64,000 bases of DNA from positions 1 to 64,000 of the forward strand of contig JAJPJX010000158.1 in assembly GCA_021324015.1 (NCBI GenBank). The letters are read 5' to 3'. Position numbers and translations under genes: made by a program. This DNA comes from Solibacteraceae bacterium. Lineage in GTDB: Bacteria > Acidobacteriota > Terriglobia > Bryobacterales > Bryobacteraceae. The notes under the pieces are model-generated. The model saw nothing but the letters and a program-made list of their open reading frames with translations, was not told where the DNA came from and ran no database searches. Positions 1 through 64,000 of this stretch are shown in pieces; the stretch's first letter is position 1, and each line of letters begins with the position of its first letter.

Positions 1-335
1 CTCGCTCGCCGAGAGGCAACCGGCGGTAATGGGTCAGGCGCCCAACCTAGGGGGCAGGAAAGACCTGAACCAACCCATTCAACGTCCCAGGCGTTGCTGC
101 CGTCTCCCGGAGCCTTGAACAAGCTCGCGGGAGAAAGGGATCGATCCCTCATCGCAGGCAAGAAAACAAAAGGTTCTTTCTGATCTTTCCATGGCACGGG
201 TGCGGCGTTGAATCGCCGCACCCGCCCAGTCTTACCGAGCTGCGACCGAAAGGAAGCGGTCTCTCCCAGCCTTCGTGTCTCTACCCCCTCCACCGCCTCA
301 GGTATCATAAAGAAAGAAGAAAGCTCTCCCATCAC
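1..335. other. non-coding leader region with RNA-like hairpins
   Basis: I find no supported gene here. Several inverted repeats are visible. The clearest is a perfect 11-bp stem (197-207 pairing with 214-224) with a 6-nt loop TTGAAT. A second imperfect stem lies around 108-140. The strong hairpin has no T-tract, so it is not a classical intrinsic terminator. It could be a structured RNA, the end of a transcript that starts outside the window, or the kgd leader. A copy of the interspersed repeat follows at 233-260. I could not match the region to a known RNA family. Confidence 0.4.
233..260 (+). repeat. interspersed intergenic repeat, copy 1
   Basis: A 28-base element beginning TACCGAGC and ending AGCGGT. 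It matches copy 2 (8126-8153) at 23 of 28 positions. A third, shorter copy lies on the minus strand at 48447-48466. All three are intergenic. Its function is unknown. Confidence 0.55.
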
Positions 336-3998
<3,663 letters not shown>

Positions 3999-4071
3999 CC
4001 CGCGGAATTCCGGGGAACGTTTGCGGCGCCGGTTCGTATTACTTATGGAGTCCGCATCCGGAGGTGCCCGC

Positions 4072-6531
4072 ATGTCCACGCTGCTGCAGGACGCCCGTTA
4101 TGCCGTCCGCGCCATGAAACGCAGCCCCGGCACGACCGCCGTGGCCGTTCTCGCCCTGGCCCTCGGCATCGGTGCCAATACGGCCATCTTCACGGTGGTC
4201 AACGCCGTCCTGCTCCGGCCGCTCCCCTATCCCGCCGCGGACCGCATGGTCTCCCTGGTGCGCACCTACCCCAATGGCTACGGCCCTTCGGTCTCCGTCC
4301 CCAAGTTCATCACCTGGAAGCAGGGCAACCCCCTGCTCGAAAACGTGGCGGTCTACGACTTCATGGGTCCCGGCGTCAGCATCAGCGGAGAAGGCGAGCC
4401 GGAACAGATCAAGGCCATTCGCGCCTCGGTGGAATTCTTCCCGCTGTTCCGCGTCGCCCCAGCCGCCGGCCGCTTCTTCAACGCGGAGGAAGATCACCCC
4501 GGCGGACCGCGCGTGGTGGTCATCAGTCACGGTCTGTGGCAGCGCCGCTTCGGCGCCGACCCCGGCCTGGTGGGCCGCACCGTGGTGCTCAGCGGCGAAC
4601 CCTACACCGTCATCGGCGTCACCGCCGCCGGCTTTGAGGCCAATCCGCCCGCGGATGTCTGGCTGCCTCTCCAGGCCGATCCCAACAGCGTCAACCAGGG
4701 CCATTACCTGCTCTGCGCCGGACGCCTCAAGCCGGGCGTCACGCTGGCCGCGGCGAATGCGCGCATGAAGGTGGTGGCCGAGGAGTTCCGCCGCCGCTAT
4801 CCCGATACCATGTCTAAGCAGGAAAGCGCCGGCGTCATGCCGATGCGCGACCTGGTAGTCGGCGATATCCGCCCGCTGCTGTTGATTGTGCTGGGCGCCG
4901 TCGCGCTGGTCCTGCTGATCGCCTGCGCCAATGTGGCCAACCTGCTGCTGGCCCGCGCGGCCGCCCGCGAACGGGAGATCGCCATCCGCACCGCGTTGGG
5001 CGCCGGCCGCGGACGCCTGGTCCGCCAGTTGCTCACCGAGAGTTGCCTGCTGGGCCTGGCCGGCGGCGTGCTCGGCCTGCTGTTGGGGCTGTGGGGGCTT
5101 CGCATTCTGCTGCTCTTCACTCCCGCCGGCCTGCCGCGGCTCGCCGAAATGACCCCCGGCTCGGGCCTGGACCTGCGGGTGCTGGGCTTCTCCCTGCTGC
5201 TGTCTCTGCTCACCGGCATCCTGTTCGGCCTGGCGCCCGCCGTGCAAGCCTCCCGCCCCGATCTGAACTCCACCTTGAAGGAGGGCATGGCCCGCACCAC
5301 CGCCGGTGTGCGCCACCTGCGCGCCCGCGGCCTGCTGGTGGTGAGCGAAATGGCGCTCGGCCTGGTGCTGCTGATCGGCGCGGGCCTGCTCATCCGCAGC
5401 GCCGCCTCGCTGCGCGGCGTCCAGCCCGGTTTCGATACCGCCCACGCCCTCACCTTCAAAACCGCCTTGAGCGGCGCGCGCTACTCCAACACCGCCTCGG
5501 TCACCACCTTCAGCCGCGCGGTGATCCAGCGCCTGGAGAGCCTGCCCGGCGTGCAGTCGGCGGCTAACGTCATCAACCTGCCCACCGAACCCGGACCGGA
5601 CCTCAATTTCGAGATCGCCGGCCGCCCCGCCTCCGCCGCCAACGCCACCGGTGACGAGCAGTGGCGCTTCATCTCCCCGCATTTCTTCAAGGCCATGGGC
5701 ATTCCCCTGCTGCGCGGCCGCGAATTCAGCGACACCGACACCGCCAAATCCCCCGCGGTGGTGATCATCAATGCAGCCTTGGCCCGCAAGTACTGGCCCA
5801 AGGAGGATCCCCTCGGCCAGCGCATCACCATCGGCAGGGGCCTGGGCAAGGAATTCGACGATCCCACGCGCGAAATCGTGGGCGTGGTGGGGAACGTGAA
5901 CGAGTTCGGCCTGGATCGCCAGCCGCCGGCCATCATGTACATTCCGGGCGCCCAGGTGAACGACGCCCTAACCGCCCTCGGCAACCGGATCCTGCCTACC
6001 GCCTGGGTGGCGCGCACCGCCGTGGACCCCATGACCCTGGCCGGCGCGGTGCGCCGCGAAGTCACCGCCGTGGATCGCCAGCAGGCCGTCTTCGAGTTTC
6101 GCTCCCTGGACCAGGTGATGGAGCGCGCGCTGGCCAACCGCCGCTTCATCCTGCTGTTGCTCAGCGTGTTCGCCGCCGTGGCGCTGACGCTGGCGGCCAT
6201 CGGCATCTACGGCGTGATGTCCTATGCCGTCGAGCAGCGCACCCACGAGATCGGCATTCGCATCGCGCTGGGCGCCGGCCAGGGTGACGTGCAGGGCCTG
6301 GTGGTGCGCCACGGCATGACCCTGGCCGCCATCGGAGTGGCCATCGGCCTGGCCGCCGCCTTCGGCCTCACGCGGGTGCTGGCCAACCTGCTGTTCGGCG
6401 TGAAAGCCACCGACCCGCTCACCTTCGCCGCCGTCGCCGCCGCCCTCTCCGCCGTGGCCTTAATCGCCACCTGGCTCCCCGCCCGCAGAGCCAGCCGAGT
6501 GGACCCCGTCATCGCTCTGCGGGGCGAGTGA
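4072..6531 (+). CDS. ADOP-family FtsX-like ABC transporter permease
   Basis: An 819-aa membrane protein of the acidobacterial duplicated-type permease family (MacB_PCD-FtsX twice). The open frame extends upstream into kgd, but I start at ATG 4072 because GGAGG lies at 4060-4064 and the protein then begins MSTLLQDARYAVR, the usual family start. The first membrane helix is at about 20-45, followed by a periplasmic MacB-like domain. Helices lie near 268-290, 325-348, 370-390 and 420-447, with a second periplasmic domain and a final set near 692-718, 748-768 and 784-806. The C-terminal LPARRASRVDP is typical of FtsX. No ATPase gene is adjacent, so it is an orphan permease. The substrate cannot be told; export of peptides, lipids or macrolides is the family guess. 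Confidence 0.93.
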   Translation: MSTLLQDARYAVRAMKRSPGTTAVAVLALALGIGANTAIFTVVNAVLLRPLPYPAADRMVSLVRTYPNGYGPSVSVPKFITWKQGNPLLENVAVYDFMGPGVSISGEGEPEQIKAIRASVEFFPLFRVAPAAGRFFNAEEDHPGGPRVVVISHGLWQRRFGADPGLVGRTVVLSGEPYTVIGVTAAGFEANPPADVWLPLQADPNSVNQGHYLLCAGRLKPGVTLAAANARMKVVAEEFRRRYPDTMSKQESAGVMPMRDLVVGDIRPLLLIVLGAVALVLLIACANVANLLLARAAAREREIAIRTALGAGRGRLVRQLLTESCLLGLAGGVLGLLLGLWGLRILLLFTPAGLPRLAEMTPGSGLDLRVLGFSLLLSLLTGILFGLAPAVQASRPDLNSTLKEGMARTTAGVRHLRARGLLVVSEMALGLVLLIGAGLLIRSAASLRGVQPGFDTAHALTFKTALSGARYSNTASVTTFSRAVIQRLESLPGVQSAANVINLPTEPGPDLNFEIAGRPASAANATGDEQWRFISPHFFKAMGIPLLRGREFSDTDTAKSPAVVIINAALARKYWPKEDPLGQRITIGRGLGKEFDDPTREIVGVVGNVNEFGLDRQPPAIMYIPGAQVNDALTALGNRILPTAWVARTAVDPMTLAGAVRREVTAVDRQQAVFEFRSLDQVMERALANRRFILLLLSVFAAVALTLAAIGIYGVMSYAVEQRTHEIGIRIALGAGQGDVQGLVVRHGMTLAAIGVAIGLAAAFGLTRVLANLLFGVKATDPLTFAAVAAALSAVALIATWLPARRASRVDPVIALRGE

Positions 6532-6664
6532 GCGCACGCCGCTGCCTCCCTGCCGTGAAGTAGAATTGAGTAGGCTGACGCCGGTGGCGCGGAAGCGGCA
6601 CGGCTCCTCCCGATCCGCGCAATGCTTCCTTCGTGCGGTCCCGGGGCCCTCATCAGGAGAGTTT

Positions 6665-8122
6665 ATGCAAACCGAAAGTTGTGACATCGGACTGATCGGT
6701 CTGGCTGTCATGGGCCAGAATCTGGTGCTGAATATGAACGACCACGGATACCGCGTGGCGGTCTTCAACCGCACGGTTTCCAAGGTGGACGACTTCCTGA
6801 ACCACGAAGCCGCCGGCACCAAGGTGGTCGGAACCCACTCGATTCCGGAACTGGTTCAGGCCCTGCGCAAGCCCCGGCGCGTGATGCTGATGGTCAAGGC
6901 CGGCGAGACCGTGGACCAGATGATCGGCAACCTTGTGCCGCACCTGGAGGCGGGCGACATCGTCATCGACGGGGGCAACTCGCACTATCCGGACACCAAC
7001 CGCCGCACCACGACGCTCGGCGGAAAGGGCATCCTGTTCATCGGCACGGGCGTCTCCGGAGGCGAGGAAGGCGCGCGCTTCAGCCCCTCCATCATGCCCG
7101 GCGGCAATCCCGCCGCCTGGCCGCACGTCAAGGAGATCTTTCAGGCCATCGCGGCCAAGGTGGACGACGGCTCGCCCTGCTGCGACTGGGTAGGCGAGAA
7201 CGGCGCCGGCCACTACGTCAAGATGGTCCACAACGGCATCGAGTACGGCGACATGCAGCTCATCTGCGAGGCGTACCACCTGCTGCGGGAAGGCCTGGGC
7301 CTCAGCGCCGCCGAGCTGCACGAAGTCTTCGCCGAATGGAACAAGGGCGAGCTGGACAGCTACCTGATCGATATCACCCAGCAGATTTTCACCAAGATGG
7401 ACGACGACGGCGCGCCGCTCATCGACAAGATCCTGGACACCGCCGGCCAGAAGGGCACCGGAAAATGGACCGGCATCAGCGCCCTGGAAACCGGCACGCC
7501 GGTCACCTTGATCGGCGAGGCGGTGTTCGCGCGCTGCCTCTCGGCCATGAAGGACGAGCGCGTGCGCGCCTCCGCGGTGCTCAACGGGCCGCAGGCGGCG
7601 CCCAATGCGGACCGCGCCGCTTTCATCGAGGATGTGCGGCGGGCCCTCTACTGCTCCAAGATCATCTCCTACGCGCAGGGCTACATGCTGATGCGCGAAG
7701 CCTCGCGGCAAGAGGGCTGGAACCTGAACTACGGCGGCATCGCCCTGATGTGGCGCGGCGGCTGCATCATCCGCAGCCGGTTCCTGGGCAAGATCAAGGA
7801 GGCTTTCGACAAGAATCCGCAGCTTTCGAACCTGCTGCTGGACGATTTCTTCCGCAAAGTGTTGGTCGATTACCAGCCCGCCTGGCGGCGCGCCATCGTG
7901 CAGGCCATCCAGTGCGGCGTGCCCACGCCGGCGTTCTCCACGGCGCTGGCCTTCTACGACGGTTACCGCACCGCGCGCCTGCCTGCCAACCTGCTGCAAG
8001 CCCAGCGGGACTTCTTCGGCGCGCACACCTACGAGCGCGTGGACAAGCCCCGCGGCCAGTTCTTCCACACCAACTGGACCGGCCGCGGCGGGCGCACGGC
8101 TTCAGGCACCTACAACGCTTGA
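6665..8122 (+). CDS. gnd: 6-phosphogluconate dehydrogenase, decarboxylating
   Basis: Oxidatively decarboxylates 6-phosphogluconate to ribulose 5-phosphate in the pentose phosphate pathway. At 485 aa the length is normal for the long (dimeric) form. The N-terminal Rossmann motif is GLAVMGQN (12-19), followed by VFNRT, whose Arg suggests NADP use. The catalytic region near 184-194 reads KMVHNGIEYGD, with Lys and Asn as in the family. The all-helical C-terminal domain is complete. ATG 6665 is chosen over an in-frame upstream start because AGGAGA ends 4 bases before it and the protein then begins directly at the Rossmann strand. A sugar-acid kinase follows after 60 bp, so the pair may be co-transcribed. 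A repeat copy sits between them. Confidence 0.96.
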   Translation: MQTESCDIGLIGLAVMGQNLVLNMNDHGYRVAVFNRTVSKVDDFLNHEAAGTKVVGTHSIPELVQALRKPRRVMLMVKAGETVDQMIGNLVPHLEAGDIVIDGGNSHYPDTNRRTTTLGGKGILFIGTGVSGGEEGARFSPSIMPGGNPAAWPHVKEIFQAIAAKVDDGSPCCDWVGENGAGHYVKMVHNGIEYGDMQLICEAYHLLREGLGLSAAELHEVFAEWNKGELDSYLIDITQQIFTKMDDDGAPLIDKILDTAGQKGTGKWTGISALETGTPVTLIGEAVFARCLSAMKDERVRASAVLNGPQAAPNADRAAFIEDVRRALYCSKIISYAQGYMLMREASRQEGWNLNYGGIALMWRGGCIIRSRFLGKIKEAFDKNPQLSNLLLDDFFRKVLVDYQPAWRRAIVQAIQCGVPTPAFSTALAFYDGYRTARLPANLLQAQRDFFGAHTYERVDKPRGQFFHTNWTGRGGRTASGTYNA

Positions 8123-8125
8123 AGT

Positions 8126-8153
8126 TACCGAGCCGCGACCATCAGGGAGCGGT
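8126..8153 (+). repeat. interspersed intergenic repeat, copy 2
   Basis: This 28-base element starts 3 bases after the gnd stop and matches copy 1 (233-260) at 23 of 28 positions. Its core CCGCGACC followed by CAGGGAGCG is shared with the minus-strand copy at 48447-48466. It lies between gnd and the kinase gene, where it would be part of any read-through mRNA. Confidence 0.55.
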
Positions 8154-8182
8154 GCCGGACATCACATCAGAGGGAGCATTAC

Positions 8183-9265
8183 ATGAAATATGGTCTGAAT
8201 ATCCGCCCGGAGGGAGCCCTGGATCTTTTGTCCCTAGGCGCGCTGGTGCATCGCCTGGACCCCGGGATCATTCCCTTTCGCAAGGCCACCGAGTGCCAGA
8301 TCCACGTCAGCGGCGGCGAGTTCAACGTGGCCGCCAACCTGGCCGACTGCTTCGAGATGCGGACCGGCATCGCCACCGCCCTGGTGGATTATCCGGTCGG
8401 CGACCTGATTGCCGAGCGGGTCAAGGCCATGGGCGTGAAGCCCTTTTACAAGCGGTTCAAGCACAATGGCGTCACCGGGCCCAACATGGCCGCGGTGTAC
8501 AGCGACCGCGGCCAGGGCGTGCGCCCGCCGGTGGTCTTCTATAACCGCGCCAACGAAGCCGGCGCCCTGCTGAAGCCCGGCGACTTCGACTGGAAGGCCA
8601 TCTTCGCGGATGGCGTGCGCTGGTTCCACAGCGGCGGCATCTTCGCCGCGCTCTCGGAGACCACCTCGGAAATCATTATTGAGGGCATGCAGGCGGCCAA
8701 GGCAGCCGGCGCGGTGGTCTCTTTCGATTTGAATTACCGCGAAAAGCTGTGGAGCCTCTCCGGCGGCAGCGCGCGCGCCGTGGCGGTCATCGATCGCATC
8801 GTGAAGAACGTGGACGTGCTGGTGGGCAACGAAGAAGACCTGCAAAAGGGGCTGGGCATCCCCGGGCCGGAGGTGGCCGCCAAGTCCAAGCTCGATCCCA
8901 GCGCGTTTTTCGCCATGATCGACCAGGTGGTGAAGAAACATCCGCAGGTCAAGATCGTGGCCACCACCCTGCGCGAAGTGCACTCGACCAACCGGCATAG
9001 CTGGGGTGCGGTCGCCTGGATCGACGGCCAGACCTACGTCTCGCCGACCGCCGAGTTGGACGTGCTCGACCGCGTGGGCGGCGGCGACGGCTTCGCCTCC
9101 GGCTTCTTCTACGGCCTGCTGACCGGCGCAGAGCCGGAGCAGGCGGTCAAGCTGGGCTGGGCCCACGGCGCGCTGCTCACCACCTTCCCCGGCGACACCA
9201 CCATGGCCACGGCGGACCAGGTGCGAGCTTTCGCCAAGGGCGGCTCCGCGCGCATCCAGCGCTAA
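8183..9265 (+). CDS. PfkB-family sugar kinase, probably 2-keto-3-deoxygluconate kinase
   Basis: Predicted to phosphorylate 2-keto-3-deoxygluconate (KDG) or a similar keto-sugar acid in the cytosol. The 360-aa protein has the N-terminal substrate motif with GGEFNVAANLA (about residues 43-53) and the C-terminal PfkB signature DRVGGGDGFASG (about 294-305), whose Asp is the catalytic base. GAGGGAG lies before ATG 8183. It is a paralogue of the minus-strand kinase at 16693-17727: both share FDLNYR/CDLNYR, VGGGD and a C-terminal R-(I/V)-QR ending. Placement after gnd fits sugar-acid catabolism. KDG specificity is inferred; ribokinase or fructokinase activity is possible. Confidence 0.85.
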   Translation: MKYGLNIRPEGALDLLSLGALVHRLDPGIIPFRKATECQIHVSGGEFNVAANLADCFEMRTGIATALVDYPVGDLIAERVKAMGVKPFYKRFKHNGVTGPNMAAVYSDRGQGVRPPVVFYNRANEAGALLKPGDFDWKAIFADGVRWFHSGGIFAALSETTSEIIIEGMQAAKAAGAVVSFDLNYREKLWSLSGGSARAVAVIDRIVKNVDVLVGNEEDLQKGLGIPGPEVAAKSKLDPSAFFAMIDQVVKKHPQVKIVATTLREVHSTNRHSWGAVAWIDGQTYVSPTAELDVLDRVGGGDGFASGFFYGLLTGAEPEQAVKLGWAHGALLTTFPGDTTMATADQVRAFAKGGSARIQR

Positions 9266-9308
9266 CACTCCATAGCAAGAGACCGCCCCGTTGACGTCGC
9301 AGCTCGGA

Positions 9309-10166
9309 CTACTCCTCTTCGGCGACCACCGGGTTGCGCAGCTCCCCGAGTCCCTGGACGCGCACCACTACCTCGTCGCCCGGCTTCAGCCAGCGCGGCG
9401 GATCGTAGGAGAAGCCCACTCCGGGCGGCGTGCCCGTGGAGATGATGTCGCCGGGCTCCAGCGTCATCACGCTGCTCAGGTAGGCGATCAGATCCGGAAT
9501 TTTGAAGATCAGGTCGTGGGTGTTGTGGTCCTGGAGCACTTCGCCGTTGATGGTGAGACTGATCTCCAGGTTATGCGGATCGGCCACCTCGTCGGCCGTG
9601 ACGATGGCTGGGCCCATGGGCGCGAAAGTGTCGAAGGTCTTGCCGATGGTCCACTGCGTGGTGGCCATCTGGTAATCGCGCGCGCTGACGTCGTTCAGGT
9701 TCAGGTAGCCGAACACGTAGTCCTGCCAAGCGGCGGCGGGGATGTGGCGGCCCCGCTTGCCGATGACGAAGGCCAACTCGGCTTCGTAGTCGGGTTTGCC
9801 GGAGTTCTTGGGCAGCACGATGGGTTCGCCCGTGCCGATCACGGCGTTGGAATACTTCGCGAAAATCGTGGGCACTTCGGGGATGGCCATTTTGGACTCG
9901 ATGGCGTGTTCCCGGTAGTTCAGCCCGATGCAGATGATCTTGGGCAGGCGCAGGATGGGGGCGCGCAGCCGGACGGAATCCGCGGCGATCGCTTCGGGAG
10001 CCGGCGCGCTCCCGATCCAGGCTTCCACACGCGCGCGGGCTGCGGCGCCCCCGTTGATCACCGAGAGCACGTCCGCGAACCCGGCAGCCCGCAGGCCGAC
10101 GATCCGGCCGCCGCGCAGAACCCCCGGCTCGGGACAGCCCTGCCGTTCAAACGTAACCAGTTGCAT
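9309..10166 (-). CDS. fumarylacetoacetate hydrolase family protein
   Basis: A 285-aa FAH-fold enzyme that would hydrolyse or decarboxylate a beta-diketo acid. Visible family marks are IGLNYREHA (residues about 75-83), the metal-binding DYEAELAFVIG (about 124-134), LNDVSARDYQ (about 155-164) and the terminal STGTPPGVG. Relatives include 2-hydroxyhepta-2,4-diene-1,7-dioate isomerase, fumarylpyruvate hydrolase and 2,4-diketo-3-deoxy-rhamnonate/fuconate hydrolase. The neighbouring sugar-acid genes favour the last group, but sequence alone cannot decide. An AGGGGAA ribosome site precedes the start. It is divergent from the SDR gene across 59 bp, which suggests shared control, and convergent with the kinase. 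Confidence 0.88.
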   Translation of the reverse strand: MQLVTFERQGCPEPGVLRGGRIVGLRAAGFADVLSVINGGAAARARVEAWIGSAPAPEAIAADSVRLRAPILRLPKIICIGLNYREHAIESKMAIPEVPTIFAKYSNAVIGTGEPIVLPKNSGKPDYEAELAFVIGKRGRHIPAAAWQDYVFGYLNLNDVSARDYQMATTQWTIGKTFDTFAPMGPAIVTADEVADPHNLEISLTINGEVLQDHNTHDLIFKIPDLIAYLSSVMTLEPGDIISTGTPPGVGFSYDPPRWLKPGDEVVVRVQGLGELRNPVVAEEE

Positions 10167-10225
10167 GGAATTGTTCTTTCCCCTGGGAGTGTTTTTCCTA
10201 TTGTATCATTACCGTTTTGGGATCT

Positions 10226-11002
10226 ATGAATCCGATACAGGAGTTGTTTTCGCTGAAAGACCGGGTGGCCGTCGTGCTGGGCGGCACGAGCGGCATTGGC
10301 CAGGCCATTGCCCGCGGCTTTGCGCAGGCCGGCGCCACCACCATCGCCAGCAGCCGCGACAGCGCCAAGGTCAACGCCATGGCCGGTGAACTGGAATGCC
10401 TGGGCTCCCAGACCCTGCGTCTGCCGGCCGACGTGCAGGACCGGGCCAGCCTGGAGGCGCTGTGCCGCGAGACCGTGGCGGCTTTCGGCCGGGTGGACAT
10501 CCTGGTGGTCACTTCGGGTGCGCTCAAGAAGATGCCCACGGCGGACCTGCCGGAAGAGGAGTGGACCCGCGTGATCGACGTCAACCTGAACGGGACCTTC
10601 CGGGCGAACCAGATTTTCGGCCGCCAGATGATCCGGCAGCAGCGCGGATCGATCATCAACACCTGCTCGATGACCACGTTTGTGAGCTTCCACGAAGTGG
10701 CGCCCTATGCCGCGAGCAAGGCCGGCGTGCACCTGCTGACGCTGTCACTGGCCTGCGAGTGGGCCCGCTACAACATCCGGGTGAACGCCATCGCGCCGGG
10801 CGTGTTCCGCACGCCTCTGAACACCAAGGCCCTGGATATTCCCGAGCGGCTGGCAGCCATCGTGGGACGCACACCCATGGGCCGGGTGGGCAACGTGCAG
10901 GAGTTAGTGGGAGCCTGCATCTATCTGGCGTCCGACGCAGCCAGCTTCGTCACCGGCCACGTCTTGGCGGTAGACGGCGGATTCCTGGCCAAGGGGATTT
11001 AG
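10226..11002 (+). CDS. SDR-family oxidoreductase
   Basis: A 258-aa classical short-chain dehydrogenase. The nucleotide-binding motif GGTSGIGQ lies at about 18-25, the catalytic Ser in INTCSMT, and YAASK gives Tyr161 and Lys165. The C-terminal LAVDGGF is standard. It most resembles gluconate 5-dehydrogenase or 2-deoxy-D-gluconate 3-dehydrogenase (KduD-like) enzymes, which fits the neighbouring kinase and FAH genes; this is inference. A TTG at 10217 is an alternative start, but ATG 10226 is preferred. It is divergent from the FAH gene. Confidence 0.88.
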   Translation: MNPIQELFSLKDRVAVVLGGTSGIGQAIARGFAQAGATTIASSRDSAKVNAMAGELECLGSQTLRLPADVQDRASLEALCRETVAAFGRVDILVVTSGALKKMPTADLPEEEWTRVIDVNLNGTFRANQIFGRQMIRQQRGSIINTCSMTTFVSFHEVAPYAASKAGVHLLTLSLACEWARYNIRVNAIAPGVFRTPLNTKALDIPERLAAIVGRTPMGRVGNVQELVGACIYLASDAASFVTGHVLAVDGGFLAKGI

Positions 11003-11154
11003 GAAACCAGGCTGCTGCGATCGACTTGAAGGTCTCTAGCAGTCACTTGCGCCCTCGCAGCGGAACCGGCGGCCAATTCCCCAGTCCCGTCAGTACTAAT
11101 TTAACTCTAGATTTAAAGATCCTAATAACTTATACTGAACCGCGGAGAAGACGT

Positions 11155-12189
11155 ATGTGGCTTGCCACACCCAAAGTATTGCTTTACGCCACTCTACTGC
11201 TCGTGTGCATGTCCATCACGTGGGCGGCTGCCGGCAACGCAACCGTTACCGTGATGACCCAGAATATGGACGCCGGCACCGATCTGGGCTTCGCGCTCGC
11301 CTATCTCAACACCAGCACCCCGACGGTCGGGATCGACCTGACTTACCAGGAGATCCTGCAAAGCAATTTCGCCGGGCGGGCCGCGCTTCTGGCGCAAGAG
11401 ATCGCCGCTGTTAAGCCGCACCTGGTGTCCCTTCAGGAGGCGACTCTCTGGAGCACGGGTCCGGGTCCTTCTCAGCAGGCGCCTTTGTTCGACCAGTTGC
11501 AGCTTCTGCTCAATGCCCTCGGCGCATTGGGCGAAGACTATGCGGTCGTGGAGGTGAACCAGCTCACCACCACCGCGCTGCCCATGAGCAGCGGGGTCTG
11601 GCTCGGGTACATGGATCGGGACGTCGTCCTGGCGCGCAATGGCACCGGACTCGGCATCACGAATGTCCGCAAGAATATCTTTGCCGCGAAGTTATCCATC
11701 CCCAGCCCTCTTGGGCCGATCGATGTGCCGCAGGGCTGGATTGCGGCGGACGTCACACTCGGGGGGCACACGTTCACGTTCGTCGACACGCACCTGCAGA
11801 GCACGTTTCCCGGCCAGCCGGAGATCGCTCTCCTCCAGGTCGCGCAGGCGCAGGAACTCGCCGGCGCTTTCATCGGCACGTACCCGGTGGTGATTGCCGG
11901 CGATTTCAACTCCAACGCGACGCATACGCCGCCCGAACGGACGCAGTCGGTGGGGGTCATGACCTCGGCGGGCTATACCGATGCGTGGCCCGTAGTGAAT
12001 CACGGAAATCCCGGCTTCACCTGGCCTCTGTACTTCGAGGATCCGCTTGCCGCTCACCCGAAAGGCCCATTCGAGCGAATCGACTTCATCTTCGAACGCG
12101 GCTTCGGGATCCAATCCGTCGACCGTATTGGCTGGAAGGCCCCGCACGCGTCCGATCACGCCGGAGTAGCGGCGTCGCTCGCCTTCTGA
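11155..12189 (+). CDS. exported endonuclease/exonuclease/phosphatase-family protein
   Basis: A 344-aa protein with a signal peptide at 1-26 (hydrophobic core LLYATLLLVCM, cleavage near AAA-GN). The mature part has the EEP fold: TQNMDAG, LVSLQEA (metal-binding Glu), the VDTHLQ strand, AGDFNSN (about 248-253) and a C-terminal SDHAGV with the catalytic His. Substrates in this superfamily range from DNA to phosphoinositides and sphingomyelin, so none is assigned. The open frame reaches far back into the SDR gene, but that part is read out of the SDR frame. ATG 11155 with CGGAGAAG upstream is the supported start. A TATACT box lies at 11131-11136. Confidence 0.85.
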   Translation: MWLATPKVLLYATLLLVCMSITWAAAGNATVTVMTQNMDAGTDLGFALAYLNTSTPTVGIDLTYQEILQSNFAGRAALLAQEIAAVKPHLVSLQEATLWSTGPGPSQQAPLFDQLQLLLNALGALGEDYAVVEVNQLTTTALPMSSGVWLGYMDRDVVLARNGTGLGITNVRKNIFAAKLSIPSPLGPIDVPQGWIAADVTLGGHTFTFVDTHLQSTFPGQPEIALLQVAQAQELAGAFIGTYPVVIAGDFNSNATHTPPERTQSVGVMTSAGYTDAWPVVNHGNPGFTWPLYFEDPLAAHPKGPFERIDFIFERGFGIQSVDRIGWKAPHASDHAGVAASLAF

Positions 12190-12213
12190 GTCCTGCGCAC
12201 GGGATTCGCGCGT

Positions 12214-13557
12214 TTACTGCACCGCCAGGAAGACGTTGGCGGGCGACTGGGCGCCGCTCACCGAGGCCACCACGGGCACGTCGCCCGTGACCCCGCTGGG
12301 CACGGTCACCGCAACCTGGTACAAGCCAACGGCGCCCGGGCTGAGCACGGCGGAGATGTATTGCGCCGTCACGCCGCCGATGGTGATCGTCGGGGCGGTG
12401 GTTACCTGGGGCGCTCCAGTCACGGGTTGGCCGGCCGGAACCGCGGGGTTGGTGGCCCCGAAGCCGGTCCCCCAGAGAATGATGACGTCGCCCGGCTTGG
12501 CTTTGACCGTGTTGGGCACGCCGGAAGGACCAATCAGGGTGTAGTCGGGATTGCGCTGCGCAATGGCGTAGTTCTTGTTGTTGGCCTGGAACATGAAGAA
12601 TGCCGGCGAGAAGGCCTGCATGTTGGCCGAGACCGTGTTGCTGCCGCTTCCGCTGACGGTGACCTGCACGTTCACCGTGCCCGTGCTGCTATCGGTGGGC
12701 GCCTGCACGTTGAGCTGTGTGGGGCTGATGTAGTAGACGAACGCCGGTTTGCCGTTGATGGAGACGCTGGTCCCATCCAGGCTGGTGGGCGCCTGGCCGT
12801 TGACAAAATCCTTGTCGGTCCAGGTCCGCGTATTGGTGGCCAGGTTGGAGCCGAAGATGGTCACCCACGAGCCGGATTGGATGGTGCTCTGAAACCCGGC
12901 GCCGTTCACCACTCCGTTGGGATCGGTGATGGTGGGAGTGGCGCCCGCGGCCGCCGGGGTCAGGGTGTAGTTGGCGGTGTAGACGTGATCCCCCGTGGGC
13001 TGCAAATCTCCGTTCACCGCGTTGCCCGCCACGTAGATCACAATGTTCCCCACGTTGGTGGAGGGCGGAGTCCAATCGAATTCGAAGCTGGAGACCACCG
13101 GGGAGGCCTGGTAGGACTTGAGCGTGTGCTCGATGTACTCCAGCGCGGGGCAGGAGGTTTGCGGCGGCACGCTGGCCAGATCGAAGCCGCACACGAGTTG
13201 CGTGTACCCATCCGCGCCAGGCGTAAAGGCGCCGGCCTGCGTGGTGGAGCTGCTCGCCAGACGCGCCGTCAACTGAAACCCGAAACGCTTTTGAGCCGAG
13301 TCGGTCACGGTGACCACCAGGTGCTGTTTCACCCCGGGAGTATAGGTCAGGCCTCCGGGAAAAGTGACGGAAACATTCCCCCCGAATGAATTGACGGTGC
13401 CGGTATGACAGCCAATCTGAATGCAGGTTTGTTCTCCAGGCACGCCGGCAGCTCCGCCCGGCGGGCCGTACTCATACGCGTAAAGCAAAAACGGAATCGC
13501 CGCCGCCACAGCCGCGGCTTTTCCCAAAAAAATTTTCCGTCTCCGATCCATATGCAT
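12214..13557 (-). CDS. exported protein with choice-of-anchor V-like and TIGR03437 domains
   Basis: A 447-aa secreted protein. After basic MDRRRK comes a signal or anchor helix (about 10-30). Residues about 40-185 look like a 'choice-of-anchor V' domain, starting at TCIQIGCHTG. Residues about 210-447 are the TIGR03437 region (GSWVTIFGSNLA, PTQLNVQAP, ILWGTGFGATNPAVPAG), a beta-rich C-terminal module expanded in Solibacter. The CX4CH motif could bind haem c, which would be unusual. An in-frame GTG at 13572 gives a longer form. ATG 13557 is chosen because AGGTGG lies 11 bases upstream. The function is unknown; surface adhesion is a guess. Confidence 0.8.
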   Translation of the reverse strand: MHMDRRRKIFLGKAAAVAAAIPFLLYAYEYGPPGGAAGVPGEQTCIQIGCHTGTVNSFGGNVSVTFPGGLTYTPGVKQHLVVTVTDSAQKRFGFQLTARLASSSTTQAGAFTPGADGYTQLVCGFDLASVPPQTSCPALEYIEHTLKSYQASPVVSSFEFDWTPPSTNVGNIVIYVAGNAVNGDLQPTGDHVYTANYTLTPAAAGATPTITDPNGVVNGAGFQSTIQSGSWVTIFGSNLATNTRTWTDKDFVNGQAPTSLDGTSVSINGKPAFVYYISPTQLNVQAPTDSSTGTVNVQVTVSGSGSNTVSANMQAFSPAFFMFQANNKNYAIAQRNPDYTLIGPSGVPNTVKAKPGDVIILWGTGFGATNPAVPAGQPVTGAPQVTTAPTITIGGVTAQYISAVLSPGAVGLYQVAVTVPSGVTGDVPVVASVSGAQSPANVFLAVQ

Positions 13558-13636
13558 TGAAATAAACACCACCTGAGGTGAGTTTACTCGATGATTTTGA
13601 TGAAAAGTCCTTCAGAGTGTTGGTATTACAAAACTA

Positions 13637-14656
13637 TCACAACTTTGGAACAAAGCCTTGGGGGAAGTTCCCGAGACGCAAGGCTTTGCGCGCCGCGGTG
13701 GAGAGCGGAAGAGCGCCTAGCTCCGCGCCGGAGAGCCAGCGGAAGCCGCGCGGCGCCCGTGCGAGGGTGCCGGAGCGCACGGTGAAAACGTACAGATGAC
13801 GGGTGATGGTGTGGCGAAAGCTTCCCAGGGCTCCGTTCAGCCGGACGCCGGGGAGATCCTCCACGGCAGGCAGTTCCCAGAAGCCGGCCATGCGTCCGGC
13901 GTCCGCGGGCCTCTGCCGGAGCAGCAGGCGGCCGCGCTTCTCCACCCGGACCAGGGTCTGCTCGATGCGCTCCTGCCTGCCGGGGCGCAGTTTGACGGGC
14001 AATTGCTCCGCCGTGCCCGCGGCCAGCGCGCGGCAATCCTGGGCCACCGGACAGAGCAGGCACCGCGGGGCGCGCGGCAGGCACACGGTGGCACCCAGTT
14101 CCATCATGGCCTGATTGAAGGCGGCGGGATCTTTCGGTTCGAGCAGCCGCCCGGCCATCTGCTGAAACCGCGCGCGCGTGCGGGAAGAAGCGATATCGGC
14201 GGGGTCGTTTTCCAGGCGCGCCAGGACCCGCAGGACGTTGCCGTCGAGCACCGCATGCGGCTGGCCGAAGGCGATGCTGGCGATGGCCGCGGCGGTGTAC
14301 GGACCGATTCCCGGCAGCCGCCGCAGGGCCTCGTAGTCCCGCGGGAAGCCGCCGGCCGCCACGATGGCGCGCGCCGCTTTCTGCAAATTGCGCGCGCGCG
14401 AATAATACCCCAGCCCGCTCCAGGCGGCCAGCACATCGGACTCCGCTGCTTCGGCCAGGGCGGCCACGGTGGGAAAGCGCGAAAGGAACCTCTCGTAGTA
14501 AGGAATCACCGCCTGCGCGCGGGTCTGCTGGAGCATGATCTCGGAGACCCAGATGCGGTAGGGATCGCGCGTGCGGCGCCAGGGCAGATCGCGCTGCTGG
14601 CGGGCGTACCAGGCGAGCAGGCGAGCGGCAAAATTGCGCGCGCCGCGGCGCCTCAT
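13637..14656 (-). CDS. mutY: A/G-specific adenine DNA glycosylase
   Basis: Removes adenine mispaired with 8-oxoguanine or G. The 339-aa protein has the catalytic Glu in SEIMLQQT (E39), the helix-hairpin-helix LPGIGPYTA, the catalytic Asp in LDGNVLRV (about 140) and the [4Fe-4S] ligands spaced C-x6-C-x2-C-x5-C (about 192-208). A NUDIX-like C-terminal domain with FWELP follows. An in-frame upstream extension exists, but ATG 14656 overlaps the TGA of the S24 peptidase gene by 4 bases (ATGA), indicating translational coupling, and the protein then starts where MutY proteins normally do. Confidence 0.95.
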   Translation of the reverse strand: MRRRGARNFAARLLAWYARQQRDLPWRRTRDPYRIWVSEIMLQQTRAQAVIPYYERFLSRFPTVAALAEAAESDVLAAWSGLGYYSRARNLQKAARAIVAAGGFPRDYEALRRLPGIGPYTAAAIASIAFGQPHAVLDGNVLRVLARLENDPADIASSRTRARFQQMAGRLLEPKDPAAFNQAMMELGATVCLPRAPRCLLCPVAQDCRALAAGTAEQLPVKLRPGRQERIEQTLVRVEKRGRLLLRQRPADAGRMAGFWELPAVEDLPGVRLNGALGSFRHTITRHLYVFTVRSGTLARAPRGFRWLSGAELGALPLSTAARKALRLGNFPQGFVPKL

Positions 14657-15453
14657 TCCAGCGTGCAAATCCACTCGGCAATCACCCGCAGGCGATCCGG
14701 CTCCAGGTCCAAAGGCTGGAATTCGCGGTTGAGCGGTTCCAGGCGGATGGACCCATGCTCCCACTGCTCTTCCCCGGAGAAGACCTTCCGGCTGGTGTAC
14801 TTCTTGACGGTGTAGCGGGCGGTTTCCTCCAGCACGCCCTGCAACTCCACCAGCACGATCTTGTTCTGGCGGGAACCCACCACCGGCGCGCGGAAGATGT
14901 TGAGGCTGCCGTCCGGTATCCGCGGCTCCATGGAACGCCCCACCACGTGCGCGACGAAATGATTGGGAGTGAGAAGCAGGTGCTCCGGCGCGCGCACCCA
15001 GTCTTCTTCGCCCACGGGTTCGTCTTCCCCGAAGCGCGTGGCGGCGGCCCGCAGCGAGTACAGCGGCAGGTGCGTGACGAAAGGCGCCACCGGCAGCTTC
15101 TCCACGTGCCGCTCGAACAAGCGGTCCGCGGTGCGGCTGAAGGAGTCCACGGCCACGGCTTCCCGTTCGCTCAACCGCAGGGTGTGGGAGAGGGAATCCT
15201 CCAGGGATTCGAGCAGACGGCGCCCGCCCATCTCAACGCTCCTGGCTTCCAGATCCTGCTCCAGGGCCGCCAGCACCTCGGCGTCTTCGGGGTCGGCCAG
15301 GTCATCCCAGTGGCTGCGCAAGCGCCGGTACAACCTGCCCGTGTCCGGATCGAGCAGCAACACTCCCACGGTGTGCACCGGACGGCCCGGTAAGGCCAGT
15401 TCCAGCCGCACACACTCACCCTGGCGCCGCGCGCCGATGGGAATCACCGGCAT
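14653..15453 (-). CDS. S24 (LexA-like) peptidase-domain protein
   Basis: A 266-aa protein whose C-terminal half is a LexA/UmuD-type serine-lysine protease fold: VVGRSMEPRIPDGS (Ser about 173) and a Lys in TVKKYTS (about 216). The N-terminal half (1-130) begins with a compact beta region (LVLLLDPDTGRLYRR-like) and then an acidic helical stretch. I see no clear helix-turn-helix. It could be a phage-repressor relative, a self-cleaving damage sensor or a signal-peptidase-like regulator. Its stop overlaps the mutY start by 4 bases, linking it to DNA repair. A GTG at 15456 is an alternative start; AGGA precedes ATG 15453. Confidence 0.8.
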   Translation of the reverse strand: MPVIPIGARRQGECVRLELALPGRPVHTVGVLLLDPDTGRLYRRLRSHWDDLADPEDAEVLAALEQDLEARSVEMGGRRLLESLEDSLSHTLRLSEREAVAVDSFSRTADRLFERHVEKLPVAPFVTHLPLYSLRAAATRFGEDEPVGEEDWVRAPEHLLLTPNHFVAHVVGRSMEPRIPDGSLNIFRAPVVGSRQNKIVLVELQGVLEETARYTVKKYTSRKVFSGEEQWEHGSIRLEPLNREFQPLDLEPDRLRVIAEWICTLE

Positions 15454-15522
15454 CACACGTATCCTACCAGCCTTATCGGCAAGAACTCCAACCCGCCGGC
15501 GCCGCGGCGCGGGCTAGCGGGA

Positions 15523-16605
15523 CTAGGGGGCGAAGGGATAGTACCCTTTGCGGGCCCGGATCTTCACGTTCGGCAGATTGACGGCAACTTTAATGGAGCG
15601 GAATTGCCGCGTGCTGGTATTGGGGCCCACGTCCGGCACGTAGCGCAGAATGTATTGCGTGGTGATTTCTCCCGCCAGCGCGGCCACCACACGGAAAATT
15701 CCCTTGGAGATTTCCGACGCGTATCCCCCCGTGCCGACCTTATAGGCGTAATTGCCTTCGTCGGAGGGAGTCGAGAGATAGCCGGAAACGTCCTGGTAGA
15801 GGTTATTCAGGGGGTACTCCACCCGGCCGCCGGTTTCCCCGGCCAGGCGCAGCAGATTGTCATCGCCCTCGCTGTTGAAGCCGAAGGAAACGGTGCTCAT
15901 GCCGTAGATGGTCACCAGGTTGCGCTGCGCGATCTCCAGCACTTCCGCCAGGCTCTTCTTGCTGGCGTTGTCGTGCCCGTCGCCGATCACGATGAGCACG
16001 CGACGGGGTTCGTAGGGCTCGCCCTGCACCAGGTGGCGGCTGGTGCAGGCCAGGTAGATGGCGTCGTAGAGGGCTGCCCCGCCGCCCGGCTTGAGCTTGC
16101 GGATCCTGTCCGCGATTTTCTCAGAATCCGTGGTGGTGTTTACCAGCAACTCGGCGTCGTTGCCGTAAGCCACCAGGTAGCCACTGAATTTCTCGTCGCC
16201 CGGCAGGAGATTCCACACCAGTTCCAGGGCGGCATCCTGGAAGGTCTTCCAGTGCAGCCGGGTGTTGTTGCTCATATCCAGCAGGAAGCCGACCACCACC
16301 GGCTGGTTCCGGTCGCGGCTGAAGAATTCGATTTTCTGTTCCTTGCCGTCGTCGTAGACGTGGAAATCCGTGGCTTCCAGGTTGGAGACGAAGGCGCCTT
16401 TTTCGTCGGTCACGGTGACCGGGACAATTACTTCGTTGCCTTGGGCCTTGAGGCTGCCGGCGGATTCCGCCCGCGGGGTTGTTCCGGGGGCTTCCTGCTT
16501 TTGCGCGAAGGCCCGCGAGGCCAGCAGCGTGGCGGCCGCCTGCAGGAAACGGCGGCGCGGCGGTGCGGCGACACGGCGAATCGGAGAATCTTGCTTCCCA
16601 GCCAT
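15523..16605 (-). CDS. VWFA-related acidobacterial-domain protein, Tat-type leader
   Basis: A 360-aa exported protein of the VWFA-related family described from Acidobacteria (TIGR03436 type). The leader contains RRRFLQAAATLLASRAFA, resembling a Tat signal. The VWA fold begins about residue 100 with VVGFLLDMSNNT. The MIDAS motif DxSxS is incomplete, because Asn replaces the second Ser. The YVPDVG...GYYPF ending is typical. ATG 16605 is supported by AGGAAGG 8 bases upstream. A GTG at 16614 is possible but overlaps that ribosome site. The role is unknown; the family is expanded in this phylum. Confidence 0.87.
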   Translation of the reverse strand: MAGKQDSPIRRVAAPPRRRFLQAAATLLASRAFAQKQEAPGTTPRAESAGSLKAQGNEVIVPVTVTDEKGAFVSNLEATDFHVYDDGKEQKIEFFSRDRNQPVVVGFLLDMSNNTRLHWKTFQDAALELVWNLLPGDEKFSGYLVAYGNDAELLVNTTTDSEKIADRIRKLKPGGGAALYDAIYLACTSRHLVQGEPYEPRRVLIVIGDGHDNASKKSLAEVLEIAQRNLVTIYGMSTVSFGFNSEGDDNLLRLAGETGGRVEYPLNNLYQDVSGYLSTPSDEGNYAYKVGTGGYASEISKGIFRVVAALAGEITTQYILRYVPDVGPNTSTRQFRSIKVAVNLPNVKIRARKGYYPFAP

Positions 16606-16692
16606 CCCTAGCACCTTCCTCGGTTCCCTGTGTTCTTCGTGTCTCTTATTCTACTCCCAATTCGAGCCGCGCCGCGCCGCCGCAGGGTAGCC

Positions 16693-17727
16693 TCAGCGCT
16701 GCACGCGGCCCGAGCCCCCGCTCTTGATGAGGTTCTGGATTTCGTCCACCGTGAAGCGGTTGAAATCGCCCGGAATGGAGTGCTTCAGGCAACTGGCGGC
16801 CACGGCGAACTCCAGGGCTTCCTGGTGCGAGCCCAGCACCTGCAAGCCGTAGATCAGGCCGCCGGCGAAGGAATCCCCGCCGCCCACGCGGTCCACGATG
16901 TGGGTGATCTCGTAGTGCCGGCTGACCAGGAACTCCTGGCGGTCGTTCAGGCACGCGGACCAGCCGTTGTGCGAGGCGCTCTTGGACTCGCGCAGGGTGA
17001 TGGCAATCAGCTTCAGGTTGGGGTAGGCGGCCAACACTTTCTCCGTCAGCTTGGCGTACTGGGCCTGGTCCAGCTTGCCCGCGTGCACGTCCACGTCCGC
17101 CTGGATGCCCAGAGCCATCTGGCAATCTTCTTCGTTGGCGACGGCCACGTCCACAAATTTCACCAGTTCCTGCATCACCGCGGCAGCGGGCTTGCCCCAT
17201 TTCCACAGGTTCTTGCGATAGTTCAGGTCGCAGGAAACCGTGAGCCCTTTCTCCCGCGCGCGGGCCACCGATTCCAGCGCCAAGTCGGCCGCCGTCGCGC
17301 TGATGGCCGGGGTGATGCCGGTGATGTGAAACCAGCCGGCGCCGGCGAACACCTGGTCCCAGGGAATATCGCCCGGTTTGGCGAGTGCGATGGCGCTGTA
17401 ATCGCGGTCGTAGACCACTTTGGACGGGCGCTGATTCGCGCCGGTTTCCACGTAGTACACCGGCATGCGGCCTTTGCCGCGCACGATGTGGGAGGTGTCC
17501 ACGCCGAACCGGCGCAGCTCGCCGATCACCGCCTCGGCGATGGGATGATTCGGGGGCAGCACCGTCACGTAGGCCGCTGGCAGGCCGAACATGGAGAGGG
17601 CCACCGCGACGTTGGCCTCCCCGCCCCCGAACGTGGCCACGAACTGGGGGGACTGCAAAAAGCGCTCGAAGCCCGGAGGCGCGAGCCGCAGCATGATTTC
17701 ACCGAACGTTACCGTCGTCTTGGGCAT
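16693..17727 (-). CDS. kdgK: 2-keto-3-deoxygluconate kinase (PfkB family)
   Basis: Phosphorylates KDG to KDPG, the entry to the lower Entner-Doudoroff route. The 344-aa protein starts with [13 protein letters not shown], carries FGGGEANVA (about 33-41), [15 protein letters not shown] and the C-terminal [12 protein letters not shown] (Asp about 284). These features match KdgK closely, more so than the paralogue at 8183-9265. It lies 36 bp downstream of the RidA-like gene on the same strand and may be co-transcribed with it. The GRVQR end parallels the ARIQR end of the paralogue, pointing to a duplication. Confidence 0.9.
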
Positions 17728-17763
17728 GCAAAAAACACCTTCCAGGAGCCGCGGGATGCGCGG

Positions 17764-18888
17764 CTAATTCTTGACTGCCACCACGTCCACCGCGAAGCCG
17801 GCGTCCATGGATGGCAGGCCTTCAAAGATGAGCATCGTGCTGGCCGGAGGCCGGGCCCGGTCATAAAAATCGAATCGCACCTTCCGCACCTGCTCGGCGA
17901 TGCCCGCCGAGAGCGGATAGAGGCTGGAAAAGGCCGTTTCGCGGAGCGATCCCCCCAACTGGTCCAGGGCCTTGTCCAGACGTTGGAACGCCAACCGCGC
18001 GTCGGCCTCCTGAAAACCGAAAGAGACCTGCGATCCGCTGAGAATGACCGTGGGCGCGCTCACCAGCGCGACCTGCGAGAAATTGGCCGACCGGCTCAAG
18101 CCTTCCGGGTTGACGAAATGCAGCTTGGCGCCGGTGCTTGAGCGCAGCCGCGCCACGGCTTCGCACTCCGCCACAGCGTTCAGCGGGGAACGCCGCAACT
18201 GCACGTAGTTGGCCGCCGCTCCGGGGTACTCGGTGTCCGCCAGGCGCCGGATTTCCTGCACCTGGTCCAGCGAGCTCAGGAAGCAGGTGAGCCGCAGGAC
18301 GTCGGCGGGCTCCGAACCGGCGGCCTTGACTGCCGAGCGGAGATGGTCGATGGCCCTTTGCGCCAGCGGAAGCACCGGATCCAGGGGCTGCTCGGACGAG
18401 GCTCCCTGCCCGGAAATGAATGCCAGACCGAAGGGATTCACGTCCTTTTTGGCGACTGCGGTGGATTCCAACACTACTTGGGCGCCTTCCAGCGGCAATG
18501 CCCCGACCTGCACGGTGGAGAGCGCCGGCAACGGCTGTTTGCGGTCGGTGAACGTCTCACTGACGATATCGTGTACCCGGCGCAAATCCCCGCTACCGGC
18601 CACGAAGGCCCGCAGCTTGACGATGGAGGCGCCGCCGGTGGACCGCAGCAGCGCTTTGAGGCCATCGCGCACCTGCTGCGAAAGAAGGCCCTTGGCCGAG
18701 AGCGGCGAGACGTGAAACACCAGCCGGTTGGTCTCCGCCACCACCGCGTTGGGCGGATCTTTGAGGATTTGCAGGGTTTGTGTCTGGGGCTCCTCGTCCT
18801 CTCCCTTCTTCTTCTTTTTCTTCGCGTCCAGGGGCCCGACTAACACCGCCACGGCGCACACCAACGCCAGCAGTCCGAACCGTTGCAT
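17764..18888 (-). CDS. exported tandem RidA-like (YjgF/UK114) protein
   Basis: A 374-aa protein with a signal peptide (1-22, ending LDA) and then a run of six lysines and an acidic patch. The mature part has two RidA-like halves. The first covers about 45-215 and ends in QAVIDHLRSAVKAAGSEPADVLRLTCFL; the second covers about 225-374 with FQRLDKALDQLGGSLRETAF. RidA enzymes deaminate reactive enamines and imines in the cytosol, so an exported tandem form is unusual. Whether the catalytic Arg survives needs an alignment. ATG 18888 places the signal peptide at the N-terminus; the much longer frame upstream overlaps the divergent regulator and is rejected. Confidence 0.75.
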   Translation of the reverse strand: MQRFGLLALVCAVAVLVGPLDAKKKKKKGEDEEPQTQTLQILKDPPNAVVAETNRLVFHVSPLSAKGLLSQQVRDGLKALLRSTGGASIVKLRAFVAGSGDLRRVHDIVSETFTDRKQPLPALSTVQVGALPLEGAQVVLESTAVAKKDVNPFGLAFISGQGASSEQPLDPVLPLAQRAIDHLRSAVKAAGSEPADVLRLTCFLSSLDQVQEIRRLADTEYPGAAANYVQLRRSPLNAVAECEAVARLRSSTGAKLHFVNPEGLSRSANFSQVALVSAPTVILSGSQVSFGFQEADARLAFQRLDKALDQLGGSLRETAFSSLYPLSAGIAEQVRKVRFDFYDRARPPASTMLIFEGLPSMDAGFAVDVVAVKN

Positions 18889-18950
18889 ACGATGTGCCTT
18901 CAGTGTATCAGAAGGCAAGGAGTCGAAAGCGGTGCCGACGGCAGTGGAAA

Positions 18951-18984
18951 TTGGCTTGCCGGAGACCATCCAATATGGTATGTT
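18951..18984 (+). promoter_or_regulatory. candidate promoter of the PdxR-like regulator
   Basis: Two overlapping sigma-70-like arrangements with 17-bp spacers: TTGGCT (18951-18956) with TATGGT (18974-18979), and TTGCCG (18956-18961) with TATGTT (18979-18984). Either would start transcription within about 10 bases of ATG 18994, giving an almost leaderless mRNA. The same 105-bp region must also hold the promoter of the divergent RidA gene. Confidence 0.35.
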
Positions 18985-18993
18985 GATCGGCGG

Positions 18994-20475
18994 ATGGTTA
19001 CTCCACCCAACCTGGATAGCCAGTCTGCGGTGCCGTTGTACCGCCAGCTTCACTCGCATTTTGAGCGTCTGATTCAGTCCGGGCAACTCGCTCGTGGGGA
19101 GCGCTTGCCCGCCACTCGCGAATTGGCTGGCATGCTTGGACTGAACCGGACTACGGTGTCGGCTGCTTACGAACTGCTCGAATCCGAAGGCCTGATCGCC
19201 GGCCACGTGGGGCGCGGCAGCTTCGTCATTGGAGGTCCGGCTCCGGCTACGGGGGGAATTTCCTGGGAAAGCCTGCTGGACCGCTTTGTAGGTCCGGAGG
19301 CTGCGCCGCTCTCTCTACCGGGGAAAAACGGGATCAGTTTCGCCGCCTCGCGGCCTTCCGAACAGCTTTTTCCCCTGGACGCGCTGCGTGCCAGTTGCGA
19401 AGAAGTGATGGCCCAGCCGGATTTCGCCTCCATTTTGCAGTTGGGCGCATCGAGCGGTTATGAACCCCTGCGCAGGTACCTGCTGGAGAGAGCACGCAGC
19501 CAGGACCTGGCCCGTCCCGGCGACGACCTGATCGTGACCAGCGGCTGCCAGCAGGCCTTGGACCTGATCGCGCGCGTGCTGCTCGGTCCGCGCGACAAGG
19601 TGCTCCTGGAGGATCCCGTCTACCCCGGGCTGAAAAACCTGTTCGCGGTCCATGGCGCCGAGCTGCTGGGCGTGCCGGTCACTGCCGAGGGCATCGACGT
19701 GGAGCAACTGGAGCGAATCCTTGCGGGCGAGCGGCCGCGCCTGCTGGTGGCGACCTCCAATTTCCAGAATCCGACCGGCGCCACTCTGCCGCTGGCCGCG
19801 CGCCAGGCGCTGCTGCGGGCCGCGCGCCGCAGCGGTGTAGTGGTGGTGGAAAACGACCTTTACGGGGAATTGCGCTACCGCGGAGATCCCCTGCCGGGCT
19901 TGAAGCAACTGGACGAAAGCGGCGACGTGGTGCTGCTGCGCAGTTTTTCGAAGATCACGTTTCCGGGGCTGCGCGTGGGCTGGGTGATCGCGCCGAAGCC
20001 GTTAGTGGCCTGCCTGGCGCAGGCCAAACAGCTCTCCGACTTGCACACCGACCAGTTCTCGCAGGCGGTACTGCTGCGCTTCGCCGAATCCGGCCGCCTG
20101 GAGGAGCACCGCCAGCGTATGCTACACAATGGCAGCGAGCGTCTGGCCGCGGTCCTGGCCGCCTGCGAGCGGTACCTGCCGCCGGAAGCGCGCTTTACCC
20201 GTCCGCAGGGGGGGATGAATCTCTGGGTGCGCCTTCCCGAACCTCTGGACGCCGGCGAACTGCTGGCCCGCGCTCTGCGAGAGCAGGTGGCCTATCTGCC
20301 TGGCCGGTACTTCGCGGTTTCCCGCCCGGAGCCCGGCTCCCTGCGTTTGAGTTTTGCCGGTTTGACGCCGGAGGAAATCCGGAGGGGACTCTCGATCCTG
20401 GGAGGGATCTTCGGGGAAGAGTTGGAGCGAGTGCGGGCCAACCGGGCGGTCGAGCCGGCTCCGGCCCTGGTCTGA
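18994..20475 (+). CDS. pdxR: MocR-family GntR/aminotransferase regulator, likely PdxR
   Basis: A 493-aa fusion of a GntR winged helix (about 12-80: [34 protein letters not shown]) to a fold-type I aminotransferase domain (about 110-480). The PLP-binding Lys is K320 in [10 protein letters not shown]. MocR proteins sense PLP. This one sits 34 bp before pdxS on the same strand, so it is most likely PdxR, controlling vitamin B6 synthesis. In the species I know, pdxR is divergent from pdxST; here it would be cotranscribed and autoregulated. The start is ATG 18994, with no clear ribosome site. The upstream in-frame extension from 18883 overlaps the divergent gene and has no family similarity. Confidence 0.85.
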
Positions 20476-20509
20476 GCACCAAGTGATCGGAAAGGATTTT
20501 GGAGGCTGT

Positions 20510-21394
20510 ATGTTTTTGGACGAGACGTTTCGAGTCAAGGTTGGCCTGGCGGAGATGCTGAAGGGCGGCGTCATCATGGACGTCACCAACGCCGAGCAGG
20601 CCCAGATCGCGGAAAGAGCCGGCGCGGCCGCCGTCATGGCACTGGAGCGCGTGCCGGCCGACATTCGCAAGGAGGGCGGCGTGGCGCGCATGGCGCCCAT
20701 CAGCAAGATCCGCGAAATCATGCAGACGGTCAGCATCCCGGTGATGGCCAAGGCGCGCATCGGCCATTTCATGGAAGCGCGGGTGCTCGAGGCGCTGGGG
20801 GTGGATTATATCGACGAGAGCGAGGTTCTCACCCCGGCCGACGAAGAGCATCACATCGACAAGAAGAATTTCAAGGTGCCCTTCGTCTGCGGCGCGCGCA
20901 ACCTGGGCGAGGCCTTGCGGCGCATCGCCGAAGGCGCTGCGATGATCCGCACGAAGGGTGAGGCCGGCTCGGGCAATATTGTGGAGGCTGTGCGCCACAT
21001 GCGGACCATCCAGAAAGAGATGAAGCAGCTCACCGTGCTGGGCAAGGAAGAACTCGTGCATGAAGCCAAGAATCTGGGGGCCCCGCTGGAGCTGGTGGAA
21101 TACGCGGCCCAGCACGGCAAACTGCCGGTGCCCAACTTCTCGGCCGGAGGCATCGCCACGCCGGCGGACGCCGCGCTGGTGATGCAGCTTGGCGCCGAAG
21201 CCGTCTTCGTGGGTTCAGGGATTTTCAAATCCAGCGATCCGGAAGCGCGCGCCAAGGCCATCGTCAAGGCGGCCACTTACTACAACGATCCGGCCAAGCT
21301 GCTCGAGGCGAGCGAAGAGCTGGGCATGGGTATGCCCGGCCTGGACGTCTCCAAGCTCCAGGAGTCCGAATTGCTGCAGACCCGGGGCTGGTAA
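20510..21394 (+). CDS. pdxS: pyridoxal 5'-phosphate synthase lyase subunit
   Basis: Forms PLP from ribose 5-phosphate, glyceraldehyde 3-phosphate and ammonia supplied by PdxT. At 294 aa it is exactly the usual length. The catalytic lysines appear at the expected places: K81 in MAKARIGH and K149 in [15 protein letters not shown] at 20501-20505 supports ATG 20510 over the upstream in-frame GTG 20483. The TAA stop overlaps the pdxT ATG by one base (TAATG). Confidence 0.98.
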
Positions 21395-21972
21395 TGCGCC
21401 GGGCCGGCATACTCGCGCTGCAAGGGGATTTCGAGGCACACGGCCGGACGCTGGCCCGCCTGGGCGCCGAGCCAGTGTTCGTCCGCACCGCCGCCGAGCT
21501 GGATGCGGTGGACGGCCTCATCATCCCGGGTGGCGAGAGCACCACCATGCTCAAGCTTTTGCGCCTCGAGGACCTGCTGGAGCCCTTGCGCGAGTTCGGC
21601 CGGCGGAAGCCCATCTTCGGCACGTGCGCGGGCGCCATCCTGCTGGCCACGGGCGTCACCCATCCGGAGCAGGAAAGCCTGGCATTGATGGACATCGACG
21701 TGGAGCGCAACGCATATGGCCGCCAGATCGACAGCCGCGTGGCGCGGCTGTCGCCCGAGGAGGAGTTTGCCGCCCGCACCGAGCCGGGCGACCTGGAAGC
21801 CGTGTTCATTCGTGCGCCGATCATCCGCCGGGTGGGAGGCGCGGCGCGGGTGCTGGCCCGGTTTCTGGACGATCCCGTGCTGGTGGAACAGGGCTCGCAC
21901 CTGGTGGCGACCTTCCACCCTGAGCTCACCACCGATACACGGGTGCACGGCCTGTTCCTGGGGAAGCTGTGA
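21394..21972 (+). CDS. pdxT: pyridoxal 5'-phosphate synthase glutaminase subunit
   Basis: Hydrolyses glutamine and channels ammonia to PdxS. The 192-aa class I glutaminase has LALQGDFEAH, PGGESTT, the nucleophile C78 in GTCAG and the H175/E177 pair in FHPEL. It starts at the TAATG junction with pdxS and ends in a 4-base GTGA overlap with the next gene, so the run is translationally coupled. Confidence 0.97.
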   Translation: MRRAGILALQGDFEAHGRTLARLGAEPVFVRTAAELDAVDGLIIPGGESTTMLKLLRLEDLLEPLREFGRRKPIFGTCAGAILLATGVTHPEQESLALMDIDVERNAYGRQIDSRVARLSPEEEFAARTEPGDLEAVFIRAPIIRRVGGAARVLARFLDDPVLVEQGSHLVATFHPELTTDTRVHGLFLGKL

Positions 21973-22397
21973 ACGGCAAGACACGCGTGCTGTTCCTGTG
22001 CATCGGGAACGCCTGCCGCAGCCAGATGGCGGAAGGCTTCGCCCGGAAGTATGGAGCGGACGTGCTGGTGCCGGCCAGCGCCGGGCTGGCTCCGGCCCTG
22101 ACGGTGGCGCGCGACACCATTCGCGCCATGGACGAAAAGAATATCGACCTGCGCGATCATTTTCCCAAAGGCATCCAGCAACTCGGCAAGGCGCGCTTTG
22201 ACCTGATCATCAACATGAGCGGGGTGGAACCGCCCCAGCCGATGAGCGCTCCGATACGCGAATGGCAGGTCCGCGATCCCATTGCTGAAAAGTACGACGT
22301 TCACTGCAAGGTCCGCGACGAGATCGAAACCCGGATAATGGAACTGATCCTGGAATTGCGCCGCGCGCAGAAAAAATCGGGGCTCGAAGGCCGGTAA
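21969..22397 (+). CDS. low-molecular-weight phosphatase / arsenate reductase-fold protein
   Basis: A 142-aa protein with the LMW-PTP P-loop CX5R at C11-R17 (CIGNACR) followed by SQMAEGFAR, and the general-acid Asp in VRDPIAE (D103). This combination is found in thioredoxin-coupled arsenate reductases and in protein tyrosine phosphatases. Resolving and nucleophilic cysteines of classic ArsC (Cys82/Cys89 in the S. aureus type) are not evident. GTG 21969 overlaps the pdxT stop by 4 bases, so it belongs to the pdx operon. Its link to vitamin B6 is unclear; dephosphorylation of a small molecule or protein is possible. Confidence 0.82.
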   Translation: MNGKTRVLFLCIGNACRSQMAEGFARKYGADVLVPASAGLAPALTVARDTIRAMDEKNIDLRDHFPKGIQQLGKARFDLIINMSGVEPPQPMSAPIREWQVRDPIAEKYDVHCKVRDEIETRIMELILELRRAQKKSGLEGR

Positions 22398-22422
22398 CAC
22401 CGCGGCTTTTCGAGGAAACCCC

Positions 22423-22451
22423 TTGCGCGCCGTTCGCCTTTCGGACATAAT
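22423..22451 (+). promoter_or_regulatory. candidate sigma-70-type promoter
   Basis: TTGCGC (22423-22428) and CATAAT (22446-22451) are separated by exactly 17 bp in the gap after the phosphatase-fold gene. It would serve the small unknown gene at 22501 and perhaps the FmdB-like gene after it. Confidence 0.45.
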
Positions 22452-22500
22452 ACTGCTCACAGAGTTGGTATGATTCCGCACCGGGGAGGCGTCTCGCACA

Positions 22501-22833
22501 GTGCGAACCACTTTGGTTACCGCCCTGAGTGATTGTGTAGCCTATCGCAAACGCAGATCGGCCCGCCGTTTCCTGCAAGGCCTCTCGACCGATGAACTCC
22601 AGTACATCGCGGAGTTCGTGGGCTGCTGCATCCTGGAGCGCCCCGGCCGGAAGGCATGCAGCCGCCGGGAGGTGGCCGAGGGCATCACGCATTTCGAGAG
22701 CAGCCGGCCTGCCTGCGCACCCCCGGACCGGATCGACGACCAGGAACACAAGATGATCCTGCTGCTCGAATACCTGTGCCGCAGCGGCCTCGCACAGTAT
22801 TCTCTCGCCCTCAGAGCCCGACAAAGCGGATGA
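22501..22833 (+). CDS. hypothetical small protein
   Basis: A 110-aa protein with no named domain that I recognise. The middle part, RRSARRFLQGLSTDELQYI, looks like a structured helical region, followed by a cysteine pair (GCC) and a basic or polar tail. GTG 22501 is used as start; GGGGAGG lies 11 bases upstream and a good promoter lies further up. There is no signal peptide or membrane segment. Composition and a usable promoter and ribosome site support a real gene, but its role is unknown. Confidence 0.6.
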   Translation: MRTTLVTALSDCVAYRKRRSARRFLQGLSTDELQYIAEFVGCCILERPGRKACSRREVAEGITHFESSRPACAPPDRIDDQEHKMILLLEYLCRSGLAQYSLALRARQSG

Positions 22834-22899
22834 AAAATTGGCTGCCAGCGCCGTCACCGCGAGCCGGAATTCCGCATCGCTATACTGGAAGAGTCAGCA

Positions 22900-23079
22900 A
22901 TGCCCCTCTACGAGTATCGTTGCCGGACCTGCGGCAAAACGTTTGAAATGCTCCGCCGGATGCAGGATGCGGACCGGGACCTGGAGTGCCCGGACTGCCG
23001 CTCGGAGGAAGTCGAGCGGCTGCTCTCGACGTTTGCCACCGGCGCGTGCAGCACGTCCGGTTCGGGCCGGTTCACCTGA
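22900..23079 (+). CDS. FmdB-type zinc-ribbon protein
   Basis: A 59-aa protein beginning MPLYEYRCRTCGKTFE, the FmdB regulatory-protein family start, with a second CPDC knuckle (about 34-37) completing a four-Cys zinc ribbon. It ends in a short Ser/Gly tail. Family members are small cytosolic proteins of unclear function, sometimes linked to amidase or formamidase regulation. It is too short to show up in a long-frame scan, but the motif is unmistakable. Confidence 0.85.
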   Translation: MPLYEYRCRTCGKTFEMLRRMQDADRDLECPDCRSEEVERLLSTFATGACSTSGSGRFT

Positions 23080-23149
23080 GCGCGCTGAGCGGCGGCCGGT
23101 CGGCCGCCTGTTTCCCCGCGGTTTCCGGGGCGTGCTAGGATCAACCCAG

Positions 23150-23533
23150 ATGCCTCTTGGGGACCTTACGCGACAACTCGCCGCGGAAGCTTTACGCAGC
23201 GCCGCTGCGCCGGCGCCGCCGGCGTCCGCGCCGCAAGCGGAGAGCTTGCACGCTGTTATGCTTGCCCAGGTGCAGGCCATGCAGCGCGCCCTGAAGGAAG
23301 ACGAGGAGCTGGTGGTGCTATTCCAAGCCGGCGGCGAGAGTGTGCGGGTACTCGAGTTCTTCTCTCCGTCGCCGCAGGTGCTGGTCATGACCGGCACGGA
23401 TCCGGCGCGGAACATGATCCGTGTCATCGCGCCGGTGGATTCCGTGCAACTCGTGTGCAAAGTGGTGAAGGCTGCTCCGCAGACCAAGCCGGCACGCATC
23501 AGCTTCCTCGCGCCCCGGCCGAAACCCGAGTAG
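23150..23533 (+). CDS. hypothetical protein
   Basis: A 127-aa cytosolic protein. A low-complexity Ala/Pro stretch (about 18-32) is followed by a compact region with LHAVMLAQVQAMQRALKEDEE (split here by a helix) and strands ELVVLFQAGGESVRVLEFF and VLVMTGTDPARNMIRVI. No family is recognised. ATG 23150 has AGGA about 10 bases upstream. The frame is open further back but there overlaps the FmdB gene in another frame, so I start here. Confidence 0.6.
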   Translation: MPLGDLTRQLAAEALRSAAAPAPPASAPQAESLHAVMLAQVQAMQRALKEDEELVVLFQAGGESVRVLEFFSPSPQVLVMTGTDPARNMIRVIAPVDSVQLVCKVVKAAPQTKPARISFLAPRPKPE

Positions 23534-23682
23534 ACGCGGGGAGGAGGGATGAGTCAGAAGGCAGGAGTTCGCATGGCGGCCATTCCGGCTGCCATATTCC
23601 AAAGAATATCAAGGGCGAAGTTCTTGACCAGTTAGTACCGCTTCGCGGCGGACATACGGCCGCAGCCCAGCTACCATGGTGT

Positions 23683-24828
23683 ATGCTCACGCTCCGCCCT
23701 ATTGTTTGCGCCTGTGGTTTTTTCCTGGCCGCGTCCCTGTGGGCCCAAACCGGCCAGCAGGCTCCTGCCGCTCCGCCGGCCCCCGACGTCCTGCTCTTCA
23801 CCAACGGGGAGAAACTGATCGGGCACCTGGTGCGCTCTACCGGCTCTTCGGTGGTTTTCAAAAGCGACAGCGTCGGCGAAGTCACCGTGGACTGGAGCAA
23901 GATTAAGGAACTCCGCGCGGCGGGGCAGTACGCCGTGGTGCAGAAGGATGTGAAGCTGGGCAAGCACGAAGACGCCTCCAAGATTCCCCAGGGAACGGTG
24001 TCCGCCAGCGATCAGAAACTGGAGGTCCAACCCGGCCAGGGACGCCCCCCGGAAACCATTCCGGTCAGCAACTCCGCCTATGTGATCGACCAGGCTACCT
24101 TCCAGCGCGCGGTATTGCGTAAAGCCGGCTTCTTCCAAGACTGGACGGGCGCTCTGACGGCAGGCGCCTCGCTGGTTGAGGCCACCCAACATAACCGCAC
24201 CTTCACTGGCGGCATCAGCCTGGTGCGCGTCATGCCTACCGAAAGCTGGTTGGAGCGGAGCAACCGCACGACGTTTGACCTCACCGGCTCTTACGGAAAG
24301 CTCTCGCAGCCCGGCGCGCCGGTTCTGAAGACCGCCATCTACCATCTGGACGCCGAGCGCGACGAGTACCTCACGTCACGAGTGTACGGCTTCGGCCAGA
24401 TGGCCCTCGACCACAACTACTCGCAGGGTTTGAGCCTGCAACAGGCCTACGGGGGCGGCATTGGTTGGACGGTGATCCGCCGTGACCGGCAGGAACTCGA
24501 CCTGAAAGGCAGCTTGAACTACGTGGGGCAGAGCTTCCTCGCACCCAACAGCGCCCTGAACCAACACCTGGTAGGATCCACGTTCGGCGAAAATTTCAGC
24601 CAGAAGTTCGCCCGCGGCCTCGTTTTCACCGAGGAGCTTTCCGCCACGCCCTCATGGAACAATACCAGCGCCTATTCGGCCGCCGCAAATGCGGCGCTGC
24701 TCATCCCGGTGTACAAGCGTTTGAGCGTAAATCTGAGCACCACGGACACCTTCCTGAACAATCCGCCGCCGGGGTTCCGGAAGATGTCGTTTCAGTTCAC
24801 GATGGGCGCCACCTACACGCTGCGGTGA
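23683..24828 (+). CDS. DUF481-type outer-membrane protein
   Basis: A 381-aa exported protein. The signal peptide (about 1-21) is followed by a small soluble domain (LFTNGEKLIGHLVRSTG, then KIKELRAAGQYAVV) that resembles an SH3-like module seen before DUF481. From about 145 it shows alternating amphipathic strands ending in FQFTMGATYTLR, a typical beta-barrel end with a terminal aromatic/Arg. Relatives are annotated as salt-induced outer-membrane proteins (YdiY-like). The start is ATG 23683, with the signal peptide immediately after. The 149 bp upstream hold no gene. It is convergent with the bicupin gene, only 3 bp apart. Confidence 0.8.
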   Translation: MLTLRPIVCACGFFLAASLWAQTGQQAPAAPPAPDVLLFTNGEKLIGHLVRSTGSSVVFKSDSVGEVTVDWSKIKELRAAGQYAVVQKDVKLGKHEDASKIPQGTVSASDQKLEVQPGQGRPPETIPVSNSAYVIDQATFQRAVLRKAGFFQDWTGALTAGASLVEATQHNRTFTGGISLVRVMPTESWLERSNRTTFDLTGSYGKLSQPGAPVLKTAIYHLDAERDEYLTSRVYGFGQMALDHNYSQGLSLQQAYGGGIGWTVIRRDRQELDLKGSLNYVGQSFLAPNSALNQHLVGSTFGENFSQKFARGLVFTEELSATPSWNNTSAYSAAANAALLIPVYKRLSVNLSTTDTFLNNPPPGFRKMSFQFTMGATYTLR

Positions 24829-24831
24829 GCG

Positions 24832-25707
24832 TTATTCTTCGTGCCGTGGGAAAGGATAGCGGGAGCGGATGGCCAGGATGTGCGCCTTGGGCACGCTGGG
24901 ATCTTCGCGGTTGTAGAAGCCCACGGTGCAGTTCAGGCGGATGAAATAGGCGTCGCCCGCTTTGGCGGGATGCCGGCCTTCGATTCCGTCCATGCCGCCG
25001 CCGGCCACCATGTCACCCTGCCCGTTCAGGACGAAATAAATCTCTTCCTCGCGGTCGTGGTGGTGCGGGAAGTTCGTGCCTCCGGGGGCAAATTCCATCA
25101 CGAACAGGCTGGTGAGGACGTGGCCCGCAGCCAGGCGGTCGCGCGTGCTGTGAACGTCTCCCATCATGAGCTGATACAGGGTTGAGGGCGGGTGGCCGCC
25201 CACCACCTGTTTCTTGACCTCGTCCAGGTTGGCGATCAGGAGCTTGGCGGGCGGCGTGACCTGGGTACCGCGCGGAATTTTATAGCCCATGACCATGACG
25301 CGGCAAGGCCGGGAGGAGGAATTCGCCAGATTGTGCGCAATCTCCGGCGGAAAATACATGAAGTCGTTCTGGCGCACCGCATGCTCTTCGGAGCCATAGT
25401 GCACCTTGCCCTCACCCTCCAGGACAAAGTAGATCTGTTCTTCGGCCGGATAGTTCACCGTGGCGCTGGCCCCGCCCGGGTCCACGGTCAGTTCTCCGTA
25501 GCGCGCCACGCCGCGCGCGATGCTGGTTTCGGAATCCCCGGCGCCGAACAGCGGCCGGTAGTGGGCGGTCGGGCTGCTGACGTCCGAGGGCTTTTCCGCC
25601 ACCTCTGGCAGATACCGGTGCAGGAACGTAGGATCCACCTTGCGTTCCGCGCCGGGGGCCGAAACCGCCCAGCCGAGGAGAAGGACAGCGACAACAGGTC
25701 GGAACAT
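24832..25707 (-). CDS. exported bicupin-domain protein
   Basis: A 291-aa protein with a signal peptide (1-20, ending PGA-E). Two cupin beta-barrels follow. The first (about 70-150) has EEQIYFVLEGEGKV and FPPEIAHNL. The second (about 205-285) has the metal motif NFPHHHDREEEIYFVLNG with three histidines and Glu, and KAGDAYFIRLN. The second cupin looks metal-competent; the first lacks the HxH part. A possible dioxygenase, isomerase or sensor of a plant-derived compound, but no substrate can be named. It lies 5 bp after the hydrolase gene, as the last gene of a minus-strand run. Confidence 0.82.
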   Translation of the reverse strand: MFRPVVAVLLLGWAVSAPGAERKVDPTFLHRYLPEVAEKPSDVSSPTAHYRPLFGAGDSETSIARGVARYGELTVDPGGASATVNYPAEEQIYFVLEGEGKVHYGSEEHAVRQNDFMYFPPEIAHNLANSSSRPCRVMVMGYKIPRGTQVTPPAKLLIANLDEVKKQVVGGHPPSTLYQLMMGDVHSTRDRLAAGHVLTSLFVMEFAPGGTNFPHHHDREEEIYFVLNGQGDMVAGGGMDGIEGRHPAKAGDAYFIRLNCTVGFYNREDPSVPKAHILAIRSRYPFPRHEE

Positions 25708-25712
25708 GTCCG

Positions 25713-26339
25713 CTATGGTATCAGTATGCGAAAGGCCCGGAGGGCCGCCTGCGCGGCGCGGGACGGCGGTGCCAGATCGTGGCCCGCACGCTCCACTGGT
25801 TCGAGGGCCGTGCGCCCCGGGATCAGTTCCAGCGCGGCGCGCATCTCTTCGAGCGAGCCGAACGGATCCCGCGTGCCGTGCAGGAAGAGCACCGGCATGC
25901 GCAGGTCCGGAAGGTGGGCCGTGCGGGGTTTTTCGGGGCGGCCCGGAGGGTGCAGCGGGTAAGAGAGCAGCAGCAGTCCCTCCGCCGTTTCCGGTTCAGC
26001 CGCGGCCAGCATACTGGCCTGGCGCCCGCCGTAGGAGTGGCCGCCCAGGAACACCCGGCCGGCGACCTGCCCTCTCAGGAACGCCGCTGCCTGCCGCAGC
26101 CCTTCGCGATCACGGGCGGCATTGGCCGGGTGCGGCGGACCGTGCGGACGCTCCTGCCGGAAGGGGAGGTCGATCCGCAAAACCGTCAGGCCCGCCGCCC
26201 GAAACGTCTCGGCCACGGCGGCGAGAAGGGGGGCCCGCGCATTCGATCCGGCGCCGTGTGCCAGCACCAAGCCGTCCCGGCCCCCGCGGTCGAGGATGCC
26301 GCGCACCAGCCCCCCCGAGATTACCTCGCTCTCGCCCAT
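25713..26339 (-). CDS. alpha/beta hydrolase (KANL3/Tex30-like)
   Basis: A 208-aa hydrolase. It shows the oxyanion motif LAHGAGSN, the nucleophile elbow GGHSYGGRQ (Ser about 101), the acid in LHGTRDPFG and the base in AGHDLA. This small dienelactone-hydrolase/KANL3-type group is usually annotated as predicted hydrolase; the substrate is unknown. It has no signal peptide. It lies 21 bp after etfA and 5 bp before the bicupin gene, so it is likely in the same transcript. Confidence 0.85.
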   Translation of the reverse strand: MGESEVISGGLVRGILDRGGRDGLVLAHGAGSNARAPLLAAVAETFRAAGLTVLRIDLPFRQERPHGPPHPANAARDREGLRQAAAFLRGQVAGRVFLGGHSYGGRQASMLAAAEPETAEGLLLLSYPLHPPGRPEKPRTAHLPDLRMPVLFLHGTRDPFGSLEEMRAALELIPGRTALEPVERAGHDLAPPSRAAQAALRAFRILIP

Positions 26340-26360
26340 TCGCCTGGGTTGACGGCCGGC

Positions 26361-27350
26361 TTATTGCCGGGCCTTCTGGATTTCTTCCACCAGCGCCGGG
26401 ACTACCTGGAAGAGGTCGCCCACGACACCGTAGTCCGCCACCTCGAAGATGGGCGCATTCGCGTCCTTGTTGATGGCCACCACGGTTTTGGATCCCTTCA
26501 TGCCCACCAGGTGCTGGATGGCTCCGGAAATGCCCACGGCGAGGTACAGTTTCGGCGAGACGGTCTGGCCGGAGCTGCCGACCTGCCGCTCCATGGGCAG
26601 CCAGCCGGCGTCGCAGATGGGCCGCGAGGCCGCCAGTTCGGCGCCCAGCGCATCGGCCAGCTTCTGCACCAGCGGAATGTTCTCCGCTTCCTTGATGCCA
26701 CGGCCCACCGAGACAATCATCTCCGCCGCGGTCAGGTCCACGGCGCGCTGGGATTCGCGGAACATCTCCAGGGGCCTGGTACGGATCTCGCCAGCCGTAA
26801 GCTGTGGTTGGAATGCCTCCACGGCGGCTGCGCCGGCTTCCACCTGATCGGCGCGATAGGCGCCCGCCTGGAGCGAGGCGAACTGCGGCGCCTCGCCCGA
26901 CAGCCGCACATCGGCGTTGATCTTGCCCTGAAACAACTGCCGCACCAGCACGAGTTGGCCGCTATCGACGCGGTGCGCAATCACGTCGCTGACCAGCACG
27001 CGTCCCAGCGAGGTGGCCAGCTTGGGAGCGAAATCGCGCACCTGGTAGGTGTGCGGAAACAGCACGATCCGCGGCTGCGCCTGCGCGATCAACTGCCGCA
27101 GGGCCGCGGTATAGCCGTCCGGCGTGTACTCCTTGAGCAGGGTGTGCTCGATGCAGTAGACCTTGTCCAGCTTCTTGCCGGCCAGTTCCGCGGCCAGCGG
27201 CCCGATGCCTTCGCCCAGCACCGCGGCCGCAGCCGGTGCGCCCAGCTCCCGGCCCAACTGCTGGGCGGCGGCCAGCGTCTCCCACGACATGCGGTTCCAC
27301 GCGGGCGCCCCCGCGGCGCCGCGCTGCTCCATGACCACCAGGATGCTCAT
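26361..27350 (-). CDS. etfA: electron transfer flavoprotein alpha subunit
   Basis: The FAD-binding subunit of ETF, which takes electrons from acyl-CoA and related dehydrogenases. The 329-aa protein has the N-terminal ETF domain and the C-terminal FAD signature: RQVGSSGQTVSPKLYLAVG, ISGAIQH and AINKDANAPIFEVADYG. Its ATG overlaps the etfB TGA by 4 bases (ATGA), so the subunits are translationally coupled. It sits downstream of acpP-fabF rather than an acyl-CoA dehydrogenase. Confidence 0.96.
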   Translation of the reverse strand: MSILVVMEQRGAAGAPAWNRMSWETLAAAQQLGRELGAPAAAAVLGEGIGPLAAELAGKKLDKVYCIEHTLLKEYTPDGYTAALRQLIAQAQPRIVLFPHTYQVRDFAPKLATSLGRVLVSDVIAHRVDSGQLVLVRQLFQGKINADVRLSGEAPQFASLQAGAYRADQVEAGAAAVEAFQPQLTAGEIRTRPLEMFRESQRAVDLTAAEMIVSVGRGIKEAENIPLVQKLADALGAELAASRPICDAGWLPMERQVGSSGQTVSPKLYLAVGISGAIQHLVGMKGSKTVVAINKDANAPIFEVADYGVVGDLFQVVPALVEEIQKARQ

Positions 27351-28120
27351 AGGACTCGCGCCTCGAATTTCAGTTTCTCCACCAGTTGGGCCGCGGCCTC
27401 TTTGGGCGCGCCCTCGAAAAGCTGTGTGCGCTTGGTGCGCTCCGGCGCATAGATCCGCTCCAGCCGGAGTCCGGCTCCCGCCGGGCTGACCCCGAGTCCG
27501 GCCGCCGTCAGCTTGCGGATCTCTTTGGTTTTGGCTTTCTTGATCCCCATCAGGGTGGCGTAGCGCAGCTTGTTAATACCGGACTGAATGGTCAGCAGCG
27601 CCGGAAGGGGCATTTCCACGTGCTGGAACCAGCCGTCTTCCAGTTCCCGTTTCACGCGGATGGAGCCGTCCTGCTTCTCCACCTGCATGATGATGGTGGC
27701 GTGCGGCATGCCCAGCAATTCCGCCAGGATCACGCCGGTCTGGCCGTAGCCCAGGTCGTCGGACTGCAGCCCGGTGAGGACCAGGTCGGGTTTTTCCGGC
27801 GCGAGCGCGGCGGCCAGCAGCCGCGCCGCTCCTAGCGGATCGTAGCTCCCCAAGTCCTCTTCTTCGATGTGAATCGCCCGGTCCGCGCCCTTGGCCAGCG
27901 CCTCGCGGATGGTCTGCGAGGCCCGCGCGGGGCCGGCGCACAGCACCACTACCTCGCCCGAGTGCCGCTCCTTGAGTTGCAGGCCCTCCTCCAAGGCATA
28001 TGCGTCCGGTTCGTTGATTTCGTAACTGAGATCGTCTTCCTGGATCCAGTTGCCCTGGGCCGCGATGCGCAGAAGGGAATCCCGGGCAGGGACTTGTTTG
28101 ACGCAAACGACGATTTTCAT
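27347..28120 (-). CDS. etfB: electron transfer flavoprotein beta subunit
   Basis: A 257-aa AMP/FAD-associated subunit beginning MKIVVCVKQVP, with EINEPDAYALEEGLQL, LVLTGLQSDDLGYGQTG and the C-terminal GIKKAKTKEI. TTG at 28135 could give a longer form, but ATG 28120 is the family start. It lies 30 bp after fabF and overlaps etfA by 4 bases. I did not check for a bifurcating ETF signature, which would need alignment of the second FAD site. Confidence 0.96.
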   Translation of the reverse strand: MKIVVCVKQVPARDSLLRIAAQGNWIQEDDLSYEINEPDAYALEEGLQLKERHSGEVVVLCAGPARASQTIREALAKGADRAIHIEEEDLGSYDPLGAARLLAAALAPEKPDLVLTGLQSDDLGYGQTGVILAELLGMPHATIIMQVEKQDGSIRVKRELEDGWFQHVEMPLPALLTIQSGINKLRYATLMGIKKAKTKEIRKLTAAGLGVSPAGAGLRLERIYAPERTKRTQLFEGAPKEAAAQLVEKLKFEARVL

Positions 28121-28150
28121 AGGCTGATCCGGCAAGCCCGGAAGCTTGCC

Positions 28151-29392
28151 TTACTCGCTGTAACGCTTGAACACCAACGCGCCGTTGGTGCCGCCGAAGC
28201 CGAATGAGTTCGACAGCGCGTAGTCCATCTTCATGGGGCGCGCCTGGTTGGGTACGTAATCCAGGTCGCACTCCGGGTCTGGGGTTTCGTAATTGATGGT
28301 GGGCGGCGCTACCTGGTCCCGCAGCGCCATGACCGTGATGCCGGCTTCCAGCCCGCCGGCGCCTCCCAGCAGATGGCCGGTCATGGATTTTGTGGAACTG
28401 ACCGCCACTTTGCGGGCGTGCTCGCCAAAGCAGCGCTTGATGGCCAGGGTCTCGATTTTGTCGCCCACCGCGGTGGAGGTACCGTGGGCGTTGATGTAGT
28501 CGATCTGGTGCGGCTCCAGCCCGGCATCCCGCAGCGCGTTGCGCATCACGCGATACGCGCCGTCGCCGTCTTCCGAGGGGGAGGTCACGTGAAACGCATC
28601 CGCGCTCATCCCGTACCCCACCATTTCCGCCAGAATCTTCGCCCCGCGCCGCCGGGCGTGTTCCAGTTCCTCCAGCACCAGGATACCCGCTCCTTCGCCC
28701 ACCACGAAACCGTCGCGGTTCAGGTCCCAGGGCCGCGAGGCTCTCTCCGGCTCCTGGTTGCGCGTGGAAAGCGCGCGCATGGCGGCGAATCCGCCGATGC
28801 CCATGGGCGTGATGCAGGCTTCCGTGCCTCCGCAAATCATGACATCCGCATCGTCCCGCTGGATGATTTTGAAGGAATCTCCAATGGAATGCGCGCTGGT
28901 GGTGCAGGCGGTGGCGGTCGCCGAGTTGGGCCCCTTGGCGCCGGTGCGGATCGACACGTAGCCCGATGCCAGGTTCACAATGGTCGCCGGAATGAAAAAC
29001 GGGGAGATGCGGCGCGGACCCTGTTCCAGCAGGGTCTGATGCTCGCGTTCGATCACCTCGAACCCTCCGATGCCGCTGCCGATATACACGCCCACCCGTT
29101 CGGCTTCTTCGGGCGTCACCCGGAATCCCGAAGAACTCAGGGCGCACTCCGCCGCGGCGATGGCGAACTGGATGAAGCGCCCCATCTTCTTGATCTCTTT
29201 TTTCTCGATGTACTGGTGCGGATCGAAGCCCTGAACCTCTCCCGCAATCTGGCAGGAGAAAAGGGCCGCGTCAAACGCGGTGATGCGGCCGATGCCGCTC
29301 TTCCCGGCCAGCAACGCCCGCCAGGAGACCTCCGTACCAATCCCCACCGGCGTCAGCAGGCCCACACCGGTTATTACTACTCTTCGCGACAA
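28151..29392 (-). CDS. fabF: beta-ketoacyl-ACP synthase II
   Basis: Elongates acyl-ACP with malonyl-ACP in fatty-acid synthesis. The 413-aa protein has the catalytic Cys163 in TACTTSAHS, the two histidines in NAHGTST and GHLLGGAG, and the terminal NSFGFGGTN. The start codon is TTG (29392); GAGGAG about 6 bases upstream and the immediate MSRRVVITGVG start make it convincing. It follows acpP by 32 bp and precedes etfB by 30 bp. Confidence 0.97.
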   Translation of the reverse strand: MSRRVVITGVGLLTPVGIGTEVSWRALLAGKSGIGRITAFDAALFSCQIAGEVQGFDPHQYIEKKEIKKMGRFIQFAIAAAECALSSSGFRVTPEEAERVGVYIGSGIGGFEVIEREHQTLLEQGPRRISPFFIPATIVNLASGYVSIRTGAKGPNSATATACTTSAHSIGDSFKIIQRDDADVMICGGTEACITPMGIGGFAAMRALSTRNQEPERASRPWDLNRDGFVVGEGAGILVLEELEHARRRGAKILAEMVGYGMSADAFHVTSPSEDGDGAYRVMRNALRDAGLEPHQIDYINAHGTSTAVGDKIETLAIKRCFGEHARKVAVSSTKSMTGHLLGGAGGLEAGITVMALRDQVAPPTINYETPDPECDLDYVPNQARPMKMDYALSNSFGFGGTNGALVFKRYSE

Positions 29393-29424
29393 TCCGCTCT
29401 CCTCAGTGAGAATTTGCCGGGCTG

Positions 29425-29664
29425 TTACTTTTTGGAAGTCTTGCTCTCGATGTAGTCGATGGCGTCTTTAACTGTGGTGATCTTCTCGGCGTCCTCGTCG
29501 GGGATTTCCAGTTCGAAAGCTTCCTCAAAAGCCATGACGAGCTCAACAATGTCCAGCGAGTCGGCTCCCAGGTCGTCCACGAAAGAGGCGCTGTTATCGA
29601 CCTGGCTCTCATCCACTCCCAACTGCTCGACAATGATTTGCTTCACCTTCTGCTCAACTGCCAT
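29425..29664 (-). CDS. acpP: acyl carrier protein
   Basis: A 79-aa acidic carrier protein, modified with 4'-phosphopantetheine on S36 of GADSLD. Helices and charge pattern are canonical ([25 protein letters not shown]). A strong AGGAGG (minus strand, 29669-29674) and a good promoter upstream fit high expression. It heads the acpP-fabF-etfBA run. Confidence 0.98.
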
Positions 29665-29695
29665 TGTTCCTCCTGAACTATGTGCAAACCCATTG

Positions 29696-29725
29696 ATTCT
29701 AGCGATCTTTGCGCTCTTTTGGCAA
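29696..29725 (-). promoter_or_regulatory. candidate acpP operon promoter
   Basis: On the minus strand TTGCCA (29725-29720) and TAGAAT (29701-29696) are separated by 18 bp. Transcription would start about 25 bases before the acpP ribosome site. It lies in the 96-bp gap after xseA, so acpP-fabF-etfBA can be expressed independently of xseA. Confidence 0.5.
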
Positions 29726-29760
29726 CCACTCGCACAGCGCGCCCGGCACCCTCGCCCTCC

Positions 29761-31119
29761 TCAGGAGCGGGATTTCGTCACCTTCGCTTCGAGGCGCCCG
29801 CGCGCCAGCAGAACCTGAATTGTTGAGCCTGCCGCGGCGGCGGCACTGTCTTTCACGATCTGCCCGGTTTCACTGGTCACGATAGCATAGCCCCGTTCGA
29901 GAATGCGCAGCGGGCTCAACTGCGAAAGCCGCGCGCTCGATCTCTCGAACGCCAGGCGGCGCCGGGCCATGTCCAGGCGCACGCACTCGACCGCCGCCGC
30001 GCGGGCCCCCTCCAGCCGGCGGTGCGCCGCGGCCAGGCGGGGCCGCAGGTCGCGCTCGCGCAGCCGGCCGTCCAGCTCGCGCCAAGCCCTGCGGCCGTAC
30101 TCCTGGGCGGCCCGCATGGCTTCCCGCAGCCGGTATTCGTGCTCGTCTACTTCCTGTAACCGGCGCCCGATGCTGCGGTGCACCAGGGAGAGCGCCCGGT
30201 CCACCCCCTGCTGGTGGAGCCTGCGGGCCAGCATCGCCAGCCGGTAACGCACGCCCTGCGCCAGCTTCTGCCGCGCGCCTTCGATGCGTTCCAGCAGGTC
30301 CTGGCGCGTGCAGACGATCATTTCCGCCGCCGCCGAGGGGGTGGGCGCGCGCAAATCGGCCACGAAATCCGCAATGGTCACGTCCGTCTCGTGACCCACC
30401 GCCGAAACCACGGGCACGGCGCAGGCGGCGATCGCCCGCGCCACGGCTTCCTCGTTGAAAGTCCACAGGTCTTCGAGCGAACCCCCTCCGCGCGCCAGGA
30501 TCACCACCTCCGCCCAGCCGCCGCGGCTGAAATACTCCAACCCGCTGCAAACGTCGTCGATCGATCCTTCGCCCTGCACCAGAGCCGGATAGAGGCGGAT
30601 GTGCAGGCCGGGAAAGCGGCGGGAGAGCACGTGCAGCATGTCCGCAATCACGGCCCCGCGCGGCGAGGTGACGATACCGATGCGCCGCGGATAGGCCGGC
30701 AGCCGGCGTTTGCGCGCGGCGTCGAACAGGCCCTCCAGGGCCAGCCGCCGCTTCAACTGCTCGAAGGCCAGTTGCAGGGCGCCCAGGCCTTGCGGCTCGA
30801 GCAGTTCCACCAGCAGTTGGTATTCGCCCCGGGCTTCGTAGACATCCAGCCGCCCGCGGGCCAGCACCGCCAGGCCATCCTGCGGCTTGAACTTCCAATA
30901 GCGGTGCGCGGAGCGGAAGGCCACGCACCGCAACTGCGATTCGCGCTCTTTCAGGGTGAAATAGTAGTGGCCGCTCGCGGCCAGCTTCAGCCCGGAAATC
31001 TCGCCCGAGACCCAGATGTCCCCGAACTCGGCATCCAGCAACGCGCGCACCTCAGCGTTCAGCTCACTGACCGTAAAAATACGGCGCTCCGGGGCGAAGT
31101 CCAGTGCGAATTGTTCCAC
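29761..31119 (-). CDS. xseA: exodeoxyribonuclease VII large subunit
   Basis: The large subunit of the single-strand DNA exonuclease. The 452-aa protein has an N-terminal OB-fold (FTVSELNAEVRALLD, WVSGEISG, YYFTLKE), the central nuclease domain with RIGIVTSPRGAVI, ILARGGGSLEDLW, SAVGHETDVTI and RAPTPSAAAE, and a long helical C-terminal region ending ILERGYAIV. The start is GTG 31119. No xseB is visible nearby. It is divergent from the M1 peptidase with only 24 bp between starts, so each promoter must overlap the other gene. Confidence 0.95.
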   Translation of the reverse strand: MEQFALDFAPERRIFTVSELNAEVRALLDAEFGDIWVSGEISGLKLAASGHYYFTLKERESQLRCVAFRSAHRYWKFKPQDGLAVLARGRLDVYEARGEYQLLVELLEPQGLGALQLAFEQLKRRLALEGLFDAARKRRLPAYPRRIGIVTSPRGAVIADMLHVLSRRFPGLHIRLYPALVQGEGSIDDVCSGLEYFSRGGWAEVVILARGGGSLEDLWTFNEEAVARAIAACAVPVVSAVGHETDVTIADFVADLRAPTPSAAAEMIVCTRQDLLERIEGARQKLAQGVRYRLAMLARRLHQQGVDRALSLVHRSIGRRLQEVDEHEYRLREAMRAAQEYGRRAWRELDGRLRERDLRPRLAAAHRRLEGARAAAVECVRLDMARRRLAFERSSARLSQLSPLRILERGYAIVTSETGQIVKDSAAAAAGSTIQVLLARGRLEAKVTKSRS

Positions 31120-31143
31120 TGCCTGCCATTGTAGACTGGAACC

Positions 31144-33537
31144 ATGCCGCGGCTTCTCGCTCTGCTGCTGTGGGCCGGCGCGGCCTATGCCGCCGGCGCC
31201 GCGGCCGAACTGGCCCGCAGCATCGCCGCCAACAGCCTGGATCCCCAGGAGTGCTACCGCGTGCGCGAGCTATCCCTGGTCCGTGAAGATGTGCGCTTTT
31301 TCTTCACCGACGGCTACCTGATTTTCGCCAAGCCGGTGGCCGGGCGGCGCGTGGCGGCCATCTTCACCGCCGACGTGGAAGGCGGCGATGCCGAGGTGCT
31401 CATCCTGCCGCCCAGCCGCAGCGAGCGCAAATCGCTGGCCTCATTCATCGATTCCCCGAACCTGGACGAACACATCAGCGCCGCCGTCCTGCTCTTTACC
31501 GACGACAGCGACCGCGTGCTCGAGGAACAGATCCGGAGCAATCCGTTCAACCGCCGCAGTCCCGAACGGGGCGTGCTTCTCGAACAGCAATGGAGCCCCA
31601 CCGTCCGCAACCTGAGCGAGAGCTTCGTCACCCGGCTGACGCTGGACCTACTGGCGCCGGGTTCGCCTGGCTCGGGCTTCGTGATGGCGGCGGTCAGCGG
31701 CGCCAAACTGGGCAATTTCGACATCGCCTACGATCCGCGCGGCGTCGAGCAGGTCATCGTGGGCCAGATGGCCTCCCGCGATAACCGCACCTTTTTCAAT
31801 GTGTGGACCAGCTTCCAGGCACGGTCCTTTCGCGGCCACACGCGGGAACCGGCGGCCGAGTATTCCCTGAGCGACTATCGCATCGACGCCACCCTCGAAC
31901 CCGACCTGAGCCTGGAAGCCGTGACTCGCGTGAAGGTCCATGCCGGACGCGCTCCGCTGCCGGCTCTGGATCTTGACATCCACCCCAACATGCGCGTCTC
32001 GGCGGCGCTGGTAGATGGCGCTCCCGCCGAAGTGCTCGCGAGGGAATCCCTGCGCTCCGACCTCATCCGCAATTCCGGGAACACACTCTTTCTGGTGGTT
32101 CCCTCCCAGCCGCTGAGCCCGGGGACGGAGCACGAAGTGGAAATCCACCACTCCGGCAAAGTGATTCTGGATGCCGGCAATCACGTGTACTACGTCGGGG
32201 CGCGGGGCAACTGGTATCCCCAGCACAGCCAGCAATTCGCCACCTACGATCTGCGTTTCCGGTATCCCAAGGAGCTGGACCTGGTGACCCCGGGGCAAGT
32301 GGTGGCCGATACCACGCAGGGGGACTGGCGCACGACGGAGCGCCGCACGGCGGCCCCCGTCCGGGTGGTCGGTTTTAACCTGGGCCGCTACCAGCGCGTC
32401 CGTGCGGCCCGCGCCGGATACACCGTGGAAGCCTATGCCAACCGCACGGTCGAACGCGCGTTGCAGCCGAGCGTGCCCGAGCCGATCACCCTGCCACCCA
32501 GCGTCTGGGCGCGGCAGCGGCGCAGCCAACTGCCGGCCACGACGTCCGGTCCTCCCCCGCCCAGTCCCTCCGCGCGTTTGCAGGAACTGGCTTCGGCGGT
32601 GGCCGGGGCGCTGGAATTCATGTCCCTGCGCTTCGGGCCTCCGGCCCTGCCGTTGCTGACCGTCTCCCCGGTGCCTGGCACCTTCGGGCAGGGCTTCCCC
32701 GGCCTGATCTACCTCTCCACGCTTTCTTATCTCGGGCCGCAGGCTAAACCGCTGACGGCCCTGAGCGGGCAACAGCAGCTCTTTTTCACCGAGATTCTGC
32801 AAGCGCATGAAACCGCGCACCAGTGGTGGGGCAACCTGATCACCGCCGAGGGGTACCACGATGAATGGCTCATGGAGGCGCTGGCCGACTACTCCGCCCT
32901 GCTTTACCTGGAGAAGCGCAAAGGGCCGCGGGCGCTCGAAGCGGTGCTGGAGGAGTACAAGCAGACCCTGTTGAGCAAGGGCGAAAGCGGGCGCCCGCTG
33001 GACGCCGCCGGACCCATCGTGCTGGGGCTGCGCCTGCAAAACTCCCAGGAGCCGCGCGCGTGGCGCGCCATCACCTACGGCAAAGGATCCTGGATCATGC
33101 ACATGCTGCGCCGCCGCATGGGGGACCAGCGCTTCCAGAGCCTGCTGGCCGAACTGTGCCGGCGCTACGCACGCAAAAGCATCTCCACCGCGCAGTTCCG
33201 GCAGGTCGCGGCGGAGTTTCTGCCGCCCGGCGGGCCGGACCCCAAGCTGGAGAATTTCTTCGAGCAGTGGGTCTATGGCACCGGCATCCCGGAGCTGAAA
33301 TTGTCCTGGTCCCTTAAGGGCAAGACGCCGGCCCTCCGCCTGGCGGGCACGCTCACGCAGAGCGGCGTGGATGAAGACTTCAGCGTGCCCGTGCCGGTGG
33401 AGATCAGTTTCGGCAAGGGTAAAGCCCAGACGCAGTGGCTGCGCTCCGCCGGGGAGCCGGTTGCCTTCAGCGTTCCGCTGCGCCGGACGCCCGTGAAAGT
33501 GGTATTGGATCCCGGTTTCAGCGTCCTGCGGCGGTAG
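31144..33537 (+). CDS. exported M1-family metallopeptidase
   Basis: A 797-aa zinc peptidase with a signal peptide (1-19, cleavage near AYA-AG). The catalytic motif HETAH (555-559) followed by Glu578 (19 residues on, in MEALADYSA) gives the M1 (gluzincin) signature, supported by WWGN. The usual GAMEN exopeptidase motif is not seen; the equivalent region reads FPGLIYLS, so aminopeptidase action is uncertain. A long N-terminal beta region (1-400) has no peptidase similarity. It probably acts in the periplasm or at the cell surface. Confidence 0.87.
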   Translation: MPRLLALLLWAGAAYAAGAAAELARSIAANSLDPQECYRVRELSLVREDVRFFFTDGYLIFAKPVAGRRVAAIFTADVEGGDAEVLILPPSRSERKSLASFIDSPNLDEHISAAVLLFTDDSDRVLEEQIRSNPFNRRSPERGVLLEQQWSPTVRNLSESFVTRLTLDLLAPGSPGSGFVMAAVSGAKLGNFDIAYDPRGVEQVIVGQMASRDNRTFFNVWTSFQARSFRGHTREPAAEYSLSDYRIDATLEPDLSLEAVTRVKVHAGRAPLPALDLDIHPNMRVSAALVDGAPAEVLARESLRSDLIRNSGNTLFLVVPSQPLSPGTEHEVEIHHSGKVILDAGNHVYYVGARGNWYPQHSQQFATYDLRFRYPKELDLVTPGQVVADTTQGDWRTTERRTAAPVRVVGFNLGRYQRVRAARAGYTVEAYANRTVERALQPSVPEPITLPPSVWARQRRSQLPATTSGPPPPSPSARLQELASAVAGALEFMSLRFGPPALPLLTVSPVPGTFGQGFPGLIYLSTLSYLGPQAKPLTALSGQQQLFFTEILQAHETAHQWWGNLITAEGYHDEWLMEALADYSALLYLEKRKGPRALEAVLEEYKQTLLSKGESGRPLDAAGPIVLGLRLQNSQEPRAWRAITYGKGSWIMHMLRRRMGDQRFQSLLAELCRRYARKSISTAQFRQVAAEFLPPGGPDPKLENFFEQWVYGTGIPELKLSWSLKGKTPALRLAGTLTQSGVDEDFSVPVPVEISFGKGKAQTQWLRSAGEPVAFSVPLRRTPVKVVLDPGFSVLRR

Positions 33538-33547
33538 ACCCGGGCGC

Positions 33548-35995
33548 TCACCGGGCGCCCCGCGCCCGCAACATTTCTTTAACCGCCTCTTCGTTGGCCA
33601 GCGATAGCGGTGTGGCAAACCTTCCATCCTTGCCGTTCGGATCGGCGCCGGCATCCAGCAGGAGTTTTGTCAGCTTGGCGTACCCGTGCGAAACCGCCAC
33701 GTGCAGGGGCGTGTCTCCGTGGATGCACCGGGCATCAACGCGCGCGCCAGCGCTCAGCAGCAGCCGCACCACCTCGACCAGTTCGGTAGTTTCGGCTCCG
33801 GGCCCTTCGACCGCGCGGAACAGGGGCGTCTCGTTGTACATGCCCCTTGCGTTCGGGTCGGCGCCCGCCCGAATCAGCAGTCTGGTGGCCTCTGCAAGGC
33901 CTTCAGCGGCCTTGTGCAGCGGGGTATCGCCCGGCCAAGGCGTAGGATTGGCGCCGGGCCGCGCCCCGAGCCCGTCCCGGATGCTCAAACTGGCGTGCGC
34001 GGCCAGCAGCATCCGGAGGATCTCGGGCCGGCTTACGGCCAAGTGCAGCGGGGCTGCCCCGCCATCCTCCTCACTCTTGGCATCGACCCTGGCTCCGGCT
34101 TCCAGAAGAAACCGCACGGCGCCCGGGCGACCCAGCGCAATGGCCGCGTGCAGCAGGGGGCGCTGGTTCCAGCCGATCCCGTTCACGTCCGCTCCGTGCG
34201 CGATCATCAGCCTGGCCGCCTCCAGGTCCGGAGACTCCGGCGCGACGAGCGCCAGGTAGAGAGGTGAAGGCTCCTCGTACCGCGGCGGGAGATTCACCTT
34301 CGCGCCGCGGCTCACCAGCAGCCTGACCATCTCCAACCGCCGCCGTGGCTCTGGTATCCCTTTCAGCGCCGCAACCAGGGGCGAAGGCTCCGGACTCCGC
34401 CCTGCCGGGTTCGGGCTGGCGCCGGCATCCAGGAGCGCCCGGGCGGCTTCCACCTGGCCTTTCTCTGCCGCCAACATCAGCGCGGTCGTGCCTGCCAGCC
34501 CGGTGTTCATATTGACCCCCCGCCGGCTCAGCAACTGGATGACATCCGGCCATCCCAGTTGCGCGGCCGAAGAGAGCAGCGTCGCCAGGTCTTCCCGGTC
34601 CGGCCCGGGAGTGGCTGCCAGGAGCATGGTCGCGATCGCTCGTCGCCGCTCGTCCGGCTGGCTCAGCGGCTGTGAGGACATTACGGCGTCGTGGAACGGA
34701 GAGACCTTGTTCCGGTTGGTGACTGCAGCGTCGGCGCCCGAGGCGAGCAGCAGGCGGACGCACTCCGCGGGCGCCGATTCAACGGCCAACGTGAGCGGTG
34801 TGTCTCCGTCAAGGTCCTTCCAGTTCACCTTGGCTCCGGCCTGCATCAGCGCGGCGACGATCTCCGGCTGGTTCAGGGCCGCAAACAGAGGAGTCTGGTT
34901 GCGCGCGTCCGTGGCATTCGGGTCCGCACCCGCCGCGAGTAAGACCCGCACCAGCTCGAGCAGTCCGCGCGCGGCGGCCTGTTTGAGAGCGGTACCCGCG
35001 CCCGAGCGGGCGTTCACATCCGCGTGTTGGGTCAGCAGAAACTGCGTGATCGCCAGATCGCCGCGGCTGGCCGCCAGTTGCAGAGGGGGATAGCCGCGGC
35101 GGCTGCTGCGGTTCACGTCCGCGCCCGCACTGACCAGCAGTTGCACGATCTCGATCTTCCCCCGCCTTACGGCCGCCTGGAGGGGAGTTGGGCCGCCGTC
35201 CGGTTCAGGAGAGTTGACGTCCACGCACGGCTCTTCGAGAAGCTGCCGAATCTCGCGGATGCCGCTGGTCCGAATCGCCGCGTGGAGCGGCAGTTGCCCT
35301 TGCGGCGGCTGCGGGCGCAGGTGAACGGGGTAGCCCCAGGCTCGCAGCGTTTCGAGCACTTTGTCCAGCCGAATGGCCAGGCCGTAAGGCGGCTCGTCGG
35401 CGCGAATCATCCCCACCAATTGCGCCTGGCTGTTCAGCAGGCCTCCGCCGGAATGCCCCATCGCGATGAGTGCGGATTGGAAAGCGATTTCCGCGCCATG
35501 CACGTCCGCGATCCGATCCGCCTGGACGGGAAGCCCCCAGGGCACCCCGTTCGGGTTGCCCATGGGATATACCCCGCTTCCCCGCTGCAGGGTGTTCGTG
35601 TCCCCCATGCGATCCAACGCCAGGGCGCAGACGTCGATCCCTTGCAGGTCTTCAAGGCGCAGCACTGCCAGGTCGAGGTCGCGGTCGGCGTGCTCTTCGA
35701 CCTTCGCGGGGAATCTGCGCTCCGGCCAGGGCCGGAGCCGAACTTGCAGGGCCGCCACCTCCGGGCCGCGGCGAACCACATGATTGGCGGTGGCGATGAA
35801 TAGCCGGTCCTTCGCGCGGCCGAAGACGATCCCCGCGCCGAATACTGCCGACGACCCAAACTGGCCGCTGACCATCGCGATGAGGGGCATGGTCCGCTGG
35901 ACCTCGCTATCGAAACCCTGGCCGCCCGCGGATTCTGCATGCACCAAACAAAGACTGGCAGCCAGCAGGACCGCGAACTCGCGCCGCCTCATCAT
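33548..35995 (-). CDS. exported trypsin-like protease fused to about 16 ankyrin repeats
   Basis: An 815-aa protein. The signal peptide (1-about 20, ending VHA) has a Tat-like RRREF start. Residues about 25-230 are a chymotrypsin/HtrA-type domain with all triad members visible: His about 72 in ATANHVV, Asp about 106 in DLDLAVLRL, Ser about 182 in GHSGGGLL. From about 245 to the end there are roughly 16-17 ankyrin repeats (TPLxxA...G-A-D-x-N). The mix suggests a secreted or periplasmic protease with a protein-binding scaffold. A TTG at 36013 is in frame; ATG 35995 or 35992 is preferred. It is convergent with the M1 peptidase, 10 bp apart. Confidence 0.85.
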   Translation of the reverse strand: MMRRREFAVLLAASLCLVHAESAGGQGFDSEVQRTMPLIAMVSGQFGSSAVFGAGIVFGRAKDRLFIATANHVVRRGPEVAALQVRLRPWPERRFPAKVEEHADRDLDLAVLRLEDLQGIDVCALALDRMGDTNTLQRGSGVYPMGNPNGVPWGLPVQADRIADVHGAEIAFQSALIAMGHSGGGLLNSQAQLVGMIRADEPPYGLAIRLDKVLETLRAWGYPVHLRPQPPQGQLPLHAAIRTSGIREIRQLLEEPCVDVNSPEPDGGPTPLQAAVRRGKIEIVQLLVSAGADVNRSSRRGYPPLQLAASRGDLAITQFLLTQHADVNARSGAGTALKQAAARGLLELVRVLLAAGADPNATDARNQTPLFAALNQPEIVAALMQAGAKVNWKDLDGDTPLTLAVESAPAECVRLLLASGADAAVTNRNKVSPFHDAVMSSQPLSQPDERRRAIATMLLAATPGPDREDLATLLSSAAQLGWPDVIQLLSRRGVNMNTGLAGTTALMLAAEKGQVEAARALLDAGASPNPAGRSPEPSPLVAALKGIPEPRRRLEMVRLLVSRGAKVNLPPRYEEPSPLYLALVAPESPDLEAARLMIAHGADVNGIGWNQRPLLHAAIALGRPGAVRFLLEAGARVDAKSEEDGGAAPLHLAVSRPEILRMLLAAHASLSIRDGLGARPGANPTPWPGDTPLHKAAEGLAEATRLLIRAGADPNARGMYNETPLFRAVEGPGAETTELVEVVRLLLSAGARVDARCIHGDTPLHVAVSHGYAKLTKLLLDAGADPNGKDGRFATPLSLANEEAVKEMLRARGAR

Positions 35996-36041
35996 CCTGA
36001 TTTCACTTGCCAAATCCGCCGGGGCAGCTCGCCCGGTGGTC

Positions 36042-36818
36042 TCAGTACGTTCGTGTCCCGTTCACCTTGGTGTGAAGCCGGTACACGGATGTCCGGGCGG
36101 TCACGTACAGGCCATGGAACCCTTCGCCCCAGTTGCAGTTGCTAGGTACTTCCGGGGTAGCGATGGTGCCCTGGTGGCGGCCGTCCCGGTCGAACACCCA
36201 GATGCCCGTGGGGCCGGCCACCCACACGTTGCCCTCCTCGTCGGTCTTGAGCCCGTCGGGGACCCCCTGCGCCTCGGACTTCAGCTCGGCGAACACCTTC
36301 CCGTTGCGCAGCACCCCGTCGCCCGCTACCTCGTAGACCCGGACGTTCCGCTGGCCGCTATCGGCGACGTAGAGTTTCTGCTGGTTGGGAGCGAGCGCGA
36401 CGCCGTTGGGGCGATCGCAATCGCGCGCGACCGGGCGCACTTCTCCCGCACGCGTCACCTGGTAGACGATCTTCGCCGGCAGGTCGGAGAAATACACGCT
36501 GCCGTCGATGGCGTACACCAGGTCGTTGGGATGCTGGATCTGCGCGCCGCCCGCCAGCACGGTGATACTGCCGTCCTTTTCCGTACGCGTGACGCGGTTC
36601 GCTTCGCAGGCCAACAGGCGTCCCTGGTGGTCGAAGGTCAGGCCATTGGCTCCGTTGCTGTTCTCCCGGAATACCGAGACGCTGCCCTTCTCCCATTTCA
36701 TGATGCGCTTGGCGGGGATGTCGCTGAAGAGCAGGTAGCCCAGCCGGCTGAACACCGGCCCCTCCGTGAAGGCGAAGCCTGCGGCTACCTTTTCGACCTT
36801 GACGTTGAGGTCCACCAT
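36042..36818 (-). CDS. SMP-30/gluconolactonase family protein
   Basis: A 258-aa six-bladed propeller lactonase that would open a sugar lactone such as gluconolactone. The metal ligands are visible: Glu in FTEGPVF (near 17), Asn in HPNDLVY and Asp in VPDGLKTDEEG. The frame is open further upstream, but ATG 36818 has GGGAGGGG 6 bases before it and overlaps the TAA of the upstream gene by one base (TAATG). No signal peptide is present. It fits the sugar-acid theme (gnd, KDG kinases). Confidence 0.9.
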   Translation of the reverse strand: MVDLNVKVEKVAAGFAFTEGPVFSRLGYLLFSDIPAKRIMKWEKGSVSVFRENSNGANGLTFDHQGRLLACEANRVTRTEKDGSITVLAGGAQIQHPNDLVYAIDGSVYFSDLPAKIVYQVTRAGEVRPVARDCDRPNGVALAPNQQKLYVADSGQRNVRVYEVAGDGVLRNGKVFAELKSEAQGVPDGLKTDEEGNVWVAGPTGIWVFDRDGRHQGTIATPEVPSNCNWGEGFHGLYVTARTSVYRLHTKVNGTRTY

Positions 36819-38029
36819 TACGATCCCCTCCCATGTGCGTAATAGGATTCGGCGGGCGCGCGGTACGCGATGCGCAACTGGGGCGTCTCCAGCCGCTTGT
36901 GGCCCTGGTAGGCCGATTCCATCAGAAACGAGAGCGCGCCGGTGGTCAGCAGCGTGCGTTCCACGGGGTAGTAGAGCTTCCCGGTGGTCAACATGTGCGC
37001 AATGCCGTGCACCAGGGGGCTGAAATTGTTTGAGTTCTCCGTCGGCACGTAGCACAGAGTGCTATCGATTTGCGGCCGCCCCTTCACTTTGAAGGCCACC
37101 AGGTACTCGTTTACCAGCCCGCCCAGCATCACCACCGCGGCTTTGAACCCATCGTTGTATTCGAGCAGGCACAGCACCGGGTGCTTGACGTCCTCGGGCC
37201 GCCCGGGACCCGGTTTCTGCGCCCGGGCCAGCGCCGCGTGCATCAGTTCCTTCGACCAGCGGCCCTGTTCGGCGGCCTTCCACACCGCGTCGCCTTCCAG
37301 GTGCTCCACGGTCCGCACGCCGGTCTCGCCACCTTTACGCCGTTCCACGAAACATTGCAGGGTCTCGAGGTTGTGGAAGACGCCGCCGTCAGAGACCCAT
37401 CCGCCGCCCACCATCAGGGCGTCTTCGAACTCCACTCCCAGCGGAAAGTCCAGTTCCGGGCGCCGGAACGTCACCGAAACCGAGGAGCCCGCCATGAACG
37501 GGAAATGCAGCTCCCGCGACCAGTCGTACATGCGCTTGGCCTTGTTCCAGTCGTAGGAGAGGTGCTTGTCGCTGAACACCGGCACGGAACGGCCGGATTT
37601 GCGGAACACCGCCACGATCTGCTCGAAAAACTCGTAGCGCGGGTAGAGCTGCTGTTGCTTTTCATTGAACGGGTAGTTGCCATGCTCGGCCACCTGCACC
37701 ACGCCGTCCACGGCGAGCTTCCCGGTGCCCAGCGTGAGCGCGTCGGAAATCGTTTTCACCACCGGAAAATCGTAGGCCGTCGAGAGCCGGTAGCCGATGT
37801 CCGTCGGGTGCACCTGGTCCATGTACAGCGAAACGACGCGGCCCGGCGGATCGTAATGCTTTTCATTGATCCAGTAGCCCTCCAGCAACCGGGTGATGAT
37901 GTTGTCGGCGTGCGACCGCACATGATACGTAGTGCAGATGGCGGCGATCTTCAGCGGCGCGGCGCTCCTCGCCGGCCGGGCCGCGCTCACGGCTCCGGCC
38001 GCTCCCAGCAGGAATTCGCGGCGTCTCAC
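36818..38029 (-). CDS. Tat-exported protein of unknown function
   Basis: A 403-aa protein with a clear Tat-type leader, MRRREFLLGAAG, cleaved near ARSA. The mature part begins with a Rossmann-like strand (LKIAAICTTYHV) and has KHLSYDW, FMAGSSVSVTFRRPE and HNLETLQCFVERR. I do not recognise a catalytic family; similar proteins in Acidobacteria and Planctomycetes carry no function. The start is GTG 38029, with GGAGGT about 9 bases upstream. Coupling (TAATG) to the lactonase suggests a shared carbohydrate role. Confidence 0.75.
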   Translation of the reverse strand: MRRREFLLGAAGAVSAARPARSAAPLKIAAICTTYHVRSHADNIITRLLEGYWINEKHYDPPGRVVSLYMDQVHPTDIGYRLSTAYDFPVVKTISDALTLGTGKLAVDGVVQVAEHGNYPFNEKQQQLYPRYEFFEQIVAVFRKSGRSVPVFSDKHLSYDWNKAKRMYDWSRELHFPFMAGSSVSVTFRRPELDFPLGVEFEDALMVGGGWVSDGGVFHNLETLQCFVERRKGGETGVRTVEHLEGDAVWKAAEQGRWSKELMHAALARAQKPGPGRPEDVKHPVLCLLEYNDGFKAAVVMLGGLVNEYLVAFKVKGRPQIDSTLCYVPTENSNNFSPLVHGIAHMLTTGKLYYPVERTLLTTGALSFLMESAYQGHKRLETPQLRIAYRAPAESYYAHGRGS

Positions 38030-38175
38030 GGTCAGGCACCTCCAGGTTCCGAAATATCCCTACTACTCTATCAGCTAGGATCCGCAATTTCGCCGACGCG
38101 CGCACAAGTGCGGTAAAATCATCAATATCGCCAGTACTTGGATTCGAGATCCGAATCTCCCGCGATAGTGATCGC

Positions 38176-40044
38176 ATGCCGACCGCTTCCAGTACCCGCA
38201 CCAAGGAATTCCGCGAGCAGTTGTCCCGCCGCGTAATGGTGGCCGACGGCGCCATGGGCACCATGCTGTACTCCCGGGGCGTCTTCATCAACCGCTGCTA
38301 CGACGAGCTAAACCTGTCCTCGGCCGATTTGGTGCGGCAGATTCACCAGGATTACGTCAAGGCCGGCGCGGAGATTCTGGAAACAAACACTTTCGGCGCC
38401 AGCCGGACGCGCCTGGCGGCCTTCGGCCTTTCCGAAAAGCTCAAAGCCATCAACCAGGCGGGAGTGCGCCTGGCCCGCGAAGCCGCGCGGGACACAGCCT
38501 ACGTGGCCGGGGCGCTCGGACCCCTGGGCGTGCACATCGAGCCCCTGGGCCCCACTTCCTTCGCCGAGGCACGCGCGATTTTCCGCGAACAGGCGGATGC
38601 CTTGTTGGACGCCGGCGTGGACCTCCTCATCCTGGAGACCTTCGCCAACCTGGAGGAACTGCGCGAGGCCATCTTCGCGGTGCGTGAAGCCGCCGGCCCG
38701 GAGGTGGTGATCATCGCCCAGGTGACTATCGACGATTTCGGCAACCTGCCTGGCGGCATGGACACCGAGAGCTTCACCCGCCGCCTGGACGAATGGCCCG
38801 CCGACGTGGTGGGCTGCAACTGCTCAGTCGGGCCCAAGGTCACGCTCGAAACCGTCGAGAAGATGATGCAGTACACCCGCAAGCCGGTCAGCGCCATGCC
38901 AAACGCAGGCGTGCCGGTGCGGGTGGAGGGACGCAATATCTACCTCAGCTCGCCGGAGTACCTGGCGCAGTACGCCCGGCGAATGATCTGGGCCGGCGTC
39001 AAGATCGTGGGCGGCTGCTGCGGCACCACGCCGGAACACATCAAGCTGATCCACGCCGAGGCCCGATCGCTCCAGCCGCAGCAGGCCAAGCTGCGCATCA
39101 CCGTGGAGGAGCCCGCGGCCAAGGCGCAGGCCCTGCCCGGGGTACCCATCGCGAAAAAGTCCCAACTGGGCGCCAAACTGGCCTCCGGCAAGTTCGTGGC
39201 CTTCGTGGAAATCCTGCCGCCCCGCGGCGTGGATGCCTCCCGCGAAATCGAAGGCGCCCGCCTGTGCGCCGCGCACGGCATCGACTGCATCAACGTGCCC
39301 GACGGACCCCGCGCCAGCGCCCGCATGAGCGCCCAGGTCACCTGCCAGCTCATCCAGCAGCAGGCCGGTATCGAGGCTGTCAACCACTTCTGCTGCCGCG
39401 ACCGCAACATCCTGGGCATTCAGTCCGAGTTGCTCGGCGCGCATTGCGCTGGCGTGCGCAACCTCATCTGCATCACCGGCGATCCGCCGCGCATGGGCAC
39501 CTACCCGGACGCCACGGCGGTGTTCGACGTGGACGCGATCGGCCTGGTCCACATCGTCAACAACCTCAACCGCGGCCTGGATATCGGCGGCAACCCCATG
39601 GGCTCCCAAACCGCCCTGCTGATCGGCGTGGGCGCCAATCCCGGCGCCCTCAACCCGGAGGAGGAGCTGCGGCGCTTCGCCTGGAAAGTCGAAGCCGGCG
39701 CCGAATACGTGGTCACGCAGCCGGTCTTTGACCTGGATCTGCTGGAACAGTTCCTCCTACGCATCGCCCACTTCCACATGCCCGTCATCTGCGGAATCTG
39801 GCCGCTCACCAGCTACCGCAATGCGGAATTCATGGTCAACGAACTACGCGTGCCGGTGCCCGAGCATTTCCTGGAGCGCATGCGCCGCGCCGACAATGCC
39901 GAGAGCGCCCGGCAGGAGGGCGTCGCCATCGCCCGCGAAATGGTGCAGCGCGTCCGCCCGATGGTGCAGGGCGTGCAGTTGAGCGCGCCGTTCGGGCGTT
40001 ACCAGATGGCGCTCGACGTAGCCGAGGCGATCGGCCCGCGATAG
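38176..40044 (+). CDS. bifunctional homocysteine S-methyltransferase / methylenetetrahydrofolate reductase
   Basis: A 622-aa fusion like B. subtilis YitJ. Residues about 12-310 are the homocysteine methyltransferase barrel, with ADGAMGTMLY, ETNTFGA and the zinc cysteines in GCNCSVG and VGGCCGTTPEH. Residues about 330-620 are a MetF barrel: FVEILPPRG (catalytic Glu), CITGDPPRMG, VGANPGALN and VTQPVFDLD. It can make 5-methyl-THF and methionine. The start ATG 38176 has no clear ribosome site. The 146-bp upstream gap is shared with a divergent gene and contains a TAAAAT box. Confidence 0.95.
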   Translation: MPTASSTRTKEFREQLSRRVMVADGAMGTMLYSRGVFINRCYDELNLSSADLVRQIHQDYVKAGAEILETNTFGASRTRLAAFGLSEKLKAINQAGVRLAREAARDTAYVAGALGPLGVHIEPLGPTSFAEARAIFREQADALLDAGVDLLILETFANLEELREAIFAVREAAGPEVVIIAQVTIDDFGNLPGGMDTESFTRRLDEWPADVVGCNCSVGPKVTLETVEKMMQYTRKPVSAMPNAGVPVRVEGRNIYLSSPEYLAQYARRMIWAGVKIVGGCCGTTPEHIKLIHAEARSLQPQQAKLRITVEEPAAKAQALPGVPIAKKSQLGAKLASGKFVAFVEILPPRGVDASREIEGARLCAAHGIDCINVPDGPRASARMSAQVTCQLIQQQAGIEAVNHFCCRDRNILGIQSELLGAHCAGVRNLICITGDPPRMGTYPDATAVFDVDAIGLVHIVNNLNRGLDIGGNPMGSQTALLIGVGANPGALNPEEELRRFAWKVEAGAEYVVTQPVFDLDLLEQFLLRIAHFHMPVICGIWPLTSYRNAEFMVNELRVPVPEHFLERMRRADNAESARQEGVAIAREMVQRVRPMVQGVQLSAPFGRYQMALDVAEAIGPR

Positions 40045-40056
40045 AAGAACGTCTTC

Positions 40057-40695
40057 ATGGCTACCGACCTTGTCGAGATCAATCCGGACCAGCCGCAGGC
40101 GGAAGCGCTCGAACGCGCCGCTGCCGCCGTTCGCCGCGGAAAGGTGGTCGCCATTCCCACCGACGCGTTGTACACCCTGGTCGCGGATCCGTTTAATCTG
40201 GGCGCCGTCGCGGGAGTCTTCCGGGCGAAGGGCCGGGAGCCCCACCGCTCCCTTCCGCTCCTGGTGGGAGACCTCATGATGGCCGAGGAGCTCGCCTCCG
40301 AGCTGAACAACCGCTTCTTTGTTCTGGCCCGGCGCTTCTGGCCCGGGCCGCTGACCGTGATTGTGCCGGCCTCCGCGCGAGTGCCTCTCAAGGTCACCGG
40401 CAATACCGGAAGGCTGGCGCTCCGGCAGGCCCGTTCCTGCGCGGCCAACGGCCTGGTGGCCCTGCTGAACCAGCCGCTCATCGCCACCAGCGCGAACATC
40501 TCCGGCCGCCCCACCTGCCGCAGCGGCATCGATGTCTTCGGCACTATGGACGGCCGCGTAGACCTGGTGCTGGACGGCGGCGTATGCAGCGGCGCCGGCG
40601 CCACCACCGTGGACATCACCGAACCATATTGGCGGGTCATCAAGCAGGGCGCGATCGAAGAGAAGGAGATTGCCGAATGCCTGCGGGCCACTTGA
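40057..40695 (+). CDS. Sua5/YciO/YrdC-family protein, likely threonylcarbamoyl-AMP synthase
   Basis: A 212-aa protein with the YrdC fold. It has IPTDALYTLVADPFN, GREPHRSLPLLV (the usual K-R/nucleotide-binding region), WPGPLTVIVPAS and ATSANISG. The family makes threonylcarbamoyl-AMP for tRNA t6A. This copy lacks the C-terminal Sua5 domain, so it is TsaC-length. A paralogue elsewhere cannot be excluded, hence no firm symbol. It starts 13 bp after the methyltransferase/MTHFR gene. Confidence 0.88.
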   Translation: MATDLVEINPDQPQAEALERAAAAVRRGKVVAIPTDALYTLVADPFNLGAVAGVFRAKGREPHRSLPLLVGDLMMAEELASELNNRFFVLARRFWPGPLTVIVPASARVPLKVTGNTGRLALRQARSCAANGLVALLNQPLIATSANISGRPTCRSGIDVFGTMDGRVDLVLDGGVCSGAGATTVDITEPYWRVIKQGAIEEKEIAECLRAT

Positions 40696-40723
40696 GCCCC
40701 CGCTTCGAGCGCCGCCGTCAGCC

Positions 40724-41791
40724 GTGAACCGACTTCCTTTTCTGGACTGGACCCGCGGCCTCGCGGTGCTCATCATGATCCAGTGCCACGCGTTCAACTC
40801 TTTCGCGCGGCCGGAGTCCCGCAGCGCCGGGCCTTATGTGCTCTCCCAGTTCGTGGGCGGCATGGCAGCCGTGCTTTTCCTGTTCCTGGCGGGCGTAACG
40901 TTTGCCTTCCAGATGGACCGCCTGGACCGCAAAGGCCTGCCCCCGATGGCGCGCCTGCGCAGCATGCTCCGCCGCGCCGGCTATATCCTGGGCATCGCGT
41001 TCCTCTTCCGCATTTCCAACTCCTTGTGCACCTTTCCGCTGCCGCCGCTGAAGGTGCTGTTCAAAGTGGATATCCTCAACTGCATGGGTCTGGCCATGGC
41101 TGTGCTGGCGTTCGCCGCGCTCTGCCCGGCGCCTCATCGCACGATGCTGGCAGCCCTGGCCGGCCTGTCCGTGGCCGCCGCCGCGCCGCTGGCCAGCGCC
41201 GCCGATGGGAGCGCGCTTCCCTGGCTTGTGAGAGATTACTTCGTGCCGGATTTCAAGCGCTTCGCTTTTTTCCCCTGGGCGTCCTACCTGGCTTTCGGTG
41301 TGGCGGGCGGCGCCGCGCTGCGCGGTATCCCGCCCCCCAGGCTCGATGGCGCCATGCAGTGGTGCCTCATCACCGGCTGCGGCCTGGTGCTGGGCGGCCG
41401 CTACGCCGCCGATCTGCCGTACTCGCTGTATTCCACCTCCAATTTCTGGCTCAATTCGCCGCTTTTGATCCTCATCCGCCTGGGGATTATCCTGCTGATC
41501 CTGGCGGCGGCCTACCTGTGGACGTGCTACGGCTCTGGGACGGGCTGGAGTTGGGTGCGCAGCCTGGGACAGACCTCCCTGCTGGTCTACTGGGTCCACG
41601 TCCTGCTGGTTTACGGCTGGCTGCTGGCACGTTGGAAAAAGGCCCTGACGCTTCCCCAGACCGCGCTTCTCACGGCGGGGATCGTCGCGCTCATGGTGGC
41701 CCTTTCGGCCGCGCGCCTGCGCTGGAAAACCCGCCGCGCGAAGCCTGCCCCGCTGCCCGCGCCGGGGGAACTGCTGGTCCGGTCCGCCTGA
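40724..41791 (+). CDS. multi-pass membrane protein, DUF1624 / acyltransferase-like
   Basis: A 355-aa integral membrane protein with about 9-10 helices. The N-terminus, LPFLDWTRGLAVLIMIQCHAFNS, is the signature of the heparan-alpha-glucosaminide acetyltransferase/DUF1624 group, with the conserved RG and His in the first helix. The terminal LGQTSLLVYWVHVLLVYG is also shared with acyltransferase-3-like proteins. It may acylate an envelope sugar. GTG 40724 is my choice; an in-frame TTG at 40670 overlaps the previous gene. Confidence in the start is low. Confidence 0.78.
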   Translation: MNRLPFLDWTRGLAVLIMIQCHAFNSFARPESRSAGPYVLSQFVGGMAAVLFLFLAGVTFAFQMDRLDRKGLPPMARLRSMLRRAGYILGIAFLFRISNSLCTFPLPPLKVLFKVDILNCMGLAMAVLAFAALCPAPHRTMLAALAGLSVAAAAPLASAADGSALPWLVRDYFVPDFKRFAFFPWASYLAFGVAGGAALRGIPPPRLDGAMQWCLITGCGLVLGGRYAADLPYSLYSTSNFWLNSPLLILIRLGIILLILAAAYLWTCYGSGTGWSWVRSLGQTSLLVYWVHVLLVYGWLLARWKKALTLPQTALLTAGIVALMVALSAARLRWKTRRAKPAPLPAPGELLVRSA

Positions 41792-41862
41792 GGGGGCCGG
41801 CGGGACTGTGCTATAGTGACAGTGACCGCAAGGCGCTGATATCAGGCACGTCCGATGCACGC

Positions 41863-41958
<96 letters not shown>

Positions 41959-41993
41959 CGTAAATTGTTGAAGATACATATGCCGTAGGCTCA

Positions 41994-42014
41994 CCGTCGT
42001 GTAACGTCGTACAA
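41994..42014 (+). repeat. 21-bp internal direct repeat, copy 1
   Basis: Starts CCGTCGTG and ends TCGTACAA. It matches 43390-43410 at 18 of 21 positions. It lies 37 bp inside the left end. Within it TTGTACGA-like octamers recur about one helical turn apart on the minus strand. Confidence 0.45.
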
Positions 42015-42153
42015 CGTGCTTTTGGATTTTCCCCCTCTGCGTCTGTTTTCCACCGAATATCCGCAATTTTGTTGCGGGCATTTCTTGTTGCGCCAACGAT
42101 GGATGTAGTGCACAGTCCTCCCATCTGTCCCATAACACTGAACGGAGAACGCA

Positions 42154-42412
42154 ATGGCCCTCGCAATATTTCGCCCCCAAGGGTTCGGAAGCCGGCTTCA
42201 TCAAAGCAGCAGAGGATTATTTGAAGGACTATGTTTACAGTTATGATCCGGAAGGCCCGTATGCTGATCACGAGCTAACCGACTTCGAGCGCCAGATGAT
42301 TAAGGATTTCCTCGGCGGATTGTTTTCCGATACAGCGTTTTCGGATCTTCTGCAAAAGGCCGCCGCCAGCATGAAGGCTGGCGGAATGGACCCCGAAGAC
42401 CCGGACCAATAG
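42154..42412 (+). pseudogene. small unknown gene, probably frameshifted
   Basis: An acidic reading frame from 42221 (TTG) gives 63 aa starting KDYVYSYDPEGPYADHELTD. In-frame coding-like sequence continues upstream (FAPKGSEAGFIKAAEDYL) but without a start codon. A proper start, ATG 42154 with GGAG 6-7 bases upstream, reads MALAIF and would join that frame if one T of the TTT at 42169-42171 were removed, giving about 85 aa. So the gene is either frameshifted by one base or starts at TTG. The function is unknown. Confidence 0.4.
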
Positions 42413-42441
42413 CGAGGAAATGATCGTGGCCGAATCTACGA

Positions 42442-43410
42442 TCACTTCTCTTCCGGCTGCGCCTTCTTCCCCTTCCACAGCATCAGACGGCTAAGTGCCC
42501 TACTCAGCTCTGCGGAGTCCTTGAGAACGGATGTGGTGTGTTCTGTCAAATCCTCAAGGACGACGCGAATGCTTGTCGCCAGCTCAAGGCATTCCTCATC
42601 CGTTTCGGCATGAAGCCCTTGGCTCAAGGCCGAGTGGAGGAGCGTAAGCGGATTCCGGCCGCTAATCAGGAGAGCCTCCGGCACACCGGGTTTTACGTTG
42701 TCGATGGCCTTGGTGAATTGCGTTTCGGTCTTGGCGTCTTCGAGGCGTTGCAACATTTCCTTCGGAGCCTCGATTTTCTTTGCCGCCCGGATGATTTCGT
42801 CGATGATCCGGTTTTTCTGATTCTCGACAACGCGGCGATAGTAGCCGAATGCGCCGATGCCAAGGCCTTGGTTCTCGCACCGCCGCCCCTTGAGGTAATA
42901 ATCTTTTTCCGGCCCGATGATCTTGATGACCTTGGCTGGGGTCGGGGGGCCGAAATCTGGAACCTCGGCTAGCTTCCAAATCCGAAACGTACCTTCCCAC
43001 AACCTCACAAGCAGCGAGTAGAGCTTTATAGTCTTCAGGCAGTTCCTGCATTGAAACCGGATGTGAACCGAACGGTGAGATTGACCCTCCGTAATGTTTT
43101 CTCCGCTCATCACCTTCTGGAAACTGCGAATCCCTTCGCACTTGATCGGCGTTGTGCAATACAGATCGAGATCAATGGCCCTGATGTCGTAAATCGGCGG
43201 CGAAGAATTCAGACGCTGAACCAGACCATCCTTTACGAATATCTCTTTGTGGCCGGGAGGAGTGTCCTCCAAGAATTCTTTGAGGGTGATCAGCTGCGGC
43301 TCCGGTTCTACCGGCACCGCTTCCGCAGGAACGCTCCTGACGGGAACAGCCTGTTCGCCATCGCCTATATGTATAGTTTGCCACGCCGTCCGTCGTGCAA
43401 TATCGTACAA
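42442..43410 (-). CDS. unknown protein inside the tRNA-Ser element
   Basis: A 322-aa predicted cytosolic protein from TTG 43410. No known domain is recognised. Central features are a CxxC pair in FQCRNCLKTIKLYS and charged helices with RIIDEIIRAAKKIEAPKEM; the C-terminal half is helical. The frame stays open upstream of the TTG for 16 codons and encodes CHYCRRCRGALYDIARR, a CX2CX2C zinc-knuckle-like segment with no start codon. The true 5' end may therefore have been lost at the element boundary, or a rare start may be used. The tyrosine-recombinase R/HxxR/Y pattern is not visible. Confidence 0.5.
   Translation of the reverse strand: MYDIARRTAWQTIHIGDGEQAVPVRSVPAEAVPVEPEPQLITLKEFLEDTPPGHKEIFVKDGLVQRLNSSPPIYDIRAIDLDLYCTTPIKCEGIRSFQKVMSGENITEGQSHRSVHIRFQCRNCLKTIKLYSLLVRLWEGTFRIWKLAEVPDFGPPTPAKVIKIIGPEKDYYLKGRRCENQGLGIGAFGYYRRVVENQKNRIIDEIIRAAKKIEAPKEMLQRLEDAKTETQFTKAIDNVKPGVPEALLISGRNPLTLLHSALSQGLHAETDEECLELATSIRVVLEDLTEHTTSVLKDSAELSRALSRLMLWKGKKAQPEEK
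43390..43410 (+). repeat. 21-bp internal direct repeat, copy 2
   Basis: Second copy of the 41994-42014 repeat (18 of 21 identical). On the minus strand it encodes the LYDIARR start of the unknown protein, while copy 1 would read LYDVTRR followed by a stop. The repeat may thus be a relic of a partial gene duplication rather than a protein-binding site. Confidence 0.45.
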
Positions 43411-43489
43411 GGCCCCTCGGCAGCGACGGCAATAATGGCAACTGTGGGATCGTGTTCTCTATAAGTTGCAGAGCCTAAGAGAGGCCATT

Positions 43490-43515
43490 GGGTCCGAATC
43501 CCCCCTCTCCGCCAT
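43490..43515 (+). repeat. attR-like direct repeat
   Basis: GGGTCCGAAT followed by six C and TCTCCGCCAT. It differs from the tRNA end by one base and one missing C. The bases just before it (from about 43470) look like a degenerate tRNA variable arm, so a longer piece of tRNA may have been duplicated. Confidence 0.65.
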
Positions 43516-43748
43516 AGTTTTCAAGGGCCTTTAAGATTCACAATCCACACAAAATCCGTTGCCAGCGGCGTGAATTGGCGCGACCGGGGCTTTCACTACT
43601 CTTCATCCAGAATCACCCTTCTTGACCGGGCTATGGCGACAATCCGGCAGTAAACCGGGGATCTGGACGGGCGCGCCGATGCTTGTGACCACGAAGCCAC
43701 GAAGCAGCGAAGATGCCGTTTTTCTAAGACATGCGGTATCATCAGGGC

Positions 43749-43979
43749 ATGTCCTGGCCTGATCGGATTGTGATCGATCCCGAGGTCTTGGCGGGCAAAC
43801 CGGTGGTCCGGGGCACGCGGTTGGCGGTGGAGTTCATCCTGGACCTGCTGGCGGCCGGGCAATCAGAAGCCGATATCCTCGCCAACTATCCCGGTCTGGA
43901 GCACGAGGACATCCTCGCCTGCCTGGCATATGCCTCCCACCTCGCCCACGAGTACAAGGCGTTCCCGCTCCCGGTGTGA
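43749..43979 (+). CDS. DUF433-family protein (antitoxin-like)
   Basis: A 76-aa protein with the DUF433 signature: RIVIDPEVLAGKPVVRGTRL, FILDLLAAGQSEADILANYPGL and EDILACLAYA. These small winged-helix-like proteins are commonly encoded directly before a DUF5615 PIN-like protein, as here, and the pair is treated as a toxin-antitoxin module. ATG 43749 starts at the family start; ATG 43731 would add six residues. Its TGA overlaps the next ATG by one base. Confidence 0.85.
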   Translation: MSWPDRIVIDPEVLAGKPVVRGTRLAVEFILDLLAAGQSEADILANYPGLEHEDILACLAYASHLAHEYKAFPLPV

Positions 43980-44251
43980 TGCGCCTGCTCGCGGATGAGA
44001 ATTTCCCCCTGCCGACAATCGAAGCATTACGGCAGGCCGGTCACGACGTTACCTGGGTCCGGACGGACCTCCCCGGCACTGGCGATGCCGCGCTGCTCGA
44101 TATCGCGGAGACGGAGGGCCGCGTGTGCACGATCAACTCGCCTTCCGCAGCACGTCTTCTACCGCCTCGGGGTGCGTTGCGATTACCGCGAGCAGAACCC
44201 TCGTCGGCGCATCCGGGCGCGCGCGGCCCTGTTCCCAATTGCGCAAGGTAG
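43979..44251 (+). pseudogene. truncated DUF5615 (PIN-like) toxin gene
   Basis: Begins RLLADENFPLPTIEALRQAG with the acidic DEN motif of the family, then VTWVRTDLPGTGDAALLDIAETEGRV. Family similarity ends near 44124. The frame then runs into Arg/Pro-rich sequence antisense to an XRE antitoxin gene. Intact members are about 115-125 aa and continue with a conserved Asp-containing segment (TxDxDF), which is missing. The toxin is therefore probably inactive. The break coincides with the 3' end of the antitoxin gene, suggesting recombination between two modules. Confidence 0.7.
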
Positions 44252-44496
44252 CCGGCGGGAAACCGAACTTCGTTGCGAACTGCGCCTGGCTGAGGCCCAT
44301 CTTGGTGCGAACCTCGCGCACATCGACTTCGGGGGCATGGACCGACGTGACGCGGACGTTCTCGTTCTCGCCGCGCGTCCACGCGATGGCCCGCTCCAGC
44401 CCCTTAGATGATGCTCGCGTCTACCGTGGACCGTTTTTTCGGCACGCGCTTCGCCGTCTTCTTCGCCGGCCGCTTGGTCTTGGTCTTCGTGCTCAT
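44133..44496 (-). pseudogene. XRE-family antitoxin gene with a one-base frameshift
   Basis: Minus-strand ATG 44496, with AGGAGG upstream, reads a Lys-rich leader (MSTKTKTKRPAKKTAKR, then STVDASII) and stops at TAA (44406-44404). Skipping one base there restores a frame that continues KGLERAIAWTRGEN, VDVREVRTKMGLSQAQFATK and FGFPPATLRNWEQGRARP to a stop at 44133, an intact helix-turn-helix of the HigA-like type. The total of 364 nt is three times 121 plus one, consistent with a single inserted base. No toxin partner is found upstream. Either a dead antitoxin, a sequencing error or, less likely, a programmed +1 shift at a stop codon. Confidence 0.72.
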
Positions 44497-44622
44497 CGCG
44501 CCCTCCTGGAGTCGGGGCGGCCACGAAACGCATTCTATCGCGCTTCCTTCGATAATGGATTTGGCGGCTCTCCCGCCCTGAATTCACACCTTGAGGTAGA
44601 ATTTGCACTTAAGGGAGAATTC

Positions 44623-45348
44623 ATGAAACGCAACGTCCTGTTTTGTTCTGTCTTTGTCACGCTGCTGCTGGTGGCCGGCTGGCTGTTTGCCCAGCCTTCG
44701 GGCGATCCCTTGATCGAGGGATTCCGACTGGTGGAGGTCTCCTCGGTGGCCGATGCCATGGAACAGCTTTACGGGCAGCGGGCCTACATGTCCCACGAGA
44801 TGCGGCCGCTGTTCACCACCAAGTTCGCGGGTCCCGCCGTCACCGTGCTCATGAAGAAAGAAGAGCACAAGGACGGAGCGCCGGCTTCCCAGGGCATGCT
44901 GGACGCCATTGACGCCGCGCCGGCGGGCTCGGTCTACGTCATCGTGATGCCCGAGGGCGCCGACGTGGCGGGCATCGGCGGGCTCATGGCCACCGCCATG
45001 AAGTTCCGCGGACTCGCCGGGGCCGTGGTGGACGCCGCCATCCGCGACGTGCCTCAAATCAAAAAACTCCAGTTCCCGGTCTTCAGCGTGGGCGTTTCGC
45101 CAGGCACCTCCGTCAACCATTACCGCTACGTGGGCATGAATGTGCCCGTCACCTGCGCCGGGGCGCACGTCAACCCCAACGACATCGTCGTGGCGGACGA
45201 GGATGGCGTGGCCGTCGTGCCGCGCGACAAGGCCGCCGCCGTGCTCAAACGCGCCCAGGAACTCGATAACACGGAGCACAGCATGTTTCCCTTCATCGAG
45301 AAGTTCAAGTCCATTAAAGAAGCGGTGGCCAAGTTCGGGCGCATTTGA
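44623..45348 (+). CDS. exported RraA-like protein
   Basis: A 241-aa protein with a signal peptide or anchor (MKRNVLFCSVFVTLLLVAGW, cleavage near LFA-QP). The mature part is an RraA/HMG-aldolase-like fold: GGLMATAMKFRGLAGAVVDAAIRDV (about 125-149, with Arg-Asp of the active site), then PVFSVGVSPG and the ADEDGVAVVP strand. In 4-hydroxy-4-methyl-2-oxoglutarate aldolases the motif is GxxxxxAxxxGxxGxxxDGxxRD; here Ala replaces the second Gly. Export is unusual for this family. AAGGGAG precedes ATG 44623. Confidence 0.8.
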   Translation: MKRNVLFCSVFVTLLLVAGWLFAQPSGDPLIEGFRLVEVSSVADAMEQLYGQRAYMSHEMRPLFTTKFAGPAVTVLMKKEEHKDGAPASQGMLDAIDAAPAGSVYVIVMPEGADVAGIGGLMATAMKFRGLAGAVVDAAIRDVPQIKKLQFPVFSVGVSPGTSVNHYRYVGMNVPVTCAGAHVNPNDIVVADEDGVAVVPRDKAAAVLKRAQELDNTEHSMFPFIEKFKSIKEAVAKFGRI

Positions 45349-45391
45349 TGGAAAAATCTACAACCTGTGAATCGCACCCGAATGTCTGAGA

Positions 45392-45397
45392 TATAAT
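45392..45397 (+). promoter_or_regulatory. consensus -10 box
   Basis: A perfect TATAAT 31 bases before the TTG start of the PyrK-GltD fusion gene. No convincing -35 element lies at the right distance. Start of transcription would be near 45404. Confidence 0.35.
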
Positions 45398-45427
45398 GGG
45401 GGTGTCCCGCGAAGGGGGGTAGAACGC

Positions 45428-47818
45428 TTGTATCTCATTCTGAACAGGGAGCAGTTCGGGCCGAGTACCTTTTTGTGGGAGGTGCAGGCGCCGGAGGTGG
45501 CGCGGGCCGCCCGGCCGGGCCATTTTGTCATGGTCCGGATCGACGAGCACGGCGAGCGCATCCCCCTCACCGTGGCGGATTTCGACACGGCTCGCGGGAC
45601 GGTCACCGTCGTGATCCAGGCGGTGGGCAAAACCACCTGGGAAATGTTCGGCTTGCGGGCAGGGGACTATGTCCTGGACTTCATTGGGCCGCTGGGCCTG
45701 CCGAGCGCCATCCACCAACTGGAAGGCACGGTGGTGTTGGTAGGTGGCGGCCTGGGGGTGGCGCCGATCTTCCCGCAGCTTCGGGAGTACAAACGCCAGG
45801 GAAACCGCACGGCGGCCATTATCGGATTCCGCACCCGCGACCTGGTCTTCTGGGAGGACCGCTTCCGCCAGTGGTGCGACGAGTTGATCGTCACCACCGA
45901 CGACGGCACCTACGGGCGCCGGGGCCTGGTGACCGCGGCCCTGGCCGACGTGCTGGCCGGCGGGAGGGATATTCGCGAGGTGGTGGCCATCGGGCCCATC
46001 CCCATGATGAAGGCCTGCGCGGAGGTCACCAGGCCCTACCACATCCCCACCGTGGTGAGCCTGAACTCCATCATGGTGGACGGCACGGGGATGTGCGGGT
46101 CCTGCCGGGTGACGGTGGGCGGCAAGATGAAATTTGCCTGCGTGGACGGGGCGGACTTCGACGGCCACCTGGTGAATTTCGAGGAGCTCGCCCTGCGCCA
46201 GAAGCGCTTCGCGCGGGAAGAGCAGCAGGCCATGGAGCGTTTCCGCGCCGAGAGTGCGGCCCTGGCGCGCCTGCCGCGCGACGGCGCCGGCGCGGGCGTG
46301 GCGCCTTGCGAGCTTCCGGATCTGCCCGAGCCCCTGCCCCGCCCGGCGGGACCGCTGCTGCCCAAGAATATCCGCAACATCCCGCAGGAGCGCGCGCCCA
46401 TGCCGCACCAGCCGGCCGCGGAACGGGCGCACAACTTCCGCGAAGTGAACCTGGGCCTGACGCTCGAAGGCGCGCTGGTGGAAGCCGACCGCTGCCTGCG
46501 CTGCAAGAAGCCGCGCTGCGTGCCGGGCTGCCCGGTGGAGATCGATATCCCGGGCTTCATCGCCGCCCTGGCGCACCGCGACCTGCAGGGCTCCTACCGC
46601 ATTCTCAAGCAGGCCAACGCGCTGCCGGCGGTGTGCGGGCGCGTCTGCCCGCAGGAGTCCCAGTGCGAGGCCACCTGCGTGGTGGGCAACAAATACCAGC
46701 CGGTGGCCATCGGGCGGCTGGAGCGCTTCGTGGCCGATTTCGCCCTGGGCCGCGGCTGGGACGAAGCGCCGGAGCCCGCCGCACGCCCGCGCAAGCGCGT
46801 GGCCATTATCGGCTCCGGACCCGCCGGCCTGGCGTGCGCCGGCGACCTGGCCAAGGACGGCGTGGCGGTGACCATCTTCGAGGCGCTGCACGTGGCCGGC
46901 GGGGTGCTCAAATACGGCATCCCCGAATTCCGCCTGCCCGACCTGATCATCGATGCGGAAATCGAGAACCTCCGCAAGCTGGGCGTGGAGATCCGCCTGG
47001 ATACGGTGATCGGCAAGCTCTTCACGATTCCGCAGTTGCTGGGGGAGATGGGCTACGAGGCGGTATTCGTCGGCACCGGCGCGGGCTCGCCCAAGTTCAT
47101 GGGCATTCCCGGCGAGGCGTTCAACGGTGTCTTTTCGGCCAACGAGTTTCTGACCCGGGTGAACCTGATGCGCGGCTACCGGCAGCCGCTCTATGACACG
47201 CCCGTGGGCATGGGAAAGAAAGTGGCCGTGGTGGGCGCCGGCAACACGGCCATGGATGCGGCCCGCGTGTCCCTGCGCATGGGCGCCGAGTCGGTGACCA
47301 TCGTGTACCGCCGCTCGCGGCGGGAATCACCCGCCCGCGCGGAGGAGTTGGAGCACGCCATCGAAGAGGGCATCCAGTTCCAGTGGCTGACCAACCCGGT
47401 AGCCATTCTGGGGAACGAAGCCGGCTGGGTCACGGGCATGCGCTGCGAGCGCATGGAACTGGGCGAGCCGGACGCTTCCGGGCGGCGGCGCCCGGTGCCG
47501 GTGCCGGGCTCGGAGTTCGGCATCGACGTGGATACCGTGATCTACGCCCTGGGCACCACGGCCAACCCCATCATCGCGCAGACCACCCCGGGGCTGAAGA
47601 CCAACCGCTGGGGCTATCTCGAGATCGACGAGCGCACCGGCATGACGTCCCTCCCGGGAGTGTTCGCCGGCGGAGACATCGTCACCGGTTCGGCCACGGT
47701 CATCCTGGCCATGGGCGCCGGGCGGCGCGCCGCGCGCGGCATCCTCGAATACCTGGGGCTGCGGAGCGGCGCCGCAACTCCCGCACCCGAGGCTGCCGTG
47801 GAAGGGAGGACCGCCTGA
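45428..47818 (+). CDS. fused PyrK-like / GltD-like oxidoreductase (NfnAB or SudBA type)
   Basis: A 796-aa flavin/iron-sulfur protein. Residues 1-260 match the NAD-binding, [2Fe-2S] PyrK/NfnS-type subunit: HFVMVRI, IPLTVADFD, LVGGGLGVAPI and GMCGSCRVTVGG. After a Pro/Ala linker, residues about 330-780 match the GltD/NfnL-type subunit: cysteine clusters CLRCKKPRCVPGC and CGRVCPQESQCEATC for two [4Fe-4S] centres, FAD-binding IIGSGPAGLACAGDLA and NAD(P)-binding VVGAGNTAMDAAR. Such pairs transfer electrons between NADH, NADPH and ferredoxin or act as sulfide dehydrogenase. The start is TTG 45428 after a G-rich ribosome site. Its TGA overlaps the next ATG by one base. Confidence 0.9.
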   Translation: MYLILNREQFGPSTFLWEVQAPEVARAARPGHFVMVRIDEHGERIPLTVADFDTARGTVTVVIQAVGKTTWEMFGLRAGDYVLDFIGPLGLPSAIHQLEGTVVLVGGGLGVAPIFPQLREYKRQGNRTAAIIGFRTRDLVFWEDRFRQWCDELIVTTDDGTYGRRGLVTAALADVLAGGRDIREVVAIGPIPMMKACAEVTRPYHIPTVVSLNSIMVDGTGMCGSCRVTVGGKMKFACVDGADFDGHLVNFEELALRQKRFAREEQQAMERFRAESAALARLPRDGAGAGVAPCELPDLPEPLPRPAGPLLPKNIRNIPQERAPMPHQPAAERAHNFREVNLGLTLEGALVEADRCLRCKKPRCVPGCPVEIDIPGFIAALAHRDLQGSYRILKQANALPAVCGRVCPQESQCEATCVVGNKYQPVAIGRLERFVADFALGRGWDEAPEPAARPRKRVAIIGSGPAGLACAGDLAKDGVAVTIFEALHVAGGVLKYGIPEFRLPDLIIDAEIENLRKLGVEIRLDTVIGKLFTIPQLLGEMGYEAVFVGTGAGSPKFMGIPGEAFNGVFSANEFLTRVNLMRGYRQPLYDTPVGMGKKVAVVGAGNTAMDAARVSLRMGAESVTIVYRRSRRESPARAEELEHAIEEGIQFQWLTNPVAILGNEAGWVTGMRCERMELGEPDASGRRRPVPVPGSEFGIDVDTVIYALGTTANPIIAQTTPGLKTNRWGYLEIDERTGMTSLPGVFAGGDIVTGSATVILAMGAGRRAARGILEYLGLRSGAATPAPEAAVEGRTA

Positions 47819-48444
47819 TGCCTTCGTTTTGTCCCAAGTGCCATCGCGTGCTGGAAGAAGACGAAATCTGCTGCGCCCAGATCCGCTACACCTGGAAGTG
47901 CGCCCGATGCCATAAGCTGACCAGCGGCTTCGCACTGCCCTACGGCAGGTGTTTCCTGTGCGGCGGCGAGCTGGCTGTGGTGGAGAGCCGCGAACTGGGC
48001 GACCCCATGCGCCTGCGGGCCATCCGCGACGCCGTGCAGTTCGAGCTGAATTCCTTCTACTTCTACAAACTGGCCTGCGACCGCGCGCGCGACCCGCAGC
48101 ACCGCCAGCTTCTGGCCCAGCTCTACGAGGCGGAACTGGACCACCTGCACGAGCTCGAAGAGAAGTATCACGCGCACCTGGACCGGGAGGTGATCGAGCT
48201 GGCGCCCAACGTGGAGAAATTGCTGGGCGACAGCCTGTTCCTCGGTCTCGAGATCAATGACGGCACCAGTTTGAAGGCGGTCTACCAGGCGGCGCTCGCC
48301 ATGGAGCAGCGCACGCGCGATCATTTCCGCGGGCTGGCCGCCGAGTTGCCCGAAGGCCTGGAAAAAGAACTCTGCCTGGAGCTGGCCTCCGAGGAAGACG
48401 AGCATATTGCGATGCTCGAGACCGAGCTGGAACAGGTGGAATAG
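47818..48444 (+). CDS. rubrerythrin/ferritin-like protein with zinc ribbons
   Basis: A 208-aa protein. The N-terminus has two Cys knuckles (CPKC, CARC/CFLC), a rubredoxin-like or zinc-ribbon head. From about 65 it forms a four-helix ferritin-like domain: AVQFELNSFYFYK, LYEAELDHLHELEEKY (ExxH), ALAMEQRTRDHF and LASEEDEHIAMLE (ExxH). These diiron ligands match rubrerythrin, which reduces peroxide using reduced electron carriers. Overlap with the NfnAB-type gene (TGATG) suggests that enzyme supplies the electrons. GAAGGGAGGA is the ribosome site. Confidence 0.85.
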   Translation: MPSFCPKCHRVLEEDEICCAQIRYTWKCARCHKLTSGFALPYGRCFLCGGELAVVESRELGDPMRLRAIRDAVQFELNSFYFYKLACDRARDPQHRQLLAQLYEAELDHLHELEEKYHAHLDREVIELAPNVEKLLGDSLFLGLEINDGTSLKAVYQAALAMEQRTRDHFRGLAAELPEGLEKELCLELASEEDEHIAMLETELEQVE

Positions 48445-48446
48445 CA

Positions 48447-48466
48447 ACGCTCCCTGGCGGTCGCGG
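48447..48466 (-). repeat. interspersed intergenic repeat, copy 3 (partial)
   Basis: On the minus strand it reads CCGCGACCGCCAGGGAGCGT, matching the core of the copies at 233-260 and 8126-8153 but lacking the TACCGAG part. It lies in the 33-bp gap between the convergent rubrerythrin and macro-domain genes. Confidence 0.45.
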
Positions 48467-48477
48467 ACAGCGCCTCT

Positions 48478-49020
48478 TCAGCGCGGCAGGCAGGCCAGGT
48501 AAGCGTCGTAGGCGGCCTGATCGAAGAGCACGAAGACGGCTTCGCGGAGGTGTATACCGGGGCGCTCCAGGTGCCTCCGCACCTCTTCGATGGCGATGCC
48601 GGCGGCCTCTTCGACAGGGTAGCCGTAAGCTCCTGTACTGATGGAAGGGAAGGCGATCACGGCCAGTTCGCGTTCTTCGGCCAGTTCCAGGCATTTGCGG
48701 TAGCAGGCGGCCAGCAGCTCCGCCTCGCCGTGCGCGCCGCCGCAATAGATCGGCCCGACGGCGTGGAAGACAAAGCGGGCGGGCAGGGCTCCGGCCGTGG
48801 TGACCACCGCGCTCCCCGTGGGGCAGTGCCCGATGCCGGCGCGGATCTGGTCCAGCTCCCGCCGCAGCACGGGGCCGGCGGCGCGATGAATGGCGCCGTC
48901 CACGCCGCCCCCTCCGGCCAACGCGGAATTGGCGGCATTGACGATGGCGTCGGCCGGGACGCGGGTGATATCACCGCGCATCAGCCGCAGCCGGTTGCCG
49001 TTCTCCGCGCGCCATTCCAT
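48478..49020 (-). CDS. macro-domain protein (ADP-ribose deacylase type)
   Basis: A 180-aa macro domain like YmdB: MRGDITRVPADAIVNAANSALAGGGGVDGAIH (two stretches), CPTGSAVVTTAG, FHAVGP and IAFPSISTGAYGYP. The NAANS...GGGVD loop is the O-acetyl-ADP-ribose/ADP-ribose-binding site, so it probably removes acyl or ADP-ribosyl groups. It lies 7 bp after the CnbZ-like gene, in the same direction. No ADP-ribosyltransferase gene is visible nearby. Confidence 0.92.
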   Translation of the reverse strand: MEWRAENGNRLRLMRGDITRVPADAIVNAANSALAGGGGVDGAIHRAAGPVLRRELDQIRAGIGHCPTGSAVVTTAGALPARFVFHAVGPIYCGGAHGEAELLAACYRKCLELAEERELAVIAFPSISTGAYGYPVEEAAGIAIEEVRRHLERPGIHLREAVFVLFDQAAYDAYLACLPR

Positions 49021-49027
49021 GAGCGTC

Positions 49028-49780
49028 TCACTCGGAGAGTAACACCTCGCGGCGGCAACCGCGCAGATCCATCTCGTACTCGATGCTGAGAATGGGCGGC
49101 CGGGCGTAATGCCAGGTGAGGCCCTGGCGCGCGGCCGGACCCATGCGCTCGAGCACCTCCCTGGCCACCAGCGGGCAGAACTCGTGGACGGTGTAGACGT
49201 CGCTCACGCTTACCCCAGTCCACTCCACACCCATCCCGCGCAGGCGCCCCTCCATCAGGCCCATCACGAAGCGAACTTTCTCGCGCAAGGCGTCGGCCGA
49301 GGTGTCGCCGCGCCGCACCACGTCGTGCGGGTCCAGGGATCCTTCGGGCAGTTCGCCGGCGCCCGCCACCACGAAGGTTTTGGCGGCGTGTTGCGAGGGC
49401 AGTGTGTAGCTGAAGCCGTAAAGCGAGGGTTCGGAGAAGCGATGCACCTCCGGCGCCACGTTGGTGCGCGCCACCGGGTTGAGCCCTTGCTCGAAGATGC
49501 CCCAGCTCTCCAGAACCTTCACGTAGCGGGCGTTGAAATCCGCGAAGCCCTGAAAGGACAAAGGCTGCGGGAGGCGTAATTCCATGGCGCAGAGGGCCTG
49601 CCGGGGGCGGCCCAGAGCGCGCAGGTGCCGGTCCACCAGAGCGAAGCCGCGCTCCAGCGGCAGGGCGGGAAACAGGCGCGCGTGTTCGACCTCATAGCCG
49701 GGCGCGGCTACCACGCCCGCAGAATACGGGCTGATGCCCTTCAAAAAGGAATAGTTCCCGCGCGGGTTCTGAATCAGCAC
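49028..49780 (-). CDS. CnbZ/RidA-like predicted deaminase
   Basis: A 250-aa protein from GTG 49780, with GGAGGG 11 bases upstream. The N-terminus is NPRGNYSFLKGISPYSAGV; later parts include PLERGFALVDRHLRALGRP, NARYVKVLESWGIF, NPVARTNVAPEV and a C-terminal VHEFCPLVAREVLERM. The overall pattern resembles the 2-amino-5-chloromuconate deaminase (CnbZ) group, which I recall only by pattern. Deamination of an enamine-like product is therefore a guess. The longer open frame upstream runs antiparallel to nothing but lies in the wrong frame of the DegT gene and is rejected. It ends 7 bp before the macro-domain gene. Confidence 0.6.
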   Translation of the reverse strand: MLIQNPRGNYSFLKGISPYSAGVVAAPGYEVEHARLFPALPLERGFALVDRHLRALGRPRQALCAMELRLPQPLSFQGFADFNARYVKVLESWGIFEQGLNPVARTNVAPEVHRFSEPSLYGFSYTLPSQHAAKTFVVAGAGELPEGSLDPHDVVRRGDTSADALREKVRFVMGLMEGRLRGMGVEWTGVSVSDVYTVHEFCPLVAREVLERMGPAARQGLTWHYARPPILSIEYEMDLRGCRREVLLSE

Positions 49781-49806
49781 TCCGGGTTGTGCCCTCCGTG
49801 GAAGAA

Positions 49807-51063
49807 TTACACCGCCACGCCGGCGCTGACCGTACGGGTCCACAGATTGCGCACGGCGAAGTACTGCGCCACCTTCTGCACGCCGGCTGCGATCTCCTCC
49901 AGGTCCGTGTCGGTGTAGGTTTCGTACACGTTCATGGTGATCCAGGAGTCGAAAGCGGCCTCCGCCACCGGGCAATCGCCCGGCCGGTAGATGCGGTCCG
50001 TGAGAGAGAAGGGGTAGTCGCTCCCGGGGAAAGCGGAACGCTTCTGAAACACGTCGTACAGGTAGACGGGCCGCCCGCCGGTGATGGTGCGGGCGTCGTT
50101 GGGGATGCCCTCGGCCGCCAGCGCCTCGGAAAATTCTTCCACCGTGCAGCCGAGCACCTCGCGTTCCAGGCGGAACAGGTACAGGAAGTAGCTGTGCTTG
50201 CACCCGGCCGGCACGGCCTGCGGCGTGATGCCCGGAATCCGCTCGAGCAGGGCGCTCAACCGGCCGCCCAGGCGATTGCGCGCCGCCGCGATCTCGCCCA
50301 CGCACCTTAGTTGCGCCAGGGCCACGGCGCCCTGCAACTCGGTCATCTGGTAGTTGGGCGCCAGAAAGTACGGATTGCGAATCCCCTCCTCGCGCTGGTA
50401 GCACTTGTCCGCGAACAGGGTGGCCAGGTAGCGCAGGCGCTCGTCGTCGGTGAGCACCATGCCGCCGGAGCCGCAGGTGATGTGCTTAAAGTGGTTCAGC
50501 GAAAAGGTGCTGATGGGGGTGAAGGTGCCCGCCAGGCGGCCCTTGTATTCGCAGCCGAAGGCTTGCGCGCAGTCTTCGATGACCGGGAGGCCCAGGGCAG
50601 CCAGCGCTTCCACGTCCACCGCCAGGCCGGCATGATGCACCGCCACAATGGCCCGGGTGCGGTTCGTGATCCGCTGCGCCACCGAGCGCGGGTCCATGTT
50701 CAAGGTCTCGGCATCCACGTCGGCAAACACCGGAATCAGGCCCTGGTAGAGCATGCCGGTCACGGTCCCCATGTCCGTAATGGGCGAGGTGATGACTTCG
50801 CTTCCGGGAGGCAGTTCCAGGGCTCCGAGCGCGATATGCACCGCCGCCGTGCCGCTCGAGCAGGCAATGCCGTAGCGCCTGCCGTACATCTCCGCAAACT
50901 TCTTCTGCAGCTCGAACACTTTGGTCCCGAAGTAGTAGAACAGGGTGTCCGAGTCAATGACTTCGTTCAGGTACTGCTTCTCCAGTTCTCCGTGCCGCTT
51001 TCGCGGGGCGAAGGGAGTGCGTTTGGCTTGCGGTCCTGCGTGTAGCGCGAGGGCTTCGTCCAT
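49807..51063 (-). CDS. DegT/DnrJ/EryC1/StrS-family aminotransferase
   Basis: A 418-aa PLP-dependent sugar aminotransferase-fold enzyme. It has CSSGTAAVHIAL, SPITDMGTVTGMLYQG, VIEDCAQAFG (PLP-contacting Asp/Gln) and the PLP Lys193 in SLNHFKHITCGSGG, plus NYQMTELQGAVALAQL. The family makes amino sugars for envelopes or antibiotics. Its partners here, a CnbZ-like deaminase and a macro-domain protein, are not sugar-nucleotide genes, so the substrate is unclear. First gene of the operon 51063-48478. Confidence 0.9.
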   Translation of the reverse strand: MDEALALHAGPQAKRTPFAPRKRHGELEKQYLNEVIDSDTLFYYFGTKVFELQKKFAEMYGRRYGIACSSGTAAVHIALGALELPPGSEVITSPITDMGTVTGMLYQGLIPVFADVDAETLNMDPRSVAQRITNRTRAIVAVHHAGLAVDVEALAALGLPVIEDCAQAFGCEYKGRLAGTFTPISTFSLNHFKHITCGSGGMVLTDDERLRYLATLFADKCYQREEGIRNPYFLAPNYQMTELQGAVALAQLRCVGEIAAARNRLGGRLSALLERIPGITPQAVPAGCKHSYFLYLFRLEREVLGCTVEEFSEALAAEGIPNDARTITGGRPVYLYDVFQKRSAFPGSDYPFSLTDRIYRPGDCPVAEAAFDSWITMNVYETYTDTDLEEIAAGVQKVAQYFAVRNLWTRTVSAGVAV

Positions 51064-51173
51064 CGCCGTCGATTCTCCGGCTCACAGGGAGCCCCCTGAT
51101 GATATCAAAAGTGCATCCGGAGAGGGGCTTGTGTCATCCTAAAAGGCGAAAGTCGAATCACCTTCTCTCAACC

Positions 51174-51464
51174 ATGGGACTCTTCACGAATACTTTTACA
51201 GGTACTCTTTATCGCTTTACGAAAGAAGTCGTCGGCACCTCGGTAGATGACAACGAAGTGCCGCGTTTTCTGGAGGATACGCACTTCGAGCCGGGCACCG
51301 AGTTCCGCATTGTGCGGGGCCGCCACGCCTGGGCGCACCATCCGCAGCAGAACTCGTACTACACCATCTGGGTCAAGGGCTCGGAGTATAACGTCCTCGC
51401 CCAAGATGTGGAAGGCGCCCGGGAGTTGCTCTCCCAGGCCGGCACGATGGCTTCCCGGCAGTAA
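51174..51464 (+). CDS. hypothetical small protein
   Basis: A 96-aa protein beginning GLFTNTFTGTLYRFTKEVVG, with a compact alpha/beta composition and a Trp/His-rich middle (RHAWAHHP). No family is recognised, and there is no signal peptide or membrane segment. No strong ribosome site precedes ATG 51174, but composition is protein-like. It is divergent from the DegT gene by 110 bp. Confidence 0.55.
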   Translation: MGLFTNTFTGTLYRFTKEVVGTSVDDNEVPRFLEDTHFEPGTEFRIVRGRHAWAHHPQQNSYYTIWVKGSEYNVLAQDVEGARELLSQAGTMASRQ

Positions 51465-51540
51465 CCGCAGGGTATTACCTCTCGTCTGAAGGGAGGGCAT
51501 CGAGCACGCTCGAAGTCCGCCAGAGTACCATATAGGAACT

Positions 51541-52464
51541 ATGACCAGACGCGAGGTTCTGGCCGCGGGTGGGCTGTCCGTGATGCCGCTGTGGGCCAGG
51601 CGGCATTTAGACCGGTCGCGAATCAGCGCCATCACGGACGAAATTGGCAAGACCGCCGACGAGGCCATGGCCTTCGCCAGGCAGTACGGCCTCCACTGGG
51701 TGGAACTGCGCTCGGTTCCCGAGACCCGGAAAGAGTACGCTTTTCTGCCGGAAGCGGAACTGAAGGGCACGGCGGCGGCGCTGGCGGCCAACGGCTTAAA
51801 GGTTTCCTTCCTCAACACCGGCCTGATGAAGTTCCCCTGGCCGGGGACGCAGCCCGTGCGCCGCCGCGAGGAATCCGCGGAAGCCCGGGCTCGCCGCGCA
51901 GCCGCCGACCAGGCGCGCTTCGAGCGGCGCATGGAGGATCTCAAGCGCACGCTCAACGCCGCGCACATCCTGGGCGTGGACAAGGTCCGCGTCTTCACCG
52001 GCTCGCGCGTGGCGGATCCGGAGTCGCTCTATCCGCGCATCGCCGATATCCTGGGCGAGATGGCGTTTGTGGCGGAGAAAGAGAAGATCCACCTGCTGGT
52101 GGAAAACGAAGGCTCCTGCAACGTGGCCACCTCGGCGGAACTGGCGAAGTTTCTGCCGCTGCTGGCTTCCCGCTGGGTGGGTCTGAATTGGGATCCGCAG
52201 AACGCCCTGCCCTACCAGGAGGTGCCCTATCCCGATGGGTACTCCCTGCTCCCCAAAAAGCGCATCCTGAACGTGCAGATCAAGGCCAAGGGCGTGATGC
52301 CCTCGAGCCCGGAGCGGCTGGACTGGAAGGCCATCCTGGAGGCTCTGGACCGGGACGGCTACCGCGGTGAAGTCGGCCTGGAGACACACATCTTCGACGG
52401 CACGCTGATTGCCGCCGCGCACATCTCCATGAAGGAGATTCTGCGGATCGCGGGCGAACTGTAG
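51541..52464 (+). CDS. sugar phosphate isomerase/epimerase-like TIM-barrel protein
   Basis: A 307-aa xylose isomerase-like barrel. An N-terminal MTRREVLAAGGLS resembles a weak Tat-type leader. The metal-site segments are LVENEGSC (Glu), GLNWDPQNA (Asp), IQIKAKG-like strand (no His visible) and VGLETHIF (Glu). This group isomerises or epimerises keto-sugars and inositols; no substrate is assigned. It starts 76 bp after the small unknown gene and runs 9 bp into the next gene, suggesting an operon. Confidence 0.85.
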   Translation: MTRREVLAAGGLSVMPLWARRHLDRSRISAITDEIGKTADEAMAFARQYGLHWVELRSVPETRKEYAFLPEAELKGTAAALAANGLKVSFLNTGLMKFPWPGTQPVRRREESAEARARRAAADQARFERRMEDLKRTLNAAHILGVDKVRVFTGSRVADPESLYPRIADILGEMAFVAEKEKIHLLVENEGSCNVATSAELAKFLPLLASRWVGLNWDPQNALPYQEVPYPDGYSLLPKKRILNVQIKAKGVMPSSPERLDWKAILEALDRDGYRGEVGLETHIFDGTLIAAAHISMKEILRIAGEL

Positions 52465-52473
52465 GAAGACGCC

Positions 52474-52974
52474 ATGAAGATCGCCTTGGACAAGCAACTG
52501 GCCACCACCTTCGGCATCGGCGTGGGCGTGGTGGTGGTGGCCGTGTGTGCGATCCTGTACATCCAGCGCGGCTCGCACATCGAGTTGAAGGGCTCGATCC
52601 TCAAGGTGCGCACGCAGGCGCTGGATGAAAACAACTCGGTGGCAGTGGTGGACTTCCGCTTCGCCAATCCCTCCGACTTTCCCTTCGTGGTGCGCAGCGT
52701 GACGGTATCTGTGGAGGGCGCTGGCGGCCAGGTCTACCAGGGCGCGGATGTGTCCGAGGTGGACGCCAAGCGCCTATTTCAGTACTACCCGCTGCTCGGC
52801 CAGAAATTCAACGATTCGTTGCTGATGCGGGACCGCATTCCGCCGCGCCACACGGAAGATCGCATGATCGCGGCGAGGTTCGAAATCCCCGTGAAGCAGT
52901 TGGATGCCCGGAAGAGTCTGAGCATCCGCATTGAGGACGTCGATGGTCCGGTCTCGGAACTGGTTAGCAAGTAG
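52474..52974 (+). CDS. membrane-anchored protein of unknown function
   Basis: A 166-aa protein with an N-terminal transmembrane helix (about 11-30, FGIGVGVVVVAVCAILYI) and a periplasmic immunoglobulin-like beta region (NSVAVVDFRFANPSDFPFVVRSVTV). The fold resembles the LEA/DUF4352-type beta sandwich, but no family is firmly assigned. It starts 9 bp after the isomerase gene and overlaps the LssY_C gene by 32 bp. Confidence 0.7.
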   Translation: MKIALDKQLATTFGIGVGVVVVAVCAILYIQRGSHIELKGSILKVRTQALDENNSVAVVDFRFANPSDFPFVVRSVTVSVEGAGGQVYQGADVSEVDAKRLFQYYPLLGQKFNDSLLMRDRIPPRHTEDRMIAARFEIPVKQLDARKSLSIRIEDVDGPVSELVSK

Positions 52975-54163
52975 CCTGCTGCTCGCGTGGGCGGCAGCCG
53001 CGGTGGCGCCGGTGGCGCAAATACCCGCCGGCACGGAAATCCAGCTTCGCCTGAAAACCAAGGTGGCCAGCAATGCCTCCAAGGCCAAGGACCCGGTGGA
53101 GGCGATCGTGCTCGAACCGGTGATGGTGAACGGGGCGTTCGCTATTCCGGCGGGCACGACCGTGCGCGGCGTGGTGGAGTCGGCCAAAGCCGCCGCGTCG
53201 GGCGATCGCGCGCAACTGGCGCTGAATTTCAACCAATTGGAGATGGGCTCCAAGAAGGTCAAGCTGGCCACGCTGCTCACCGCAGTGGACAACGCGCGGG
53301 AGCAGATCAACGACAAGGGCCAGATTCTGGGCATTCTCTCGAGCGAAACGATTTCGGGGGAACTGGACTCGGAAATCAGTAAGGTGACCGAGCGGTATTC
53401 CGGCCTGGGGGACATTCTGGGCGCGGCCAAAGGAGCCTTCCTGAAACCCGTGGACACCGAAATCGTCTACTCTCCCGGCGTGGAGCTGACCGTGAAGCTG
53501 ACGCAGCCGGTGACACTGAACGGCACGGCGCCTCCCGGGCCGGTGGCCAAACTGCAGCCGGTGGCGGACCAGGACGCGCTGGTGCAACTGGTGAACAGCC
53601 AGCCGTTTCAGACCGTCGCGCAGAAGCCGCCCAAGCCTTCGGACATGACCAACCTGATGTTCATCGGCTCGGAGGAACTGCTGCGCGCGGCCTTCGCCGA
53701 CGCGGGCTGGAGCGAGGCCGCCGCGCTGAGCACGCAATCCAAGCTGGAGACCTTCCGCGCCATCGCGGAGGTGCGCGGCTACAAAGAGGCGCCCGTCTCC
53801 GTGCTGCTGCTGGACGGGCAGGCGCCCAGCCTGGTCTTCGAGAAGCTGAACAACACCTTCGCGCAGCGCCACCATCTGCGGGTCTGGCGCCGCCCGGTCA
53901 GCTTCGAGGGCAAAGCCGTGTGGGTATGCTCGGCTACGCACGACACGGGCATCGCCTTTTCGGAGAAGGACCGAACCTTTATCCACAAGATCGACCCACA
54001 GATCGACCGCGAGCGGGCCAAGGTGGTGAGCGACCTGCTGCTGACGGGTAAGGTGCGCTCGTTGGCCGCCGTGGAGCGGCCGCTGGTGCCGCGCCAAAGC
54101 GCCAACGCCACCGGCGACCAGTTACTCACCGACGGCCAGATGGCGGTGGTGATTTTGCAGTAG
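52943..54163 (+). CDS. exported LssY_C-domain protein
   Basis: A 406-aa protein. The signal peptide (1-about 24, ending AVA-PV) is followed by a beta-rich module at about 25-190 (VPVAQIPAGTEIQLRLKTKV-type start) and a LssY C-terminal domain at about 215-380 with NLMFIGSEELL, FEKLNNTFAQRHHLRVWR, WVCSATHDTGIAFS and HKIDPQIDRERAKV. The LssY_C domain is a predicted membrane-associated module of unknown activity. ATG 52943, with GAGG upstream, lies inside the previous gene. A TTG at 52931 is a longer alternative. Confidence 0.82.
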   Translation: MVRSRNWLASSLLLAWAAAAVAPVAQIPAGTEIQLRLKTKVASNASKAKDPVEAIVLEPVMVNGAFAIPAGTTVRGVVESAKAAASGDRAQLALNFNQLEMGSKKVKLATLLTAVDNAREQINDKGQILGILSSETISGELDSEISKVTERYSGLGDILGAAKGAFLKPVDTEIVYSPGVELTVKLTQPVTLNGTAPPGPVAKLQPVADQDALVQLVNSQPFQTVAQKPPKPSDMTNLMFIGSEELLRAAFADAGWSEAAALSTQSKLETFRAIAEVRGYKEAPVSVLLLDGQAPSLVFEKLNNTFAQRHHLRVWRRPVSFEGKAVWVCSATHDTGIAFSEKDRTFIHKIDPQIDRERAKVVSDLLLTGKVRSLAAVERPLVPRQSANATGDQLLTDGQMAVVILQ

Positions 54164-54213
54164 GGGCTCTCACAAAGCGAGCCCGCCGCCACCAACTCCG
54201 GGATTTACCGGAG
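54164..54213 (+). other. tandem hairpins after the LssY_C gene
   Basis: Two perfect 6-bp stems: GGGCTC (54164-54169) with GAGCCC (54179-54184), and CTCCGG (54196-54201) with CCGGAG (54208-54213). No T-tract follows. They may weaken read-through into the next operon or stabilise the mRNA end. Confidence 0.3.
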
Positions 54214-54234
54214 CAGGTAATTCAACAAAAGTGG

Positions 54235-54263
54235 TTGATGTTAAGCCGGAATGATGATATAAA
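54235..54263 (+). promoter_or_regulatory. candidate promoter of the PatG-like cluster
   Basis: TTGATG (54235-54240) and TATAAA (54258-54263) with a 17-bp spacer. Transcription would start near 54270, leaving a leader of about 160 nt that contains an inverted repeat, GAGGGC (54285-54290) with GCCCTC (54309-54314). No gene is found in the leader. Confidence 0.5.
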
Positions 54264-54430
54264 GCCCAGTAATGAAATTCCGGTGAGGGCACCGGGCGTC
54301 TTTATTCAGCCCTCTCGGAAGGATCCCAGTTCCGTGCCGCGCACGCGACGGACGGCTGGGAGGCTCTTCGCCACACGCGCCGCGTACACTGGCATTTCAA
54401 GGATGACCAGGCACTTGAGAGGACCAGTTG

Positions 54431-55324
54431 GTGAGCGCCGTACATTCCGCCGCGGCTCTTGAGTTGATCAGGCTCACTCCGCTCATGGAGCGCACCACGG
54501 GACGGCCGGAGGTTCAGGTGGCGCTGATTGATGGGCCCGTCGCCATGAGCCATCCCGAACTGGAAATCCAGCATATCCGCGAAGTCAGCGGAATCCGGCC
54601 GGGCGCCTGCGCTCTCGCCGACAGCGCGGCTTGCATGCACGGAACGTTCGTGGCAGGCATCCTCAGCGCGAAACGGGGGAGCACGGCGCCGGCGATCGCT
54701 CCGGATTGCACACTGCTGGTTCGTCCGATATTCAGCGAAACGCCACCGCTCAATGGGCAGATGCCCAGCGCAGCCCCGCAGGAACTCGCGGAAGCCATCG
54801 TCGATTGCGTGAAGGCCGGCGCACGGGTGCTCAACCTGAGCGCGGCTCTCGCCGGGCCCTCCTCCAACGGCGAACGCGAACTGATCCTGGCGCTGGACTT
54901 CGCGGCCTCTCGCGGCGCTGTCACGGTCGCCGCCGCGGGAAACCAGGGAACGCTGGGAAGTTCCGCCATCACGCGGCATCCCTGGGTGATTCCTGTTGGG
55001 GCCTGTGATATGCGCGGCAAGCCCATCGGGGAGTCGAACCTGGGAAGCTCCATCGGGAGGCGCGGGCTGATCGCGCCGGGCCAAAACATCACCAGCCTCA
55101 GTACGAATGGAAGATCACGAGTCTTTGGTGGAACCAGCGCGGCGGCGCCTTTTGTGACAGGGACCATCGCGCTGCTCTGGTCGGAGTTTCCGGAGGCGAG
55201 CGCCGCCGAGGTGAAATCCGCTTTGATCCTGGCCGGCGGGGCTCGCCGCAGGACGGTGGTTCCACCGGTCCTGGATGCCGCGGCCGCATCGCGGACCCTG
55301 GCTGCCTCGCGAGCAGGACGGTGA
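54431..55324 (+). CDS. cytosolic S8 subtilisin-like protease, PatA/PatG-related
   Basis: A 297-aa subtilase without signal peptide. The triad is complete: D34 in VALIDGPV, H70 in MHGTFVAG, S236 in GGTSAAAPF; the oxyanion Asn is in AAAGNQG. The segment LTPLMERTTGRPEVQVALIDGPV (two parts here: helix then strand) is very like the start of cyanobactin proteases PatA/PatG, which cut leader or follower from precursor peptides in the cytosol. GTG 54431 is chosen, with GAGAGGA about 9 bases upstream; TTG 54428 and ATG 54485 are alternatives. The first gene of the cluster. Confidence 0.85.
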   Translation: MSAVHSAAALELIRLTPLMERTTGRPEVQVALIDGPVAMSHPELEIQHIREVSGIRPGACALADSAACMHGTFVAGILSAKRGSTAPAIAPDCTLLVRPIFSETPPLNGQMPSAAPQELAEAIVDCVKAGARVLNLSAALAGPSSNGERELILALDFAASRGAVTVAAAGNQGTLGSSAITRHPWVIPVGACDMRGKPIGESNLGSSIGRRGLIAPGQNITSLSTNGRSRVFGGTSAAAPFVTGTIALLWSEFPEASAAEVKSALILAGGARRRTVVPPVLDAAAASRTLAASRAGR

Positions 55325-55331
55325 GCACGCC

Positions 55332-55526
55332 ATGAAGAAGAGGCCTGCGACGCAAAGGGCTGAGCGCCAGCCGTATCAGGTTCGTCTACCGGGTTTTCTC
55401 ATCAAGGAGGAGACCGGCCTGGGGGACGCAGTCAAGCGCGCTACTTACGCAATGGGAATCAAGCCCTGCGGCGGCTGCGAGAGACGCGCTTCCGCCCTCA
55501 ACCGCTGGCTGGTTTTTTCCCGTTAA
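55332..55526 (+). CDS. small conserved-looking CGGC protein
   Basis: A 64-aa basic protein. The first part, QPYQVRLPGFLIKEETGLG, contains the LPGF motif that also opens the Cys-rich peptide at 56688. The second part, GIKPCGGCERRASALNR, has a CxxC followed by a basic helix. ATG 55332 lies 8 bp after the protease gene. It could be a RiPP precursor, a carrier or metal-binding protein, or a recognition element. I recall similar short PCGGC proteins only as uncharacterised. Confidence 0.65.
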   Translation: MKKRPATQRAERQPYQVRLPGFLIKEETGLGDAVKRATYAMGIKPCGGCERRASALNRWLVFSR

Positions 55527-55564
55527 TCGCTACCGTGAGGACGTTCACATAGAGGAGGCACGTT

Positions 55565-56470
55565 ATGGAAGCGGAAACTAAAGAAAATTCGCAGACGCAA
55601 ACAACTCCCGCCGTGACTGCGACAGTCGCCGGCAGCAGGCTTTCGCCGCAGGCATGCCCGACCTGCGGAACTGCACCAGCCGCCCACGGTGCGCCAGATC
55701 CAACTTCCTGGGTATACGCTATCGGCCACATCGAGGCCCGGTTCCCGACCATCTCCGTGGAAAAAGAGTTCGCGCAGGTGGCGGGCCGGGACAAGACCGC
55801 CGGGCTCACCGACCGGCAGGCGTTTCACGCCGTTCTTTCCAGATCCGAGAACCGCTACCTGGTTCGACAACTCTGCTGGGTAATGACCGTGGAAGGGCTG
55901 GAGACGTACCTGCTGCGGCCCCGTGACCCGGGGGATTACGACCTGCTGGCGGGAACCATACGGCCCAACCCCAGCCCCCTCGATCTGGACGTCGTGATCG
56001 GCATCCGCGGGCCCATCGCTCCGCCGGAGATGTGCAACGGTTTGATGATCCCGATCGTGACCTTCGACCAGATTTATTCCTTCGACCGTGACGTTCTCAT
56101 CAAAGCGATTCCCAAACCGGAGAAGACTTCCGCCAAGGACTTCGCGCCCGCGGCGGAGGAGCTGTTCGACCGCATCATGTACATGACCGACAACGCCGGC
56201 GCAACGGACGAACACCGCACCCTGAACTATCTCGCAGTTCGCTACCCGGCCATCTACGGCAAAGCGGCCGAGTATTTCGCGCAGAACTGTTCACTCACGG
56301 CCGTGGACGTACAAACGTCGACGCTCAGCGGCACGCGAAAAGTGCTGGAAGTGATCTTTTCCTTCACCAACCGCACTACAGACGTGCTGGACAAGTGCTT
56401 TGTGCGCGTCGACGCGACCGATGAGTTTCCCTTCCTCGTCACCAAGATATCGCCGTACTATGCCCGATGA
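55565..56470 (+). CDS. PatG C-terminal-region-like protein
   Basis: A 301-aa cytosolic protein. After a low-complexity N-terminus with a CPTC knuckle (about 31-34), it continues TSWVYAIGHIEARFPTISV, ENRYLVRQLCWVMTVEGLETY, LDLDVVIGIRGPIAPPEM and FDQIYSFDRD. The pattern agrees with the domain that follows the protease in cyanobactin PatG proteins, here free-standing. Its activity is unknown. GAGGAGG at 55551-55557 supports ATG 55565. It is the third gene of the cluster, 38 bp after the CGGC protein. Confidence 0.75.
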   Translation: MEAETKENSQTQTTPAVTATVAGSRLSPQACPTCGTAPAAHGAPDPTSWVYAIGHIEARFPTISVEKEFAQVAGRDKTAGLTDRQAFHAVLSRSENRYLVRQLCWVMTVEGLETYLLRPRDPGDYDLLAGTIRPNPSPLDLDVVIGIRGPIAPPEMCNGLMIPIVTFDQIYSFDRDVLIKAIPKPEKTSAKDFAPAAEELFDRIMYMTDNAGATDEHRTLNYLAVRYPAIYGKAAEYFAQNCSLTAVDVQTSTLSGTRKVLEVIFSFTNRTTDVLDKCFVRVDATDEFPFLVTKISPYYAR

Positions 56471-56687
56471 GTATAACCAAACAGGGGGGCCGACGTTACG
56501 GAGATACCGGGATTTCTCGCGGGCGCCTCCGTTTGGTCATGCGAACCGGCGATGCCGCGTGACCAGCGCACGCGGCGGTGCAATGTTCGCGACGGCGGAG
56601 TTACTTTGGCCGGCACGTGCATAGCGATAACTAAGCGGGCTATACAGAGTCAGGTTCCGTCAACTAACAAAGAGCGAGGTGTATACA

Positions 56688-57014
56688 ATGGCGTTACCAG
56701 GGTTTACCGCGGAAGCGGGCGTTTATCTTTCCCACGGGCAATATAGAGCCGTGATGGGCGGTGCGGGTGCTGCCGGGCTTGTACCAGCACTTCCGAGCTG
56801 TGCGGCTTGTGAATCGATTTGCGACAAGTGTTTCGATTGCCTCGACTCGGGAAAGCCGATGTCCAAGTGCCCCCCGTGCCGTGTGTGTTCACATTGCGGA
56901 TCCTGCGGGACGGGAGGAGGCGGAGGGGGGAGCCTCTTGTGCTGCGAGTTTTTGCAGAATCCGAACCCCGGGTTCAATTGTAACTGGTGCGGCCCCGAAC
57001 CGTTTCCACTTTAG
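56688..57014 (+). CDS. 108-aa cysteine-rich peptide, candidate precursor or metal-binding protein
   Basis: A 14-Cys peptide. The N-terminus, MALPGFTAEAGVYLSHGQYR, looks like a conserved leader and shares LPGF with the 64-aa protein. The core holds two Cys ladders: CAACESICDKCFDC and CPPCRVCSHCGSC (C-x2-C four times in a row), then a Gly-rich linker and CC and CNWC near the end. It may be a RiPP precursor cut by the PatG-like protease, a metallothionein-like protein or an iron-sulfur protein. AGCGAGGT precedes ATG 56688. Its last 4 bases overlap the end of the convergent RND gene. TATACA at 56641 is a possible -10 box. Confidence 0.7.
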   Translation: MALPGFTAEAGVYLSHGQYRAVMGGAGAAGLVPALPSCAACESICDKCFDCLDSGKPMSKCPPCRVCSHCGSCGTGGGGGGSLLCCEFLQNPNPGFNCNWCGPEPFPL

Positions 57015-60000
57015 GGCAAGCCGGGCCGAGAGAAGCCATTCGCGGGCTCGAAATCCCCCCAGCGCAGGGCCAGGGCGGGCAGCACCAGCAGATTCAGCAG
57101 CGTGGAGGTGACGAGGCCGCCCAGGATCACGGCGGCCATGGGGCCTTCGATCTCGCGGCCCGGCTCGCCGCTGCCGAGGGCCAGCGGCAGCAGCCCCAAG
57201 GCGGTGACCAGCGCGGTCATGAGGATGGGCACCAGGCGTTCGGAAGCGCCGCGTAGTGCGGCCTCCAGGCCCCAGGCGACGCTTTCTTCGCGCACCAGGT
57301 GCTGGTAGTGCGAAAGCAGCATGATCGAGTTGCGCGTGGTGATGCCGAACAGCGTAACGAAGCCCACCAGGGACCCCACCGTCATCCAGCCGCCGGTGAC
57401 AAAGACCGCGAGCACGCCGCCAACCAGGGCGAAAGGCAGGTTGAGCAGCACCAAGAGCAGGTTGCGGAGATTGCCGAAGACCACGGCCAGAAGCAGCACG
57501 ATGCCTACGGCGGCCATGCCGGAGGAGAGCAGGATCTCGCGCTGGGCGGCGGAGCGAGCCTGGGCCGCGCCGGTGAAGACCGGGTAAACGCCCGCGGGAA
57601 ATTGCACTCGGGACACGACCCGCCGTCGTGCCTCCTCCACGAAGGAGGTCAGATCGCGCCCGCGCACGTCGCAGGTGACGGCCTGACGGCGGCGGGCGCC
57701 ATCGTGCAGGATCATGAAGCGGCCGGCGCCTTCCTCCACGTCGGCCAGTTGGGCGAGCGGCAGGCGCATACCCGCGCCGTTGGAGAGCAGGAGCCCGCCC
57801 ACGCCTTCCGGGTCGTGCCGCGCGGCGTCCGCCAGGATCACTGCCACGTCGGAGACGCGGCCGGCCTCGTAGACCTGGGCCACCACGGATCCCTGGTAGG
57901 CAGTCTCCACGCCCTCCAGCACGTCCACGGGGCGAAAACCGAACTGCCGCAGTCGCTCCGGGCGGAGGCGCACGATGATCTGGGGCGCCCCGGGCGGCGA
58001 CTCGACCTGCACGTCCGCGGCGCCGCGCACCCCGGCGACCGCCTGCGCCACTTCGCGAGCCTTGCGGTCCAGCAGGTCCAGGTCGTCGCCGAAGATTTTG
58101 ATCACCACCTGCGCGGTGACGCCGGAGATGGTCTCTTCGATGCGCTCGGCCAGAAATTCGCGGATGGCAAAGGACACGCCCGGAAATTTGACCAGGGCCG
58201 CGCGAATCTCGTCCTCCACGCCCTCGGCTTCCTCGCCTGCGAGAGGCTGAAGCTCCACGTGGATCTCGCTGTAGTGCGTGCCCCAGGTGTCGTCGGCCTT
58301 TTCGGCGCGGCCGATCTGCTGGGCCACCGAGAGGATGTGCGGATTGCGCAGGAGTTCGCGAGTGACCTGCGCGCCCAGGCGGCGGGTCTCCTCCAGGGAG
58401 GTGCCCGGCACCGAGGACATATGCACGATGAAGTGGCCTTCGCGCAGGTCCGGCAGAAACGCGCCACCCAGGTACGGCACGGTGGTGAGCGCGGCCGCGC
58501 AGAGGACCAGGGCGCCGGCCAGCATCTCTACGGGGCGGCGCATGGCGGCCTGCATCAGGCGCCGGTAGACCTGCTTGAGGGCCGTGACGAAGCGCGGCTC
58601 GCGGGCTTGGCCGGCGGCGCGGGCGAGCATCAGGCTGCACAGCGCGGGGGTGAGCGTAAGGGCCACCCCCAGGGAGGCCAGGATGGCCAGCACATACGCC
58701 AGCGCCAGCGGGGCGAACAGGCGGCCTTGCACGCCCGACATGGTGAGCACCGGCAGAAACACCAGGGCCACTACGAAGGTGGCGTACACCACGGCGCTGC
58801 GCACTTCCAGGGAAGCCTCCAGCACCACCCGGAAGACGGGGCGCGGCTGTGGGCCGGCGCGATTCTCGCGCAGGCGGCGGAAGATGTTTTCCACGTCGAT
58901 GATGGCGTCGTCCACCACCTCGCCGATGGCGATTGCCAGGCCGCCCAGCGTGAGCGTGTTCAGGCTGACGCCCATGCGGTCCAGCACCGCGATGGCCACC
59001 AGCAGCGAGACCGGGATGGCGGTGAGGGAGATGAACGCAGTGCGCGCGTTGAACAGGAACAGGAACAACACCGCGGCTACCAGGATGCCGCCCAGCAGCA
59101 GAGAATGGCCAATGTTGCGGATGGAAACCTGGATGAAATTCGCGGGGCGGAACAGCCGGGGGTAGAGCGTGATTTGGGAGGCGGCCACCGCGGGGGCGAC
59201 TTCGGCCAGCGCCTGTTCGAGGGCCGCGGTCACATCCAGGGTGTTGGCGCGGAACTGGCTGGAGACCACCAGCATCACGCCAGGCTGCCCGTTGATGGCG
59301 GCATCGCCGATGCGCGGCTCGGGAGCCTCGACGACACGCGCCACGTCGCCCAGGCGGACGGTCATGCCGCCGGCGGCGCGCAGCGTGGCGCCCGCCAGCG
59401 ATGCGGGGCTGAGCGACTGGCCTTCGGTGCGCAGCACGATGCGCTGCTGCGGGGTCTCGACGAATCCGGCGCCGCGCACACCGGTGGAGGCGCGCGCCGC
59501 GGCCAGCACGTCGTTGATGGAGAGTCCCCAGGCCGCCAGGCGGTCCGGCGCCACCTGCACCTGCAACTGCCGCACTTCGCCGCCGAACACCACCACCTTC
59601 GCCACGCCGGGCACGGCCAGCAGGCGCGGGCGCAGGGTCCAGTCGGCGAAAGTGCGCAGCTCCATCAGGGAGCGCGTGCGCGAGGTCAGCCCCAGGGCCA
59701 GCACCATGCTGGCCGCGCTGGTGAGCGGCGCCATGGCCGGTGCGCTCACCTCGGCGGGTATTTGCGCGGCAGCCTCGGCCAGACGCTCGCCGACCACCTG
59801 GCGCGCGCGGAAGATGTCGGTGTCTTCCTGGAAGACGACGGTGACCACGGAGAGACCCTGGATGGACTGCGAGCGGATGGAATCCAGGCCGGCTACGCCA
59901 TTGACGGAAGATTCCACCGGACGGGTGACGAGTTGCTCGACCTCCTCCGGGGAGAGGCCCGGAGCTTCGGTCTGGATGACCACCTCCGGCGGCGCGAACT

Positions 60001-60121
60001 CCGGATAGACATCGTACTTGGCGTGCAAGGTGGCGTAAATGCCGTAGATCACCGCCAGGCAGGCCAGCGCGACGACCACGCCGCGGAAGCGCAGGGAGAA
60101 CTCCACCAGGCGGCGCAGCAT
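57011..60121 (-). CDS. CusA/CzcA-family RND heavy-metal efflux pump
   Basis: The 1036-aa inner-membrane pump of a tripartite system. The first helix is at about 12-30 and large periplasmic loops lie at about 40-340 and 560-860. The proton-relay region GEVVDDAIIDVENI (about 400-414) carries the paired Asp, and helices occupy 350-470 and 865-1030. The exact metal (Cu, Zn, Co, Ni) is not resolved. The open frame runs 680 bases into the adaptor gene, but ATG 60121 overlaps the adaptor TAA by one base (TAATG) and gives the family start MLRRLVEFSLRFR. Confidence 0.93.
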   Translation of the reverse strand: MLRRLVEFSLRFRGVVVALACLAVIYGIYATLHAKYDVYPEFAPPEVVIQTEAPGLSPEEVEQLVTRPVESSVNGVAGLDSIRSQSIQGLSVVTVVFQEDTDIFRARQVVGERLAEAAAQIPAEVSAPAMAPLTSAASMVLALGLTSRTRSLMELRTFADWTLRPRLLAVPGVAKVVVFGGEVRQLQVQVAPDRLAAWGLSINDVLAAARASTGVRGAGFVETPQQRIVLRTEGQSLSPASLAGATLRAAGGMTVRLGDVARVVEAPEPRIGDAAINGQPGVMLVVSSQFRANTLDVTAALEQALAEVAPAVAASQITLYPRLFRPANFIQVSIRNIGHSLLLGGILVAAVLFLFLFNARTAFISLTAIPVSLLVAIAVLDRMGVSLNTLTLGGLAIAIGEVVDDAIIDVENIFRRLRENRAGPQPRPVFRVVLEASLEVRSAVVYATFVVALVFLPVLTMSGVQGRLFAPLALAYVLAILASLGVALTLTPALCSLMLARAAGQAREPRFVTALKQVYRRLMQAAMRRPVEMLAGALVLCAAALTTVPYLGGAFLPDLREGHFIVHMSSVPGTSLEETRRLGAQVTRELLRNPHILSVAQQIGRAEKADDTWGTHYSEIHVELQPLAGEEAEGVEDEIRAALVKFPGVSFAIREFLAERIEETISGVTAQVVIKIFGDDLDLLDRKAREVAQAVAGVRGAADVQVESPPGAPQIIVRLRPERLRQFGFRPVDVLEGVETAYQGSVVAQVYEAGRVSDVAVILADAARHDPEGVGGLLLSNGAGMRLPLAQLADVEEGAGRFMILHDGARRRQAVTCDVRGRDLTSFVEEARRRVVSRVQFPAGVYPVFTGAAQARSAAQREILLSSGMAAVGIVLLLAVVFGNLRNLLLVLLNLPFALVGGVLAVFVTGGWMTVGSLVGFVTLFGITTRNSIMLLSHYQHLVREESVAWGLEAALRGASERLVPILMTALVTALGLLPLALGSGEPGREIEGPMAAVILGGLVTSTLLNLLVLPALALRWGDFEPANGFSRPGLP

Positions 60122-61380
60122 TATTCGGGGTTTTCCTCGCCCACCTGGATCTGGAACTTGAATTCCTCGGAGAGCAGGGTCTGCGCGCCGGCCACCACCA
60201 CGCGCGTGCCAGGGGGCGGCGCGGCGGCGGACCAGCCGCCGTCGCGCAGATCTTCGGGCGGGACTTCGCGGCGCGCGAAGCGGTCGCCGGAGAGCTGGAG
60301 ATAGACCCAGATGCGGCCCTGGTAGCGCAGCAGGGCGGCGCGCGGAACCGCCACGCCCCGGCGGCGCGCGCCCGCGAGCGGGAGGAAGGCGGTGACGGCG
60401 GCGCCGGGGCGCAGGGAGCGACCGGAATCCGAGAGGCGGAAGAGAAAGCCGCGGCCCTGCGTCAGCGGATCGATGGCGGGCGCGAGCGCCACCAGCCGGG
60501 CCGTGACGGGATGGTCTTCCTCGCCGAAAGCCACGACGCGGGCGGAGGGCGGCGCATCCGGTAGGCGCTCGCCGGCGGGCACGTACACGCGGGCGAGCAG
60601 GCCGTCGAAGCGGGCCAGGCGCAGCAGAGGCTGGCCTGCTTCCACGGATTCTCCGGGCTGGGCCACCAGTTCCACCACCTGGCCGCCGCGCGCGGCGCGC
60701 AGGGGCGCGGAGGCCGCCGGGCCGCTGGCCGAGGCGAGAGAAGCTTCGAGCAGGCGTGCGTTGCGGCTGGCCGCGGTGAGGCGCGCTTCTTCGCCTTTCC
60801 AACGGGCCTCGGCCTCCTCGACAGCGCGGTCGGACATGTTGCGGTTGTCGGCGTTGAGAGTGCGGGCGCGGTGGTAGGCGGCCTGGGCGGCGGCCGCCGA
60901 GGCGCGCGAGGCCTCCACGTCGGCGCGGGCCACGGCCAGCCGCTCGGTGAGGTTCACGCGCTCGGCGGGGGCCAAGCGCGGCTCGATGGAGCCGATCAGG
61001 TCGCCGTCACCCAGGGTCTGCCCCAGGGCCGGCCAAGCGTGGCTGGCGGCGAGTTGCAGCGTGCCAGCCACAGGCGCGCGCACCACGAAGCTGCGCGCGG
61101 GGTCTTCCTCCAGGCGGCCGTAGGCGGCTACTTCCGGCGCCAGCCAGGCTGCCTGGAGCGGACGGGTTTCGAGACCGATGCGTTGTTGGGTGGCGGGCTC
61201 CAAGCGGAGTACGGTCTCGCCCGCGGCGGTGCGCGAGAGGCGCGCGGCGCTCCGGATGGGCTGCTCCCCGCGCTCTTCTTCGGCGCGCGCGCCGCGGCGG
61301 GCCTGGAAGGCCCCCACCAGCAGGGCTGTCAGACCAGCGGCGGCGGCCGCGGCCAGGCCCCAGCGCCAGGCGCGCTTCAT
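60121..61380 (-). CDS. RND efflux periplasmic adaptor (HlyD/CusB family)
   Basis: A 419-aa membrane-fusion protein. An N-terminal helix or signal (about 8-25) is followed by a lipoyl half (FVVRAPVAGTLQL), a long helical hairpin (ADVEASRASAAAAQAAYHRA), the second lipoyl half (PLRAARGGQVVELVAQPGESV) and beta-barrel/MPL domains ending FQIQVG. It links the pump to the TolC-like channel. Its ATG overlaps the tolC-like TGA by 4 bases, and its stop overlaps the pump start by one. Confidence 0.92.
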   Translation of the reverse strand: MKRAWRWGLAAAAAAGLTALLVGAFQARRGARAEEERGEQPIRSAARLSRTAAGETVLRLEPATQQRIGLETRPLQAAWLAPEVAAYGRLEEDPARSFVVRAPVAGTLQLAASHAWPALGQTLGDGDLIGSIEPRLAPAERVNLTERLAVARADVEASRASAAAAQAAYHRARTLNADNRNMSDRAVEEAEARWKGEEARLTAASRNARLLEASLASASGPAASAPLRAARGGQVVELVAQPGESVEAGQPLLRLARFDGLLARVYVPAGERLPDAPPSARVVAFGEEDHPVTARLVALAPAIDPLTQGRGFLFRLSDSGRSLRPGAAVTAFLPLAGARRRGVAVPRAALLRYQGRIWVYLQLSGDRFARREVPPEDLRDGGWSAAAPPPGTRVVVAGAQTLLSEEFKFQIQVGEENPE

Positions 61381-62684
61381 TGTCCGGCGCCTCCTTCGAG
61401 CGGCTGACCGACAGCGTTTTCGAGCGCTCCGAGGGCGGTTTCAGCGCGGCGCAGGGCGTCGAGTTCAGCGCGCGCGCCGGCTAGGCGCTCGAGGCGCACG
61501 CCCGCCAGCGCCAGGCGGTCTTCTTCGCCCGCGCGGACGGCGCGCAGCACGGCGCCTTCGCGCACCTGCTGCAACTCGCGCAGGCGGCCAGCGGCTTCGG
61601 CCAGTTCGGCCAGCGCGCCGCGATAGGCGGCCACAGCCTGCTCCATCTCGCCGATAGCGCGGGCTTCGAGCGCCTCGCAACGGGCCTGGGCTTCGGCCCG
61701 ATGCGCCTCGGCCTCCGCGATGGGCCCGCGGTTGCGGTTGAAGACCGGCACCGGGAACGAGGGCCCGAAGGCGATCTTGTGATGCCCCTCGTCGAAAGAA
61801 TAGCCCGGGGTGAGCTGGATGTCGGGATACTGGCGGGCGACTTCGAGTTGCAGGGCGGCTTCCGCAGCGGCGTACTCGGCCAGGCTGCGGCGGATATCCA
61901 AGCGATTGAGCAAGCCGGCGCGCAACACGCGCGGCAGCGGCAGGGAGGCTTCGGCGGGCGGCGGTGGCAGGGAGGCGAAAGACGCTTGGGCCAGCGCGGC
62001 GGCTGGCAGGCCCAGGGCGGCGGCCAGCGCGGCCAGGCTTTCCGCGGCCTGTGTTTCGGCCGCACGCGCCGCCACCTCGACGGAGAGCAGCCCGGCGCGC
62101 TCGCGGTCCACTTCGGGGCGGGCGATCTCGCCAACGCGCAGGCGGGCCTCGAGCAGTTCCACGGATTCGCGGCGCCGAGCGGCCTCATCGCGCAGCAGAA
62201 CGAGCGAGCGGCGGGCCAGCAGGTGATCGAGCCAGGCCGCGCGCACGCGGCTGCGCACCCGCCAGGCGGTTTCCGCAACTTCCAGACGCGCCGCTTCGGC
62301 CTGCTTCTGCGCCGCCAGCGTGCGCCAGGCGCGCTTGCCGGCGGTTTCGATGGTGAACACCGGCTCGAAGTGCGCCACCACCGGAGATTCGGGCGAATCG
62401 GTGTAGCCGGCGCCCACCGAAATCGAGGGGTTGGGCTTGGCTGCGGCCGTAAGCACGGCGGCTTCGGCGGCGCGCAGGCGGGCGCGGGCCACGGCCAAGT
62501 CCGGACTGTTGGCGGCGGCCACCGCCGCGAGCGCCGGCAGGTCCAGCGAGGTTCCGGCGGGCTGGCGCAGAGTGCGGCTCCGGAACTCCCGCTCGATCTG
62601 CTCGGGCTGGAGCGGGTGGGCCTGATATTTCACGCAGCCGCAGCAGACCGCCAGCGCCAGCAGCGGAACTCCCACGCGACACAC
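61377..62684 (-). CDS. TolC-family outer-membrane efflux channel
   Basis: A 435-aa outer-membrane factor. A short signal ends in LALAVCCGC, a possible lipobox, so it may be a lipoprotein like CusC/OprM. Two long coiled-coil pairs are visible (e.g. PDLAVARARLRAAEAAVL and AEAEAHRAEAQARCEALE) with strand segments SISVGAGYTD and DIQLTPGYSFD between. GTG 62684 is the start with a weak ribosome site. It is the first gene of the tolC-hlyD-RND operon. Confidence 0.9.
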   Translation of the reverse strand: MCRVGVPLLALAVCCGCVKYQAHPLQPEQIEREFRSRTLRQPAGTSLDLPALAAVAAANSPDLAVARARLRAAEAAVLTAAAKPNPSISVGAGYTDSPESPVVAHFEPVFTIETAGKRAWRTLAAQKQAEAARLEVAETAWRVRSRVRAAWLDHLLARRSLVLLRDEAARRRESVELLEARLRVGEIARPEVDRERAGLLSVEVAARAAETQAAESLAALAAALGLPAAALAQASFASLPPPPAEASLPLPRVLRAGLLNRLDIRRSLAEYAAAEAALQLEVARQYPDIQLTPGYSFDEGHHKIAFGPSFPVPVFNRNRGPIAEAEAHRAEAQARCEALEARAIGEMEQAVAAYRGALAELAEAAGRLRELQQVREGAVLRAVRAGEEDRLALAGVRLERLAGARAELDALRRAETALGALENAVGQPLEGGAGQ

Positions 62685-62843
62685 GCTCTACTTTACGGTC
62701 CGGAAGGGGACGGCAACGTGACGCGCAGATTACGATTTCGTCAGGGAAGGCGGCAGGGCGTGGCCGGTTCAGTTTGAGTTATGAAAAAAGCAACGCACGA
62801 ACAAGATATAAAATAATCCTCAGCCTGCACCGACAAGCACCGC

Positions 62844-62872
62844 TTGCCGCCAAGTCAAGGTCCGTGTATACT
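62844..62872 (+). promoter_or_regulatory. candidate promoter of the right-end gene pair
   Basis: TTGCCG (62844-62849) and TATACT (62867-62872) with a 17-bp spacer, 90 bases before the start of the small basic protein. Surrounding DNA is AT-richer than the efflux operon. Confidence 0.5.
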
Positions 62873-62968
62873 GATCTTGCAATGCTTTCCCGAGCAAGCA
62901 TATCCAAGCAGCTACGCGACCCGCATCTGTCAGCGGATTCTGAGGCTAAAGATTTAATCGGAGAACGG

Positions 62969-63148
62969 ATGGATGGTGGCCCGTTATCGCCACACGAGCC
63001 AGAGCGCAAGAAAAACCCGGCCGCTGTCGCCCTCTCCCAGTTGGGAGCTTCCAAGGGTGGTTTGGCAAGGGCCGCCGCCTTGTCGGACCGAAAGCGGAAG
63101 ATGATCGCTAAAAAGGCAGCGGAAGCCCGCTGGAGGGGTAGAGCCTGA
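62969..63148 (+). CDS. small basic protein upstream of a ClpP-fold protease
   Basis: A 59-aa protein. After an acidic head, the second part KKNPAAVALSQLGASKGG and then ARAAALSDRKRKMIAKKAAEARW is a Lys/Arg/Ala-rich pattern seen in many short bacterial proteins of unknown role. ATG 62969 follows GGAGA by 6 bases; an in-frame ATG at 62882 gives an 88-aa form. Its TGA overlaps the protease ATG by one base, so the two are coupled. It may be a nucleic-acid-binding partner or an antitoxin-like protein. Confidence 0.6.
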   Translation: MDGGPLSPHEPERKKNPAAVALSQLGASKGGLARAAALSDRKRKMIAKKAAEARWRGRA

Positions 63149-64000
63149 TGTCGTCTTCACCCTCCCCACTGCCCCAAAATTCAGATGAAGTAGTGAAGGA
63201 TCTTCTGAAGAGTCGGCTGATGGCCCTCGAAGCCGCGCTCCAGGAAGACGTGATTGTGTTTCGGGGTCCGATAGCCTATGGTGTGGACGATCTTCTTCGT
63301 GACGCTGTTGAGCAGATCCCTGAGAAAAGACCACATATTGCGATGGTTCTGCAAACGGATGGTGGATATGTCGAGGTCGTAGAGCGAATTGTTAAGCTAC
63401 TGCGGCATCACTATCAGTACGTGAGTTTCATCGTCCCTAACTACGCGTTTTCTGCTGGAACCGTGCTGGTTATGTCTGGTGACGTAATTCGTATGGATTA
63501 TTACTCCCTTCTCGGTCCCATTGATCCGCAGATCCAACTCAAGGGGCGTTGGATTCCAGCGATTGGTTATCTGGCGAAGTATGAAGAACTTATCGATAAA
63601 TCCAATTCCGGTCAGCTTACAAGCGCTGAATTGGCCTTCCTGATAGAGAAATTCGATCCAGCTGAATTGTTTCGCTACGATCAAGAACGAGAGCTATCGA
63701 AGACCCTGTTGATAGAATGGCTAGCGAACTATAAGTTTAAGGACTGGGGGCCAACGACGGAAACGCGAAAGCTCCCCGTGACTCAGCAATTGAAAGAGCA
63801 ACGTGCCGAAGAAATCGCAAAGCAACTTAACGATCCTACGGTATGGCATTCACATGGACGCGGAATCTCAATGCAGGTGTTAACAGACAAGCTGAATCTA
63901 AAAATAGAGGATTTTTCCAAGAACGGGCAGGTCAACGATGCGATACGAGCTTATGATCGTCTCTTGAGCGATTATCTCGGCGTGCGCCATCACAATCTGG
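63148..64000 (+). CDS. SDH-family Clp-fold serine proteinase (partial, runs off the window)
   Basis: The first 284 codons of a serine dehydrogenase proteinase-type protein. The fold marks are IAMVLQTDGGYVEVVERIVKLLR (two strands and helix), the nucleophile region NYAFSAGTVLVMSGD and LLGPIDPQI, matching the ClpP/SDH pattern (Ser in FSAG; a later His/Asp/Lys is expected). Codon use and GC are clearly lower than in the preceding operon, a sign of transfer. No signal peptide. Host target unknown; similar genes are common in accessory islands. Confidence 0.8.
   Translation, partial: MSSSPSPLPQNSDEVVKDLLKSRLMALEAALQEDVIVFRGPIAYGVDDLLRDAVEQIPEKRPHIAMVLQTDGGYVEVVERIVKLLRHHYQYVSFIVPNYAFSAGTVLVMSGDVIRMDYYSLLGPIDPQIQLKGRWIPAIGYLAKYEELIDKSNSGQLTSAELAFLIEKFDPAELFRYDQERELSKTLLIEWLANYKFKDWGPTTETRKLPVTQQLKEQRAEEIAKQLNDPTVWHSHGRGISMQVLTDKLNLKIEDFSKNGQVNDAIRAYDRLLSDYLGVRHHNL

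Follow-up and report, generated by a model that had tools for sequence, protein, structure and literature searches.

Four genes on the forward strand of a contig from a soil bacterium of the Solibacteraceae probably form a RiPP-like cassette that matures cysteine-rich mini-proteins; they lie in the window, by which we mean the whole 64,000-nucleotide DNA that was analysed. The genes encode a PatA-like S8 subtilase, a small CGGC protein, a free-standing relative of the PatG DUF and a precursor peptide with 14 cysteines. The sequences show the gene sets, the protein families and their fold, the leader, the parity of the cysteine counts, and archaeal units in which a DUF gene stands with a leaderless peptide gene; on this footing the following steps are proposed together. 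The precursor would be made with a variable core behind a leader that carries PGFTAE close to its start and V-x-P-Q close to its end. We infer that the core cysteines would pair, most likely as disulfides, that the subtilase of the cassette would cut the leader off at or near V-x-P-Q, that the DUF protein would act on or hold the cysteine-rich core as an escort or as a helper in folding or oxidation, and that the core would be released or exported. The CGGC protein would serve as an accessory in the bacterial, leader-bearing form.

The subtilase gene (54428..55324, 298 aa), the CGGC gene (55332..55526, with its ATG at 55332, 64 aa), the DUF gene (55565..56470, 301 aa) and the precursor gene (56688..57014 from an ATG, 108 aa) all lie on the plus strand, and the four proteins named in the original prediction were thus recovered as open reading frames and by their residues. 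The promoter that it had placed ahead of the run was not recovered: a sigma-70 scan of 54100-57150 gave 0 sites (0.6 expected). A terminator-like hairpin is located at 54279-54296, just inside the predicted start of the run at 54235, where a 75-aa frame without a Pfam family opens. A gap of 217 bases separates the 301-aa gene from the precursor gene, so the four genes need not share a single transcript. By eye, purine-rich stretches resembling ribosome-binding sites precede the subtilase (GAGAGGA), the 301-aa gene (GAGGAGG) and the precursor (GCGAGGTG), and merely GGACGGTGAG is found upstream of the CGGC gene. An RND efflux operon adjoins the cassette in the window.

The subtilase matches PF00082 (3.5e-24) and has D35, H71, S237 and N172; the complete triad and the DGPV segment described before can both be read from the sequence. 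No signal peptide or pro-domain was apparent by eye. Its DGPV segment had been called PatA/PatG-like and the protease cluster PatG-like; the subtilase itself is PatA-like and not PatG-like. Its best relatives in the PDB are PatA protease domains (4h6v, 3zxx; 8e-29 to 3e-28, with which a profile search agrees), with weaker values for ordinary subtilisins (about 1e-17) and for the PatG macrocyclase (4e-12, in an alignment that runs only from the histidine onward); the subtilase is closer to the PatA protease than to either. The D-H spacing is 36 in 13 of 14 relatives and 30 in one, too short to accommodate the insert of PatG, and this argues against a PatG-type macrocyclase. Among NCBIfam models, the T7SS mycosin model scored 131 bits and the PatA/PatG model 102 bits on the subtilase, both far below their cut-offs; TIGR03895, with a cut-off of 421, was missed at 102 and 20 bits, and protease and DUF are separate genes here. 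We propose that the subtilase is the leader protease.

The 301-aa protein consists of PatG_D and PatG_C, matching PF18047 (4e-31, 108.2 bits, cut-off 27) and PF18065 (2e-30, 105.6 bits, cut-off 25.9). Its suspected relation to PatG was to be checked by profile search, and similarity was found: 4uvq, the PatG DUF structure, is matched by profile at 9e-7. The fold agrees, since an AF2 model (pLDDT 80) aligned with 4uvq over 244 residues (Foldseek E 1e-12, Z 19.3, 3.3 A); residues 1-45 form a low-confidence N-terminal tail carrying CPTC. Polar residues R59, E66, R97, D209 and R226 are invariant in the free-standing DUF and different in a fused PatA-like protein (genome G051), which suggests that the free DUF may not work like that of PatG. 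C157, near-invariant in the free-standing family, is likewise absent from the DUF of this PatA-like G051 protein. A tree of 30 DUF proteins left 13 of 27 inner branches open and had a very long outgroup branch, so no ancestry is claimed for the archaeal sequences; in phages, no DUF match was found. According to the accessible part of the literature on the DUF at the C-terminus of PatA and PatG, its structure has been solved since 2014 and its function is not known; PatA carries a DUF of this kind after its protease (PMC4259220). In NMR experiments, Mann et al. 2014 (PMC4259220) did not observe PatG-DUF binding to linear PatE', which counts against our proposal.

The 14-cysteine protein clearly reads as a precursor. 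Its predicted leader, residues 1-34 (MALPGFTAEAGVY...LVPA, 56688..56789), was delimited by leader alignment and by scans of parity against cut position, residue 34 being an inferred cleavage point. The predicted core, residues 35-108 (56790..57011), holds all 14 cysteines, an even number; read from a GTG at 56679, the precursor would have 111 aa. In an alignment of 33 peptides, the leader has P-G-F-T-A-E near its start and V-x-P-Q near its end, followed by a variable core, and cysteine content is 12% in the core versus 0.8% in the leader. Against the leader profile, the peptide of the window reaches 1.1e-11 (one genome searched), but it is itself one of the profile's 33 rows. The genome search with this profile is partly circular, as most genomes had given rows; independent of it are G302 (locus L014), the orphans of G300 and the Nitrosomonadaceae set, in which 16 further genomes carry the leader and 15 of these 16 have DUF and S8 in the locus. 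In locus L017 the leader is present and no S8 of the cassette family lies beside it, elsewhere only another type of subtilase. Pfam at E 0.1 had no match to any of seven sequences, the peptide of locus L063 and six other precursors or peptides. Cassettes have several different precursors, and some precursors are orphans. A RiPP-like system outside the cyanobacteria had been predicted, and sequence comparison upholds it: constant leader, variable core and genes beside maturation proteins are among the general marks of a RiPP.

The other small protein, with CGGC, had also been taken for a candidate precursor; it is instead a near-constant protein, found in 18 of 19 bacterial loci, and appears to act as an accessory in bacterial cassettes that carry a leader. 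Its alignment gives the pattern ...RLPGF...GLGD..KR.T...GIKPCGGC..RA..LN. None of 14 members belongs to a Pfam or NCBIfam family, and an AF2 model (pLDDT 79) had no Foldseek match in the PDB. It weakly matches the phage family phrog_32048 (5e-6 in one search, 3e-4 in another); this family and Nonlabens phage proteins share the GLGD...CGGC..R...LN segment, but the match leaves out the PGF part. LPGF is present in both small proteins of the region (54235-57014), as had been observed, and a PGF-type motif is conserved across both families. A shared recognition sequence, as suggested for it, is plausible, but the idea is weakened by Nitrosospira loci (L010, L130 and L143) that lack CGGC and keep PGF leaders. 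Of 13 CGGC-bearing Nitrosomonadaceae loci, two (L157 and L162) give a weak CGGC match that may stand for a broken gene.

Across 20 loci (19 bacterial, 1 archaeal; flanks of at most 10 kb, with L006, L011 and L012 on contigs of 3-4 kb), the DUF is present in 20, S8 in 17 and CGGC in 18, and the loci with S8 or CGGC are all bacterial. Precursors and overlapping frames aside, no other family, YcaO included, occurs in at least three of the 20 loci, and no exporter recurs across them. Cysteine-rich peptides adjoin the free-standing DUF in every full locus examined. The gene-neighbourhood check that had been proposed gave co-occurrence of the protease and the small proteins from Acidobacteriota to Streptomyces plasmids; the gene set is present in several phyla. 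Among 72,556 plasmids, CGGC was found in four records at E 1e-3, and the same four hold DUF relatives of 46-68% identity. In viral contigs, 66 stretches fit a pattern, none of them a relative. That the cassette is a cyanobactin-like macrocycle pathway stripped of its other genes is hardly credible: a PatA-like protease and a PatG DUF are present, but the one subtilase is PatA-like and no PatG-type macrocyclase exists in the cassette, neither YcaO nor another enzyme recurs beside it in the 20 loci, and leaders and cores are unlike PatE by eye. The PatE-like precursor sites G(L/V)E(A/P)S and AYDG, as given in the accessible part of PMC10885120, were not found in the cassette precursors by eye. 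We consider it improbable, too, that the genes serve defence or toxin immunity, with a protease that activates cysteine-rich effectors. The subtilase does match the generic subtilase and IetS models of PADLOC, and the cassette is rare and sometimes plasmid-borne beside a transposase; yet no PADLOC model was matched by DUF, CGGC or precursor at E 0.01, and multiple precursors per cassette together with orphan precursors better fit secreted peptides.

Cysteine counts point to pairing in the core. The number after residue 33 is even in 37 of 37 precursors of the first set, six of which are odd in total, and counts after the leader are even in 5/6 and 51/56 unique precursors of the test sets. Among 99 unique precursors (100 minus one duplicate), odd counts number 16 uncut, 6 when cut at 33 residues past P (at V-x-P-Q), 17 at 36 and 47 at 57, and control ORFs, which are six-frame ORFs and partly spurious or related, are odd in 42% (n=365). 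Anchored on V-x-P-Q-like motifs, 5/77 are odd directly after the motif and 22/77 two residues later; 36 of 41 core families are all even. Two PGF stretches, one in L004 (20 aa) and one in L007 (33 aa), were too short to enter the parity set. The exceptions are three orthologues with 11 cysteines located away from a cassette; L090:378181, with three cysteines, for which frame comparison did not account; an odd copy in G1495, frameshifted and split over two frames relative to G1430; G1507, with an extra cysteine inside the motif (V-C-P-Q); and L021, which has almost no leader and is odd (11) under the fixed cut, with 12 after residue 33 and 14 overall. These even counts after the leader suggest that the core cysteines are paired, probably as disulfides. 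Disulfides are unexpected in the reducing cytosol, above all in strict anaerobes, and this counts against such a proposal.

Other pairwise links also fit even counts, and the DUF protein might be an enzyme installing a cysteine crosslink other than a disulfide, which would make this a RiPP class with new chemistry. The occurrence of the DUF in anaerobic archaea and the family's own invariant polar residues and near-invariant C157, unlike G051, speak for this, but we judge it unlikely: no cofactor motif was noticed in a casual reading of the DUF protein, and its only fold match is a domain without known activity in the accessible part of PMC4259220. It is also improbable that the cores are metallothionein-like peptides whose metal is handled by the DUF and CGGC proteins. 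The cores are rich in cysteine, zinc is bound in the PatG-DUF crystal and an efflux operon of the RND type is the neighbour here; against this, many cores have 2, 6, 10 or 14 cysteines, ill-suited to four-cysteine sites, the efflux neighbour does not recur across the 20 loci, and the zinc-binding residues of PatG show poor conservation (PMC4259220, accessible part, for both zinc statements).

The main reading also draws on a bare archaeal form. In Methanotrichaceae, each of the 13 DUF copies examined has, 22-29 nt downstream, a peptide that lacks a leader and contains 6 or 8 cysteines; several of these peptides are related, so that the 13 cases are not independent. They stand for 13 of 15 archaeal copies, the second copy of G998 (contig end) and the C35 fragment of G1039 being left out, and the first copy of L086, L088 and L089 are partial or in two frames. 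The peptides were chosen by ribosome-binding site and cysteine content, not by parity. No S8, CGGC or leader was found in seven Methanotrichaceae DUF loci. The DUF thus appears tied to the cysteine-rich product, and the subtilase to the leader. DUF paralogues 97% alike adjoin peptides 36% alike, a pattern that fits a single maturation factor whose substrates change. The Methanothrix sheath, which disulfides hold together (accessible part of PMC11576556), was considered as a possible link and rejected, as nothing ties the archaeal peptides to it.

It is possible, and we suggest it tentatively, that the PatG DUF in its free-standing state serves the maturation of cysteine-rich peptides and comes in two forms, one bacterial, with protease and leader, and one archaeal and bare. 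The DUFs found in PatA and PatG would then be its descendants or cousins. If so, such descent would explain why the DUF is retained in cyanobactin pathways, and an archaeal DUF with a leaderless peptide would be among the smallest peptide-maturation units imaginable. The archaeal relative suggests what the PatG DUF may work on, namely cysteine-rich peptides, and with its two-gene units the function of the PatA/PatG C-terminal domain can be probed using only two small genes. Through the cassette, many natural cysteine-rich mini-proteins whose leader is probably cleavable also come within reach (99 unique precursors were read), and an even cysteine number after V-x-P-Q is a simple sequence rule to find and trim more of them. 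A search of the accessible literature gave no text match for PGFTAE or PF18065 and, among the matches listed, no description of the cassette.

Prochlorosin-type RiPPs have a constant leader, a hypervariable core and many precursors per enzyme, some of them unlinked. The cassette resembles them in leader and core, in having several precursors and in that some are unlinked, but no known RiPP modifying enzyme recurs beside it and its product is probably disulfide-rich. With the cyanobactin leader protease PatA (4h6v, 3zxx), its best PDB match, it shares the subtilase domain and the DGPV segment; it differs in having protease and DUF as separate genes, and no cyanobactin cleavage motif, macrocyclase or YcaO was seen beside it. 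The PatG DUF (4uvq, PF18047/PF18065) has the same fold over the aligned residues and a profile match, whereas the cassette DUF is free-standing, tied to cysteine-rich peptides and marked by invariant polar residues of its own, and this free-standing form is also found in archaea without any protease beside it.

Four genes on the forward strand of the window make up the cassette: a PatA-like subtilase (S8; 54428-55324), the 64-aa CGGC protein (55332-55526), a 301-aa protein with two Pfam PatG domains (DUF; 55565-56470) and a 108-aa precursor with 14 Cys (56688-57014). Both flanks are ordinary: on the left lie genes for a DegT aminotransferase, a TIM-barrel protein and an LssY_C protein, and on the right an RND efflux operon (ACR_tran, HlyD_3, OEP; 57011-62684, reverse strand) converges with the cassette. 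The original prediction, that the 301-aa protein is related to the region after the protease in PatG, was borne out. The protein widely exceeds the Pfam cut-offs for both PatG domains, and a profile of 15 relatives gave 4uvq, the PatG DUF structure, as its only significant match (9e-7). The AF2 model of the protein (pLDDT 80) also matched 4uvq (Foldseek 1e-12, next-best match 0.04; Z 19.3 across 244 residues, next-best Z 6.5). The subtilase, originally credited with a PatA/PatG-like DGPV segment, is on the PatA side: in PDB comparisons the PatA protease domains were nearest (8e-29), followed by other subtilisins (1e-17), with the PatG macrocyclase farther off (4e-12). The NCBIfam scores count against this placing, because the mycosin model (131 bits) outranks the PatA/PatG model (102 bits), both under cut-off. 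The subtilase and DUF pair is best described as resembling one PatA split into two proteins. In four plasmid records the DUF protein is annotated as hypothetical.

The cassette is rare. Twelve relatives were found, by title in Terriglobia, Acidobacteriaceae, a deltaproteobacterium, Nitrotoga, Methylobacter, Nitrosospira, Electrothrix, Methanosaeta and four actinobacteria. Only 4 of 297 genomes of the window's phylum were positive (three of split type, including the window's own, and one fused), as were 1/398 in the phylum of Methylobacter and 2/296 in that of Saccharopolyspora, centre genomes counted in. Five plasmids carry DUF relatives (identity 46-68% in four), and one plasmid copy of the cassette is flanked by a Tn3 transposase and a recombinase. 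The expected co-occurrence of the protease and small proteins with the 301-aa family was confirmed: over 20 loci, all with DUF, S8 was present in 17 and CGGC in 18. No further family was shared by at least three of these loci, except precursors and frames overlapping cassette genes; the remaining groups comprised two loci. Leader matches in Nitrosomonadaceae gave 40 more loci, of which 15 had DUF and S8 (13 of these also CGGC); the other 25, lacking all three, are sites of unlinked precursors. Gene order can change; in one genome (G725) it is CGGC, DUF, precursor, S8. An annotated omptin outer-membrane protease lies downstream of the cassette on a Sinorhizobium plasmid (L019:11316-12467) and did not recur among the compared loci.

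Each cassette has one to several small precursor genes. Their products start with M-x-(L/M/I)-P-G-F-T-A-E-x-S-L, with variations; in 77 of 99, a V-x-P-Q-like motif follows the P of PGF by about 27-34 residues, and the sequence beyond is highly divergent. A leader profile matched in 15/16 cassette genomes or records, a partly circular count since most of them contributed rows to the profile; most matches lay at the cassette, and Nitrosospira also had unlinked ones. Seventeen of 125 Nitrosomonadaceae were positive, 16 of them new. A 287-aa precursor (L014:10865-11725) has 44 Cys after a PGF-type leader; by eye, both its CC..G..CC repeats and the end of L009:11277-11675 resemble granulins, and neither protein had a Pfam match. 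Long glycine runs separate Cys-rich halves in some cores (L007, L011, L061, L137) and in the window precursor.

In all 37 precursors of the first set, an even number of cysteines (2 to 44) followed residue 33, although six had an odd total owing to a leader Cys. Used as a prediction for new precursors, this rule held in 5/6 and in 51/56 unique sequences. The five odd members of the latter were one with an extra Cys inside V-C-P-Q, one frameshifted, and three orthologues with 11 Cys each, away from a cassette. By core family, 36/41 were all even, three all odd and two mixed; against 58% even in a rough control (365 six-frame ORFs of at least 200 aa and at least 4 Cys), p was 4e-5. Even counts point to pairing, most simply as disulfides between core cysteines. 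When the cut was slid along 99 unique precursors, odd counts fell from 16 uncut to 7-9 at 21-30 residues past the P of PGF and 6 at 33, then rose to 17 at 36 and 47 at 57. Anchored at the V-x-P-Q-like motif, odd counts were 5/77 directly after it and 22/77 two residues on. This sharp rise suggests that the removed part ends no later than about one residue past P-Q.

DUF also occurs in archaea, in 6/149 genomes of the class of Methanosaeta (one with seven copies); the same six were recovered among 50 genomes of the family. Downstream of all 13 copies examined there (15 in all), a Cys peptide begins 22-29 nt on, preceded by a GAGGTG-type ribosome-binding site. These peptides have 39-71 aa and 6 or 8 Cys, the first at residue 3-6, and peptides 36% alike adjoin DUF copies 97% alike. 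S8, CGGC and the leader were absent from the seven loci concerned at E 0.01 or better; in the Methanosaeta genome of L013, the only archaeal one searched whole, there was no CGGC and the subtilases were weak matches of other type. The pairs at L084, L085, L013, L086 and L088 often adjoin genes of secreted-looking proteins (WNKTFGG...GGYII or TPR repeats), possibly merely an expanded local family. An IS21-like transposase pair (by eye) lies between two pairs (L084:5039-7059). At L013:12535-13183, close to a contig end, a second DUF copy is split over two frames, and L088:3139-3357 holds a short weak DUF remnant. In bacteria, a Streptomyces plasmid (L021) without S8 still carries CGGC together with a peptide rich in Cys, its leader reduced to IPGF, and in a single case (G051) an 8-Cys peptide follows a fused S8-DUF protein.

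From these sequence patterns, the leader and V-x-P-Q are most likely tied to the subtilase and the Cys-rich core to DUF. An exception to the first of these links is a Pseudonocardiales locus (L017), where the leader is present beside a different protease. There (L017:11741-15754), without the S8, the CGGC gene is followed by a 565-aa protease, sedolisin-like by eye, a precursor-like protein ending CCSCPCC and a protein resembling a B12-type radical SAM enzyme; the genes after CGGC are perhaps a neighbouring RiPP cluster. In the proposed working, the subtilase would trim the leader off the precursor, DUF would fold, oxidise or escort the core with its cysteines predicted to be joined as disulfides, and CGGC would assist the leader-bearing form. 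A negative NMR result for PatG-DUF with PatE' (PMC4259220) makes it less likely that this domain simply binds the precursor; a Cys-rich core as the DUF partner here may be compatible with it. Cyanobactin systems have a macrocyclase and precursor sites of their own, and neither a PatG-type macrocyclase nor PatE-type precursor sites were found for this cassette, which is thus not a cyanobactin. The cassette is judged to behave like a RiPP system whose leader protease is of PatA type, and its archaeal form is possibly more than a mere variant of such a system.
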